NCBI RefSeq assembly: GCF_026151205.1
Contig: NC_087082.1
Coordinates: forward strand, 10,610,901 to 10,674,900
Length of the DNA: 64,000 bases
Reading direction: 5' to 3'
Origin: Bolinopsis microptera
Taxonomy: Eukaryota; Ctenophora; Tentaculata; Lobata; Bolinopsidae
The notes beneath the pieces were generated by a model. That model made no database searches, was not told the origin of the DNA, and saw only the letters and a list, made by a program, of their open reading frames with translations. Numbering within the stretch: the stretch's first letter is position 1; every line of letters starts with the position of its first letter. Below, piece after piece: positions 1 through 64,000 of this stretch. The position numbers and the translations under genes are program-made.

Positions 1-2772
1 TGGTAGTTGGAAGAAATTATCAACTGCTAGTCTAGCATCTTTACCAAAAGTACATGAGAATGGTGACGCCTTAAGCGACTTGTTCATTTGACTGTTCATC
101 TCTAACACAGCTTCTGGAAGAAGGGTATCCCAATCTGTTACAGGTATCTGCCTTGCTATTATCATAGCACGCAGTCTGTCTTTAACGGTTTGAATTGATC
201 TTTCAGCCGATCCATTCCCCTGTGGGTGGTATGGGCTTGAGTGGCGCTTCTCGATACCAAGCTCATCACACAGTTCTTTGATGGCTGATTTGTCTACATT
301 AGGGCCTTGGTCAGAGACTAGAATCTTAGGTACTCCATAATAGGCAATATGTTTCTCCCAAAATACTTCTTTGAGGACCTTAGATGTCTGATTGGGCAAA
401 GCCGTAGCGTTTATCATCTTGGTACATAAGTCGACACACAGTATGAAACAACAATTACCTTTGGGCGATTTAGGCATTGAGCCTATATCAAAGGAAATCA
501 TCTCATGGGGTTTAGGGACATCAGTGATTATCATTTCAGCCTTATCAGGTCTACTCTTGGCTTGAATACAGGTTCTACAGTCTTTGGTGAAAGCATCTAC
601 CTGTTTAGATAAACTTCTCCACCAAAACCTAGCCCTGATTTGGGTTGCGGTTATCTCTGGCCCGGGATGGCTTTGGCAGTGGTATTCCTGAATTATTTTA
701 TCTTGAAGGCTTGGTGGCACTACAATACGTCTTCCCTTATACAACAGCCCTGAGCTGTCAACACTTAGATATTTAGTGTTTTTATAAGGTCCTCTAGAGA
801 TAACCTTGTTGCTCTGTATTCTAGATGTAGTCCACTTAATCCAGGCATCGTTGTCTTGGGCATTTTTCAATGAGCTGTCATTCTCTCCATCTTTACTCAA
901 CTCAGCATAAATGTGACTTTCTGCTTCTGCATCGCTTCTTTCCGTTTTAATGTCAGTCTTTACCGCAATTCTGCTCAGACTGTCAGCTACTCCATTCAAT
1001 TCTCCAGGGATGTACCTAACTTCATACTCAACAGCCTCGAGTTCATTTAACCATCTCATTATCTTGTTCCGGGGGTCTTTTCGGTTGCGGATATTTTTCA
1101 GTGGCTCGTGGTCTGTATGGAATGTTACTTTTCCTTCACAGCAATACACTCTCCATTTCCTTAGGCAGCTGATAATAGCCCAAAGTTCTCTATCAGTAGC
1201 ATCCCATCTTGTCTCCGCCTTGGTTAGTGTCTGGGAATGGAACGAGATGGGGCAGATTTGACCAATTTTATCCACCTGATAGAGCATACCTCCCACCGCG
1301 ATGCCAGAGGCATCAGTCTGTATGTGAAACGGTTCCTTCCACTTTGGTAGGTGGAGGTTGTTCACATTGCCAAGCTTGTCCTTTAACACTGTGAAAGCTT
1401 CCTCTTGAGTTGCACCCCACTCGAATTGCACTTTCTCTGAAACAAGGGAGGTTAATGGTTTAGCTAGTGTGGAATAATTCTTGATGAATCTTCTGTTGAA
1501 ATTAGCTAACCCCAGAAATCGTTGGATTTCTTTCTTGTTTTTAGGTTTAGGGAACTGCTTGACTTTATCTATATTAGCTTCAGAAGGACCCACACTAACT
1601 CCGTCAATAACAAATCCCAAGAAGTCAATCTTGGTGTAGCCAAATTCGCATTTGTCAACTCTGAGTGACATGTTCATTTTCCTCAATTCATTCATGACGA
1701 TCTTAAGCATACTCACATGATCTTCCAGATTCCTGGAGAATAGTATCAGGTTGTCAGAGTAATCGTCCAATCCAGAACCATCTTGAGTCTGCTCCTTAGT
1801 CATGTTCTTCTTAGCACTCTTCACAATAGCATCCATATTCCTCTGAAAAGTAGGACCTGAGTTTTTGAGTCCGAATGCCATTCTTAAACATTGGTATTTA
1901 CCACGCGGCACGCTAAATGCTGTTTTATGTCTATCTTCTTCAGCGATAGGCACACACCAGTAACCAGCCGCAAGGTCAAGTTGCGTAAAGTATTTTGCGC
2001 CTTGGCATTTGTCTATAAGCTCGTCTATGTTAGGTAAAGGATACGAGTCTTTAATAGTGCCCTTATTTAATGAACGATAATCAATTACAAAGCGTTTATC
2101 CCCATCCTTTTTATCAACTATGATTACATTGCTGTTGTATGGCGATGCAGACGGTTCAATGATCCCATTCTCTAACATTTCGTCAATTTGGCGGTTGATG
2201 TGTCCCATCCATTTTTCAGGGACTCTCCTGGGCTTATCAAAGCTAACTCTATTAGTTTCGCTTACAATATAGTGTTGAGGACCCTTGTATTTGCGAGGGG
2301 CTTTGGGGTTAGATGCAAAAACATTTTTGAATTCATCTACCACATTTTTAAGATTACCTACTTCTTCATTAGAAAGCTCCGGGTTGATGTTGTATGTAGG
2401 TTGTTTGTCCTCGCTGAGTAGGCAGTATACCCACTGTTCGCCCAGCTTAACGCGACCCTTTTCCCAATCAAATCCGGTCTTCCCAAACTTCTGCATAAAG
2501 TCCGTACCAAGGATAACCAAGTCCGGCTGGGCGGGTAAGAATGTAGGTTTCATCCAGTGAGTCTGGGTCCATCCCGAGTGAAATATCACATCACACTGCA
2601 CTGGGTCCCCTGTTTTCTGCTTACCACCGATCCCATTAATAGAGCCCCCATCTTTAATTTTATCTTCTAGTTCAGGAAGCAATTCAGCACTGATGAGAGA
2701 TGTGTTTGCTCCACTATCCAGGAGTATTCTCGCTGCAACTATTTTACCATTGTACTGAATCTGTCCGTCTAG
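1..2772 (-). CDS. pol: Ty3/gypsy pol: protease, RT, RNase H, integrase (partial)
   Basis: Polyprotein that matures the particle, copies the RNA and integrates the cDNA. It continues the gag frame directly after the UGA at 2775-2773. The aspartic protease shows LLDSGANTSLIS near 2700-2725. The RT box is YSDN near 1750-1765, with the second catalytic Asp replaced by Asn. RNase H begins at TDASGIAVGG near 1300-1325. The integrase has a zinc region ending in CRTC near 570, then SDQGPN near 300-315 and GNGSAERS near 200-215, which supply the second Asp and the Glu of the DDE triad. The frame runs off the window edge, so integrase has no visible end. No start codon is expected, because expression should come from readthrough of the gag stop. 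Confidence 0.93.
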
Positions 2773-2775
2773 TCA
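2773..2775 (-). other. Probable gag-pol stop-codon readthrough site (UGA CUAG)
   Basis: Gag ends in UGA and the next bases are CUAGAC. The following 924 codons in the same frame encode pol. UGA followed by CUA(G) is a recognised leaky context in alphavirus-type and several metazoan readthrough cases. Reading frame and context are seen directly; readthrough is inferred. The alternative is one nonsense mutation in an originally fused gag-pol. Confidence 0.72.
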
Positions 2776-3765
2776 TAAGTTTGCTCTTCTCCCATTGTCT
2801 TTCTGCTGCGGACGTTGTTTGTTTCCTCTAGACTGCCCCTCTGGGTGTCCCATTGAGCTTGAGGATCCTCTCGAGTATCCTCCTGATCCTGAGTATCCTC
2901 CTGACTTCTTCTTCTCACATTCATGAGTACTGTGACCCAGCTTAGCACATGCCTTGCACTTACGCTTAAAACATTGCGTGGCAATGTGACCTTGCCTGTC
3001 ACATGTATAGCATCTTCTTGTGCTTCTTTGCCTGTTCTCTGTTCCATAATACACCTCTTCAGTTTCATCCCATTCTCTTTCCTCTGTCCAGTTCTCTTCA
3101 TGCTGGTCTAACAGGTAGTGCTTAATGGAGTCCAATTCACCTTTCAAGGCATCTAACTCTCCGGTGTAGTCTGTGGGTCTCTGATTCTCTTCCAAATCTG
3201 CTGCGAAGACGAAACCGTCCTCTTTCTCTTGCTTTATGTTAATCTGCAACTCCTGCTTAGTATGGTTTTGGGCTTTGTCTAGCTGTGGCTGTAGCAACGC
3301 AAACATTTCCAGTAATTCCGCATCCGTCATATCCGCTTTTATCTTTGCCTTGTTATCTTCATGAAACTTAACTCCTGAGGGTATGAGACTTAAGAATCTC
3401 AGCAGTACAACATCATTTGAAAATACTGCTTCTTTCCCTAATTTCTTCAAGATGAAGAATGTAGTCTTGAGCTCCCCAGTAACAGGACAATCAAAGAACT
3501 TTTGAGCCGCTAGAACCCGTGATGGTTTACCATCCACAAGCTCGCTCAACCTTTTGAGTGCTTTATCTAGATCATCATCCGTATTTTCTTCTACAACCAG
3601 TAATGCGATCTCCACTTCTCCTTCATTTCTGCAAACGTAAACCGGAAGAGAGTCAATTTTCTGTTTCTCTGATGCAAATAGTGCTGTTGCTCGCTTAAAC
3701 AGTCTTCCCCAATCTTGAATAGACTGACCCGGCATCAGCGCTGGAATAACGTTGACTGGTGCCAT
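2773..3765 (-). CDS. gag: Ty3/gypsy gag with two CCHC zinc knuckles
   Basis: 330-residue structural protein that packages the element RNA. The N-terminal two thirds has no motif I can name but has the length and position of a capsid. The C-terminal part carries two CCHC knuckles (CYTCDRQGHIATQC and CKACAKLGHSTHEC, about residues 254-285) followed by a Gly/Ser/Arg-rich tail, as in nucleocapsids. The start is the ATG at 3765, the first methionine of the frame. The stop is the UGA discussed at 2773, and pol is in the same frame without overlap. Confidence 0.9.
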   Translation of the reverse strand: MAPVNVIPALMPGQSIQDWGRLFKRATALFASEKQKIDSLPVYVCRNEGEVEIALLVVEENTDDDLDKALKRLSELVDGKPSRVLAAQKFFDCPVTGELKTTFFILKKLGKEAVFSNDVVLLRFLSLIPSGVKFHEDNKAKIKADMTDAELLEMFALLQPQLDKAQNHTKQELQINIKQEKEDGFVFAADLEENQRPTDYTGELDALKGELDSIKHYLLDQHEENWTEEREWDETEEVYYGTENRQRSTRRCYTCDRQGHIATQCFKRKCKACAKLGHSTHECEKKKSGGYSGSGGYSRGSSSSMGHPEGQSRGNKQRPQQKDNGRRANL

Positions 3766-3941
3766 ATCTCAACACTTCTGTAGGATAGATGTTACAAAAT
3801 AATTTGAGGTTATTATGTGAGGTTCTTGTAATTGCACTTATTCAATGAAACCAGGTAATGAATGAGGAACAACTTACAATGAACTGTATTACATAGAATA
3901 ACCTAAAGGGGGATGTCGTTAGATAATAGTATATAAAATAG

Positions 3942-4394
3942 GCTGACAGTTGGAAGATCCAAGGAGTGCCCTCTAAATGTGCTTGTGGAAATGTTAACAG
4001 TATCTACCACGCCCTTGACTGTAAACTAGGCGGATACGTTAGCATGCGCCACAACGCTATTAGAGATACTGCTGCTTTCTTCCTCCGAGAAGCAAAGTGT
4101 AAAGATGTAAGGATAGAACCAGCACTCCTGACAGTCCAACCAAGCTCCTTCTCAAGAAAGACCAACACCCAGGATGAAGCCCGTCTTGATGTTGCAGCTG
4201 TCGGATTGTATGCACCCTTTGAAAGAACATTCTTTGACATTAGGGTCACACATCCTAACTGTGACACAAACACATTTAAGACGCTAGATAAGATCTATAA
4301 AGATCACGAGAAAGAAAAGAAAGATTTGTATGAAGAGAGAGTACTTCAGTCAGAGAAAGGATCCTTTTTGACAGTCGTTCCACATTTTTGTTGA
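3942..4394 (+). pseudogene. LINE C-terminal fragment: CCHC finger and restriction-like endonuclease region
   Basis: The readable frame (W-K-I-Q-G-V-P-S-K-C onwards) has a C-x-C-x8-H-x3-C finger, then RHNAIRD, then RLDV and FFDIRV. It resembles the C-terminal finger plus REL-endonuclease arrangement of R2-type non-LTR elements. The same family appears at 16990-17806 with 22807-23172, and inverted at 18400-18765. The frame is lost near 4360, within the block that reads KGTFTP in the other copies, so this is a 5' and 3' truncated relic. The family name is uncertain; membership with the other two copies is clear from shared blocks. Confidence 0.7.
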
Positions 4395-4598
4395 TTGATA
4401 AATGGAAGAGGAGGATGAGTTCGGAGTAATGAACTGGTCTGAACGTCTTTGTGATGGTGATCTGTGGATCAGTAAAGATAGGAGTGAGATTGGAGATTCT
4501 AATCTGACAATTTTGAACAGTTCTAATAGACATGTGTTCACCTAACCATGTGCTTTCGCGCCACTTGGGGCGCGCTTGTTTCACAAGTGAGGCGGGCG

Positions 4599-4644
4599 CG
4601 CGCTACTGCAAGCGCAAGGGCTCTGGATAGAGCAAGACATGTGT
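4599..4644 (+). repeat. Dispersed hairpin repeat, copy 1 (GCTCT-GGAT-AGAGC)
   Basis: A unit of the form GCGCGCTACTGCAAGCGCAA followed by the perfect 5-bp hairpin GCTCT-GGAT-AGAGC. The same unit occurs at about 4893-4933 (loop GGTT) and at about 26657-26699. The GGTTAGAGC variant resembles a tRNA A-box, so a tRNA-derived SINE remnant is possible but unproven. Confidence 0.55.
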
Positions 4645-4892
4645 ATTTGTACAGGTTGTGGACGGTAATAGAAGCATGAATAAAGTTATTTTGGTGGTGC
4701 CAGCGTTCGCGTTTTCTTTCCTCATTTTTGCCATCAATACACTAGACTTACCAAGGAGAAGAGGAGACCCCAAAGCAATCTAATCTCGCTGATTGTGCTT
4801 GCTGGGCCGCGCTCAGCCTGTCATTCCGCCGAATCTCTATCCGCCGAATCTCTATTCGGCGCTACTGCAAGTTATTGCGCAAGCTATATATT

Positions 4893-4933
4893 GCGCGCGA
4901 CTGCAAGCGAGAGGGCTCTGGTTAGAGCAAGTG
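4893..4933 (+). repeat. Dispersed hairpin repeat, copy 2
   Basis: Second copy of the unit at 4599, with the loop changed from GGAT to GGTT while both stem arms (GCTCT and AGAGC) are kept. It is followed by a short inverted pair, AAGTGATTT and AAATCACT. Confidence 0.5.
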
Positions 4934-5036
4934 ATTTGATACTTTGTAAACATGCGTGATGCGCTCCTACTAAATCACTCGCCCAAATTTTAAGAAAATT
5001 CTTGTGAAAAGGCCCTTTAGGCATGAAAGTGATCTA

Positions 5037-5387
5037 GATCGATGTATTTTTGGACGCTGATTCCGAATCACTCTACACTCAACTGTTACGTAACTTTTTC
5101 AACCCGTTCTCTAGTTGTATCATGTCGTGACCCCCACGGTCGTTTCCCCTGACGATACAGGTGGAGCCGCGCACTCGTGCGCGGCGGGTCATACAACCAA
5201 CAACGTATAACAATTCTTTAGCTGGTCCTGAACGACTATTCGAAATTACCCTAACCCTTTAATTTGATCCCAACCCTAACCCTTACCCAATCTTTAACAA
5301 AAGCATATGCTGAAATTATTGTTTTCTTCATTTTTACCCTATGTCATGGGGGGTAATTCGGAATCAGCGTTCGAAAATACATCGATT
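5037..5387. repeat. Inverted-repeat element around a GC-rich foldable core
   Basis: Arms of about 34 bp (5037-5070 and 5355-5387, a few mismatches) face each other. Between them, 5110-5206 is strikingly GC-rich and can fold. An outer GTTGTAT/ATACAAC stem encloses GACCC/GGGTC, a perfect 9-bp hairpin GCCGCGCAC-TC-GTGCGCGGC, and a second arm with CCAC/GTGG. This looks like a small foldback DNA element or a structured RNA. No target duplication could be set. Confidence 0.5.
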
Positions 5388-5411
5388 GAAGTTGGTTTCA
5401 ACTGTATAGTA

Positions 5412-6262
5412 GAGGCTCTTACGGGCAAAAAGACGTGTTTTCTGCTACGATTTTAGAGACCTAACCGCTAATTGGACACAATAGTATGATGTCTAAGGAT
5501 CAATAATATGTTAAGAAGTATAAATTTGGCCTTATTAGTCACGTGCTATACCAATGCGCGTTTTAAACTTTGACAGTATATTACTCTAAGGCAAATAGAC
5601 TAATTATATTCATATTTTGTCAGCAATAAGATCATATTATTTTCTATTTAGTGTGAAAATATGAGCTAGAACGGACATAATCTCGCTGAGTTATAGCTGT
5701 TTGAAATTTATGATGAACGCGCGGGTGCCAATTGATAACAACTAAATGCTTTTGCGCGTAGTGCGCGTCGAAAATTTGGCAAAAACGCTTGCGGAGTGAC
5801 AATATTCAAACTTCGATAAAGTATATGAAGTGGGTACTTCTCGGAAAGGAAAAATTTAGGCAAACACGATGTGACTATTTTTGGGTTGATTTAATACAAC
5901 TGCAAAAAATTATTCAAACTTCAAGCAAAAAAAGTCAAATTTTTACCACATTTTTGGATTTTTACCCCCAAAAAAATAGAGGGATTTTTCAAATTTTTAT
6001 ATCATCTTGTGCGGCTGTGTTTTAGCTATCTCCATGCAAGTTTTGCCGACATGCCAACAAAATTAACTTGTTCAAAATATCAAAAAACGTGGTTTTTTGG
6101 CCTATTTTTTGCCCAAAAATCGGTTTTTTGCAATTTTACCCCCAAAAAGTCAGTCCAATCATCTTAAAACCACTTTTAATCGATTCTACGGTCAAAAATA
6201 GGTCTAGTAAGGTGTATCTGGGGTCCCTAGCGTATCGAGCAGACAATGCCCGTAAGAGCCTC
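5412..6262. mobile_element. Non-autonomous TIR element with TA target duplication
   Basis: Perfect 16-bp terminal inverted repeats GAGGCTCTTACGGGCA at 5412-5427 and 6247-6262, flanked on both sides by TA (5410-5411 and 6263-6264). The interior has long A- and T-runs with repeated CCCCCAAAAA-type strings and no credible ORF. TA duplication suggests a mariner-related or similar mobiliser, but the terminus does not identify it. Confidence 0.7.
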
Positions 6263-6917
6263 TACTAGTAGATAAGGGGGCCCTTTTAGAATAATCTCAT
6301 CAACTGTAAAGTGATTTAGAATGCTCGTTAGAAATCACATTTATCTTAAACCCTTCTAATTTAATTTTAAATCGATTAAAACAGCTCACCGAGTTCTTAA
6401 CATTTGGAAGGAGTTTGTTCTGCAGTAAGTAATAACTCGCTCTCATGGAAGAAATGAACTTTGGAGATTCCTAATCTTTGCCATACTCTTGTAAGTTTAT
6501 AATCTACCAGGACACGCGCTGAGTTGGACTCGTCGACGGTCCTGTTTGAAACAAATATTTTACGAATATAACCATAGAGAAACAAATTTTTTTTAGAGAA
6601 ACAAATTTGAATTTTGATCTTTATTACAGATTCCCTGCGGTTTCTTCGCGTTCGCGACTATACCCGTTTGCGATGCCACTGTGTGGACGTAGCTGTGATA
6701 AATCTTACATCCTCTTAATATAAAGTACATGCTCTAACTCGGACATCGCAAGCTTAATCAGTTCTGGGGACTGTTCCTGGGTAGAGTTATGAAGGTTTAA
6801 AGCTTTCGTGCCGCGCAATCGCCCCAAAATGGCTAAAAATTTGCACCGTCGAAGAATAACTTTGCGCAGGGAATGCGCAAGGTCTACAATATGGTAGTTA
6901 ATATTGATTTTCGACCT
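6263..6917. other. Non-coding stretch
   Basis: I see no gene, repeat or structured element here beyond AT-rich sequence. Confidence 0.4.
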
Positions 6918-6990
6918 CCAGCAGGATAGCCTAGTTCGCTAAGCAGGCGATTGGCTGTGGTAGCTGAGGGTTCAAATCCCTGTCTAGACT
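6918..6990 (+). repeat. tRNA-like sequence, probable SINE head
   Basis: Contains a perfect B-box GGTTCAAATCC (about 6968-6978) and an A-box-like TAGCCTAGTTCGC 40-50 bases upstream. The expected acceptor stem does not pair, so this is not a functional tRNA gene. A Pol III-driven SINE or tRNA pseudogene is the best reading. Confidence 0.45.
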
Positions 6991-9713
6991 TTAATTTTGT
7001 TTTAACTGAAACAAGTTTTCAACAAAAACTTTCTAGTGTTTGGTTAATATTGATTAGTTAATTATATTAAAAGTTATACTCTAGGATGAAATTCATAATT
7101 AGAAATGGCAAAGCAGCTATAACTATAAGTATAATACGCAGAGCATCATTATACTAGAATTTTATAGAAATAACATTGTCTGTCTCTGATTATTTTTAAA
7201 TACAAGTAACAGACGTGACCAGTATTGCATCTGCATCGATTAGTATTCAGTTCGGAGTCGTCGATATCAGCTATTACATAGATTTTAAATTGCTGCTATA
7301 GCTGCAGATATGATTATGAGCAGTTTTTATCAGTCTGATTTGGTCCGTTTTGGGCTGGGCCCAGTTTGCTAAGGATTCTGTTTCTATCTGGTGTAAAACT
7401 TGGTATGCTGCGAAAAGAACATTCTGAAGGCAGAAAGCTCTGGATTGGTCTTTAAGTGCCTCTCTCAACGACAATCCCTCTTTAGCAGTTACTAATACTT
7501 GATAGCTCTATTAATTCTGCCTGTCACGGTGGGAAAGGAAGGTCAAGACTGCTTGTTTTATAACTTTTTGTTGGGACTATTGACATGTAGTGTTTGGAGA
7601 AGGAGGGTAACGAAGGAGCACTTCTTAGTTGTCCAGTGGGCATTACTGTCCACATCTGAAACAGATTTTAATAAAAGGAACTAAATAATAATACGGTTGA
7701 GTAAAATCAAATCTGAGACTTGAGTGGCGAGTGCAGTAGGGAAAGAAAATCTATAAGTGCATCTCAAACTGCCAAACTTACTGTTGAAAAATACTGTTTG
7801 ACTACACTTCAATCCACCAGCCTCTCATCATTTTCAATGTGTGAAGCAGCTGGCGTGAGTTTCGTGGAATTCGTGAAAATCTTCGATAATCCCAGCCTCC
7901 AGGAGTTGCTTTTATTTTAGGGTCCTCTCAGAGCTTTAGAGGTTATCGATATTCCAGATTATGTCTGCTTTGTTGTCTGTACTTCCGGGGGTTGTATAAA
8001 CCTGAGAAATTGAACAGTTCAATACCAGAGAGAATGCTGAAGACTTTGAAAGTTCTGCCAAAATGTTTATTTTCTGTACACAAATCCGAATTTGTCTCTT
8101 TAGTGGCGATTTTAGACAAAATTGACCTTCTTTCGGACTAAACTTTGAAACTGAATTGAAGTTTAAACGATTACCTCTAGAATGGTATTAATGAATTAAC
8201 AAATTTATCATCAGAAGTCAAGTTATGGTCGATTTTGGAAGCTTGGATATGCTAAAATTATTAATTACATATTATTATGCGCGGCTCGGTTATATTGCGC
8301 GCGCGTGGTCGCTAGGCGCTAGCGCAAAAATTGCTTACATTTTTTTTTCCGTTCGGCAGAAAGACAATCGTGACTGACAAACATGTAGAAAACTCACCCA
8401 GAACTTCTAGCATATTCTTTAGGGCGGGAAATACTTTGTATGCAGGGTCTGTGATTATCCCGCCAAATCCGAATTTCTTCCTAATAACACATCACAAAGG
8501 CGCGTTCACAATTTTTGCGCGTTATAAACAGCTAGATTCCTTTTAAGTCGTTCTATAGTTAATCTCACTAATTCAAAAGGGGGAGACTGATTGGAGAAGA
8601 ATTGAACCTTTGGTTTCTTCACAAGTAGAAGCACTAAGAAAACACCCAAGTTGTCCATGATAGAGACAAGAAACAAACTTTGCAAAGCAAACTAAACATG
8701 CTGACAGCAAATATAACTGAGAAGGAACCACTGATCACCAAGAACAAACCCAGGGTAACATATTGGTAATGTCGAACTAGAAGGACCAGCTGTTTCACTA
8801 CTATCTAAAGACCCTAAATTTGCGTTGCTAGACAACAGGGGGGGGGGGGGTTCAACTACATTTTTGTACATGTACATTTGGCAAAAATCTTATGGCCATG
8901 TACATAAATGTACAAAAAATCGGAAATCCCTGGAAACGGATTGAAAAATTTCCAAAACGTGTTTAAAATGCTAACAATGCTAGTACATTATGCAAAAACA
9001 AAGCTCGGGCTAGGGTATCAAGTGGCTAGGGTACTAAGTGGCTAGGGTACTAAGAGCTGCAACAACTAAGCAATTGTGGTCAGGATAAACTAAGGACTTC
9101 ATCCCTCAATTATATATAAAGGCTGTAGTCATGTGCAGTTAATACTAACAAATAAGCAATAGGTGTGTGTGTGTGTACTTTATGTGTGGCATGTGTGTGA
9201 ACCAAAACACAATAAATTCAGTCTAACACTGCACTGTACAAAATAATAGTTCATCTGAATACTGTATAACAAATAACAAATAATTTGAGGTGTACTATGG
9301 TAGTCCGATAGACGTACACCTGACATTAGGCTATCGGTGAACACAGGGACCACATCATACGTGTGCCCTGCTGAACACAAGCTTTAGGATCAAGTTAGTT
9401 TCCCGTTGAGAAGCTCCCTTTGTGCTTGATCCATCCAAGTGCCTAATATGGCAATACAGCTCTCTATTTTATAGTTCAAAGTCAAAAGTTGAACTATTTA
9501 CTGCTGTACTCCTCATTTCAGACTTGTGGTAACAGTGGTAACAGCGGAACACTTGAAGAAACAATTTCAGCAGCCGGGTTGTCCAGGTGAAATCTTCTCC
9601 CAAGTCCAGGTAACCCGTGCTGTAACTGTTGTGTTGTGTGACGCTACTACTACTACTACTATTGCTTCTGATAACTTCTGATACCTCTTTCTACACTACA
9701 ACCTCACATCACG
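6991..9713. other. Non-coding stretch with minor simple repeats
   Basis: No gene that I can support; the small ORFs have no recognisable content. Visible features are a run of ten or more G near 8838-8850, three tandem 16-bp units (CTAGGGTACTAAGTGG-like) at about 9007-9052, a TG-rich run near 9165-9197, and a CTA trinucleotide run at about 9643-9661 just before the LINE ORF1 at 9714. Confidence 0.4.
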
Positions 9714-10433
9714 ATGTCAACCATCGAGAATCTGAGTGACAAGATAAAGAGTGTCATCGGGAGACTGCTGAAGGATGCCGACCCTATTTCGAAACGAGTA
9801 CTCACTGTATTTGATCCTTCCCTGGATTCTTCTGTCAAAATCTCTAAACTGGCCAAGGTCAACAGAGGCGAGCTAGACGCTCTTGGAAATTACCTTAAGT
9901 TGCCTCTAGTTAGCAGAGGATTAAAGAAGAAACTTTTCAGCTCACGAGAGAAACTAGCTAAACGGATTGTGTCAGAGATCATTTCTCTGTACCCTGCTGT
10001 TTGTTCCGAGTGTTCAGAAGAGTACACAGTGATGCCGGGCTTCCAGCCCAAATACAGATGTTGGAGTTGTCTTCATGGAGCTCACGACTGTGAAAACTTC
10101 ACAGCCCAAATGGAGCTTTACGAAAGTCTCCCAACCCAACTCAGTGGTTTGGTATGGTTATGCTCAGACTGCATAGCAGTCAACAAAAACAACAACATTG
10201 GGGAGTGTGATGAACCACCGTCTGGAATGGGAACGCCAGGTCACACTAAGGAAATCAACCAGGCTCGACCAGATACCAACACTTCGCTAGAAAACAGCAC
10301 TAATCAGAACAACGGTGCTGCAAGTCTTGAAGTAGTGAAACTGGCTGAAGAGTTGGAGAAAATCAAGAAAGAACAGGAAAAGTCTGAGTCGCCAAAAATC
10401 CGATTTTACTATATACTAGCAGTCTCGAGAGTA
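9714..10433 (+). pseudogene. LINE ORF1 with PHD-like zinc finger, truncated by insertion
   Basis: ATG at 9714. The protein has Cys/His ligands in PHD-like order: CSEC (about residues 95-98), CWSCLHGAHDC (116-126), then WLCSDC (149-154). A charged, probably coiled-coil segment (EELEKIKKEQEKSES) follows. PHD-type fingers are established in ORF1 proteins of CR1-like LINEs, and this is the best family match. The host-like frame ends where the foldback element at 10434 begins; the last 20 or so residues of the ORF are read from that element. No ORF2 follows on the far side, so the copy is dead. Confidence 0.65.
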
Positions 10434-11834
10434 ACAATTATCACACTTATTTCAAGATATCTCCGCTTCTGATTGGAGCTAAGCGCTCATCTTGAGCATT
10501 ATTATGGTCAGAATTATCACATTGAGTGGGGTAGAGCATGGTTTTAAAGTCTTCAGACTTCAGGTTGTTGAGTTATTTGGTCAGATCCCATTTTTACGCT
10601 CTCGCGAGTAGCAATTGATGTACTTATTTCAAGATATCTCAGCTTCTGATTGGAGTGTAACGCTCATCTTAGGCATTGAAATGGTCAGAATCATCATATT
10701 GAGTGGGGTGGAGCATGCCGCATGGTTTCAAAGTCTTCAGACTTCAGGTTGTTGAGTTATTAGTTCAGATCCCATTTTTACGCTCTCGCGAGTAGCGATT
10801 GATGCTACTGATATATCAGCTTCTGATTGGAGCTAAGCGTTCATCTTGGGCATTGAAATGGTCAGAATTATCACATTGAGTGGGGTAGGGCGTGGTTTCA
10901 AAGTCTTCAGACTTCAGGTTTTTGAATTATTAGGTTAAAACATATTTTTACACTCTTGCGAGTAGCGATTGACACACTTATTACAAGATATCGCAGCTTC
11001 TGATTGAAGCTAAGTGCTTATCATGGGCATTGAAATGGTCAGTATGGTCATATTAAGTGGGGTAAAGCATGTTCCTAGTGCTAGAGGTTTTAGTGAAATT
11101 TTACTGATATTTTACTGATATTTCTTGGCAAACAACTTTTTCCTGACGATTAATTACAGTTCATCCAATAAATATTTTCAACATTGCAGTAACCATTCTT
11201 GCGAGAGCATAAAAATAGGGTTTAACCTAATAATTTAATAACCTGAAGTCTAAAGATTTTAAAACCATGCTCGATTCTACTTAATTTGATATTTTAATGC
11301 CCATGATGAACGCTTATCTCCACAACTCCACTCAGAAGCTGAGATATCTTGAAATAAGTGCATCAATCGCTATTCGGGGGAGTGTAAAAAGGGATCTGAC
11401 CTAATAACTCAACAACCTGAAGTTTGAAGACTTTGAAACCATGCTCTACCCAAATCAATATGATGATTCTGACCATTTTAATGCCCAAGATGAGCGCTTA
11501 GCTCCAATCAGAAGCGGAGATATCTTGAAATAAGTGCATCAATCGCTACTCGCGAGAGCGTAAAAATGGGATCTGACCAAATAACTCAACAACCTGAAGT
11601 CTGAAGACTTTGAAACCATGCTCTACCCAACTCAATATGATGATTCTGACCATTTCAATGCCCAAGATGAACGCTTAGCTCTAATCAGAAGCTGATAAAT
11701 CTTGAAATAAATGCATCAATCGTACTCACGAGAGCGTAAAAATGGGATTTGACCTAATAACTCAACAAGTACAACCTATAGCTCCAATCAGAAGCGGAGA
11801 TATCTTGTAATCTTGAAATAAGTGTGATAATTGT
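10434..11834. mobile_element. Foldback element of tandem units in inverted arms
   Basis: Starts ACAATTATCACACTTATTTC and ends in its reverse complement. The left arm is about four tandem units of roughly 180 bp, each with CTTATTTCAAGATATC, CTTCTGATTGGAGCTAAGCG and ACGCTCTCGCGAGTAGC blocks. The right arm (about 11190-11834) holds three to four units in reverse orientation. Long arms made of tandem repeats are typical of Foldback/Galileo-type DNA elements. No transposase ORF is present. A clear target duplication was not found, so the ends may be a few bases off. Confidence 0.7.
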
Positions 11835-13375
11835 AATGATTCCTTTACAAAACTTAGCAAGTGCTATTAACAATATCCTAATGGATCATGGAAATTGAAA
11901 TGTTCAATTTTCTTTTCATAAATAATAATTTTTCATCGAATAAAACTTTTTTGTCTCTAAAATAGGCTCAGAAAACTAGATTAATTTACATCATTTTACC
12001 TCATTTCACCTCATCCCAATTTTGTCTTTTTTGGCTGCCCGAATGAGGTAAAATGAGGTTGACCCCCCCCCCCATCATGCACCTGTACACCGTTGTAACA
12101 TTCCATGCTTATGAATCATGTGTAGTATATTTACTATATAGTACATTTACTGTGTATATTTATGTTTAGTACTTGTAGTAGGTTTAGGATTGCACGGTAT
12201 TTACTATAAAATAAAAGTTTGTCGTCATATGAACTAATTTGTTATGAATTTTTGTTATGACTTTTATATAAGGCCCACTGTCACTCAGGCGTGAGGTTCT
12301 GGGGCACATCACTTGAGCGACTAATGGATCAGAAGTTTTACTCCACGTTTTAGAGTCCGAGTAATTATCAAATATTTAGTCAGAACTTTCAATGAAAGGA
12401 AAAAATCATGAAACTAAATAATAATACACGATTAAACCAGATTGCTATTGTGTATTCAATACGGTTATTATCACCTTAGTATCCTTGTTTCCTACATGTG
12501 TAATAACTCACCCAAGAGGGATATAGCAATCAGAACTGTTGGAGTATTCCAATACCGCCAGAATGTGTCGCCATACACTTTACTACCATTTATAACCTAA
12601 GAAACATGTAATTTAGAAAGGACTAGGATTAATAACTCATTAGATTCGAAATAATGGCGCATAATAAAATCGAGTATCTTATTGGGTTATTAAAATAAGA
12701 TATCTTTTGCTAGAATTTTAAAGTTTAAGCCATAGAGCAATCTTCTCAGTTTTAAAATTTAAAAATAACATTTTACCCTAACTATGATGTGGTGGCATTT
12801 CATACTTAACTAAAATTCAACTTTGAAAGTCAATAGATTATTAGTCACAACAAAATTATAGTTTAAGACATCCATTTTGCATTGTGTTTCCAATATTAGA
12901 ATTTATGATATGTATTGATTGAATAATTGGTAATAAATTTAACTTTTGTTTTATTAACTTTTGTTTTATTAAACTAACTTGCGTTAAACTTCACTAAAAT
13001 TTTATAATCCAAGGGTATTTAGGGTATCAACATGAATAATAACAGGATTACTGTTTCATCTGGTTTAAAATGTTAGATCAGCACAAATTTCTAATTAATT
13101 AACGTTTTTATATCTCTCAAGCTATATTTATCACAAACAGAAGTGAGTAACTGTTTTATGCTGTTAAATCTGATATAGACACTAGTACACTAAACTTCCT
13201 CTGAACTTCGATTTTTAAGGTGTGATAGACCTCATGATAAGGGAAGAGGGGGATGTGGTATATTGATTAACCAAAGTGTCAATTACAACTTACTCAACTT
13301 AGATATAACATACTCTGATGTATAGAATACTTTGTTAACCAAAAACTTACCCATTATGTTGAAACAAATAAACTA
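11835..13375. other. Non-coding AT-rich stretch
   Basis: No gene seen. A small imperfect inverted pair (CATTTTACCTCATTTC and GAATGAGGTAAAATGAGG) lies at about 11992-12057, followed by a run of about 13 C. Confidence 0.45.
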
Positions 13376-13715
13376 CTAACCAACCATCAGTATGGATTTA
13401 GGAAAGACCATTCAACCACTTTCCTTATGCTTAATCTATTTGACAAAATATTTATGTCTAAGGAATCGTCGAAGAAACCTGCAATTGCATTCTTGGACAT
13501 AAAAAGGCTTTTGACACACTAAGCCATAATATTCTATTGAGAAAAACTTAAGTATTATGGCGTGGATGGCTTTGTCATTAAGTGGTTTTAAAGCTACCTT
13601 GGAGGCAGAAAACAGTGCACCAAAATACGTGGTAATGTAAGTAAACTGCTTCCTGTAAACACAGGTGTGCCACAGGGCAGTATATTAAGTCTATTCATAA
13701 ACGATCTAATTTATT
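13376..13715 (+). pseudogene. Degenerate CR1/Jockey-type reverse transcriptase fragment
   Basis: Short blocks in changing frames spell RT motifs: HQYGFRKDHSTT, a KAFDTLSHNILLRKL block (motif A region, with the first part interrupted), YGVDGFVIKWF, YLGGRKQC and NTGVPQGSIL (motif B). Stops and frame changes are frequent, and the YADD box is missing after a deletion near 13690. This is an old relic, unlike the intact LINEs at 57.8-62.9 kb. Confidence 0.75.
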
Positions 13716-16700
13716 ACCTACTATATGTTTTGATTCTATGTCCTTAGAAGGGTATTCTTCTAACAGTTTTTGACTGACTTGAATGTACTGCACAGCATCT
13801 TGAAGCTTCTTTAAATTATTTTTATCCTTCTTGAATTTCTATGTAAATTTCCCAAATTTAATTCTAATTCTAATTCTAATTGTAAACAATTCTCAGAAGT
13901 TCATATTGTGGTTAATTTTTTCCCACTGTTTTCACTGCCTTGTTCAACAGCCTAGCAAGTCATATATCCCTTTTAACCAATTTTATGACAACATTTCTCG
14001 ATAACTTTTATCAAAACCCTTGAAGTGTCCTTTTGTTGACAATAAAATGTTCAAGACTAAAACCATGGAAACATGTGCGAACTTTAAATAAGGTTTAAAT
14101 GCAAATTTGTATGTAACTGTAAGTTGTAACAGAGCTTTTCATAGATCGAAGTAACGAAATATAATTATAAGTTATAACTGATTAGTAAATACCTCATATT
14201 TGTAAAATAATCTGAAGAGTAAGGGCTATCTGCTGATGTATGTTGAGGTTGCCTTTCACCGTGTTGAGTGCCGATCTTTTTTTCATTCTTATTGAAGATC
14301 TATTGATTTTGCAGTGAATTAAAATAACTTAAGTTTTCATGCCACGTTAATCTTAATTAAATGTGTTTAACAAGGACATGAATGTATTTAAATCCCAAAA
14401 CTGAGTTGATCCTGTAAATCAACACCCAACGGTTCTCAACTTATCATAACCAGCTGCACACATACATTTTTGAATTCTGTAATTTCGATATTCAGAAGTA
14501 AATTTATGACCCGTCGAAAAATTTTGATTTCATCATAAAATACACATAAAATTTCTTGACACCCTGCTGTACATGGTCTGAAGATAAAGGAAATAAAATT
14601 AAAGAATGTGTAACAATCCTTCGACAGATTATAACTTTGTTTTACTGATGAAATATAAATTAAAATCCGTTTTAACTGGATTTAAATCACTGAAGCTGCA
14701 AAGACTTTACATCCCAAACTAACGAAAGATGACTACATTCATTTCAGCGGACTCTAAAAAAATTAAATCACGATTTGCAATTTCAGCTACAGCTGATTTA
14801 GAGAGTGAAGTTTGTGGCAATAGTTTAAATTCGGACCATCTAAAGTCATTCCAAAGGCCCTGTAGCAATACTTGACAATTTTCATGAAACCGAAATCAAA
14901 CTATCGTTTTGACTCGCCAAGTCAATTGAAATAATTATTGAAAAAGAAACAACTTAGTTAAAATGAATTTAATCAAATTTGTGTTTGACAAAACAGGTTT
15001 TGAATTCGTTGGTACTACACAGCTACCAACACAATTTTGTAACTTCGAAGCCAAAGTTATGCGGAGGGTAGTCTTCAACGATTGCAGATTGTAAAATCTA
15101 GCAAAACAGGCGCCCCTCTGAAAATAAAAAACCCATCTTGGACTAAAATTCAACGAATGATACATGCAGTTAATATCAAATCATTATTTCACAAAAGTTA
15201 TGTTCAATACTAATTATAAGAAAAATGAACTGGGTAGAATTTATGGCATTTAAAAGGTTGTTATAATGACGAAATGCCGTACAAATCGGCGCGTGGCTCT
15301 GTGTTTTCAGTTTACTGATTTATACATTATAACTTAAATATGATCGCAGAAAGAATATTTGCTACCTCCCTTTTGATGCAAAACAATTGAACCATATTGC
15401 ATATATTTATATAATTATAATGTAATGTAAGAATGATACTTGTATCAAATATATATCATATTACTACCATATTTATCAACACACAACACTGAATTGAACA
15501 CCGCGCGTATTTGACGGTAACAAATAACATTAACATAAACTATTATTACTAATTAATTCTAATTATAAATTGGCTGATCATCATACAAAATAATCTAACA
15601 ACACAATATAATATTAAGTTGTAAGTGTTGACACATAATTGATCGCTATTCTATTTATATTTCGCGCGGCGCAAGCGACCGTCCGTTAACACACTCACTG
15701 CTTATAATGTATGCGTCTATTGCATCATTAATGGAAGGCGCGCCAGTGAAATTTTTGCGCGCGAATTTACGATTTAAACGAAAAGAAACTGCAGGGTTAA
15801 ACATATCATATATAACCATAAAAGCCGCGCGTTGGCTGATTGCCTCAACTTGGATTGGTAGTAATTTCAGTTTACAGAAGCTGAAGGACGGCAGCTCAAA
15901 AGCCCCAGTGAACCATCGGAAAGATCAAGGACTCGAGTGCCAATAGTGGCTTTTTCGAACCCATTTTCGCCGATTTGCTGTGGCCCAGATGAGCCGCGCC
16001 CTGCTGCTTAACGGCACATGATGGTTTTTGTTTAAATACTTATTTAAATTTAAGCGATAATTCATTTGGTGGTTTACAGTTTTTGAATCATGTTCATCAT
16101 TTATTTTTCGTTCAATTATCACGTGTTTACAATTCAGTCATACCATGCATAGTCAACATTGTTGAGGCAACCAGCTTCCGCAGTTCAATAATTGGAGACC
16201 GAAAAATATAAATTGATCGACATTTACAATTCATCGTTATCAAATATAGTCAATAATATTTTTGATTCCATTTAGTACATAATAAGTTGGTTTTATTCTC
16301 TTGCAACACTACTGCACAACAAAAACTGCGCCTGTCCACCAGCAACAGCGCAGTCATAGGTGTGCAGCCAAAGCTAGGCCACACACCCATGGCCGCGCCG
16401 GTTAAACAACTCTATATTCAATCGTTATATTAGGAAATTTTAGTTAATTCTTTGATCACTCTTCAGTGCCGGTGGGCAGGCGCCCCGCATAGTTGGCTTT
16501 CCAAATTTACAGTCTCAAGAAAGCCGAAACGGTAATCGAGTCCCGGAGCAGAACACACATTTAGAAAATTGAAAAATTAAAATTAAAATTAAAATAACAA
16601 ATTAGAAATTAAAAATTAAAAATTAAAAATTACATGACTAGAGAGTCCAGACAGGCGACAAACACACAAACCGGACGAAGAGAGGACCCACTGCTGAATT

Positions 16701-16989
16701 CGACATATAATGAATTGTTGAAAATATAATGATTCCTACACTAATATGATCTTGAGGCATGCCCTGCATGTTCTGTGCGAGTACATTGTAAATAATATCT
16801 GATAAGATGGGCCAAAAATAGCGGCACAGCGCGCAAAATGCGCGGCGTGACCGCCGAAATTTTATACTTTAGACATTAACATTTCAATCGGCTTTAGCGC
16901 TCAGCATATCTTCATTGAGTAGACATTAGAATTTCAGTTCGTTGGAATCGAAGTTCAGTTCACACCAATCTATTTCGTCGTACCTGGAC
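13716..16989. other. Non-coding stretch
   Basis: No supportable gene. A four-unit AATTCT run lies at 13859-13880 and an A-rich AAAATT/AAATTAAA simple repeat at about 16570-16635. ORFs of up to about 80 codons in the region show no motif. Confidence 0.4.
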
Positions 16990-17806
16990 TGCATGCCGAG
17001 TAACTCCTTTTTTATTGTGGATTTCACAAGGTTCGTTGATGTAGAGAACATACTTTTGCAACATTTGTTGGATGATACAAGATTAAGACCAGGTCGTTTG
17101 GAACCGACCAAACCAGTACCAGTAGAAAATTCTTTGCATTACCAGTCAAAGAAGGGGGTCTTGGTATATACGATCTCAGTTTGATGTCTGATCTAGAGTA
17201 CGAGTATTCCTGCAAAGTAACATTAGATCTTACAGAAGCAATATACAACCAGCACCAAGATTTTTTTGATGATCAGGAAAAACTAGAAGAGATCAAGACT
17301 GAAATCCGAAAATCAAGGGAAGAGTTTTTCAAGGAGAGAAAGAAGAGGTTACAAATGACCTGAATGAATCCCAGAAATTGCAATTAGATCTTACATCAGA
17401 GAAAGTGGCAAGTTCCTGGCTTTCGTCACTCCCGCTCAAATCATTCGGATTCTGTCTCAACAAGCAAGAATTCAATGATGCCCTAGCCCTAAGGTACAAC
17501 TTTGGGATAAAAGATGCTGCAAGAAAATGTGTATGTGGAGGTGACAACTCAATTAACCACTCATTAATATGCAAAAGGGGTGAATATGTATCTCTTCGCC
17601 ACAACTCATTGAGGGATTTGATAGCAGAGCTTTTAGAAACTGCTGGCTGTAAAGATGTTACCACTGAACCTCTCCTCATTCCTGTCAACGGGAGAGAACT
17701 TCCTGCAGGGGCCAACAAAGCAGATGGAGCTAGATTAGATGTTAGTGCTAGGAGTGTATGGAACCCATTGGAAAGGGCATTTTTAGATGTAAGAGTATTT
17801 AATAAT
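16990..17806 (+). pseudogene. LINE C-terminal region (same family as 3942), 5' part of a split copy
   Basis: Readable blocks in order are FFALPVKEGGLGIYDL (about 17131-17178), an acidic/basic helix region, then after a one-base frameshift near 17335-17345 the segment WLSSLPLKSFGF, the finger CVCGGDNSINHSLIC, RHNSLRDL, RLDV and FLDVRVF. Both the GGLGI block and the finger/REL blocks belong to the same LINE family as 3942-4394. The frame is broken at 17806 by insertion of other elements and resumes at 22807 with HAQAPSN, fitting VRVF|HAQAPSN exactly. Confidence 0.75.
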
Positions 17807-18399
17807 AATAATAATAAATTAATGTTATTTTGATACAGCACCAAAAGGTTAAATAATTTAAATTTAACCCTTATGCTCAGCTGTAAATGATACCTAAATG
17901 ACAGTAAAGATCGTGCATCTCGCCTTGGACTGGAATTAAAAACGGAAGTTTATAGCTACAAGTTAAATCCTGACTAAATAAGGCAGAAACACCTTTAACA
18001 AGAAGATATCCAAGAAAGGTTAGCAGGTTTTCTAACAAAACATATGAAAAATAGATGATGACCACAAGAAATCTATGTATGAGACTCCAAATATATATAA
18101 CTCCAAATATACAAACAATCATAATATAGCAATGGCCAATTGGCTGACTATAAGGTCATGGCCTGAACAAACAATTTTATTTTTTAAATAGTCAAGTGAT
18201 GCTAAAGCAGAGCACAAATGTGTAATAAGTTAATAGATAAAAATACTGATTCAATGATTAAAAATTTAGCTGTGAGTGTCAATAAATTACTGTGTCATAA
18301 AAAAAGGAACGATGTACTCGTTATCTGAGATACCAATATTTCAATATCAAAAGGATAGTGTCTAGAAACATTCATAGTCCATGGTGGCAGGTATCAAGT
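17807..18399. other. Non-coding part of the inserted block, starting with an AAT microsatellite
   Basis: Begins with five AAT units at the exact point where the host LINE frame is broken. An ATT-type tail is what a minus-strand LINE 3' end would leave, so this may be the 3' tail of the CR1-like LINE. Otherwise I see nothing. Confidence 0.45.
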
Positions 18400-18765
18400 T
18401 AAACGAAGTTACACTGACTGGCAATGTATACGATTGCCGTCTCCCTCTCTCACCCCTGACCGCTATCAGGGTGCTCCTGAGGATTGAGAATCTTATCCTG
18501 GTGCGCATGTAACACATAATAGCCGCATAATCTTCTCCTCTCTTCTGGGATAGTTTTTCAGCGAGTCTCTTGTGGTATCTTGTGGCTTGTGGACCCCATC
18601 CGCCATTTGTTGAGTATATAAGTGGGGTAAAGGTGCCTTTTTCCACCTGGATGATTCTGTTGTTGTACTTTTTCATTTTCCTCATTTCATGAGCTTTATA
18701 GATCTGTTCCATATCTTTTTTGTCATATGTGGGTGAGTTGGGGTGGGTACAAACAATCTGAATAC
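18400..18765 (-). pseudogene. LINE C-terminal fragment (same family as 3942), inverted
   Basis: On the minus strand the blocks THPNSPTYDKKDMEQIYKAHE, VEKGTFTPLIYSTNGGWG, RYHKRLAEKLSQKRGEDY and IRFSILRSTLIAVRGERG match the end of the family seen at 3942 and 22807. It is 5' truncated and sits between the AAT run and the CR1-like LINE, so it is a third independent copy in this window. Confidence 0.7.
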
Positions 18766-19177
18766 TTCAATATACAATACAAAATAATTAAAAAAGCTTA
18801 CTGCAGAACAGTAACTGATGTTACAGAAAATCCAATACAGTCATGTCAAATTATCTGGGCAACATACAAGTCTAGAGACGGTGAAATAAACAGAGTGGAA
18901 GAAGATGCTAAAATACTTGAGACAAAATACAAAGAATAAGGCAGCTTTCTCCTGGGTGCCAACCCAAAAAATTTTGGTGTCCCGGGATAGAGCCTCCTTT
19001 TCTGACCTACACTAAAATTTTGTTGGCAGACACAGTGAAACACGGAAAAGAATAATATCTCGAATGTTGCCCGAAAATCCTGAAAAATTAGTAGCCTAAA
19101 ATAATTTAATTTAAAGCGTAAAATTGACCTGCTATAGGATGAAGATTTTAAAAATCTTCTGATAATGTATTATTTAC

Positions 19178-19706
19178 TCAGTACATATCAAAGGACTTTC
19201 TAAACAGATGAGCTTTTAGTTTTCCCTTAAAGTCATTGATGTTTACACATTTCCTGATTTCTTGAGGAAGGTTGTTCCATAATCTTGGAGCAGATGAAGA
19301 GAAGGCTCTTGGTGGACTGTTTATAGGGCAATGAAGAGACACATCTCTGCCACCACTGGGATTGTACTTGACAAGGTTTGACAGGTATGAAGGTGCTAGT
19401 CCATGGAGCAGTTTGAAAGTTAGCAGGAGTATTTTAAATTCAATACGTTCTTGTACCTTGAGCCAATGAAGTTCTTTTATGTAGGGCTCAACTTCTTCTC
19501 TCCTCTTTAGACCTTTAACTAAGCGACATGCTCTGTTTTGCAGAGATTGTAGCTGTTTCAAAACAGAATGATTAGTACCATAGTAAAGTGCATTGCAGTA
19601 GTCAAGCGAACTAATAACAAGAGATTGTACGATGATTTGCATTTGATCTTCAGAGAGGAATGGTTTCATCTTTGCAATATTCCGCATCTTGTGGCAGTTT
19701 GCAGCT
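19178..19706 (-). pseudogene. C-terminal end of the same CR1-type LINE ORF2
   Basis: Continues the LINE across the DNA insertion: LVISSLDYCNALYYG, LQSLQNRACRLVKG, LHWLKVQERIEFKILLLTFK and APRLWNNLPQEIRKC, the standard tail of CR1/Jockey ORF2 proteins. It ends with FRKSFDMY and a stop at 19178. Confidence 0.85.
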
Positions 19707-19710
19707 TTAA

Positions 19711-21213
19711 GGCCAGAGGGGGGGGTAAGGGGTCAAAAAATTCTACCAAAATATTATTTTCTAAATCGATTTAATTTTTGATGACAAAAACATTGCTGCT
19801 ATTCACATATTTGTAGCTGATTAACTTTATTTTATAATTGAGGTTAACCGATTTTCACAAAATTGACTATACAACATTGAAGTTAATAAAATTGAGGTTC
19901 ATATTCGATTACACGCCATAATTTTTTGTTATTTCGGTCAGCAAATGTAAACTCTAAATTTTAGGTTCATAATTATCAGAAAAAGTAATATCCAAACGTG
20001 ATTAAATGAGGTTAACCTCTTCTTTTAGATATATCGAGAATAGATCAAATGATAGAGTTATTATTTTCATCGTAAGTTTACGGTATACAAATTTTTAAAT
20101 AGATGACGTGTTGATTGACTTTCTTTTATCTTGAGAAAATGAAAAAAATGAGGTTAACCATCACATTTTGGTACCGTAGGGAATATACATACGATTCTTA
20201 CTTATGTAATGTACCACAATATCGAAGTGAGGTATCTATTGGTATCACAATGCCTACAACTATAATCACGTGACAAAGGTGATTTGAACTGACCATATTT
20301 TAGTAGAAGATTTTACCCGTAAATGGCTAAAAAATGAGGTTAACCTCTCATTTTTGAATATCTGACCAGTCAATTACATGTTAACCTCAAAAACTTAATC
20401 GTTATACTGTACAAATGTTTTACTACATATATAGTAACATATTGATAAACCAATCCCAGTGTTATATGGTCTAAAGCGAGGTTAACAACCAAATTCTAAG
20501 CAGTTAGTGTTTACAGGAAGTCTTGGTTAACCTCATTTTTTACAATACAAGGACATTAACTACTGAAAGTGGCTAAAATCATTTAGGAGACGGCCAGGTC
20601 TGATCAAGCAAACGTTATTAAGTGTATAAAAAGTCCTAACTAACGAACTGTGATACATTCCAGTGAATATTCAAAATTTTGAAAACACTAAATTGCATCT
20701 ATCTCAAAACACATTTTTTGACCTTTCGATTCCTTAGTTCAGAAAACCGGCCACTCCCTGATATTGAGATTTGGTACAGTGGTTCCTTGGACAACTATCT
20801 AGATATCTGGTGCAGCGATTTTTTTTATTTGACTCGTTTCTCGAATTATGAGGTTAACCAATTAAATTTTCCGAATTTTTGACATGGTTAACCTCATAAT
20901 TTGAGAACAGAGTCAAATAAAAAAAATCGCTGCACCAGATGTGAGGATAATTGTCCAAGGAACCACTGTACCAAATCTCAAGATCAGGGATTGGCCGGTT
21001 TTCTCAACTAAGGAATCGAAAGGTCAAAAAAGTTACAGCCGTTTAAAGTTCCAGTTTAACATGTAATTACAGGTAAACCTCAAAATTGAGCGCGCGATAT
21101 CTCAGAAGCGCAAGGTCAGATTTTGATCCGGTTTTTTTCTTTTTGTTCGTCTCCAGTAGCTATTATCAAATATGCAAAAACTACAAAAGTGCCATTTACC
21201 CCCCCCTCTGGCC
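19711..21213. mobile_element. TTAA-flanked non-autonomous DNA element (piggyBac-like)
   Basis: 18-bp perfect terminal inverted repeats GGCCAGAGGGGGGGGTAA, flanked by TTAA on both sides (19707-19710 and 21214-21217); removing it restores the LINE frame. TTAA duplication is the hallmark of piggyBac-type transposases, but no transposase is encoded. Its interior carries at least nine copies of a GAGGTTAACC/GGTTAACCTC motif (for example 19840, 20008, 20150, 20336, 20478, 20525, 20850, 20886), a palindrome that itself contains TTAA. Confidence 0.85.
20707..21037. repeat. Long near-perfect hairpin inside the TTAA element
   Basis: Arms of about 150 bp (roughly 20707-20859 and 20886-21037) are reverse complements with few mismatches. 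They are capped by two GAGGTTAACC motifs facing each other around a 26-base AT-rich loop. The right arm differs by small substitutions only. Confidence 0.75.
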
Positions 21214-21217
21214 TTAA

Positions 21218-22806
21218 GCTTCTTTATCTGAGGATTTAGAGTCAGAGAGGAATCCAATGTAAAGCCAAGGTTTTTGGTAACGTTAACAAGTCTTATACAG
21301 ACAGAAGATTTTAGGAAGACACCACCAATTTCTAATTCTGACAATAAACGTTTTGAACCAAAAACTATTATTTCAGTTTTAGTTGGATTCAGAAGAAGGA
21401 AGTGATTCGTCATCCAGGTCTCGATTTCTCTAAAACAGGAGGGCAGGTCTTCGCTGAGGACTTGATATTCTGTAGCGGATGAAAATGACTTGTAGATCTG
21501 GTGATCATCAGCATAGCCATGGATCAGAAATTGCTTTGATTTTACAGAAGAGTAAATTGAGCGGATGTAGATATTGAACAACACAGGGCCAAGGACAGAG
21601 CCCTGTGGGACACCAAACTTTATTACAATTTCTTCAGATTCTAGGTCACCTATCTTGACTTTTTGACAACGACCACGGATGAAGCTGGTGAACCATTTCA
21701 AGGCTGTTCCCGCAATCCCAATCTCACACTTCAATATATTGATCAGTTTGATATGGTCAACTGTGTCGAATGCAGCACTCAGGTCTAAAAGCATTACAAC
21801 TGTTGCTGTGTTTTCATTAGTGGCTATGAGGAGGTCATTGACTATGGTAATGAGGAGTGTTTCTGTGCTGTGATGCTTTTTGTAACCAGACTGGTGGTCG
21901 ATGTTGAGATTATTCTTGGCTAGATGTTCATTGAGGCATTTTAATACAAAGCGCTCAATGAGTTTACCGATGAATGTAAGATTAGAGATGGGTCTATAAT
22001 TCTTTAAGTTCTCAGTGTCTAGGGAATCTCCTTTGATTAGGGGAGTGAGATGTGCTAGTTTGATTCCCTCCATACTTCCAGTTGAAAGAGAAACGTTGAT
22101 AATATCACAAAGGGTAGGGAGGATTAGCTCAAGGTGCTCTGACAAGAGTTCTTTAGGTAGTGGATCAATCGATGAGGTTTTGATGCCAGATTCTTTGATC
22201 AATTCTCTTACTTCAAAAATAGTAGCTTTTCTAAATTCAGATAATGCCTGGCCATTGAAGTTTGGAGAACTATTAGTCACAGTAGTGTTGGGAAATGATG
22301 TTCGGATTTTCTCAATTTTTTCAGTAAAATACTGGTTAAAGGCATTTACAGTTTCCTGAAGATTTTCTGAAGATGGTAAAGTGAGGTTCTTTTCTTTATC
22401 CAGGAAAGTGTCTACAAATTTGTAAAGGCTCTTTTGTGAGTGTTTGTATTTTTGGAAAGTATTAGAGAAAAACAGTTTTTTCTTTTTGAGAGTCAGCTCT
22501 GAACAGTGCTCTCGCAAATGAACAAAGATATCATGATCAATGTCAAGACTTGACTTTTTCCAGGCTTTCTCAGCCTTTCTTCTGTCGGCTCTTGCAACTT
22601 TGTATTCGCCATCAAACCAGGGAGCAGTGGGAATGTCTTTGATGGTTTTGGAATATTCTGGAGCATGTACATTTAGTATATGTTGACACCCATTGTTAAA
22701 TTGAGTCACAACATCAGAGAAGCTCTTTTCTTCAAAAACCAACTCAGATAGAGCAACAGATAAATCACCTTTAAATTGTTCCTGATCTATGTCTCTGATC
22801 TTTCAT
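21218..22806 (-). pseudogene. Reverse transcriptase domain of CR1-type LINE (first part)
   Basis: RT motifs in order: KNYRPISNLTFIGKLIERF, HQSGYKKHHSTET, LLDLSAAFDTVDH (motif A), GVPQGSVLGPVLFNIY (motif B), HGYADDHQIY (motif C, both Asp present), then LLLNPTKTEIIVFG and the NLGFTLDSSL thumb start. The coding sequence is intact up to the TTAA insertion; the frame beyond 21218 is transposon-derived and ends shortly after. The interrupted continuation is at 19178-19706. Confidence 0.85.
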
Positions 22807-23172
22807 GCTCAAGCTCCTTCCAATAAGGCTCTAGGATCTCCAACCATTATGTACAATAGCCACGAGAGACAGAAAAATAATTTATACAATAAAAGGAATG
22901 TAGAAGTGGAACATGGGACGTTTACACCGATAGTCCTATCAACCACTGGGGGTATGGGAAGGGAAGCTAATAAGTTCTTCAAGAAATTAGCGGAAAAACC
23001 TTCTAGGAAATCAGGCCAATGATATAGTGAGGCAATGACATTTATTAGGAAGAGAGTAAGATTTGACCTTTTGAGAACAACAGTCATAGCTCTTAGAGGA
23101 GAGAGAGGGTTAAAAAGTAGTAGTGCAGTAAAAATAGAAGAATTAGATATAAATTTGGAGCCAGTTCTTTAA
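22807..23172 (+). pseudogene. LINE C-terminal region, 3' part of the split copy
   Basis: Resumes the frame broken at 17806: HAQAPSNKALGSP, YNSHERQKNNLYNKR, VEHGTFTPIVLSTTGGMGREA, KFFKKLAEKPS, an in-frame TGA, then FIRKRVRFDLLRTTVIALRGERG and a stop near 23172. Together with 16990-17806 this is one old LINE tail, interrupted by about 5 kb of later insertions. Confidence 0.75.
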
Positions 23173-23695
23173 ACTGGCTTACTTAAAGGGTGTTTATAAA
23201 TTTTATGTAGTTTTCTATTGCATTTATATTGAATTTTTATATAGGGTAATTGTTATATTATGTGTATATTGTTTGAAATTCTTCTTTTTTAAAGATTAAG
23301 ACCAGATCTGCTCACTTTGAACAAATCTGAGCCGTAATTGGTAAAACCATTAAGTATACAAGGATACAAGGATACAAAAGTGATAATTACTTTATTGAGT
23401 ACACAATAGTTGTAATTCTGAAATAATTTAAGTTACACAATTCTAATTATTTACAAGTGTGTAGGGATAATTCAGATATGTTATATAATGCTAGTTTTAG
23501 AAAAATAAAACGAGTTTGTATGGTTCAATTTTATTTTAAGGTCCTATAGCATTGTGCACTTGCCAGTATTTGAGTGGAAATCTGGGCTCTTATAATAGGC
23601 GGTATATTGTTCGTTCACAGAGAGAATTGAATGGATTGCTCTTGCTGTGGCAGTGAGTGTGGTAGGATCTAGAGTTTTGTTGGAGAGCAAACCGA
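23173..23695. other. Non-coding stretch
   Basis: Probably the 3' UTR of the plus-strand LINE (up to about 23370, ending in repeated ACAAGGATACAAGG) followed by the 3' UTR of the next, minus-strand LINE. Nothing else seen. Confidence 0.4.
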
Positions 23696-24106
23696 CTAGG
23701 TCAGTAATGTTTTGGGGATGGAAATTGAATTTTCCCTAACTGAGGAGTAGAGCAAACAGTCAATCAATACGTGACTTTCGTCCTCAATAGGCTTGAGCCC
23801 TTTGCTGAAAAAGCAGTAGGTGCACCAAAGTTCTTCTCTTGGTACAAGGGGGGTTTCGTATCTGCCCCTTTTGATGTAGAGGTTGTGGCAGCTGATACGA
23901 AACCTTGTCAGACTTTTTCGAACATCAGGTATTTTGATCATTTGTAGATATGCCTCTGGTTCGAAATCATGTTTAATTAAGTTATAGAATTCTAGTTTTG
24001 GCGAGGAGGCCTTGGCAGCTTTCCAGGTTTTCACGAATTCTTCCCTCATGATATGACTGATAGCTAGGCTCACGATATCGTGAGATTCTCCGCGAGATTT
24101 CGGCAC
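23696..24106 (-). pseudogene. LINE ORF2 C-terminus with Cys/His motif
   Basis: The protein has LTRFRISCHNLYIKRGRY, then CTYCFFSKGLKPIEDESHVLIDC, a C-x2-C...H-x4-C arrangement typical of the end of many LINE ORF2 proteins. It shares strand and order with the RT pieces at 24892 and 25840, and I interpret the three as one decayed LINE. Confidence 0.7.
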
Positions 24107-24891
24107 CCTCTTTCAGCACTACATATTCGGTCGCGCTTGCATTTTCATCGCTTTCCAGTGTGTTTATTCACTGTACTGTCTAAGTCTTAAAGGATACTAG
24201 TTGTTATAAGATCAAGATTCACAGTGGTTACTATAGTTACCATGGTTACCATTAAAGGAGGTACTATTCCTGGCTACAGTCTACTCCATCTTTCTCAGAA
24301 TATACTTGATACTGCCATAGGCATAGTGAATATTTCTTCATTAAAAGTTTGAGAAAGGGTCTCTTCAACTGGAGAACTGACTTATTAATCCTAGCAGGTA
24401 ATTAACTCTGGATCCTCATCACATTGATTCCATTCTAAATTCTAGCCATAAACAAAACAAACATTACCAGATAACTCCGTTTACAATAATTTGACATGTT
24501 CCAGGCTTACCATAATTACAATATGTAACATAATATAATTCATAAAAATACGCACGTAAATTTTTCGTTATTTATGGATCCAATAACAGTGACTTACTTT
24601 TCGCTTACAAAGGGACTCGCGAAATCTTTTTAAATAGAAAATAATCTGTGGGGCAAGAAATCTTGCAGGCTGGGGGAAAGGGGGGGGGGAGTACATTTCG
24701 CCACTGCACGTGACACGTGAAAATCGCACTTTTAGTGTCAAAATCCAATCTCATCGCACTTTTTTTAGAATCTTGATAGGGGGGAAGATGAGGGGGTGAA
24801 GTTGTATTTGGTGAGAAGCTTTGAGATGATGGTATACCAAGGAAGTCCCAACATGATTTGTTCGTGAAATACAGCATAGAGTAGTTCGTTT
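24107..24891. other. Interruption in the minus-strand LINE
   Basis: Separates two coding pieces of the LINE. It contains G-rich runs (24672-24690 and around 24780) and an apparently non-coding AT-rich part. Probably an inserted or rearranged segment; I could not define termini. Confidence 0.4.
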
Positions 24892-25701
24892 TCAGGCTTC
24901 AAAGAATAGGGGGTGGCGCCCGCTTTCGCCCCAGCAACCTATATTTGATGCTTTTGAATGGACAGACAAAGACCACTTGATAAACTTTAGGTGGAATTTT
25001 TCATAGTGGTCTTGTGCAATGTACTTCAAGGTATGCTGGGGGTCATCTATTTTTGAAAGGTATCTCATGGTTTTTGAGCAGGGGCATAAGACTTGATAGC
25101 CATAAAGCAGGATTGGTTTTATTAAGGAGTCAAATAGAATATAATTAAGGGCACAGTGAGAGAGGGCATCCTTAACTATTTTGCCTTTGAGGCCATAGAG
25201 AGCGCGGAGAGCCTTGGCCCTCAGCTCAGAATTTGCTGCTGTAAACGATCCATTTCTGTGGAATATTATGCCAAGATAGCAGTATTTATCGGTGTGCTGG
25301 ATGGGCTGACCTCCCAATGTGAATGTTTCATAGGACTGCTTTCGTTTGGGAGGGCTGAATATTACAATCTTAGTTTTCTTAATATTTACTTCAAGGCCCA
25401 TGGAGTTACAGAAATCAAATAGAATGTTGATATTGACTTGCAAGGCCTCAGGACTTAGAGCAAGAAGGACAAGATCGTCAGCCCACAGCAGATACAGTGA
25501 TATCAGAACGTCAGCAAGAACTGGATAGTCACCAACAGATTTCAGGAGAGATGAAAAGTCATTAATGTAGATTTTTAAAAAGTCTGGTGATAGGGGGTGT
25601 CCTTGCTCCGTTCCTTTGCCAATATCAATTTTAGGCGACAAGAGTTTGGAAATTTTTATATGGGCAATAGAGAAAAGACAATTTTTTTTGAGAAAAGACA
25701 A
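24892..25701 (-). pseudogene. LINE reverse transcriptase, middle part
   Basis: RT blocks: GTEQGHPLSPDFLKIYINDF (motif B), YLLWADDLVLLALSPEALQ (motif C, ADD), GLEVNIKKTKIVIF, YCYLGIIFHRNGSF and KPILLYGYQVLCP. The next block, NIGCWGESGRHPLFFEA, marks the end of this piece. The copy is interrupted on both sides. Confidence 0.8.
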
Positions 25702-25839
25702 TTTTATTATTTATCACCAATTCAATACATAATCAATAAATATATATCCGAATAAATTTGATTAAAAATTAAATGATACAAGTATGCTAGCAGCTAGCGC
25801 GCTTATATTTGATAAATATTCACGCTGTTAAAATGGGTT
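25702..25839. repeat. Small insertion bounded by short direct repeats
   Basis: A 16-base direct repeat (GAGAAAAGACAATTTT, around 25672-25705) lies at one end and a 13-base one (ACGCTGTTAAAAT, around 25822-25850) at the other, inside the LINE RT. It looks like a small insertion with local duplications. Confidence 0.4.
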
Positions 25840-26290
25840 TTACGCTGTTAAAATAGAGTTTTTGTACATATCACTAAGGCAGTTGAGGAAGTTACCGGTT
25901 AATCCAAGGCATGTAATTTTGTGCAGAAGGAGGTCCCTACATACAGTGTCAAAGGCCTTTCTTAGATCAACAAAGCATGCATAAAGACGAGCCTTTTTAG
26001 CTTTTGTGTATTTGTCAATGACTGTCTTGAGGGTGAAAACGTGATCATTAGTTTGGGCACCTTTCGAAAATCCAAGCTGTTCTTTTGGGTCAGGACAGTA
26101 GAGCTTTTTGAAGTGTAACAGACGTTCAAGTAAGATGCTAGAGAACAGCTTACCCATTCAACTGCCAACTGCTATTGCTCTGTAATTGTCTGTGCTGAAG
26201 GGGTTGCCTGATTTGTAGATAGGAGTGATAATACTGGTATGCCATGGATAGTAGCCTTAATAACCTTAAAAGCTTCAATAAGGTCCCCAC
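25840..26290 (-). pseudogene. LINE reverse transcriptase, N-terminal part
   Basis: Reads PIYKSGNPFSTDNYRAIAVGS, an in-frame TGA at about 26158-26160, then GKLFSSILLERLL, QLGFSKGAQTNDHVF and ACFVDLRKAFDTVCRDLL (motif A). Upstream coding is lost at about 26290. It is the first part of the LINE continued at 24892 and 23696. Confidence 0.75.
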
Positions 26291-27404
26291 GTATTCACCG
26301 CTCTGATGTCATAAATTAAATTAAACTTTACTTTTACCTTTACTTTATATCATGTGATCGAGTTATAGTATAGTGCGATGCACTAGCGCACTATATTGGG
26401 CTGCGCCACGCATCTAATATTGTTTCTCAGCTCTTCGCTAAATCACATGATGACATGTCAGATCTTTTGAGCGTGCAGCCGAGGGCTATGCTCATATAGT
26501 CCATTGTTAAAAATTAGCATAAAATGCAGTTAAATTTGCGATTAACTGGCACCGTAAAATATGTTACATGGCCAAAACTTGACGAATGTTATTCGTATAA
26601 ATTTCTTCGAAGTAGCGCCCAAGGCAATTGCTACAAAGTTGTTTTACCGCCGTGAGGCGGGAGCGCGCTACTGCAAGCACAAGGGCTCTGGATAGAGCAA
26701 ATATATGTGTTATGTGAAGTGATTTGAAAATTAAATAGGTGTCAGGTAAATATTAAAAACTTGCTGCAAAGCCGGGCCCGACAGCTGAGCCGTGCATATT
26801 ATAATAGACGTGCGCTTATTTTGTATTTTAACTGATTTATACCGCACTGTAAAATCGAGCGCTACATAAACAACCAGCTGTTTTAAATCCCTTATATTTG
26901 TTTTCATTGAATTTTAAGATTACTTCTTCTCACTATTTTGGATTTGATTTCGAATTTTGTTTCATAATCACGTGACCTCATGCTCATAATCACATGAACT
27001 CAGACCCAATCAATTGGGTTCTGGCCCGGTCAGCCCCCTTTAAACTGATCTTGAGGTGACATACGACACCTCATTTACCCAATCAATGTCTGGAAAGCTG
27101 CAAATTGTCACATGCCAATGACTTAAGATTCTTAAGAAGTTGTGCGAGATGACGACACATAGAGGCTGCAGAATTATGAAATATGAGGACTACCAGATCC
27201 TGGTGAACCAAAGCAATCCATGATATCACGACAGGCCCTACAGTTTGTGCTACAGAGAAAATATGTGATCTGATCCGATCTGAACATACGAATGTTAGTA
27301 GCTAGTGATGATTACAAATTTCGACACGATTGGCAATGTACTGCAAAGAAAGCAAGAATTTTATTGAATATCTAACATGTTGATATTATTAAGTTACTGC
27401 GTAC
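26291..27404. other. Non-coding stretch with small hairpins
   Basis: No gene. Holds the perfect 9-bp hairpin TATAGTGCG/CGCACTATA at about 26363-26389, within weaker outer arms ATCATGTGAT and AATCACATGATG, and the third copy of the dispersed hairpin repeat. Confidence 0.45.
26657..26699 (+). repeat. Dispersed hairpin repeat, copy 3
   Basis: Nearly identical to copy 1 at 4599 (GCGCGCTACTGCAAGC followed by the GCTCT-GGAT-AGAGC hairpin) although 22 kb away. Downstream TATGTGT is also shared in part. Confidence 0.55.
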
Positions 27405-27688
27405 CAGTGGCGTAACGTTGCCTGTTGGCGCCCCCCGCCGAAAAAGCGTCCCCCGTTGGCGCCCCTCCCCTTATTGTGCCCCTCCCTAAAATTGAACAAA
27501 TTAGGTAATTTAGGAGGATATGCCGGTAAAATCTCTAAAAAAGTGTTTATCTAGAGCAAAACGCGCAGTTTTGCTAGTACTTTAGTTAAGTTTTCGAAAT
27601 TGTCCCACATTCAAACGACAATTTTGTGCCCCCCTAAGACGGCGCCCCCCGCACAGCGGGGTCAGCGGGGCCCTTGGTTACGCCACTG
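27405..27688. mobile_element. hAT-like MITE with probable 8-bp target duplication
   Basis: Ends CAGTGGCGTAAC and GTTACGCCACTG are exact inverted repeats with the CAG...CTG termini usual for hAT elements. Flanks CTGCGTAC (27397-27404) and TTGTGTAT (27689-27696) match at five of eight sites, and all three differences are C to T. The interior is rich in GGCGCCCC strings and has no ORF. Confidence 0.7.
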
Positions 27689-27990
27689 TTGTGTATGTCA
27701 CGTCCAAACTTTCCTTTTGAGCTTTTGTCAGTGTCCAGATTTTTTCATTGGTAGAGCAGTGCCGATTTGCATTTTTGTTTAACTGATCTCATGCTTCTCT
27801 TTCCGGCTAATAACACTCATTTTGGAGGGACAAATACCTAACAACCGGCACTTACTTGTGTTTTGTTATGGCTATTAGGCGGCTGTTAGAGGTCTGTTAG
27901 TTTTACAGCCGCTAATAGCTTAAATATTATTTAGTCATCATTTTGAGACAAAAAAATTGAGTGACTCATTTCAATTTATCCCCTATTTAG

Positions 27991-28653
27991 ATGGCCCCGG
28001 ATAAATTGAGACCCGGTGGTGAGTCTGCAATTGAACTTTGGGAAACTTGTGATCCTGATAATTGGGCGGAAGCACTAAATTCTTATGATGATTCTTGTGA
28101 ATTTACTCAGAAGAGCTTGAAAAACTCTCAGTTAAAGCTATCAAAAAAGTCGTTTCTTGATGATGATAAATGGAAAGAGGAGAGTCTTCCAAAGCTGATA
28201 GTCTCTAAAAAAGTGATCACCCTGCCACAGTTGGAGCGGTTGATGGTATGGAAACTGAGACGAGGACAGTTCCGTCCCACATTAATGGGGTTGATCAGGA
28301 GAAACTCTCCAAATAATGTAGAAGATGTAACAAATAAAGCAATCACTCTAGTATTGGAATCAACTAAAAATGTTACTGAAGCATTCAAGGTTCTTGAAGG
28401 TCTCCACGGGGTCGGACCTGCTACAGCGAGTCTTATTCTATCTGTTATCCAGCCCAGTGAAGTGCCATTTATGTCAGATGAAGCTATGGATGCTTCAATA
28501 GGATTGCCAAGATCTTATACAGCAAGCAGATGTAAGAAGTTTCGTGTAGCAATGACAGCTAAAGCAAAGGAGTTGGGCGATGAATGGAATGTTAGTCTTG
28601 TCGAGAAAGCTCTGTTTACTGCCGCTGTTTTAGGAAGGCAGGAGCTGAAATAA
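27991..28653 (+). CDS. Conserved helix-hairpin-helix protein, single exon
   Basis: 220-residue ORF, the only unbroken non-transposon ORF of this size in the left half. A classical HhH element, LEGLHGVGPATASLILSV (about residues 133-150), is followed by VPFMSDEAMDAS, whose Asp sits where HhH-GPD glycosylases place their Asp. The basic segment MVWKLRRGQFRPTLMGLIRRNS precedes it. HhH motifs bind DNA backbone without sequence specificity, so a DNA-binding or repair-related role is plausible, but I do not know a characterised orthologue and the catalytic-site resemblance may be superficial. The start is the first ATG (27991). It directly follows TTTATCCCCTATTTAG, which resembles a 3' splice site, so an upstream exon cannot be excluded. 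Confidence 0.72.
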   Translation: MAPDKLRPGGESAIELWETCDPDNWAEALNSYDDSCEFTQKSLKNSQLKLSKKSFLDDDKWKEESLPKLIVSKKVITLPQLERLMVWKLRRGQFRPTLMGLIRRNSPNNVEDVTNKAITLVLESTKNVTEAFKVLEGLHGVGPATASLILSVIQPSEVPFMSDEAMDASIGLPRSYTASRCKKFRVAMTAKAKELGDEWNVSLVEKALFTAAVLGRQELK

Positions 28654-29151
28654 TTTCTGTGTAATTTTAGTGAGATATTATGAACAATACGCTAGTGGTT
28701 ATATAGAGCAATGGGATATAAATTATCTATTGATCCATTGTTTCTATTTCTTAAATCTTTATCAATTCTATTAGTAACTTGTGAGCGCATACTTTTATGT
28801 GATTAAGTTATACTAAGTAAGTTAAATTCTATTAATTTCATTTTTCATTTTATAATTATTTTCGATAAACTTATTTCATAATTTTAACAATTATCATAAT
28901 TTTGTCGACTTTATTTTGCTGCATTTTTTCGCTTTGGTGTACAAATCGAAATGACATTCTTGCTGTCACTGTCTCTCTCTCTCTGTTCTGGTCAACAGTT
29001 TCTGGCCTCTTACTATAAAGAAGGAGACCCTATCACCGTGCCCACAGAATGCAACTCCTGCTAGCTGCATTCCAGGACTCCCAAAGTATATACGAAATCA
29101 TAGAATAATAAATATCAATGCAACAGACCTCTGGAGTCTTGAAGCTGTCAC
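28654..29151. other. Non-coding spacer
   Basis: Probable 3' flank of the HhH gene; a short CT run at about 28972-28984. It ends at the GTCAC target duplication of the copia element. Before that insertion it was continuous with 41136 onwards. Confidence 0.5.
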
Positions 29152-29316
29152 TGTTAACTTTAAATGGATCACTATGCAATGAAACACACCAGTTGTTACA
29201 AGTAATTATCAAACCCCACAGACAACATGTTTGTGGTACATTCTGAAATAGAACACAATTAGTATATAATATATCGACTATCATAAATATATAAACCAAA
29301 TATATAGCAATTCACA
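29152..29316 (-). repeat. Copia 3' LTR
   Basis: Starts TGTTAACTTTAAATGG and ends ATATAGCAATTCACA as read on the plus strand. 164 of 165 bases equal the other LTR; the single difference lies in the ATATA(A/T)TATATCG segment. Confidence 0.95.
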
Positions 29317-29588
29317 ATTTCCCGTTCTTTCTTAAAAAGGCTTTGAAAGATTTAAAATATTAAATATAAAATAAAGGTGTCACAAGAAAGACTATAATCT
29401 TTCTAAATATAACTTCCCTCTTTGTGGATACATGCACAACATGTAATAGAAAATCGTTTTAAACGAACACATTATATATATATCACAAATACCAATATAT
29501 TCACTCTTTTAACTTCTTTAAGTTTCAAATTATTAAGATTATTAAAATCCTTCACACACAATATTAAAAACTTTGAATACAATGTTTA

Positions 29589-30112
29589 TTATTGGAATAC
29601 AATTCTAAACAGTTCATTGTCAAATTCTCCTGATGACAATACCTCCCGTAGCAGTGAAGTTGGAGCTCCAGCTTTAGTCAAACAATCTGCAAGCTGTTTC
29701 TTTGTTGAAATCTAACGAACTGTCATTTCACTATTGTTCACTCGCTGTCTCAGGCAAGCTATTGGTATCCTCAATCCCTTGTCATCAACATTTTTCGAGG
29801 TTTGGATAGCATCAGTTTCAAATCAAATCATCATGTAGAGACTTGCAATCAGTCATTACAATGACATCTAGTTTTCCAGATAACATGATCTCACTCAGCT
29901 GAGCTTGGATCAACTCACATGTTTCCACTGCTTCGATCATTGCCCAACTCTCCGCTGCTAAAGTACTTTTACATACTCTCCGGATTTTTCTACTCTGCCA
30001 TGTAATGGGGCAAGATTTTCCTGTAAGCGAAACAAGGAAAATTATGAAGCCTCCCTGAGAGCTACCGTCCTTCAAGTTTCCATACGATGCATCACAGAAA
30101 ACCACTAAGACT
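29589..30112 (-). pseudogene. Copia RNase H and C-terminus
   Basis: Continues pol across the gypsy insertion: VFCDASYGNLKDGSSQGGF, STLAAESWAMIEA and MTDCKSLHD, the copia RNase H. A 16-base insertion after SLHD shifts the frame at about 29810-29825. A TAG replaces the expected Trp codon of the VRWIS motif at about 29712-29715. The tail (KKQLADCLTKAGAP) is still readable, ending near 29589. Confidence 0.85.
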
Positions 30113-30229
30113 TGTTGTAGCGTGAGCGTAGAAATAAAACAAGTTGTTAACACGTAATCATAGAGGCTAGGGAAGAACAAATCGTTAATAACAAATTATG
30201 ATAGCAATCAATGTTCAATATATATAACA
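30113..30229 (-). repeat. Gypsy 3' LTR (117 bp)
   Basis: As read on the plus strand it begins TGTTGTAGCGTGAGCG and ends ATATATATAACA. Identical to 34767-34883. The 467 bases between this LTR and the ORF stop (30230-30696) are non-coding and GC-rich near 30290-30375. Confidence 0.95.
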
Positions 30230-30696
30230 ATCTCCCTTCGGCAAGTTATAGCTAGTCGGCCGATACAACTAGCTGCGCTCGCGTTTAACACGAGGAGCTA
30301 GGCGCGCGCGCAAAATTGAGGTCAGGAGGACTGTCACTTTTTAGCGCTGACTAGCTTAACGTCGCCGCGCGTTCCATACATGTGGAACAGCTTTTGTGAC
30401 CAAACTGGTCTTTAACTTTAACTGTCAGAAAACAGACATAAAAAATACTTTCTCCCCACAGGTCGGGACAAAATTAGCAACATTTTGCTTCTTAAACGTT
30501 AAAAACTTGTAACTCATATTTCCATAAAATTGGATTAGCCACGTTCTCTGTCGAATTATTAAAATACATATAAGTTAAATCAGGAAATCTGTAAAATTTA
30601 AAATAATGAGTGACTCTAAAAATGTGATAAAAACAGCGGTTTGACAAATATTACAACATACGGGTTTACAATGATTTCAGTTCGTGATTACTCATT

Positions 30697-33600
30697 CTAA
30701 CTCATGGTTTTCATTTTAGTGATAGCATCACTCTTAGCACTTCTGGTTGGTCCCAAACGCGGTTCAGGTAAGGGTGCACCACCTGTAGCTGTAGGTTTGG
30801 ACAACTCAGACACCCGGACTTGCTTGTCGTTGGTTTTCAGGGGGGAAGCAACTTTCGGTTGAGGACGCTCAGTCACTTTAGCCGGTGAGGTATCCTTGAC
30901 TGGGGACGCTGGTTTCGCCACAGCCTCAAGTCTGTTGCCGTTCGGAACTCCTAGGTTTAGTGCATTCATTCTCCGTCTTTCCCTTGTTTCATGCAGCTTC
31001 TGGAACTTAATGTCAGAGCGAGCTATCTCTCTGGTTAACAGCGTTTTTTGCGGTTTTATTGCGTCAGCGTGTTGGACCACGTAATTGTTCGAATTATCAC
31101 CGAGTCTTTTGATTACTCTAGCTTGTTCCCAGTGGCTTTTGTCGTCCATTTTGGCGAAAATGAGCTGATTTTCCCGGAACTCTCGAGTTCTGGGGTGTTC
31201 GTTAATTGCAACTTGCAGTTTCTCAGATTGCAATTCCTGCTCCCTCATCCGATCGGTTGGTTTGATTTGGTGTAGTTTAGATCGCAGAGTTCTGTTGAAC
31301 GCTAACACAGCTGGTGTTTGACCAGTAGACGAATGGGGTGTGTTGCGGTAAGTTAGCAGAAAATCGTTCAGATTCTTGCACACGTCCTTACTGGTTACAG
31401 ACATCTTTTTCAGGGCGGATTTAAACGACTGAACAAGTCGTTCGCAGATTCCGTTTGATTTGGGAGAATACGTCGGAACAGTCACGTGCTTTATACCACA
31501 GGATTTCAGATATCCCTCAGTTTCATCCGACACGAACTGTGGTCCGTTATCCGTTACCAGACAAATTGGAATACCTGTACGAGAGAATATGAATCTAAAA
31601 GCACGTATTGTAGCACTAGATGTTGTATTTGTGTTCATTTGAACAACTTCAGGCCACTTGCTGTAAGAGTCTACTAATAATAGCCACATGCTGCCCAGGA
31701 ATGGGCCCGCAAAGTCCGCGTGTACTCTTTGGAAAGGTGCACTGGATTTAGCCCAGGGGTGGTCAACGACTTTAGTCATGTTCTTACCATACTTGGCGCA
31801 TGTCTCACACGTCCGAGCAGTATCCTCGATTTGTGTGTCAAGACGTGGCCAGTAAACGTAAGATCTGGCCAAGGATTTCATACCTGTTACTCCAATGTGA
31901 GTGGCGTGCAGAATATCCATTACAGTGCTTCTCAGTTTAGCGGGAATCACGACACGGGCTCCCCAAGTTAAACATCCAAGTTCATGGCTCAACTCGTCTC
32001 TTCTAGTCCAGAAAGCTTTGAGATCACCGTCACATTTCAGATTCTTCGGCCAACCATTCAGAGTGTATTCCAAAACTCTGCTCAGAATCGGGTCCTTACG
32101 AGTGTCGTTCGCCACTAACTCAGCATTGAGTAAAGTCTCGCTCATAGTCAGTGCAAACATATCACCAAACTCGTCTCTCTCCCTCACAGGGTGTGTTACC
32201 GATTTTGGCAGCCTGGATAACATATCAGCGTTAGCATGATCCTTGGTATTACGATATTGAATGTCATACTGGTAATTCATAAGGAATAAAGCCCACCTAG
32301 TTAACCTACCGGCAGTCATCTCTGGAATTGGCTTATCGCCAAATATACGAACCAGCGCACGATGATCTGTCACCAAGGTAAACTGTCTCATATACAAGTA
32401 AATATGTAGGCGCTTTATGGCCCACACTATGGCCAGGGCCTCTTTGTCCACTTGAGCGTAATTCCTCTCGGCCGGTGACAGGGTCCGGGAGATGAACTCA
32501 ATGGGGCGCTCATCCCCATTCAGCATAATGTGAGACAACACTGCGCCAATGCCACCGATTGAAGCATCAGTGTCCAGTTTAAGAGGAAGCTTGGGATTGT
32601 AAAAGGTCAATACACGGTTAGAAGCCAGCAGATTTTTCAATATTTTAAACGCTGTCTTTTCGGTATTTGTCCACACCCACTTTACATTCTTAGCTCTCAG
32701 CCTTTCAATTGGAGCAATCACAGACGACAAGTTGGGCAAATAGCGCCTGTAATAATTCACAGCCCCCAAAAAACTAATCAGTTCGTCCACATTCCTAGGT
32801 TCTGGAGCCATCAGCATACTCTCGACCTTGCTTTTCACGGGTTTGATCCCTTCAGCAGACACCACATGACCCAGATAGACAACTTCTTTTTGCATGAAAG
32901 AAGTTTTTTCGGTTTTACATTTAAAACCTCGCTGCTCCAACCTACTTCTGACATTATTGAGGTTGATCAGATGGTCACTCTCATTTCGACCAGAAACTAA
33001 TATATCGTCAATTCTGCAGCACGTCATAGGCACACCCCACAGAGTGTCATCCATACATGACTGGAATATAGCCGATGCACTGTTGATGCCATCCGGCAAG
33101 CGATTCCATTGATACAACCCTTTGTGCGTATTCAGGGTGGTCAAGACACGGTCCTCATTTCTTATCAACAGGTTATTATAAGCCTTTTTGATGTCAATCT
33201 TAGAGAACGTTTGTCCCCCCTGCACAGCATTCAGACATTCCTCCACGGTAGGTAGAGGGTATTGTCGGGTGCTGATACATTTGTTCAGGGTCGATTTATA
33301 ATCCCCACAAATGCGCACTGACTGCCCTCCATCCTTCTTCAAAGGCACTATGGGTGTCCCCCATGGACTGTCTTCGACTTTGGTTAGAATCTTCGCTTCA
33401 ACCATATCATTTAACTCACTTTCAACCTTGTTTCTCAAGGCATAGGGTAGACTACGGGCTTTCATCATAATAGGTTTGGAGTTGTCCTTCAGGACCAAAC
33501 TTGCCTGTACACCCTTAACTAGTCCTAAACCCGATTTAAACACCTCGCTCTGTTTTAACTGAGCGATACTACGACATTGATCAACCCGAGTACAGGTGTT

Positions 33601-34689
33601 TTCACATTTCCACCTGTTTTTCACGGTCGCACCATCGGTTAGCATGTCACCCTTATCGACACCACTCCCAGAGCAGCTTTCACAGCTCACTGACACCTGC
33701 TGGGATTTGTCTGGGGCTACATTATGTACTAACTTTGTGCTGAGCAGCTTCTCTAGCCAATTCTGTCCACAGAACTTTACAATCCACGGTCTTCCAAACA
33801 AACTGGGGAAGTCCTCTGCTACATAGAGCTGCATTCCATGAGCTTTTTCACCGTTCAACTCTACATTAACTACAGCACAGCCGTCAACTGTTTTGATTTG
33901 TCCGTTTGCAACCCGTAATGTTTGCCTGCTGGGTGTAAGTGTTAAATTGGCCAAGCCACAAGATAATAATGTACGTTTGCTCACAACAGACACTGCAGAC
34001 CCTGAATCGAACTCCATAGACAGAAGTTTACCGTTGATTTCTACTTCTACATACGGTTTGCTTAACTCAATCATATTGACATTCGGAAACACATTATCAG
34101 AAACTAAACTTAAGTCAGACTTATCAGTGGTAATAGTGGAATCGGGATCACAAACAAGATAACTAAAATCAAAGGCATTAAACACCTTATCCCTCACATA
34201 CATATTTGAAGATTTCGAATCAGTTAAATGAGTAAGTTTAGAGAAATCAGCACACAGATAAGAACATGTATTAGCATTACCTTTTTCAATCTCAACTGAA
34301 TTACACTCATTGTCATGATCATACTCGGGGTAAAGCTCATTGTCCAAGGCATTTTCACAATTCTCATCCATACCGAACTCATAACTCTCCGAACTCGACT
34401 CTCCTTGTTCAATGTTGTGAACAATGCTGTTTTGCTTGCAATTCTTGGAGATGTGTCCAATACGTTTGCAGATATGACACCGGACTTGACAATTTTCACC
34501 AATATGTCCACGAAGTCCGCACCGTCTACATTTAAGTCCCTTTTGCATTCCACTTTTCTGCTTTCCACCCGAACCACCTGAACTTTCCCCCTTCTTCCCA
34601 TAGAGGTTTTTCATTGTTCTTTTGAATGTTGGTTTCACAAAGTTCACTGATCTCGATGACTCTCCCGGTGATAACGTGCTATTCATGAA
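30697..34689 (-). CDS. pol: Gypsy nucleocapsid-protease-RT-RNase H-integrase polyprotein, capsid absent
   Basis: 1330 residues from the first in-frame ATG (34689; an in-frame TAA lies about 45 bases further upstream). Two zinc knuckles (CRRCGLRGHIGENC, CHICKRIGHISKNC) stand within the first 90 residues. Then come protease MEFDSGSAVSVVS, RT with FSKIDIKKAYNNLL and CRIDDILVSG (RIDD replaces the usual YxDD first residue), RNase H LDTDASIGGIGAVL, and integrase with YVYWPRL, DFAGPF, VTDNGPQF and SPKSNGICERL. The reading frame is unbroken. Unusually, nothing resembling a capsid domain lies between the LTR and the knuckles: only 77 bases separate LTR and ATG. It probably depends on another copy for capsid. 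Confidence 0.93.
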   Translation of the reverse strand, partial: FMNSTLSPGESSRSVNFVKPTFKRTMKNLYGKKGESSGGSGGKQKSGMQKGLKCRRCGLRGHIGENCQVRCHICKRIGHISKNCKQNSIVHNIEQGESSSESYEFGMDENCENALDNELYPEYDHDNECNSVEIEKGNANTCSYLCADFSKLTHLTDSKSSNMYVRDKVFNAFDFSYLVCDPDSTITTDKSDLSLVSDNVFPNVNMIELSKPYVEVEINGKLLSMEFDSGSAVSVVSKRTLLSCGLANLTLTPSRQTLRVANGQIKTVDGCAVVNVELNGEKAHGMQLYVAEDFPSLFGRPWIVKFCGQNWLEKLLSTKLVHNVAPDKSQQVSVSCESCSGSGVDKGDMLTDGATVKNRWKCENTCTRVDQCRSIAQLKQSEVFKSGLGLVKGVQASLVLKDNSKPIMMKARSLPYALRNKVESELNDMVEAKILTKVEDSPWGTPIVPLKKDGGQSVRICGDYKSTLNKCISTRQYPLPTVEECLNAVQGGQTFSKIDIKKAYNNLLIRNEDRVLTTLNTHKGLYQWNRLPDGINSASAIFQSCMDDTLWGVPMTCCRIDDILVSGRNESDHLINLNNVRSRLEQRGFKCKTEKTSFMQKEVVYLGHVVSAEGIKPVKSKVESMLMAPEPRNVDELISFLGAVNYYRRYLPNLSSVIAPIERLRAKNVKWVWTNTEKTAFKILKNLLASNRVLTFYNPKLPLKLDTDASIGGIGAVLSHIMLNGDERPIEFISRTLSPAERNYAQVDKEALAIVWAIKRLHIYLYMRQFTLVTDHRALVRIFGDKPIPEMTAGRLTRWALFLMNYQYDIQYRNTKDHANADMLSRLPKSVTHPVRERDEFGDMFALTMSETLLNAELVANDTRKDPILSRVLEYTLNGWPKNLKCDGDLKAFWTRRDELSHELGCLTWGARVVIPAKLRSTVMDILHATHIGVTGMKSLARSYVYWPRLDTQIEDTARTCETCAKYGKNMTKVVDHPWAKSSAPFQRVHADFAGPFLGSMWLLLVDSYSKWPEVVQMNTNTTSSATIRAFRFIFSRTGIPICLVTDNGPQFVSDETEGYLKSCGIKHVTVPTYSPKSNGICERLVQSFKSALKKMSVTSKDVCKNLNDFLLTYRNTPHSSTGQTPAVLAFNRTLRSKLHQIKPTDRMREQELQSEKLQVAINEHPRTREFRENQLIFAKMDDKSHWEQARVIKRLGDNSNNYVVQHADAIKPQKTLLTREIARSDIKFQKLHETRERRRMNALNLGVPNGNRLEAVAKPASPVKDTSPAKVTERPQPKVASPLKTNDKQVRVSELSKPTATGGAPLPEPRLGPTRSAKSDAITKMKTMS

Positions 34690-34766
34690 TTGAGCCTCCC
34701 TGTCTTTCAAACCAGCTTTTTTGACAGCATGTGACGGTTAGTGGCTCTTTTGTCCTCGTCGCCATT

Positions 34767-34883
34767 TGTTGTAGCGTGAGCGTAGAAATAAAACAAGTTG
34801 TTAACACGTAATCATAGAGGCTAGGGAAGAACAAATCGTTAATAACAAATTATGATAGCAATCAATGTTCAATATATATAACA
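34767..34883 (-). repeat. Gypsy 5' LTR (117 bp)
   Basis: Identical to 30113-30229. It would carry the promoter for the minus-strand transcript; its AT-rich TATATATA string near the outer edge is a candidate TATA element. Confidence 0.95.
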
Positions 34884-34888
34884 AGACT

Positions 34889-37479
34889 GACTCAGGCAAC
34901 AGTAGTTTCTTAAACCTGAGTGTTAGAGGATTCTTTTCTAAGAACTTTACTGTTTTGTTTACCATTTTCAAATCTGCGATGGTCCCTTCAGTCACAGAAT
35001 TACTAGCAAAACATGTAGCATAAGCTACATCTGGCCGTGTCTGTGTTGATACCCACAACAACTGTCCGCACACAGTTCTCAGTTGTTGCTTTTCTTTCTC
35101 GTTGATTGGGAGCGTATTTCGATTCACTCGGGTGGGGTCGATCTCTATTCTTGAAATCTGGTCTGCATACCCCAGTTGTGATACCAGAATTCCAGATTGT
35201 GTTTGCTTTACATCAAGACCAGTATAAGCAAATTCAACTTCGACCTCCGTACTTAGACGAAACTTCTTGAACTTCAGTTCCCCAATAACTTCCCTTTCAA
35301 ACTTCTTGCTTCCACTGAACATCAGATCGTCAACATGCACAGCAATGATACCCTCAAGTTTTCCTTCATCATACCAGAACATGAATGACTCATCATATGA
35401 CGATACCACAACATTTAACTTCACTAGAGTATCACGAAGCTCAACATACCACATTCTAGGTCCGTCTACTAACCCGTAAATACATTTGTTCAGTTTCCAG
35501 ATTTTCCTCGTTTCAGCTTCCTTCGGAGGAATAATGAAGACATCTCTTGAAATCTTCTTGCCTTGCAAAAAGGCAGCCTGAACATCGATGTGTTGTAACT
35601 TCCAACTTTCTGTTGCAACTATTGTAAGGAGCAGTCTTATAGAGTCCCTATTACATGTTGAGGAGTCCTTTCGTATGTTGCTACTATTTTCTTGATAACC
35701 AAGTGCCACTAAACGAGCTTTAACAGAACCTTCTGCTTTCTTTGTAATTACCCAACGAACACCAACATTGGACTGTTCGTTTGCATCAACTTCCACGTAA
35801 ACCTTGTTTACTTTGAACTTCTCAAGCTCTGCTAGCTTGGCATCTACAACTGCTTGGTCATACATACTCACACTGGACAGCAACACCTCTTCTTCTGTTT
35901 CTGGTGACAGGTCATCTCTCCAATTCACAGCAAGCTCATACCAATCCACACATTGGATGCTCTCCTCACCATCAAGTTGAATATTTACACAGTTTTTGTA
36001 ACTGCCAGTTGATTTTCCAGCACGGCTATGGATATTTAAAGCTTTATGCCAGATCTCACCATCCTCCTCTGGATACTTTGGAAGAAACTCCACGTGACTT
36101 CTTGCTTTAGGAAGTCCTGATTTGTGCTGAGGTCTGATTGTTGCTGTTGTCTCACTTTGAGGCAGTGTTTCTGTTTCCGGTACAGAAACTGCTGTTTCCA
36201 TAGAGCAAGATGGTTGATCCTCTAGGAAATTTCTCTGCGTCTCTAATGGGGATTTTGGTGAACTTGATACAATACTCGGGTTAGGTTGCCTAACAACTGA
36301 CTCTGAGGTAATGGGATATCCTGTTGTTGTATCCCTGGTTAGATGACACGCACTGCACTTATAATACTGATTTCCATGCTTTAATATATATAAATGAGTA
36401 ATGTCTCTCCCCAGTATAACACCTGGCCCACTCCATTTTGCAGATCCTTTTCTCTTGTACATCACCTTTTCACCGTTGCTATAATACTCATCATTGCTTG
36501 TCCGAACTTGGCTTTGCAGAGCTCTACGTATCTTGTTGCTACTTTCACACTTTGCAAATGCTTGCCTTGCACTGTGCATTGCATTAACATTATCAGCCAC
36601 GGTTTTACTCACCGTTGCTTCTTCTAAAGCTGGCAGTCTATCATCGATGACATTCGGAAGTGAAGGGTTACGGCCCATTGTCAACTGATTTGCAGAAAAC
36701 CCACCAAACATCTGCATGGAGTTTTTCGCACTTAGTGCCCAACACAATGCAACTTCCCAGTTGCATTTTGAATCTTCCTTCGTTTTTACCATCATCTCTG
36801 TCAGCATCTTATGATGACGTTCTACAATCCCATTGCTCCAAGGGCTCTCGGCAGCTGAATTTTGCACATCCACATTGAATCTTTGACACATCTCAGTAAA
36901 CTCCTCATTTAACGGAGTAGTTCGCTGTTTATTAGTCTCATGATTGAAATACTGATATCTGGATATTATCCGGTTGGAAGAGACAAGGACAAGTCCTTGT
37001 CTCTTCCAACCGGATAATATCCAGATATCAGTAAACTCCTCATTGGCGAACTCTCCACCATTATCAGCCATGAATTTCTTTGGATTTCCAAAGATGGATA
37101 TCCATCCAGAGCAAATTCCTTGGATGATTGTCTCTTTCTTCTTATTGTAGATTATTCTAGCTGCTGAATATCTTGTCACCGAATCAATCATATGCAAGAT
37201 ATACACATTTGGAGTGCCAGGAACATTCTTAAGATCCATTGCAACACATTCGTTGAACACCTTTCCTCTTGGGAGACCCACCACTGGTCTTGACTTGGGT
37301 TTCTTGTACATCAGACATATTTTACAACTGCTGGATACCTCATCAATTGCTTTCATGTATTCTGGTCTCTTAAATCCTGCAGTTTTCAGCAATGTTTTCA
37401 GTTTATCACTAGGAGGGTGTGAGAATTGTTTGTGGATTTTTTTCCACTTTCCTCCTAATCTCCTTTTCGTCAGTACCAA
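34889..37479 (-). pseudogene. Copia integrase and reverse transcriptase
   Basis: The integrase has the HHCC finger (HKQFSHPPSDKLK...CKICLMYKKP), MDLKNVPG, ADNGGEF and NSAAESPWSNGIVERHH for D, D and E. RT follows with GVRWVITKKAEGSVKARLVALGYQ, IDVQAAFLQG, CIYGLVDGPRMWY and VHVDDLMFSG (VDD intact). It runs to PLTLRFKKL and PESV, where the gypsy element was inserted. Its start lies in a different frame from protease, through an indel around 37475-37490. A 45-codon insertion sits between the second Asp and the Glu of integrase, which would abolish the normal spacing. Confidence 0.93.
36910..37044. repeat. 135-bp in-frame insertion in integrase with a snap-back palindrome
   Basis: The 16 bases CAGTAAACTCCTCATT occur at 36894-36909 and again at 37029-37044, exactly 135 bases apart. 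Between them lies a perfect inverted repeat with 40-bp arms (36951-36990 and 36993-37032) and a 2-base centre. The insertion adds 45 codons without a stop, placed between NEEFTD and the duplicated NEEFTE of the integrase core. Confidence 0.9.
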
Positions 37480-37995
37480 ACAAACCTTCTTCGCTGATTG
37501 TCATCACCAGATGTGGGGTCTTTCGATCTGGCGGCCCAATGGTCATGCGTCTTTTATTACAAAGAGGAACGCAATAGTGCTTTGATTTAGTTTCAAACAA
37601 ATCAACACAATCTCCACTGAATCTCATTGTATCATTTGTGAAATCCAACACAGCACCAGCTCTCTTTAACGATGCTTTACTGAGAAGCAACTGCAGTTCT
37701 TTCTCAACAATGTTTGCTTCTATCCGAACATCTGTCTTTCCTTTTCGCCCAGGGATGATAGTCTTTTCTGTGGAAATGACTTCGAGTCCATCCCCAAATC
37801 TAAAAGGCGTCGAGCAAGGTTCACTAACCATCATTTTCAGTTGTTTTTCTTCCAGAGTTTCTCTGTAGTGATTTACCCAGTTCCTACCAACAACTGTCTT
37901 TGTACATCCAGAATCAATAACTGGGCATATTTCAAAACTGGTTCCACTTGGAGGAAATTTCAGAAATGCTTTTATCAATCCAATTTTGGAAATTT
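37409..37995 (-). pseudogene. Copia aspartic protease
   Basis: Shows ICPVIDSGCTKTVVG, the copia protease active site, in the same frame as gag. A DNA element separates it from gag (gag ends GHISK, this piece begins with SKIGLIKAF). It overlaps the integrase ORF in another frame, reflecting an indel. Confidence 0.88.
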
Positions 37996-39964
37996 TAGAA
38001 TGTTTGAACTTTATACTTTGAAAATCTGCAATATTGGAGACATCAATCTACTCTATCATGCAAAAATAGCTCATTCTATCATCGACACTAAAACAATTCT
38101 CAAAAGTGTGCTCTACTTCATAACGTCTCTAGATAAGGCCTTTACTTGAACTAAACCCAAATTTTGTGTGTTAGTATATGAGATTTCATTTTTATAGACT
38201 GATATAAAGCCCAATCAAGGAGAAAGAGCTAACATGGGGAAAATGTGGTTTAAAAAATTTTGTCACTCCGTAACAAAAAAGTGTCAAAAAGTTATCTATT
38301 CTCTTAACTACACGCCTATTGCATTCCATATTTTCTGAAGTATCTCAGTGACCTTACACTAAGATTTTCCAACATTTTCGATTGATAACATTATAATTTA
38401 AGAAGAGATATGATGAGCCAAACTTTGGTCACTCCGTAACGCTGTGTTACAGAGTGACAAATTCAAGGGACATTGTCACTCCGTAACGAATTTTTTATTG
38501 ACATTTCAAGATTTACAGTTGTTATTGATCTGGTTTTTAATATTGATGCCAGATTGCATAATACCTAGCTTGTCAGCTGACACCACTGTCAAGGGTTGTC
38601 GGTATTTCAGTACATGACGTGATCTGATCCTACGTGCTTATCTGTTAGACGACACCAATCTTCAGGGCGTGAGATATTTGAGAACTTGATGTGATCCAAA
38701 CAAGTTAGATAATTTTAGTTATCCTTTAATTTAAAGTTCAATTTAAATGTCTGGGAATATGGGATCGGATCACATTATCATGTATTTACCTAGGCGCTAG
38801 CTTTAATTAGGTGCACTCTATGATACGACCAACCTTGTAATTATGTAATCACCTAATCACGCTCTACCTGAAGCATGGTGCCTGGGGCTATTGAGATATG
38901 AGCCGAAACACAAGGAAAGATCACGTATTTTTGGATAAGTTGCAGCATGACCTGATCACATCTTAACGCTATTTCAAGTGTACTATTAACTATAGTACAC
39001 CATCTTAGTACTTTAGTATATATCAAACACACACATTGACGTCTATTAACTATAGACTGGGCTATTAACTATAGCCTGTACTATTAACTATAGTACACCA
39101 TCTTAGTTGCTAAATCAGTTGCTAGTTTCTGATTTACCTTACGACATGTAATGGCTTTGACGGGGAAAGGGAGGGCTCGTATATGTAGAGAGAAAAAGAA
39201 GATGGATCCTGTTAAGTGGGCAGACTACAAGAGGAAAGATGCTTTGAGAAAGTCAAACTATAGGAGGACAGCTGAAAAAAATGATCCAGTCCTGTTTGAA
39301 AGCATCAAGCTTAATGAACAAGCAAGACAGATTAAATCGAGGGAGAAAGTTAAGAAGCAAGAGTCAGATAATAGCAGTCCTGCTTTCTCATCAAAATCTT
39401 CGAAGGCGAGAAGCGTGGTAAGGGTATCAAGACACATCAATAAATTTGTGTGTCTACCTTGTTTAAGTGTTATCTATCTAATTTTGAAAAGAATTCTACT
39501 ATTTAGAGCCAGGAACAGGATGAAAAATGATGAAAAATTCGAGTGGAATGAGAGACTGTTTGATGCGTCACTCCGTAACAGTCACTCCGTAACAATCCCC
39601 AAAATTTTTGAAGCCTCAAATTTTTTATTCCTTAGGCAATACACACTTTTTCTTGATTAATTATTGAAGGAAATTGTCTGAAAAGTGCCTGGAAGCCGTC
39701 AAAATGCAACTTTCAAGAATATCTGAGATAAAAATTAGGTCAGAATATGGGTGTACCAAAATCTGAAAATTTATCTAGTCACTCCGTAACGAAATTTCGA
39801 CTTTTAATTACTCAAAAACGGATTGATTTCTCACTATTTTCTTTGGCAGATATGTAAATCGTAGGTTTGAAAAGCCTTAGAAACATAATTTAACCAATAA
39901 TGAACCTGTTTTCTTGGACATTTTTCGGAAAAAATGGGTAAAATTGTCACACCGTAACATTCTA
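37996..39964. mobile_element. DNA transposon-like element with eight GTCACTCCGTAAC motifs
   Basis: Its ends share an inverted TAGAATGTT (37996-38004 and 39956-39964). The flanks carry a near-duplicate TTTTG(G)AAAT, so the exact boundary is uncertain by a few bases. The copia gag-protease frame is interrupted exactly here. Motifs GTCACTCCGTAAC or close variants lie at 38262, 38429, 38447 (inverted), 38476, 39567, 39581, 39778 and 39946. One ORF is inside (39151). Confidence 0.72.
39151..39660 (+). CDS. ORF in DNA element, basic N-terminus of a possible transposase
   Basis: 169 codons from ATG. The first 90 residues are strongly basic with repeated Arg/Lys-rich helical stretches (ARICREKKKMDPVKWADYKR, RKSNYRRTAEKND, RQIKSREKVKKQE), as expected of a DNA-binding region. 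The rest looks like read-through of an intron or non-coding DNA (a GTAAGG donor-like site near 39418 and a TATTTAG acceptor-like site near 39507). Only a fragment of a gene; assignment to a transposase family is not possible by eye. Confidence 0.4.
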   Translation: MALTGKGRARICREKKKMDPVKWADYKRKDALRKSNYRRTAEKNDPVLFESIKLNEQARQIKSREKVKKQESDNSSPAFSSKSSKARSVVRVSRHINKFVCLPCLSVIYLILKRILLFRARNRMKNDEKFEWNERLFDASLRNSHSVTIPKIFEASNFLFLRQYTLFLD

Positions 39965-40948
39965 TAGTTTTGAAATATGCCCAACTGCACATGCTAATGA
40001 CTCATATACAAGAGAACCAAGGTTCGTATCACTCATCAGGCACTCTTCAGGAATCTCAACAACATCTTCAGATTCAGACACCACCATAAATGTTAAGAAT
40101 GCACCCTCTGCTTCCATGGCCGTAACATTCTCAGCACCATCTTGTGCGAAATACTGTGCATTATCTGTTGAACTTGAAGAAGCTCTGTTCTTGCTTGTGC
40201 ACCATCTCGCAATATGGTTTTTATCGCCACAAGCATAGCATCCAGTATACGCACTCTTTTGTCGATTATACGGATGATGATGATTCCCACGTCCTCTTGA
40301 CATCCTTCTGTAGTTTCCTCGTCCACCTCTTGGGGTTGAGTTGTATGTATAGTTACATTCCTCATGTTCCACCTTCACTGACGCAGGCGGTGTGGAAAGG
40401 TTCGATTGGACGGAGAAGATTTTCCCGATCGTTTCACACATATCTTTATAAGTAAGATCCTTTACAGTTGCCAAAGCGAGATCATATTTTTCTGACGGAA
40501 GGTTAGCGCTGTTAAGGAATCTGAAGGCCAGAACTGCTTCAGGAAGAGTGATTTTGTGTCTCCTGAGATCCGCTAGCAACTTCTCAAACTCAGATATGTA
40601 ACTCTGTAGAGACAACCCTTCTGGTCTCACATTATTTTCAAACTTACCGTAAACTCGGTAACAGGTTTGAGCTGAGTCCTCTAAATAGATTTTGTCAAGA
40701 TGACTTAAAATCTTCGCTATTGTATCCTCTGCAATTAGGACATCTTTCCCCAATGATCGTACTGTATCCTTTATCTTCCCTTGTTTCAATTCTAAGAGCA
40801 ACGCAGTTCCTTGTCTCTTTTTCTCTAAACCCGTGAACTCTTGCCACAGCTGCAGGTCTAACTTCCAATTGCAGTAGTCCTGATCCTCACTGTATGCCGG
40901 TGGGGCTTTGTAATTACTAGTTACTCTAACTGTCTCTGGGGGTGCCAT
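39965..40948 (-). CDS. gag: Copia gag with CCHC knuckle (interrupted polyprotein start)
   Basis: Start taken as the ATG at 40948; the more upstream in-frame codons overlap the primer site right after the LTR. The protein shows a copia-type gag core (NWKLDLQLWQEF, LDKIYLEDSAQTCYRVYGKF, YISEFEKLLADLRRH, LPSEKYDLALATV), an RG-rich stretch (PRGGRGNYRRMSRGRGN) and the knuckle CYACGDKNHIARWC. The frame is open to the DNA element at 39964, beyond which protease continues. Confidence 0.92.
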
Positions 40949-40970
40949 TGCGTCCTTCTCTGCTACCACT

Positions 40971-41135
40971 TGTTAACTTTAAATGGATCACTATGCAATG
41001 AAACACACCAGTTGTTACAAGTAATTATCAAACCCCACAGACAACATGTTTGTGGTACATTCTGAAATAGAACACAATTAGTATATATTATATCGACTAT
41101 CATAAATATATAAACCAAATATATAGCAATTCACA
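40971..41135 (-). repeat. Copia 5' LTR (165 bp)
   Basis: Matches 29152-29316 at 164 of 165 positions, implying a fairly recent insertion in spite of the broken coding region. The adjoining inner sequence TGGTAGCAGAG (about 40956-40968 on the minus strand) is the primer site. Confidence 0.95.
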
Positions 41136-42009
41136 GTCACTACCTGTCTCGGAGCAAACCCACTTCCGTTGTAGTACTTCTGCGGGCAAACAAGGGACTT
41201 CCGAGCAAGGTCAAAGCCTGGGAGATATGTCTCTATGCGGAGATGGGCCTAGATTGAGTTCCTAGTATGGGATTTAGCGAAAGTTCCTGGTGAAGAATTC
41301 TAGGAGGTTACCCAAAAGGGTTATCCCTATCCAGTCTTGTCGACTGTTCCACAAATTTGAAGATATGATTGTAGTTTACTGTTGTAAAGGTAGAGTTTAC
41401 CAATTATCCTCATTTATGAACGTCATGATCTGGATGCACTTGCAGAGGAGGTGCTAGGATGTTCTGCTTCTCCTGAAAAGTGTTCACAATCTTGCGTCTC
41501 GAATTTGACGTTGTTTGCCACGTTCTGAAAATAAACTAGTGGGCTGTTACCTATCCTGAAAGCGGCCATGTTAGGCATATGATGTGAGTTCCAGAAAAAT
41601 TAAAGTTCCTGTATTTATATTTGTGGAGGAACATCACAAGTGGAATGTTCCTTTGTCACTGAGAGTGGCCTAATTGGGAGGAAGGTTTCTGGTCCTATGG
41701 CCATGGGGATTTTGTTGGATTGATCGTCCCTAGCGAATTCGTCCGCTAGTTCTTTATCGTATACTCAGTCATGTCCTGGAACGGAGTTCTACTCGATGAG
41801 AAAACCTAGTGAGTTGAGTTGGTCTGAGATGTTCAGAACGAACCTTGCTGTCACTGTATGAACCTACTCAATTTTTTTGTTAAAAGAAATAAAGTTACCA
41901 AGACCATATTAATACCAATCTTATTTAGCAATGTATGTTCATTAGTAGACTAAGAACAACCGCAAGTCATTACATAAAGACTCAATTCATTTGGAAAGCA
42001 GTGAGAGGG
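41136..42009. other. Upstream region of the threonyl-tRNA synthetase gene
   Basis: Not coding as far as I can see. It should hold the promoter and 5' UTR for the gene starting at 42010, now separated from the HhH gene by the 12 kb copia insertion. Confidence 0.45.
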
Positions 42010-45000
42010 ATGTCTACTGAAATAACTGGAGAAATGGCTGAAATGCAGTTAGTTAGACGATATTTAAAGAAATATGAAAATTGAAAACATTAACAATTTT
42101 TGAAATTCATGAATTGACAGAATTCTTTGGTTTTTTAAACGTTTAAAATATTCTTTCGGTTAAATTTCCTTTTAATGGAGAACAAAAGTCTTGTGAGGTA
42201 CTGTTCACACTTAACAAAGTTCATTTCATTTCAGGATAGAAAAGAAAGAACAGGCCGTTAACCAGAAAGGCAATCAAAAGGGAAATAAGAAGAAGGAGAA
42301 AAAGAAAGGTGTATTTCCAAGCCTTCATATTTCTATCTCCTACACCTGCCATCGACGAATTCATTTTTAGCCTACTTTATTAATTCGGTTATATTGAAGT
42401 GTGGTTGTTCATTTTTTAAATGTTTAATAGTTTACCTTTGCCTTCTGGGCCAAGGTTAGGGACCCTCGTTTTTAACAAGACACCTCAAGTTGATTACCTC
42501 TCCAATTTGAAATGCTTTATTGCAGGAGGCGGCGGCGGTGGTGGTGGTGGCGGAGGAGTTGGTACTGGGGAAATGTCACCATGGCCTAGCTACATACAAG
42601 AGAGAATAACACTGTTCGACAAACTCCACTCTGAATACGAAGAGTACCTCAGTACCAGGGAGAGAAAACCAATCAAAGTAAGTTGACTAAAACACTTTTT
42701 AAGGATATATTATATACGGTTTGGGTTATTTGGGCTTTTGGGTCAGTATCGACCTACCACGCTTCGGTGTCTCTCGTTCAATAAGATACACTTGCTTACC
42801 TCCCATTATGACCATTAATGCCCCCCCCCCCCCCCCCACAATCATGTTCTTAATACACTCCTATTGTTAGTATACTTCCACCTGTTGCTTGTATTTGTAA
42901 CGCTTTGCCTGTGTCAAACACCACTAATTGTAGCATGGAAGGCGTCTATAAGTAACATCCGACTCTTGACATATACATCGTTGATCGTAGTACGTTCCAG
43001 CAGTAACCTCTCAAAGAAGTGTGACCTATTGTATTTGTTTATTGTATTTGAGACAAAAAACACTTTTGAACGCTCCTTCCTAGTTGTACTTGAATGTTCT
43101 CCGTAAATAACATGCTTCAAACAAACGCAAAAGTTGTTGTATTATAAACTCACTTAATTCCTACCGCCACATCGAGTTGCGTCATGTACCTATGCATTTA
43201 CAATAGAAAGGACCACGCCCACCATCATTGCGTTTAAGGTCCTCTGTACTTACTAATAGTGTTACCTACTAACTTCTGTTCTAATTTTAGGTCACGTTAC
43301 CAGATGGAAAAGAAGTAGAAGGAGAAAGTTGGACCACCACGCCATTTGACATAGCCAATGGGATCAGTGCTGGATTGGCACAGAACAGCGTAATTAGCAA
43401 GGTTTGTCCTATTGCTAGTTTTTAGCAGTTTTATATAATAAAAGCAAGTCCATTTTCGCGCAAACCCACGTTTTACGCGCCGCGCACGTTTGTTCAGGAA
43501 AATATTAAATTGGAGGGAATATACAATAAATACACACCTAGTTTAATTGTTAATCAGATGACAAAACTTGCAGGTAAACGGAGTGCTATGGGACTTAGAC
43601 CGACCTCTGGAAGGAGACTGTAATATTGAACTCCTTAACTTCTCCTCAAAAGAAGGAAAAGAAGTGTTCTGGCACAGCACAGCCCATATCCTAGGAGAGG
43701 CTATGGAGAGGAGATACGGAGGATGTCTTTGTTACGGTCCTCCAATTGAGAGCGGATTTTACTACGACATGCATATGGGAGAGGTATATAAATTTGATTT
43801 CAGGATATAAACATCTAGTTTGTGCAGAATTTTCATATTTCATAGAGATATGGATATAATGTTTTTGTCATAACTTCATTAGATTTACGATGTTTCATGT
43901 TCATTAGATGGTTATTAGATTTAATTAACAGGATGCTGTTTGTGAGGCTGATTACGCTGGACTAGAAACTATAATGAAGGGCATTGTAAAAGAGAAACAA
44001 CCATTTCAACGATTGGAAATTACCAAGGTTAGTACGTTAGGATATATAGTAGACAGATCCATCTGGGGAAAAGCGCTTTATCGACACAACGAGCTTTCAA
44101 AGGATTTTTTACATTGTTGAGTCCCATTAGGTGTCCTTTGTGGTTGACCAACTTTTCATACCTTTTCCACGTGTTTTTAGTTGTGAACATCGTAGAAGGC
44201 TGTGGACAGTGGATTCACTAAGGGTGTTTTTATCTTATCAATGACAAAAACTTTTGGGTCTTAGATTTTCACGTCAGATAATCAGTTAATTGGATTAAAA
44301 AGAATTGGCAAAAGAATCTCTTCCAACAATTATTAATATGTTCCCACTCAGGAGGACTTGCTAGAGATGTTCAAGTATAACGAGTACAAAGTTAGGATAA
44401 TAAAAAACAAGGTCCAAACCCCCACCACCACCGTGTACAGATGTGGTCCTCTGATTGACCTGTGTCGTGGTCCTCATGTTAGGAACACCGGCAAGATCAA
44501 AACTCTCAAGGTTTGTTTTCTTAAATAAAATATTATATAACATTTAAAAAAATAAAAAATAACACTCTCAAGGTTACTCTTCTGTGGTCTGTACCTCTGA
44601 GAATGACAGCTGCGTAAAGCTCGTCCCTAAATTTGGATCTTGTTGAATTTTTTTATTTTATTATTTTTTAAATTTTTAAATTTTGCAATAACAATCTTTT
44701 TTGTTACCAGCTCTTCCGTCTGATCACTCATGGATAAGTTTTCTATATTTTATGGTCCAATTCTCCTTTCTAATTTTATATGTAAAGATTTCCTATCCAG
44801 GTAACGAAGAATTCCTCCACCTACTGGGAGGGAAACGCAGAGGCGGAGTCCCTGCAACGTATCTACGGTATTTCCTTCCCTGATAACAAGCTTATGAAGG
44901 AGTGGAAGATATTCCAGGAGGAGGCCGCTAAACGCGATCACAGAAAGATTGGTAAGACTCTCCGTTGACTGTGGTTTAGAGATTTAATGTGCATAAGCAA

Positions 45001-46026
45001 GAATTTGGTCACACTGCCTATTATTTTTAGGCTTATTATTTTTTTAACGCTTAGTTTACTTTTGATACTCGGACGGACATTTATTATTTATTTCGAACAG
45101 ACTATTAGTATTCCCTTTGTATAGGTTTACAACAAGAGCTATTTTTCTTCCACGAACTAAGTGCTGGTTCGTGCTTCTGGTTACCCAAAGGTACAATCAT
45201 CTTCAACACGCTGCAGAAATGGATTCAGGTTTGTGGCTATTTACAGGATCCACGATATTAATCCTCTCGAGCGAATGAGGGCTAAGAGTAAACTTCAATA
45301 AAATACACACAATAGTATAAGAATTTGTCAGTTGATAACAGTAACAGTAACAGTAACAGTAATGAGTAACAATAACATAAACAGTAACATAAACAGTAAC
45401 ATAAACAGTGAACTGTTTTCAGAGTGAATACCTGAAGAGAGGGTTCACGGAGGTGGTTACTCCCAATATGTACAATACTAAATTGTGGGAACTCTCCGGT
45501 CATTGGCAGGTTCGTCAACTGCATTTATTATATGAATTAAACAATTTATTATATAAATGTAATATTAATTGTTTAATTTATTAATTTATTAATTCTTTTC
45601 TGGGTTTGGACAGGATATGCCCGCTTAAAATATTTCCATCACGTTACATTACATAATTCTCAATAAATGTAATAGATTTGTAGTGTTGTAATTAGTTTAA
45701 AATTAGTTTTAATTAGTTTATAATTCTTTCATAGTATCTGTATTTTCAACCAACCCTTCTTCGCTCTTTCTCAATCTTGCCATCTATCTCCTTTTTTTAA
45801 TAACAGAGATTAATAAACTAATCGTGTGGTCAGCTACACCTAACTGTTTAAACTTTGAAGAAAATTGTAACATTTTCCCCTTCACCACAGCACTATGCTG
45901 AGAACATGTTTACTTTTGACGTGGAAAAGGAGAAGTTCGCACTGAAGCCCCAGAACTGCCCCGGTCACTGCATCATGTTCGACCATCGGCCCAGATCTTG
46001 GAGAGAACTGCCTGTCAGACTAGCCG
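42010..46026 (+). CDS. TARS1: Threonyl-tRNA synthetase, 11 exons, 3' part missing
   Basis: Charges tRNA-Thr and edits Ser-tRNA-Thr in the cytosol. Exons: 42010-42047, 42235-42308, 42526-42677, 43291-43401, 43574-43783, 43932-44027, 44352-44510, 44801-44951, 45125-45228, 45423-45509, 45891-46026. All have GT/AG borders and consistent phases, giving 439 residues. The N-terminus is Lys-rich with a Gly run. TGS domain about 89-150 ([14 protein letters not shown]). Editing domain with H159-x3-H163 and C265-x3-H269. The catalytic core reaches NCPGHC (C417, zinc ligand) and [13 protein letters not shown]. Most of motif 2, motif 3, the other zinc ligands and the anticodon-binding domain are absent: no further exon was found to 64000, and an oppositely oriented gene begins 5 kb on. 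Exon 1 is inferred from splice fit (CA|G in phase). Confidence 0.88.
42823..42838. repeat. Homopolymer C run in TARS intron 3
   Basis: About 16-17 consecutive C bases, a likely site of length error in assembly. Confidence 0.8.
45335..45412. repeat. AACAGT/AACATA microsatellite in TARS intron
   Basis: Repeated AACAGT and ACATAAACAGTA units directly before the acceptor of the exon at 45423. Confidence 0.8.
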
Positions 46027-46502
46027 GTTAGTGAACTTGAATTAGTGACCAATTTATTAATTAATTGCACAATTACCAATCCTGGACTATGGTGCGCCTA
46101 TTTAGATAGGCGGTTAAGTCTTGAGATCTCTGATAATCATAGTATTTCTGCTCTATTTTACTTGTGACGGTAGATCCGATTAAAATCGGCCCGGTTATGA
46201 TTGGATCGATTTTTGGGTGTATTTTGGTTGATCTCAATGAGAATCTCTAAAAACCCGCCAATCCTTAATCAGTGCATTAAATAACTATAGTAACAGGGGA
46301 ATTAAATTCTCCCTTTGAATCAATCAAGCTAGATGATTTGTTGTAAATACTGAGATCAAACTATCAATTTACAGGCTATCGTCAAACATGTTGCAAGGCG
46401 TCATCTTCAGTGACATAAGCCTAAAAATTGTAAAAAGTTAGTAAAACCCAAAATTCCTTTAAAAATCTGAACACTCTTAAAACGGTTATATAATAATTAA
46501 AA

Positions 46503-47568
46503 TTAAGATGTTAGGAGTAACGGAAGGCCAAAAGGATTTATAGTGTTTATTCCCAAAGGTTTTAAAGTCTTGAGTTGTTGAATATATTTATGTTCACGAA
46601 CTTCTAAAGTTTTAGGACTAGAATTATCAATAATTGAAACATTAAAAATTTTGTTAAAATCCTCCCTTTGTTTAAAACCATGATCCAACAAATCTAAGCC
46701 CAAACTATATTCATCACTTGTTTCATCTACCTTATCACCATTTAAAAGTTTATAATATTTGACCCTATGTTCTCCAGTTCTAACCCGTAGAGAGCGAGTA
46801 GTGCGACCGACGTAAGCCTTTCTACAGAAACTACATTGGAACAGATAAATGATGTTGTAACTCAGGCAGTTTCCAGGGGAAGCTTTAACCTTCTCGCCGT
46901 TAACTTTGAATTCATGGCTGCCTTTGACAAGTTCGCAGCATTTGCATCTTGGCATATGGCATTTGCTGGTTGGACCATGTTTAGCTCCTAAAGCAAGTTC
47001 TTTCAATTTGACAAGGCGAGATTTTAGGCTTGGCCCTGTTTTCTTGGTGTAACTGAATATTTTCTTCCTAGGCGTGAAAGCTGTTGAGGAGGTCTCTTGG
47101 GATGTTTCAACAGTGTCACTTTCACTGAAACTCCTTGTTCTTGAGAGGTTTTCTTCATACTTCTTAGTCACAGACACCAAATCATCATTACTACCATAAG
47201 TAGATATGACCCTGATTGGAAGGTGTAAAGATGTCTGGTCATCAGGAGATTGAACTTTGCGTAACAGTGATCTTGTTGAATTGAGAACCTTATTACTAAT
47301 GTTCTCAACCATTTTCCTAGGGTAACATGCAGCAAGGAAGGCTTTTTTGAGGTTGTCGAGGTGTCCTTTGAGGCGTTCTTGGCAGTTGATGATCCTTCTG
47401 AGTCTAAGGCATTGAGAGTATACGATACCGGAATAGATATGGTTTTGGTGGGAGCTTTTAAAGTGTAGGTATGAACGAGAGTCCGTTTTCTTTATGAACA
47501 AATCCGTTTGGAGGTAGCCCAAGGAATCGAAAGTGAACATTATGTCAAGGAAAGATACGTATTTACCA
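46503..47568 (-). pseudogene. Penelope RT C-terminus and GIY-YIG endonuclease
   Basis: Begins at GKYVSFLDIMFTFDSLGYL, passes RSYLHFKSSHQNH and GIVYSQCLRLRRI (typical Penelope RT end), a linker with the Cys cluster CHMPRCKCC, then the nuclease blocks IIYLFQCSFCRKAYVGRT and SLRVRTGEHR (GIY-YIG variant with conserved Arg and His), and HKYIQQLKTLKPLGIN near the end. The frame is open throughout; only the upstream DNA insertion disables it. Confidence 0.88.
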
Positions 47569-48242
47569 GGGCAGTTCCACGATAAAGTTTCACTAGGTGA
47601 TTTTATAAAGTTGGTCAGATGGCTTCAAAATTTAGTCTATTTGATCGACAATTGTCTATATTTTAATGCTCAAAGCTATTTTACAGCTAAATATAGCTTT
47701 AACTACAAAAAAAAATTCACCAAAGTCACACCACATTCACATCCTAAAAATGGCTTATTTCAAGACACGGCCATAACTGTCGATAATAACATGGAAACAA
47801 CCTAATTTTCATCGAACAATAACATTTATGAATGTGTTACTTGATCCTGAAATTATGAAAACACCAGGAAATAGGGTTCTGGGAAAAAAATTTACCCCAA
47901 CGAAGTGTCCCGTAGGTCACAAAAAAGGTATAAAAAGTTTTATTATGAAAAATAATAGGCATTTCTTTTTACCTAACGCCTTGGAGCTATCTCGCCGTGG
48001 CTGCAGGAGGTAGCATTCAAAGTTTTATCATGATTGTATGATGAGGTTTTGAGATATCGAGGGGGTAAAAGTGGTCCCGTAGGTCACAGGGGTGTGACCT
48101 GCGGGACAGTCCTGTAGGTCACAGATAATTAAATCGAAATTTTGAGTGAGAGTTACTCACAGTATATGTTTTAACATGTATCAGAGTTTATGTAGCATTT
48201 TTCCGCTGCCACATTAACTCTTTGTTTTGATAAAGATAACCT

Positions 48243-49373
48243 GTGAAGAGCCATAATTATGTCATCATAACTGATTTTGATGGTATTGATGGTAGCAAAG
48301 GTCATGACAAGTATGCTGTCTCTTACTTTACTAAGTTAACAGTCGAGAAGTTCTTGGCGAGAAGAAACTCAGATAATTACGAAGTTAAGAGTCTTAAGTT
48401 TTTCTCAGATGGCACAGGACAGCATTTTAAACAAAAATACACCCTCTGCCAAGTTGTGACATTAAACTTCCCAGAGCTGGAAGACGTTTCTTGGCATTTC
48501 TTTGCTACAAGTCACGGAAAAGGCCCCATTGATGGGCTAGGAGGTACCATCAAACGAAGAGTGACAGAGTATGCAATGGCTAATCGACAAGTTGATGTTG
48601 TCAGCACAGAGGATTTTGCTCGGATATCAAAAGAAAGGTGTCCCAACATCTTGATTGATTTTGTCCCCAAATCTGAAGTTAAGCAGTTCATCGAGAAGAA
48701 CAGCATTCGAGAAGGATGGAAAAGTAATGGTAAAGATATACTCACGGCTTCATCAACAAGATCATGTCATGTGTTCAAGAAGAGAGGTAGTTACAGTATG
48801 AAGTTTGGAGCCCACTCATATGTTCCAGATAAAGAAATGAAAAACCATCTCTTCATTAAGGAAGGAGGTGTTGATCATAACCCAGAGTTTGAAGTTGATC
48901 AGCAATCCATTGGATCACTAAGTCCATCAAACATCAGTCTCATAGACGTGCCAGATTATGATATCACACCGAGTATAGACGTGCCAGATGATGAGAACAT
49001 ACCGAGTATAGACGTGCCAGATGATGAGAACATACCGAGTATAGACGTGCCAGATGATGAGAACATACCGAGCGTATATTCAAAGGGTGAATGGGTCATG
49101 GTATCTTATAACAACGTGAAGTATCTGCCAGGTATGATTCTAGATCATGATGAAAAGGAAAAAGAGTATTTTGTTAGGTCAATGGTCGCAGGTACATCAG
49201 CTGGTTTCTACATCTGGCCCTGCAACTGTGATGCCCCTTCATCAAGCCTCAGTGAGTGTGACAAGTGCCGAGATGACTCGTGGATAAAATCTGATCAGAT
49301 CACCGCTAAAATTGCTGATCCAACACCCGACCTCAGCAGAAGATCAAAGGGGTATAAGTTTATCCAAGAATAG
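48243..49373 (+). CDS. Transposase-like protein (C-terminal part) of the DNA element
   Basis: 376 codons following an in-frame TAA; the listed start is GTG, so the N-terminal part is missing or lies in an unseen exon. Three acidic blocks look like a DDE-type core: VIITDFDG, FFSDGTGQHFKQKY and SWHFFATSHGKGPIDGLGGTIKR. I recognise the last two as recurring in uncharacterised transposase-like proteins of invertebrates, without being able to name the superfamily. A tandem of 11-residue units (IDVPDDENIPS) follows, then a C-terminal domain with CNCD...CDKC Cys pairs near residues 323-338. Confidence 0.55.
   Translation: MKSHNYVIITDFDGIDGSKGHDKYAVSYFTKLTVEKFLARRNSDNYEVKSLKFFSDGTGQHFKQKYTLCQVVTLNFPELEDVSWHFFATSHGKGPIDGLGGTIKRRVTEYAMANRQVDVVSTEDFARISKERCPNILIDFVPKSEVKQFIEKNSIREGWKSNGKDILTASSTRSCHVFKKRGSYSMKFGAHSYVPDKEMKNHLFIKEGGVDHNPEFEVDQQSIGSLSPSNISLIDVPDYDITPSIDVPDDENIPSIDVPDDENIPSIDVPDDENIPSVYSKGEWVMVSYNNVKYLPGMILDHDEKEKEYFVRSMVAGTSAGFYIWPCNCDAPSSSLSECDKCRDDSWIKSDQITAKIADPTPDLSRRSKGYKFIQE
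48945..49075 (+). repeat. Coding tandem repeat of 33 bp
   Basis: About four units encoding I-D-V-P-D-(D/Y)-(E/D)-(N/I)-(I/T)-P-S; the last three are nearly identical in DNA, so expansion is recent. The frame is preserved. Confidence 0.85.
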
Positions 49374-50065
49374 TAGAACTGTGTATCATTTGAACTGAGT
49401 GGGAATTTGTATAATCTATACAGCATGTGTAAAACGTATATCAAATATCAATACCTGTAAGTTAGACATGTGACTTTTATTTTACGTAATTAAAGACAGG
49501 GTTTCTATTTCTTTAAAAACATTTATTGTAAAGGTAAAACATGATTGATTTGTCATTTTTTATGGTATGTCCCTTTTTAATTGATCTTCAACAACTTAGA
49601 TGTATTTGGAAAGCAGATACAAGGACCAAACAGCGATAAAAATAGTAATTTCAAAAAGTTCCACTTTTGTCCTGTAGGTCACAGTCCCGTAGGTCACAAC
49701 TTTTAGAGGCTGTATCTACCAAATACTTTGATAAATTTATAAACCTTTTACATCCTAGAATAGCCAAAAGGATTTCTGATACCTCAAAACTAATTTCGGA
49801 ACTCTACAGCAGCAATTCGGGATAGAATGTTTGGCTGAATGTTCCAGGTCCAAAATAGGTTGCACGGGAGTGTCCCGTAGGTCACAGGCCTGTATCTCAG
49901 CACTGGTAAAAACTATGAAATTGAGCTTCTACATAGCGTTAAATAATCGATTATCGAGGAGATTTAGCTATATAGCCAGACTTTCTTGGATAGCATGTAG
50001 TTACAATCAACTCTCAAAGTGGAAAATACGCGTATTTTGTCCCGTAGGTCACAGTGGAACTGCCC

Positions 50066-50545
50066 ACCAGGATCTTCTATTTGGTACTCATCAATGATTA
50101 GGCCATGGGGGAGGAGTGCTTTGTTGACATCTGCAATCCAAATTTTGAACTCATCTGTAGTTCCCTCAAACAAACCTGCTCCGTCGTCAATGTAACGCCT
50201 GGCTGATACGATCTTCTTCATGAGCTCTGGGTTACTATAAACACATTTGTTCATTAGGTAGTAGACTGCTATGTTTGCGATTTGGACACATAGTGATCCA
50301 CCCGTATAACTATAGTTATATATCAGTTTAATTTTCTTTAGAATGTCCAGATTAAGGCTTGACGGGATCTGATTGGGTCCAGAGTTAGATAATGCTAGTC
50401 CAGAGTTAGATAATGCTAGTCCAGAGTTAGATAATGTTAGTCCAGAGTAAGATAATGCTAGTCCAGAGTTAGATAATGCTAGTCCAGAGTAAGATAATAT
50501 TTTTCTGAATTGTTCAATTTTAAAAACTTTTACATTGCGTTATCG
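50066..50545 (-). pseudogene. Penelope RT, N-terminal part with expanded 7-residue repeat
   Basis: Reads KIEQFRKILSYSGLALSNSG..., then GPNQIPSSLNLDILKKIKLIYNYSYTGGSL, and SARRYIDDGAGLFEGTTDEF with the YIDD catalytic box. It ends at IEDPG where the DNA element entered. The 21-bp repeat at 50386-50495 is in frame. Confidence 0.8.
50386..50495 (-). repeat. 21-bp minisatellite, in frame in the Penelope RT
   Basis: About five and a half units of TCCAGAGTTAGATAATGCTAG on the plus strand, with single-base variants, coding S-G-L-A-L-S-(N/Y) on the minus strand. Confidence 0.85.
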
Positions 50546-51088
50546 TGGATTATTTCCGATAGAATTTGTACCGGAAATGTTCTGGCACACTTAAAAAAGG
50601 CACTTTTAAAAAATGCCTTTACATAAATAAAATCAAAAGCAAATACAAACTTATATTGGCGGCGTCATCGGTCATCCCCACTCTCCATTTGTTTTTAATA
50701 TTTTCGGTTTTCGCCACTAAAACTCCAAGAATTCCCAATGCGGAAGTAAAACGGTAACAAATTAACAAATTCACAGTTTGTGTCAATAAATTGCTTTTTA
50801 TCGTCTGTCAGCTTGGTCAAGTGTTAGTCAGCAAATCATCCAGCTGATCACTCTCTAAGAACAGTGGGTCTCTAGTTTTAATGTCCTTGAAACGCGAACG
50901 GTTAAAAGTGGCCAAAGGTTGGTCTACCGTCTGTCAAATGTCCTTCACGAGCATATTCACCACAAAGTGGCAACTCCATACTATGACGTTTAATATCCTC
51001 AAAGATGAAAACAATATTATAAATCGTGTGTTTAGTTTGTAGTCCGTGCTAATTAATAGCCGCGAGTGTTAATTGAATTGCTGACTCC
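50546..51088. other. Non-coding spacer, 3' flank of the dioxygenase gene
   Basis: No gene. The part nearest the stop codon (from about 50970) is recognisably duplicated downstream of the second copy at about 53850-53974, so the 3' UTR was part of the gene duplication. A short stretch near 50930-50960 resembles exon-2 sequence (GTCTACCGTCTGTCAAATGT), perhaps a third degraded fragment. Confidence 0.5.
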
Positions 51089-52570
51089 TCAATGTTGATC
51101 TGTCTCCAAGAATATTGAGTTTTTCCTTTCCGGGGAAAGAATCCTGTTGACCATAACCTGCCAGTCCATGTAAGAAGTAGAAACTATCCTATCTTGTTCG
51201 GGAGCTGTCTTTTTGAACGGCCTTCGAGCGTGGTAGACTCTCCAATTATCAGTGATTACAAACTCTCCCGAATTCAATCTTTTTGTGTAGTGCCTACTAG
51301 GATCCTCCACTAGTCCTCTGTAGTACGTGTACGCTTCCCAAAACTTCTCTCTGGTTCCCGTGTCCGTGAAACGGGTGAACATGGCCGAATCCAGGTTGAA
51401 CGGTTGATCAACCGTTTGCCAAATGTCCTTCCCGAGCATATTCACCACACAGTGGTGAGTCATCTGGAATAATCCTGTCCCTGGTGGCGTGTATCTGTAG
51501 GTCACTGGAACAGTTTTCAGCACTTCCAGAAGGTCGGGCCTTTTCTCTGACATCTCTTTGATCGCTGAGAAAGAATCTACCCAGAAACTCTCACCACCCT
51601 CAACAGTGTTCTCCACACAGTGGAAAAACTGCACGTGCGGTGTCTGAAAATATGATTGGAAAAGTAATCTTACATATCTCACAAAATAGCCCGTTTCCTC
51701 TTACCGCCGTTTTTATTTATCTCAGCCATGAAGTAGAAAAGTTCCACATTAATGGTTTATGGTATCTGACGTAATAGTATACCAATAATAAGTTCGACTT
51801 TTACCAATAATTCTAAAAATTTGTGGCTTCTGCTATGACGATACACAAAAATATTCATGGACTAGATTTATTACCTGATAATAATAAGAAAGGTCAAGGT
51901 GAGGAGCAAGGCCCCCGGAGCCATATCCTGGGTTGCTAGGGGTTGGCTTGTACTTTACCAGATCCACCGTCTTAAACACAGTCCTCCGCAAAGGTTTCAT
52001 CTTAAGACCCTCCTCTACGACGTCCAACATGCCCTCTTCAGCCGGTATACCTTTCAGAAACACTATACCGTATCTCATGTAGTGGGTCAGGAACTCTGTG
52101 GTGTTATCAACGTCTTTTATTACCCAGGAGTAATCCCAAAGCTTGGAAACTTCCGCGTCTGGCTCCCCCCAGAATTTCTGTTCTGTGTTTTTTCTTTTCG
52201 TCAGATCTAGCAACTTTTCCATACGAGATTGTATTGGGTTAGGTCCGTAGTCTCCTCTCATGGTCCGCGCAATTAGTCCCTCATGTCCATCACTCCACTT
52301 CAATCCAAGATAATGATCTGACATTCTACCAATCTCCTCAACCTTGATTCCCGGGGCAAAGCTCCCACTTAAAGGTTGATCCAGGCACTGGTGGGCGTTT
52401 TTCCCAAAACAGGCTTCACATCGGCACATATTCCTGGTCTCGATGTGCAGAATATCCCTCCCGTCCAGCTGGATTCCCTTTTCCGTATACTTCACTGCAT
52501 CACTGAGCAGTCTTGTCAACTGTGGTTTGGGTAAAGATGATGGTTTCAGCCGCGCTAGTCCGAATAACAT
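51089..52570 (-). CDS. Gamma-butyrobetaine dioxygenase-like enzyme, copy 1, complete
   Basis: 2-oxoglutarate/Fe(II) oxygenase of the BBOX1/TMLHE family; these hydroxylate carnitine precursors. Two exons, 52570-51875 and 51643-51089, phase-0 intron with GT/AG ends, 416 residues. The N-terminal zinc domain has C49-x-C51-x2-C54 and H96. The double-stranded beta helix has H224-x-D226 and distal H370 (NWRVYHAR), so the iron triad is complete. The substrate cannot be decided between butyrobetaine, trimethyllysine or another betaine. The first 30 residues are basic/amphipathic and could be a mitochondrial leader (inference). A tandem paralogue lies upstream. Confidence 0.88.
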
Positions 52571-52867
52571 TTTCCTGAATCTAGTTACAAGTGATTTAGT
52601 TTTTTAATTAGAAAAAAAAATTAGATAAGAAAAAAACATACTTCATGACGTATGTTGGTAATCCGTAATTCTGCGAAATAAATAAGATGTAAATAAGATT
52701 ACAACTAACATCCGGTGTAAATACAATCGTCTGCCTATAGCTAGTTGATTAAAAAAAAACATTTTAAAAACAAAACATAAGTCATACTTCATTCACGAAA
52801 GCAAACGGATGAAGAATGCGACTGAAATTATTAATGTTGTAGCTGATATTTATGTTGTACATACAAC
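52571..52867. other. 5' flank of dioxygenase copy 1
   Basis: Probable promoter/5' UTR region. A-rich; no clear element seen. Confidence 0.4.
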
Positions 52868-53067
52868 ATGATAAGAGAACCTCTTTGTGACCTTGCATGG
52901 CAAGCAAAACCGGATCCATAAAATATACCCATAAATATATCCAGGGTCACATACAACAATATCACATATGTGATATTGTTGTATGTGACCCTGGATATAA
53001 TTATGGGTATATTTTATGGATCCGGTTTTGCTTGCCATGCAAGGTCACAAAGAGGTTCTCTTATCAT
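52868..53067. repeat. 200-bp near-perfect palindrome
   Basis: Arms of 100 bp (52868-52967 and 52968-53067) with no spacer, centred on ACATATGT, with one mismatch. It lies between the two dioxygenase copies. No target duplication or similarity to TIR elements was noticed. Confidence 0.93.
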
Positions 53068-53974
53068 TGGAGTAATGAATTAGGAAGTTTCTCAAGAATT
53101 GTGATGGACTTTGTATGACAAATAATCACTAAATACGATAATACTTATCTGATAATCACAGTTCTTGGCACAAAACGAGTTAATTAACTTAGATTTTGGG
53201 GGAATGAACTTGGAGAGTCCCGGTATATCGAAGTACCTGGTATACTTGTCGCCCGGTATTCGGTAACCGGTATTATTATATGTAAAGGTTTCAGTGTACC
53301 TGTATTGTACGAGAGAGTGTACGTGTTTTGTTGATTGGAGCAGATCCATTTGCTATTATACAGCTTATAATTATTTCCGGGAATTATATCTGCGAAAAGT
53401 CGATCCCTCCGCTGAAGCGTCGGGGGGATAACTTTTTTTGTTTAGGTAAAAGTAGTTTTTTGAAAAAAACAAAAAAAGAAAAAAAGGGGGGAAAAAAGGA
53501 AAACACCAATAAAATGATAAAAATAAAGCTCAAAATCGAAATAACTCAAAATGAATTTTTTGTTTATTTTTTGTTTTTTGTTTAGGTAAAAGTAAATTTT
53601 GTAAATGAATTTACGGGAATTATCGCGGGTAGCACTCAACAGCCAAGGTAATATTTTATTATAATTGAAATGAATTAGTTTAAAAATATTGAAAAACAAA
53701 ATGATAAACCATACAACGCAAACGAATCAAAATAATTTTTGTTTTTAGTCGAAAATGATTTTGAATCATAATCTCAAGTCTCGTCAAATTACGTAGTGTT
53801 ATAAAGATTAACCATTCTGATTTCTGGTAACTCCATATCATTATTATGACGTTTAATAGCTCGAAAGTAAAAGTATAAATCCTCAAAAATGAAGACAGAC
53901 AATATTATAAATCAAGTGTTTAGTTTGTAGTTTGCTAATTAATAGCCGCGAGTGTTAATTGAATTGCCGACTCC
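53068..53974. other. Spacer between dioxygenase copies
   Basis: No gene. A purine-rich run at 53455-53510 and two copies of TTTGTTTAGGTAAAAGTA (53438 and 53578) bound a 140-base AT-rich stretch. The last 120 bases correspond to the duplicated 3' UTR. Confidence 0.45.
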
Positions 53975-55532
53975 TCAATGTTGATCTATCTCCAAAAATA
54001 TTGAGTTTTCTTTGTCCATGGAGAGGATCCCGTTAGCCATAGCCTGCCAGTCCATGTAAGAAGTAGCACATAGCCTTTCTTGTTCGGGTGCTGCTTTTGC
54101 GAACGCCATTCTAGCGTGGTAGACTCTCCAATTATCAATGATTGCAAACTCTCCCGAATTCAATCTTTTTGTGTAGTGCCTACTAGGATCCTCCACTAGT
54201 CCTCTGTAGTACGTGTACGCTTCCCAAAACTTCTCTCTGGTTTCCGTGTCCGTGAAACGGGTGAACATGGCCGAATCCAGGGAGGTCGGATGATCAACCG
54301 TTTTCCAAATGTCCTTCCCGAGCATATTCACCACACAGTGGTGAGTCATCTGGAATACTCCTGTCCCTGGTGGCGTGTATCTGTAGGTCACTGGAACAGT
54401 TTTCAGCACTTCCAGAAGGTCGGGCCTTTTCTCTGACATCTCTTTGATCACTGAGAAAGAATCTGCCCAGAAACTCTCGCCACCCTCAACAGTGTTCTCC
54501 ACACACTGGAAAAACTGCACGTGCGGTGTCTGAAAATATGATTGGAAAAGTAATCTTACAGATCTCACAAAATAGCCCGTTTCCTCTTACCGCCGTTTTT
54601 ATTTATCTCAACCTATGATGAGAAGTTCGTACGGTACGTACTTTTTAAAATGGCTGTTCCGTACGTACTAATAAAATTGGTTATAAAGTACGATACACGG
54701 GTTTTCGATGGAAGTCCGACTTTCGTGACAAAATAATAACAGGAACAATTGAAATGACGCTACGGGCACCTAAACCTATGTCGCCGCATTCTCTTTTCCA
54801 TCATTAGAACTTTAGAATAGTATGACTGTACAGTGCAGTGTACGTACTCCTATTGAGTATAATTACAGTTATTCAAATTAATTTATTGTCTTAAAAATTG
54901 TTTAATTCGACTTTAGCATTCACTTGCATTGCACCAAAATCGTGGTTTGAAAATTGCATACATACCTGCCAATTTTACAACAATAGAAAAATAAGGCAGA
55001 AAACGGACACCATTTTTTCATAAAAATGTCGTACTTTAAAGTGGTTGTACGGTACGTACTTATAAAAAATCTCGTACCGTACGTACTTTAAGCCGGGTAC
55101 GGTACGTACACCTCATCTTAAATCTCAACCACGAAGTAGAAAAGTTCCACATTGATGGTATCTGACATAATGGTATACCAATAATAAGTTCGCCATTTAC
55201 CAATAATTCGAAAAGTTTGGGGCTTCTGCTATAACGATACACAAAAATATTCCTGGGCTAGATTTAGTACCTCATAGTAGTAAGAGAGGTCGGAATGCAG
55301 TGGCAGTCCCTCGGTGCCATATCCTGAGTTTTTAGGATTTGGCTTGTACGTTACCAGATCCACCGTCTCATACAACGTCTTCCGCATAGGACTAATCTTA
55401 AGACCCTTCTCTACGACGTCCAACATGCCCTCTTCAGCCGGTATACCTTTTAGGAACGCGATACCGTATCTCATGTAGTGGGTCAGGAACTCTGTGGTAT
55501 TATCAACGTCTTTTATTACCCAGGAGTACTGC
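53975..55532 (-). pseudogene. Gamma-butyrobetaine dioxygenase-like, copy 2, 3' part of the gene
   Basis: Exon 1 remainder 55532-55271 (YSWVIKDVDNTT through HSDLSYYYE; H-x-D present) and exon 2 54529-53975, the same 555-bp length as in copy 1 with NWRVYHAR kept. There are no stops in these parts, and the exon sequence is close to copy 1. Exon 1 is split by an 8.3 kb insertion; its 5' part is at 63807-64000. Unless that insertion is spliced out, the gene is dead, though the otherwise clean frame suggests the hit is recent or polymorphic. Confidence 0.88.
54613..55121. mobile_element. MITE with GTACGGTACGTAC motifs in the copy 2 intron
   Basis: The 8-bp duplication ATCTCAAC flanks it (54605-54612 and 55122-55129), and the paralogous intron of copy 1 has the empty site (ATCTCAGCCATGAAG at about 51718-51732). 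The palindromic motif GTACGGTACGTAC or a close form occurs about five times, two near the left end and three near the right. No ORF. Confidence 0.85.
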
Positions 55533-55549
55533 CCATATCCAAAAAATTT

Positions 55550-56303
55550 TTAATTTCCTACATTCTCTATTTTTTCGTTTTCTGTGGCCCGCTCGCTTCG
55601 CTCGCATAAAAAGTCTTTGTATTCGCGGGGTTCAAAGATTTTTCATGGCGGATTCCAGATTCTCAATTTTACTTTTTTAGGGCCCAGAATGCTTTTTAAT
55701 AGATAATCCTAGGTTACTTTTGGGGGCGAAGCCCCCGAAAATTTTGGAAATTTAAACTAGATTTGGCCTCCTGGAACGAATCTGACAATGGAGAACGATT
55801 TTAGCATACTATTTTCTGATTTCAATTTTTATTGGGATAAATTGTCTGGATTCTAGAATCCCTAAACACTTGGCTTAACTAAAGCACGAAATAGGAGACA
55901 GCATGAAGTATCAAGAGTTTATAATTTTGGCAAAAATGTTTTCTCATCTACTACCATCACTTTCTGCTTTCAAGCTATAAACTAATACAGGGTTAAGAGA
56001 ATTTGGAGAAGGAAGCAAGTATGAGACCAAATATTCAAGAAACAAGGAATTTAAATTTTCCAAAAATATAATAATGACTATTAGTATTTACTATTTAAAT
56101 AAGATAGGAAACGCAACAAAGAATGCTTATGCATTATGCATGTTTAGACGTATTACATCAACTCATAATACTATATAATGTTCTTTGAACTCCTGACATA
56201 AAGTTATTACAATTGCATTGATGACCGTTCACAACATTACATGATTGATAATGCTATTATCAAAACTGGAATGGTAGTCTATATTGGGATTTGCAGAAGT
56301 TTT
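55550..56303. other. Left terminal region of the 8.3 kb element
   Basis: Non-coding; a CGCTTCGCTCGC-type palindrome at about 55589-55604 and another repeat of GGGGGCGAAGCCCCCG at 55721-55737. Confidence 0.4.
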
Positions 56304-56831
56304 CTATAGCCGCCCCCATCCCCCATGGGTGGTTTTTAGAAAAGAGTGGTTTCTTGCCATTCTCGTAGCAACCTGTTGAACAAGCTTTTCACCCTCAGCA
56401 GAACATGGTGATGGGGCCATCAGCCTAATCTGGAGCTCTTTTTGCACTCTTCTGTAATCCCTATCTGTATTCTTATAACGTAAGTGTAATGCATCTATCA
56501 AAGATCCCTGACTCTCTGCAATGGCCTCACTTGTGGCGATAGTCAGAATCTTTAAGAATCCATGAAGTGTTCTCTGTGGAAAATCATCATAATGTTTGAT
56601 CAATAGCACCCGGAGGATATGTTGAAAGTTGGAGGACTTGATTTGTGTCACAATCTTGTTTGTAACTTCGCACAGTTTTTCAACAGTATACACCACAGAT
56701 TTGACTGGGCATTCGAACATGGCACCCAAGTGTTCAGGATTGTACGTACAGCTATGTGTATGGGGGGAAACCTGTGAAAGCAGCGTGTTCATGAGCCCAG
56801 CATATGACTGCAAGTGGTCGTTTTTTGTCAT
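56304..56831 (-). CDS. Transposase C-terminal-like ORF of the 8.3 kb element
   Basis: 175 codons. The blocks TIATSEAIAESQGSLIDALH, ELQIRLMAPSPCSAEGEKLV and RMARNHSFLK resemble the C-terminal part of hAT-related transposases of invertebrates, where a related S-E-(A/V)-...-E-S-x-G-S-(V/L) string recurs. It is far too short for a whole transposase, and no catalytic block is visible. The 7-8 bp target duplication of the element would fit a hAT relative. Low certainty. Confidence 0.4.
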   Translation of the reverse strand: MTKNDHLQSYAGLMNTLLSQVSPHTHSCTYNPEHLGAMFECPVKSVVYTVEKLCEVTNKIVTQIKSSNFQHILRVLLIKHYDDFPQRTLHGFLKILTIATSEAIAESQGSLIDALHLRYKNTDRDYRRVQKELQIRLMAPSPCSAEGEKLVQQVATRMARNHSFLKTTHGGWGRL

Positions 56832-57781
56832 ATATATAATCTACTCGCTTGCAAAAACCCGTCAATATTGCCGAGACAAAAAGTTTGAATCTTTTAAAAA
56901 TATTCTCCTGGACAAGCGGCTTTGCATATACCGCATTGGACCTCGGATTTAGACTTGAACTTTGGACGATTCATGATTATTAGGAAGTTCAACAACCCAA
57001 TGTAAGCAACAATAGCAAGCGGGCAGAGCGACTAATTAAAAAACTAGAAAAAGTCCAATTCTCACGCCCATTCTAGCATCATCGTACAGATTAGTTAAAA
57101 CGCCCTGTTTTTCTGATATTTTCTCACGCCACACGAGTTTGGGCTGGGTGTGTGCAGTGTGATACACACATTGAAGACGTGATGTGTATATGCTACTGCT
57201 TGCCAATACAGATATCGGGTGACACTGTAGACATATCCGGTTTCATAGACTAGATAAGTAGATAGTAAATTGTTAATAAAGTAATAATTAAGTAAATAAA
57301 TCAGTTTTAAACTAATTACAACACTACAAATCTATTACATTTATTGAGTTTAGGGAATGTGCTAAGTAACACCCCGTATGGGGAGTATGTACTGATAACC
57401 TCTCATCTCTGGGGCGAGACATGATGTACCTGCTCAGTGGGTCTGGGAGTTGGATGGAATGCATCCGGCACTTCTTGCGAAGTGTCGGCCCAAACCTTCG
57501 GGACTAGGTAAGAGTGTGTCTGTCTGTATTGAGCCCTAATGGTAGTCTTTCGGATGTTGTTATTATTGAAATTGTTTTCCAAATGACTCAATTACATCGT
57601 GAGTCTTCTTAATTGCAATGATTTATTTAAAACTAAACTTTTCAATATCTCATTACCATTCCTTTTCTGCCGTTTATTCTCGTTTCAGATAGGCACATCA
57701 TGCCGCTGTGTGTACCGTCTGACCCCTTGGGCTGCTGTGCTTGTGCTGACTGTCGACCCCTGGAGATGTTCTCCTTCTACA
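56832..57781. other. Junction region and LINE 5' UTR
   Basis: The LINE 5' end must lie here but I cannot place it. The GTG-started frame upstream of 57782 (from 57599) contains no recognisable domain and is treated as leader. Confidence 0.45.
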
Positions 57782-59209
57782 ATGGAACTTGATAAACTGA
57801 AAGACCTTATAGTTCCCCAACTGGGAAATCTCGCTAACGAAGAACTTAGAAAGGTGCAGAATACATTGGAGAACCTTCTCCAATATACCAACACGCTACT
57901 TGATTCTGCACCCTCTCCAGTACCCAAAATACAGGAATCATCGAGTCCATCACCCTCTTCCCCACCTTCTCCATCTCCGCTGCTCCTTCACTATAATCTT
58001 CGACATGACCCCCTTAGTGAGCCTCTGGTTGAGGAAGTCCTTGACCACGTCAAGAATATCAATTACAGCAGGTCTGGAACAAATTTAAGCCCAGATACCT
58101 TCCTGTACGGCAGCCAACGATACGCATACAATCGAAGATCTGCTGCCCTCTCACCAGTCTCTATCCAACCCAACACCATCATGGATAAACTGCTGAAGAC
58201 TGTTAACTTAACACTAGGAACAGAGTATAACTCCATGTTAGTTAACAAGTACAGCTCATATGTGTGTTGCCTTCCTCCCCACAAGGATGATGAAGCAGGC
58301 CTCGATCCGGGTGCACCAATATCAACACTCTCGATTGGTGCAACTCGGAAAATGAACATTTCCCTTGACAAAAAAAAATCCGTCAAGTACCTTACTCTTA
58401 CTCCCGGGAGCATATTCACGATGTTGCCTGGTTTCCAGCAATCTTTTTACCATGAAATACTTGCTGGAGACAAAGATGTACAGAAAGAAAGGGGAGTCCG
58501 TTACAGTGTCACCTTCCGACGTCTGCTCCCACCTAAAGAAGCCCCTCCTGCTATCCATTCTCCTCCCCCATCCTCCTCCCCTCCTCCCCCACAACCTTCT
58601 GCAGAACCGAATACCTCCCCTGCAACCAGCACCTCCAAAGATGCCACATACCCTGATACCTTTGTGTTTGGCAGCTCCCTCCTCAAGAGCTTGAAAACTG
58701 AAACACTTTCCAGGCGTGGAAAAATTTTTAAAGTTATCTCCCGGTCTGGAGCACACGCTTGTGACATTTATAACGAAGTTGAAAAGTCTGCCAAGCAATT
58801 TAATACATCTAATGTTTCCACTGTGTTCCTTCAAGTCGGGGGAAATGATGTTGAAAATTTGATTGTAGACTCTGACATAAAACGCATATTTGAAGACATT
58901 AATGACCTTATAATCCTAACAAAACAGGTATTTCCTGCAGCTAAGATTAATTTCTTTTCACTTGTCCCTAGGAAGGCAAGTTATCTTACACATATTAGAA
59001 ATATGCATAAGTTTAATGATCTATTAAGTGAGATGTGTAAGAAAGAAAGTATAAGATTTGTTGACTTTTTCTCTTTTTTCCTTAAGAAGACACCTACTAT
59101 GTGGCTTTTAGATTTTAATATGTTTAACAGGGATGGTATCCATCTTAATCCTGTTGGAACCAGTGTGTTAGCCAAAGTTCTTATTGGCGTTGCTAACCAA
59201 CCTAGGTAG
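57782..59209 (+). CDS. LINE ORF1: AlkB-like dioxygenase fused to SGNH esterase
   Basis: 475 residues from ATG 57782 (an upstream GTG-started extension is disregarded). Residues 1-45: helix likely to form a coil. 46-70: Pro/Ser-rich. About 105-247: AlkB-type 2-oxoglutarate/Fe(II) domain with every family mark, N155-x-Y157, H167-x-D169 (PPHKDDE), distal H224 (FYHEI), and R240-x5-R246 (RYSVTFR). 251-290: Pro-rich linker. 293-470: SGNH hydrolase with FGSSLL (Ser 298/299), VGGND (353-356) and DGIHLN (D451, H454). AlkB proteins remove N-methyl lesions from DNA or RNA. Esterase domains are known in CR1-type ORF1 proteins; the AlkB part is the unusual one. The reading frame has no disruption. Enzymatic activity is inferred from motifs. 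Confidence 0.88.
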   Translation: MELDKLKDLIVPQLGNLANEELRKVQNTLENLLQYTNTLLDSAPSPVPKIQESSSPSPSSPPSPSPLLLHYNLRHDPLSEPLVEEVLDHVKNINYSRSGTNLSPDTFLYGSQRYAYNRRSAALSPVSIQPNTIMDKLLKTVNLTLGTEYNSMLVNKYSSYVCCLPPHKDDEAGLDPGAPISTLSIGATRKMNISLDKKKSVKYLTLTPGSIFTMLPGFQQSFYHEILAGDKDVQKERGVRYSVTFRRLLPPKEAPPAIHSPPPSSSPPPPQPSAEPNTSPATSTSKDATYPDTFVFGSSLLKSLKTETLSRRGKIFKVISRSGAHACDIYNEVEKSAKQFNTSNVSTVFLQVGGNDVENLIVDSDIKRIFEDINDLIILTKQVFPAAKINFFSLVPRKASYLTHIRNMHKFNDLLSEMCKKESIRFVDFFSFFLKKTPTMWLLDFNMFNRDGIHLNPVGTSVLAKVLIGVANQPR

Positions 59210-59411
59210 TCATCTTGTAACATGTTCAACTTATAGAATTCAGAGAATTCTTTCATTTTTAACGAGCATTATAGCTTAACAATGCTCTCATATTTGTTCC
59301 CATATTTATTAATTGACAATATTTTAATTCATTAACTTCTTGCTTCTTTAACAGAGTATAATCAGTACATATTTTCCAGTCTCCATCTAACTTTGAGTTT
59401 TCAACTAATTT

Positions 59412-60968
59412 ATGGGAGTCACGTTTTTACAACACAGAACAGTGATTGGTCTATACTCTCCCAAAGTCAAATGCAATGCTAAATTAAATATAGATTCAAT
59501 TACCACTATAGAGAAAAGTGCTATTTTAAAGATGATGTATGGAGTAGTGATTGTTGTATATGTGTATATGATCTGTCTGTTATTGGCGGGGGCCATTGAA
59601 ACAGCAAGTGAATACTCAGACCAAACATTTCGTATGCATCGCTCGTACAAGATCGGACTACACCTGACCAATGACTGGGACTGCCTTATGAACAGTGCAA
59701 ATCTTGTAGTCCTAATGATCATCTATTCAAAGAAACAAAATGGAATAGCCCTATGGATAGTGAAGTATGGTTGTCCCAGACGTTACTCTTCCGCTAAGTG
59801 TAGTGGACATCAGTTTCTAAGTAACATGTTCACCATCTGGACGACCATTCTGAACTTAGTTTTGCTTGTTATCTGCAATACAAGCATACTTAACCCAGGT
59901 CCAGTTGATAACAATAACCTCAGTCATCTAAAGGTAATGTACCAAAATTTGAGAGGGCTTGTCCCCTTTAGTGGCCTAGCATCTAAAAACATGCCGCTTG
60001 ATGCTGGTAAACTACTAGAGCTCCAATCTAAGATCTATGAAGACAAGCCTGATGTTATTGTTCTGACTGAGACTTGGCTTTCAAAAGAGCACCTGGAAAA
60101 TGAGATCCTCCCTGATAGCATCTACAAGATATATCGGAAGGATAGATCCAAAAGATCCCACCCCCCGGATCCTGATAACCCAAATAAGTTTCGAAGGAAG
60201 GAGGGTGGAGTCCTTATTGCAGTCAAGACTGGCATCAGTATTGAAAATGACAAGATTGATGTCAGCTCTAGGGCTGAAATGATCTCAGTCAGCCTAAAAT
60301 CAAACAACACATACTACTGCATAACTGCCTGCTATAGAGTTGGCACCCTTGGTGAAAATAATTTTAATGAAATTGAGAAACACCTCAGAAATGTGGTAGG
60401 ACGGAGAAAGTTTAAGGCCCACTTTGTAGTTGGGGACTTCAATCTACCTGAAGTTAACTGGTCAGACGGTGTGTCCCCCACACTTCTTGGTGGCCGTTTT
60501 ATAGATCTGTTTAATGACCTAGGCTTAACACAAATGATAAACCAACCCACTCATGATAAAGGGAAGGTCCTCGATCTTCTCTTCTGTAATATGATAAGTG
60601 TTGTTGAAAATTTGGCGGTCCTGGGGAAAAATGAGATATGCTCCTCAGATCACTTTGGAATAACTTTTAGTGCTAAAATGAAGTTTAGAAAGAAGGTCAT
60701 CAAACGAAAAATCTTAAATTACAAAAAAGCAGACTGGATCGGCCTGAACAATGATCTGAAATCAGTTAGATGGGATGATCACCTTAACTGTGATGCATCT
60801 AAACAGGATGGTTCCGTTTTAAGAAAATCCTGTTCCATCACATACACAACCGAATCCCAACTATTACGATATCAGATAAGGATCAGCCACCCTGGTTTGA
60901 CTCTGACACTTATCAGCTGTGTCTCAAAAAAGAAAAACTACGAGTCAAATCTAAAAGATCATGCCTAG
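59412..60968 (+). CDS. LINE ORF2, first part: hydrophobic leader, 2A-like motif, AP endonuclease
   Basis: Starts at ATG 59412. Residues 41-60 form a hydrophobic segment (MMYGVVIVVYVYMICLLLAG). Residues 146-164 read ILNLVLLVICNTSILNPGP, a 2A-like end (NPG|P at 161-164) preceded by a hydrophobic helix, though the usual D-(V/I)-E-x is not kept. The endonuclease begins at about 174 (VMYQNLRGL) and has LTETW, CYR, VVGDFNLPEVNW and SSDHFG. The frame breaks near 60815 by one indel; the downstream 50 residues in this frame are not native, and the native frame continues into the RT ORF. Confidence 0.82.
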   Translation: MGVTFLQHRTVIGLYSPKVKCNAKLNIDSITTIEKSAILKMMYGVVIVVYVYMICLLLAGAIETASEYSDQTFRMHRSYKIGLHLTNDWDCLMNSANLVVLMIIYSKKQNGIALWIVKYGCPRRYSSAKCSGHQFLSNMFTIWTTILNLVLLVICNTSILNPGPVDNNNLSHLKVMYQNLRGLVPFSGLASKNMPLDAGKLLELQSKIYEDKPDVIVLTETWLSKEHLENEILPDSIYKIYRKDRSKRSHPPDPDNPNKFRRKEGGVLIAVKTGISIENDKIDVSSRAEMISVSLKSNNTYYCITACYRVGTLGENNFNEIEKHLRNVVGRRKFKAHFVVGDFNLPEVNWSDGVSPTLLGGRFIDLFNDLGLTQMINQPTHDKGKVLDLLFCNMISVVENLAVLGKNEICSSDHFGITFSAKMKFRKKVIKRKILNYKKADWIGLNNDLKSVRWDDHLNCDASKQDGSVLRKSCSITYTTESQLLRYQIRISHPGLTLTLISCVSKKKNYESNLKDHA

Positions 60969-62935
60969 CTGAGGACTATGAAAAGTTCTCACAATGTAGA
61001 AAAGATTTCCAAAATTTGGTCGACCAAAAAATGATATCAAATTTGAATGATGATGATGATCCAGCTCTTATATCAAAGAAATTCTGGAAACATGTCAAAT
61101 CGACATCAAAATCTACTCGCATACCAGGAACAGTAAACTATAACGGCAGATTTAGAAACAATCACTTAGACCAAGCTGAAATGTTCAATGAATATTTTGC
61201 TGCACAGTTTTCCGAAGCGAGTAACTATGATGTTGATATTGATTATAGTAATGACTCAGTAAACGACATTGAGTTCAGTACCAGCAGAATCCGAAAAATT
61301 CTAAAAGATGTCAATGTAAATAAAGCTGCTGGTCCAGATGGTATCCATGGCAAAATTTTAAAGAACTGTAGAGATAGTATTGCATACCCACTCTCGAGCC
61401 TTTTTAAAATCTCTTATAATATAGGTCAGATACCATCTGAATGGAAATTTGCTAACGTAGTACATGTGCATAAGAAAGGCCCCAAAACTTTAGTTGAAAA
61501 TTATCGGCCAATCTCTCTCACAAGCCTTACAATGAAAATTTTTGAAAAAATAGTGAGAGACGAACTGTTGGCAAAATGCCAGCATAAAATACATGACAAC
61601 CAGCATGGTTTTCTTCCTCAGAGGTCTTGTACTACACAAATGGTCGGGTATATAGACTGTCTTTCACTGTCTATTAACGATAATATCAGAACTGATGTGG
61701 TATACTTTGACTTTGCCAAGGCCTTTGACTCAGTTAACCATGATGTCATCCTAGAGAAATTAAAATCGGAATTTGAAATTGATGGTACACTGTTGAAGTT
61801 TATTATGAACTATCTCAAAGACCGCAAACAGTGTGTTATTATTGGGGGATCCCAATCAGAACAAAAGAATGTCCAATCAGGAGTTCCCCAAGGCTCCATT
61901 TTAGGACCTCTGTTTTTTGTACTCTTTATTAATGACATGTCAGAATGCGTAAGTGAAGGTACAAAAATTGCCCTGTACGCTGATGACACCAAAATATGGC
62001 GTAAAATTGTGGGCTGGAGGGACCATGAGATCCTACAAGCAGATATAGATGCCCTGCATTACTGGGCAGTAAGAAACAAAATGAAGTTTCACCCCAATAA
62101 ATGTAAGGTACTCTCTATATCCAGCAAATTGAGCGAAAAAGGAATTTTGAGTTTTTTCCCCTTTCAGCTCTTTGTCTACACCCTAGATGGAACGGCACTA
62201 GACTTCGTCCAGAGTGAAAAAGACCTTGGGGTCTTTGTTAGAACAGACCTTAAGTGGGAGGAGAACATAGTCAACCTTTGTACGAAAGCTAGTTCTCGTC
62301 TAGGTCTAATGAAAAGAACTCTACGGTTTATTAACGACCGTAAACAAAAACGGGCATTCTATCTAGCGCTGGTTAGGAGCCTTTTCGAAAATTGCAGTGT
62401 TGTCTGGAGACCAACAAGTGTTGTCTTGAATAACAAAGTTGAAAACATTCAGCGCAGAGCAGTTAAGTGGATCCTTGGCGAACAGGATCATCACTATAAT
62501 GACTTAGAATACTTGGCTCGATTAAGAGAGCTAGACATGTTGCCAATGGAGCTGAAGTTTGAATACACAGACTTACTATTATTCCATCAGATATACAATG
62601 GTCAATCTGTTCTGAAGCTCCCACCTTATTTAACCCCGATAACAACCAGTGAACAGGGTAGGTTGCGTTCAAACATAAGGCAACCCTCGAGATATAATGA
62701 AGTTGATACATCTCAAATGCCTGATATCAACCAGAGGCGACAGAACAGACACGACCACCTTTCCCTGAAGTGTACTGTGGAAGCAAAAGCTCACTCCTTT
62801 AAGAGAAGCTTCTTCTTCAGAACACACAGTGTCTGGAATGACCTACCAACTGACCTTAAAGAGATAAGTGATGCCGGAACTTTTAAGGCAAACCTGGCAA
62901 AACACTTTTGGGACAAATTGACAGACCCTGACTAA
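60816..62935 (+). CDS. LINE ORF2, second part: reverse transcriptase
   Basis: Continues ORF2 in another frame; the first ATG is at 61040 or thereabouts but the coding sequence joins the endonuclease upstream. RT blocks: NKAAGPDGIHGKILK, VENYRPISLTSLTMKIFEKI, NQHGFLPQRSCTTQM, YFDFAKAFDSVNHDV (motif A), SGVPQGSILGPLFFVLFIND (motif B), ALYADDTKIWR (motif C), KFHPNKCKVLSI and DLGVFVRTDLKWEENI. It ends in the usual LRRxLFxxRxVxxWN-like tail (FFFRTHSVWNDLPTDLKEI) and a stop at 62935. All catalytic Asp residues are present. Confidence 0.92.
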
Positions 62936-63792
62936 GTTAATGAGTGCAAATGATATTTATATGTGGGCCCCTGCCACTGATAGATCGGTCACGATACTGA
63001 ATATAACAACTATAATATAAAAATAAATCTATTAAATAACATTTACGTTCTGTCGCCATGATTTGACCCTGGTGCAGTCCTCAGTTAATATACTTAATTG
63101 GATTACGCGAACTTTATATCCGACTGTAATCTTGCTTTTAAGCGCTGTGTGATGATACGCGCGCAAATTTTTGGCGCATTATGGGTCAAGTCATGGATAC
63201 ATTATGTATTTATTTTTATAATTCTAAATTTGCGTGTTTTAGATACATTTTGTGTGTTTAGATGGAGGTGGTGTTAGTGAGTCTGGGAGTAGAACTATTA
63301 CTTGTAGTACGTATACCCCCAGAACTTGTACCACTTAACCATGCTTTTAGTATTTATACAATATGGACTACAACTTTTACCCAACAATTGCCTCATGATA
63401 ATAATGTCGTATATTTTTAATTCTCTTTGCTGTATTGTATAATGTACTATTTGTAAAAGTTTCAAATCAAATCAATAATGACAACTATTTATGTCGTGTA
63501 CGCGAAAATGCCCCAATAATTAGCATCTGCTTAGTGGTTACTTGATGCACAGATTTTGTAGCTAATAGCAACAAACTTTGGTCTGTGAAACGAAATTTGA
63601 TAGACTGGATCAGTGGATCCCTGACTGAGGACATTTAAATAACAGTCCAGCAACTTTTAGTCTGCTCTTTCACTTAAATTCCTACTGAAATATTATCGAA
63701 AATTCTCAGAGTTGGCTCTCGAATTTCCTACTTTTTGTCAAAAATTTCCTACTTTTAAAAATTTCCTACATTCTTAGAATGCGAGAATGCGG
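62936..63792. other. LINE 3' UTR and right end of the 8.3 kb element
   Basis: No ORF of note. From 63710 there are three TTTCCTAC motifs spaced about 20-30 bases apart, which face the TTTCCTAC motif near the left terminus (about 55555). Confidence 0.45.
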
Positions 63793-63806
63793 GTTTTTGG
63801 ATATGG

Positions 63807-64000
63807 GAGGAGTAGTCCCAAAGCTTGGAAACTTCCGCGTCTGGCTCCGCCCAGAATTTCTGTTCTGTGTTCTTTCTTCTCGTCAGATCTAGCAACTTTT
63901 CCATACGAGAGTGTATAGGATCGGGTCCGAAGTCTCCTCGCAGGGTTCGAGCAATAAGTCCCTCATGTCCATCACTCCACTTCAATCCAAGATAATGATC
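63807..64000 (-). pseudogene. Dioxygenase copy 2, 5' part of exon 1 (cut by window edge)
   Basis: Reads DHYLGLKWSDGHEGLIARTLRG through AEPDAEVSKLWDYS, corresponding to residues about 85-148 of copy 1, including the zinc-ligand His. It joins 55532 across the 8.3 kb insertion. The start codon and the Cys cluster lie beyond 64000. Confidence 0.88.

Follow-up and report, generated by a model that had tools for sequence, protein, structure and literature searches.

The window, which is the whole 64,000-nucleotide stretch of Bolinopsis microptera DNA analysed here, carries a ~6.17 kb copy of a LINE family that we call F1. Its limits were drawn with blastn against other copies in the same genome (L002–L005, L039, and L040; 98.8–99.2% identity), where L039 and L040 are longer stretches around the copies L002 and L004, respectively. 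The 5′ boundary is the furthest point held in common with another copy, and homology of the copies begins at 57302, 57307, 57344, or 57783. The parts of the element are as follows, with positions given in the window:

57302..63475, +, LINE copy of family F1
57302..57781, +, 5′ leader, followed at 57782 by the first ATG in frame (context ACAATGG)
57782..59209, +, ORF1, 475 aa: N-terminal helix, AlkB domain, Pro-rich linker, SGNH domain
57836..57907, +, long helix at ORF1 aa 19–42, predicted by AlphaFold2 secondary structure
58055..58531, +, AlkB (2OG-Fe(II) dioxygenase) domain, aa 92–250
58244..58252, +, N-x-Y motif, N155-K-Y157 (N in 60/66 and Y in 62/66 first-search homologues)
58280..58294, +, H167-K-D169-D-E171, two iron ligands and the ALKBH2/3-type Glu at H+4
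58451..58453, +, third iron ligand, H224
58499..58519, +, 2-oxoglutarate-binding arginines, R240-x5-R246
58532..58651, +, Pro-rich, low-confidence linker, aa 251–290 (pLDDT <50 at aa 259–286)
58652..59206, +, SGNH hydrolase domain, aa 291–475, with S299, N355, H454, and D451
59412..60968, +, 5′ piece of ORF2, AP-endonuclease-like domain (Exo_endo_phos_2, 5.6e-9)
61016..62935, +, 3′ piece of ORF2, reverse transcriptase (RVT_1, 1.5e-29), in a different frame from the 5′ piece
63459..63475, +, 3′ end of short ATCAA-type repeats, not poly(A), common to the window, L039, and L040

A reading made from the sequence alone (the sequence-only reading) had placed ORF1 directly upstream of an AP-endonuclease/reverse transcriptase ORF2. 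Both domains do lie downstream, but ORF2 is split between two frames in the window copy. In the L040 copy, ORF1 is open, and the endonuclease and reverse transcriptase occupy a single 1174-codon open frame. We class the element as a LINE on this AP-endonuclease and reverse transcriptase ORF downstream of ORF1, broken in the window and open in L040. F1 copies are dispersed and near-identical, and those retrieved as far as the 3′ end (window, L039, and L040) stop alike at 63473–63475. No clear repeat was seen as a target-site duplication at these three copies. The ORF2 N-terminal extension holds, at about 59885–59915, a hydrophobic stretch followed by NPGP, resembling a degenerate 2A motif without D-x-E. 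The element at 57302–63475 was also observed to be CpG-depleted and TpG-rich (CpG o/e 0.50 and TpG 1.32, compared with 0.67 and 1.12 for the window).

Elsewhere in the window, Gypsy-like and Copia-like polyproteins are found in long open frames at 30697–34710 (−) and 34801–37479 (−). An ORF at 46503–47540 (−), possibly Penelope-like, has a GIY-YIG-like stretch by eye and matched nothing in Pfam at 0.001. By a weak Pfam match, 51833–52570 (−) is part of a host dioxygenase gene of the gamma-butyrobetaine hydroxylase-like kind, and no kinship with ORF1 was seen.

Domains of the ORF1 protein

That this ORF1 joins a complete AlkB signature to an SGNH esterase was borne out by the sequence, a profile match, and the predicted fold. 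The window ORF1 scored 50.9 bits against Pfam AlkB (PF13532), above the curated cut-off of 31.2. On the fold half of the structural condition set by the sequence-only reading, prediction gave the AlkB part an AlkB fold with a double-stranded beta-helix. A second fold model had a mean pLDDT of 76.6 and a low-confidence N-terminus. The predicted helix at aa 19–42 of the window ORF1 could be a coiled coil. All four SGNH residues (Ser, Asn, His, and Asp) are present in the window copy. Scans with NCBIfam and PHROGs added little.

Copies, families, and homologues

The B. microptera genome (264.65 Mb, 232 contigs) was searched with the protein, giving at least 95 matches with 90 of 2258 candidates scored, and representatives of the match classes were fetched. 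Within F1, there are five full 475-residue ORF1 matches free of stops, L001 (the window copy) to L005. Partial F1 matches are L007, with one stop, and L010, and decayed relatives at 63–67% are L008, L009, and L011. In L006, two overlapping matches inside a single frame of 562 codons cover the protein, a pattern suggestive of a short duplication in frame.

Nine further families carry the same arrangement. The ORF1s of F2, F3, F4, and F5 are 478, 630, 455, and 513 aa long, and in one copy of each, an endonuclease-reverse transcriptase ORF of 1009–1178 aa was found downstream by Pfam. Four further ORF lengths (L041–L044) all have AlkB with an SGNH-like C-terminus and then an endonuclease ORF, the SGNH matches being weak in L042 (0.0077) and L044 (0.001). 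The tenth family, L034, adjoins an F3 copy and was met by chance. Pfam AlkB fell below its cut-off in F2, F4, and F5. In profile comparison, homology to the window family extended across both domains for F2 (E 2.8e-38) and F4 (E 5e-32), and the tree places F5 with F4. An alignment built on L043 and the window alignment were likewise homologous across both domains (E 9e-45), so AlkB-SGNH travels as one module. In L034:2-2758 (−) and L044:2700-3998 (+), ORF2 starts with a Cys-rich PHD/RING-like finger ahead of the endonuclease, judged on a weak Pfam match for L034 and by eye for L044.

AlkB-SGNH is a genome-wide ORF1 type, a breadth that the sequence-only reading missed, as it did the sharing with Helitrons and the break in ORF2 of the window copy. 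That reading had allowed that the AlkB block might be a chance capture, missing from all other copies of the family. We give virtually no credence to the idea that a single copy picked up a host AlkB gene by accident: the block is present in the five F1 copies with a full-length, stop-free ORF1 and in nine other families, mobile AlkBs group apart from host ALKBH2 and ALKBH3 (see below), and nothing was found in its favour.

A Pfam AlkB scan of the genome returned at least 151 matches, host genes and Helitrons among them. With 150 of 587 candidates scored, this count is a minimum that favours good matches; 149 of the 150 matches listed had no internal stop. ORF lengths of 551, 593, 611, 646, 676, 707, 778, and 843 aa, and more, recur among these matches.

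The endonucleases were compared by an identity matrix, and reverse transcriptases were used for identities only, since their tree had long branches. The endonucleases of the ten families fall into four groups, with 14–26% identity between groups: F1/F2/F4/F5 (39–51%), F3/L041/L043 (45–60%), L034/L044 (29%, perhaps two groups), and L042 alone. Reverse transcriptase identities agree with this grouping: they are 54–59% within the F1/F2/F4/F5 group and 27–32% from that group to F3 and L034, which is little closer than to another LINE reverse transcriptase in the window (24–28%).

Two protein database searches gave 66 homologues (7982 candidates scored) and at least 160 more (7996 scored), of which 186 of 226 were examined, including the 120 listed from the second search. 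These were compared at the protein level. In the first set, both His and the Asp of the iron triad were found in 65/66, the exception, P0066, being without that part; R240 was found in 65/66 and R246 in 66/66. All five residues were present in 120/120 of the second set, so that the triad and the arginine pair are each kept in 185/186 homologues. The Glu four residues past the first His, as in ALKBH2 and ALKBH3, was seen in 184/184 parsed homologues (P0022 and P0066 of the 186 were unparsed); it has a role in base recognition. A 65-row alignment with 35% mean column identity had H167, D169, H224, and R246 all within its 17 invariant columns (chance 1e-6). The N-x-Y motif was looser, with Asn replaced by Thr in 92/120 second-search homologues and absent in F2, F4, and F5. 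In the SGNH domain, Ser was found in 66/66 and 112/120 of the first and second sets, Asn in 66/66 and 120/120, and Asp in 18/66 and 118/120. P0116 and nine of 11 proteins compared from the second search are 552 aa long, 98.6–99.8% identical, and on long contigs; they could be young copies or one locus across several assemblies, and we set them aside as evidence of recent activity.

For six F1 copies, the pooled pairwise dN/dS values were 0.36 for AlkB and 0.19 for SGNH, with the linker at 0.69 and the N-terminus at 1.23 (a handful of sites). For nine F2 copies, they were 1.34 for AlkB and 0.16 for SGNH (few sites), and the F2 AlkB changes include six neighbouring singletons in a run, probably from one copy. 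We regard the F2 value as uninformative to mildly contrary, and the argument rests on conservation between families. The AlkB-SGNH type is an old and conserved component of many LINE families.

The F2 value also speaks for a rival in which the AlkB domain is a structural or RNA-binding scaffold and catalysis is no longer relevant. SGNH proteins can become inactive (PMC3905857), and the loss of D451 from most first-search homologues points the same way. The iron triad and both arginines are, however, kept in all 120 second-set homologues, and the triad in 65 of the first 66, at a mean column identity of 33–35%. A domain without need of iron would hardly keep these residues, and we consider a scaffold very unlikely.

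Helitrons and the AlkB phylogeny

Ten own-genome matches, mainly to the AlkB part, sit in frames of 719–3388 codons, and nine of these were fetched (L021–L029). By Pfam, SGNH precedes AlkB in L021, L022, L027, and L029, the reverse of the order in the LINEs. L021 and L022 continue with DUF6570 and a Helitron Rep domain (Helitron_like_N at 1.6e-23 with the HUH motif GSPHFHM in L021; 2.6e-22 in L022), and the L027 and L029 frames end sooner. L050 continues the 3226-codon frame of L021 and includes a PIF1 helicase (E 4.3e-25). The L021 element is the one in which an ORF uniting HUH Rep with a PIF1-like helicase was traced whole; L022 has the Rep domain. An upstream 167-codon frame with a 2A-like GDVETNPGP near its end was found in 5/6 listed Helitron elements. 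The Helitrons L021–L029 and L050 lie on contigs C9, C12, C10, C3, C1, and C7.

A third protein search, with the Helitron region as query, gave two matches (7992 scored). One, P0187, is a 766 aa hypothetical protein of Mnemiopsis leidyi that combines a 2A-like motif with a short, partial SGNH-like stretch (Pfam E 0.018) and AlkB (4e-21). It shares 58% identity with the AlkB region of the Helitrons, across 24% of the query. The other, the bacterial P0188, covers 4% of the query and was taken as spurious.

In a tree of 49 rows, the mobile AlkBs form one group set against host and human ALKBH2/ALKBH3 and the host gene L047, with support of 97/93 without the AlkB of L042 (L843) and 95/79 with it. 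A smaller first tree placed L843 next to L047, among the host sequences, at a weak 48/37; L843 has a long branch and may be a separate capture. Helitron AlkBs form one clade (99/100) nested inside the LINE-type AlkBs. A constraint keeping the LINE-type AlkBs together was rejected at p-AU 0.00086; it covered 38 rows, from LINEs of this genome and from ORF1-like proteins of the databases, with L843 and L048 left out. The tree thus shows one AlkB branch common to LINEs and Helitrons. Most likely, LINEs took up the AlkB domain a single time, or perhaps two times, and a Helitron later received it from them, with the direction from LINE to Helitron drawn from the nesting. LINE and Helitron SGNH domains are about 21–27% identical over longer stretches.

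Two other sources were considered and rejected. For a viral origin, one scan of viral contigs with A1 turned up a single weak match, L049 (23% identity), confined to the SGNH half. A host AlkB gene that merely adjoins a LINE is ruled out by the single ORF, and host ALKBH2 (L045) and ALKBH3 were identified as separate genes. L048 (G000 C2:1946750-1947450) has an AlkB domain directly followed by the start of a GDS-type SGNH-like stretch, and groups with the L034 LINE family.

Proposed function and known systems

From the predicted fold, the conserved cofactor residues, the SGNH fusion, the position as ORF1, the breadth of the type, and the AlkB branch common with Helitrons, we infer catalysis, a substrate, and a benefit along the following lines. 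The ORF1 protein would accompany the nucleic acid of the element, and its AlkB domain would strip Watson-Crick-face methyls of the m1A/m3C type off the RNA template and the nascent cDNA, so that copying would not stall. In Helitrons, AlkB would act on the single-stranded Helitron DNA. The SGNH domain would have a role at membranes, with lipids, or in assembly, like that suggested for the esterase in ORF1 of ZfL2-1. We favour m1A/m3C removal from the element's own template or cDNA because of the likeness to ALKBH2/3 and the presence of the enzyme in elements with single-stranded intermediates; such cleaning, one of the roles suggested by the sequence-only reading, fits the family type and its conservation. 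Treatment with AlkB in vitro takes off m1A and m3C, and an R2-type reverse transcriptase then captures more 3′ tRNA halves; the authors tie this gain to m1A impeding reverse transcription, and the effects on capture of intact tRNA are modest (PMC12140624).

Two other uses of the enzyme were weighed. In the first, the host would label transcripts or copies of the element for silencing, by m6A on RNA or by methyl groups on DNA, and the AlkB would erase these labels; analogous proposals exist for plant viruses and for an orchid Gypsy element. A role in erasing m6A has less in its favour, since ALKBH5 is a worse match for the L043 model and human L1 is helped by m6A and suppressed by ALKBH5 (PMC7873242). 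We regard counter-defence as possible, but rather unlikely. Repair of 3-methylcytosine is the second: this lesion is a by-product of DNA methyltransferases, and an element with heavily CpG-methylated copies might carry its own ALKBH2 equivalent to mend its DNA or cDNA. The low CpG and high TpG of F1 agree with this, and ALKBH2, with DNMTs, has been used as a sign of an operating methylation system (PMC11294593). Against this, CpG depletion has other causes, and the host already has an ALKBH2 gene, which makes us doubt this explanation strongly.

A more far-reaching reading is that AlkB-SGNH is an ancient, widespread animal LINE ORF1 type that was handed from LINE to Helitron, and that dealkylation is shared by RNA-copying and rolling-circle transposons, whose own repair or eraser enzyme protects their single-stranded intermediates. 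We put its probability at roughly 0.55. The joint claim of an ALKBH2/ALKBH3-like AlkB-SGNH ORF1 type, template/cDNA cleaning, and a branch shared with Helitrons would stand at about even odds.

The sequence-only reading did not know the fusion as a described system, and our literature search agrees. No report of AlkB in LINEs or Helitrons was found in searches of 5.39 million full texts, in which some broader queries covered the top-ranked papers; repeat databases such as Repbase may already record the fusion. An ALKBH2/3-like dioxygenase-SGNH fusion as an ORF1 type appears to be new as far as that literature shows. The window ORF1 has a weak sequence match (E 0.38) to the ORF1-encoded protein of PDB 4c1b, which we take to be ZfL2-1. 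The nearest described type is the type IV esterase ORF1 of CR1/L2, such as ZfL2-1, which likewise has SGNH in an ORF1 upstream of an EN-RT ORF2 and an N-terminal helix or coiled coil, as here; the sources do not mention AlkB or dioxygenase (PMC3905857, PMC4120745) or oxygenase (PMC4120745), and the survey among them found esterase ORF1s in vertebrate groups only. The window's type, unlike these, has often lost the catalytic Asp.

Retroelement-encoded AlkB is known from a Phalaenopsis Ty3/Gypsy element, an m6A demethylase in vitro. That is a plant LTR element with a separate ALKBH5-like ORF, recently acquired and confined to one orchid lineage (PMC9289625), whereas the type here is a LINE ORF1, ALKBH2/3-like, SGNH-fused, and found in many families. 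GDSL esterase ORFs common to unrelated element classes (bdelloid LTR and Penelope-like elements) offer a parallel, but that exchange is among retroelements, with AlkB and Helitron absent from the text (PMC5408684), and here it includes a rolling-circle DNA transposon. Human ALKBH2 and ALKBH3 are about 20–24% identical, the mobile AlkBs branch separately from them, and the host ALKBH2 stretch VFGKWH ahead of the YG motif is missing from mobile AlkBs. The AlkB domains of plant RNA viruses are not known to have an SGNH or reverse transcriptase alongside them. These viral domains are likewise parasite-encoded AlkBs, proposed to protect RNA (PMC544882).

An AlkB-type enzyme is, on this evidence, built into the retrotransposon machinery of a ctenophore rather than captured in isolation, and a DNA transposon carries it as well. 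AlkB counts in genome annotations may be mostly transposon copies. One purified protein, set beside its iron-ligand mutant, would suffice to test whether base methylation limits transposition. In laboratory practice, AlkB precedes non-LTR reverse transcriptase reactions to take off m1A (PMC12140624). Here, the two enzymes that laboratories combine are both carried by the element. The presence of the conserved, esterase-linked enzyme in this element, in nine related families, and in some unrelated DNA transposons suggests that stripping chemical marks from nucleic acid may be a step in the life cycle of mobile elements.
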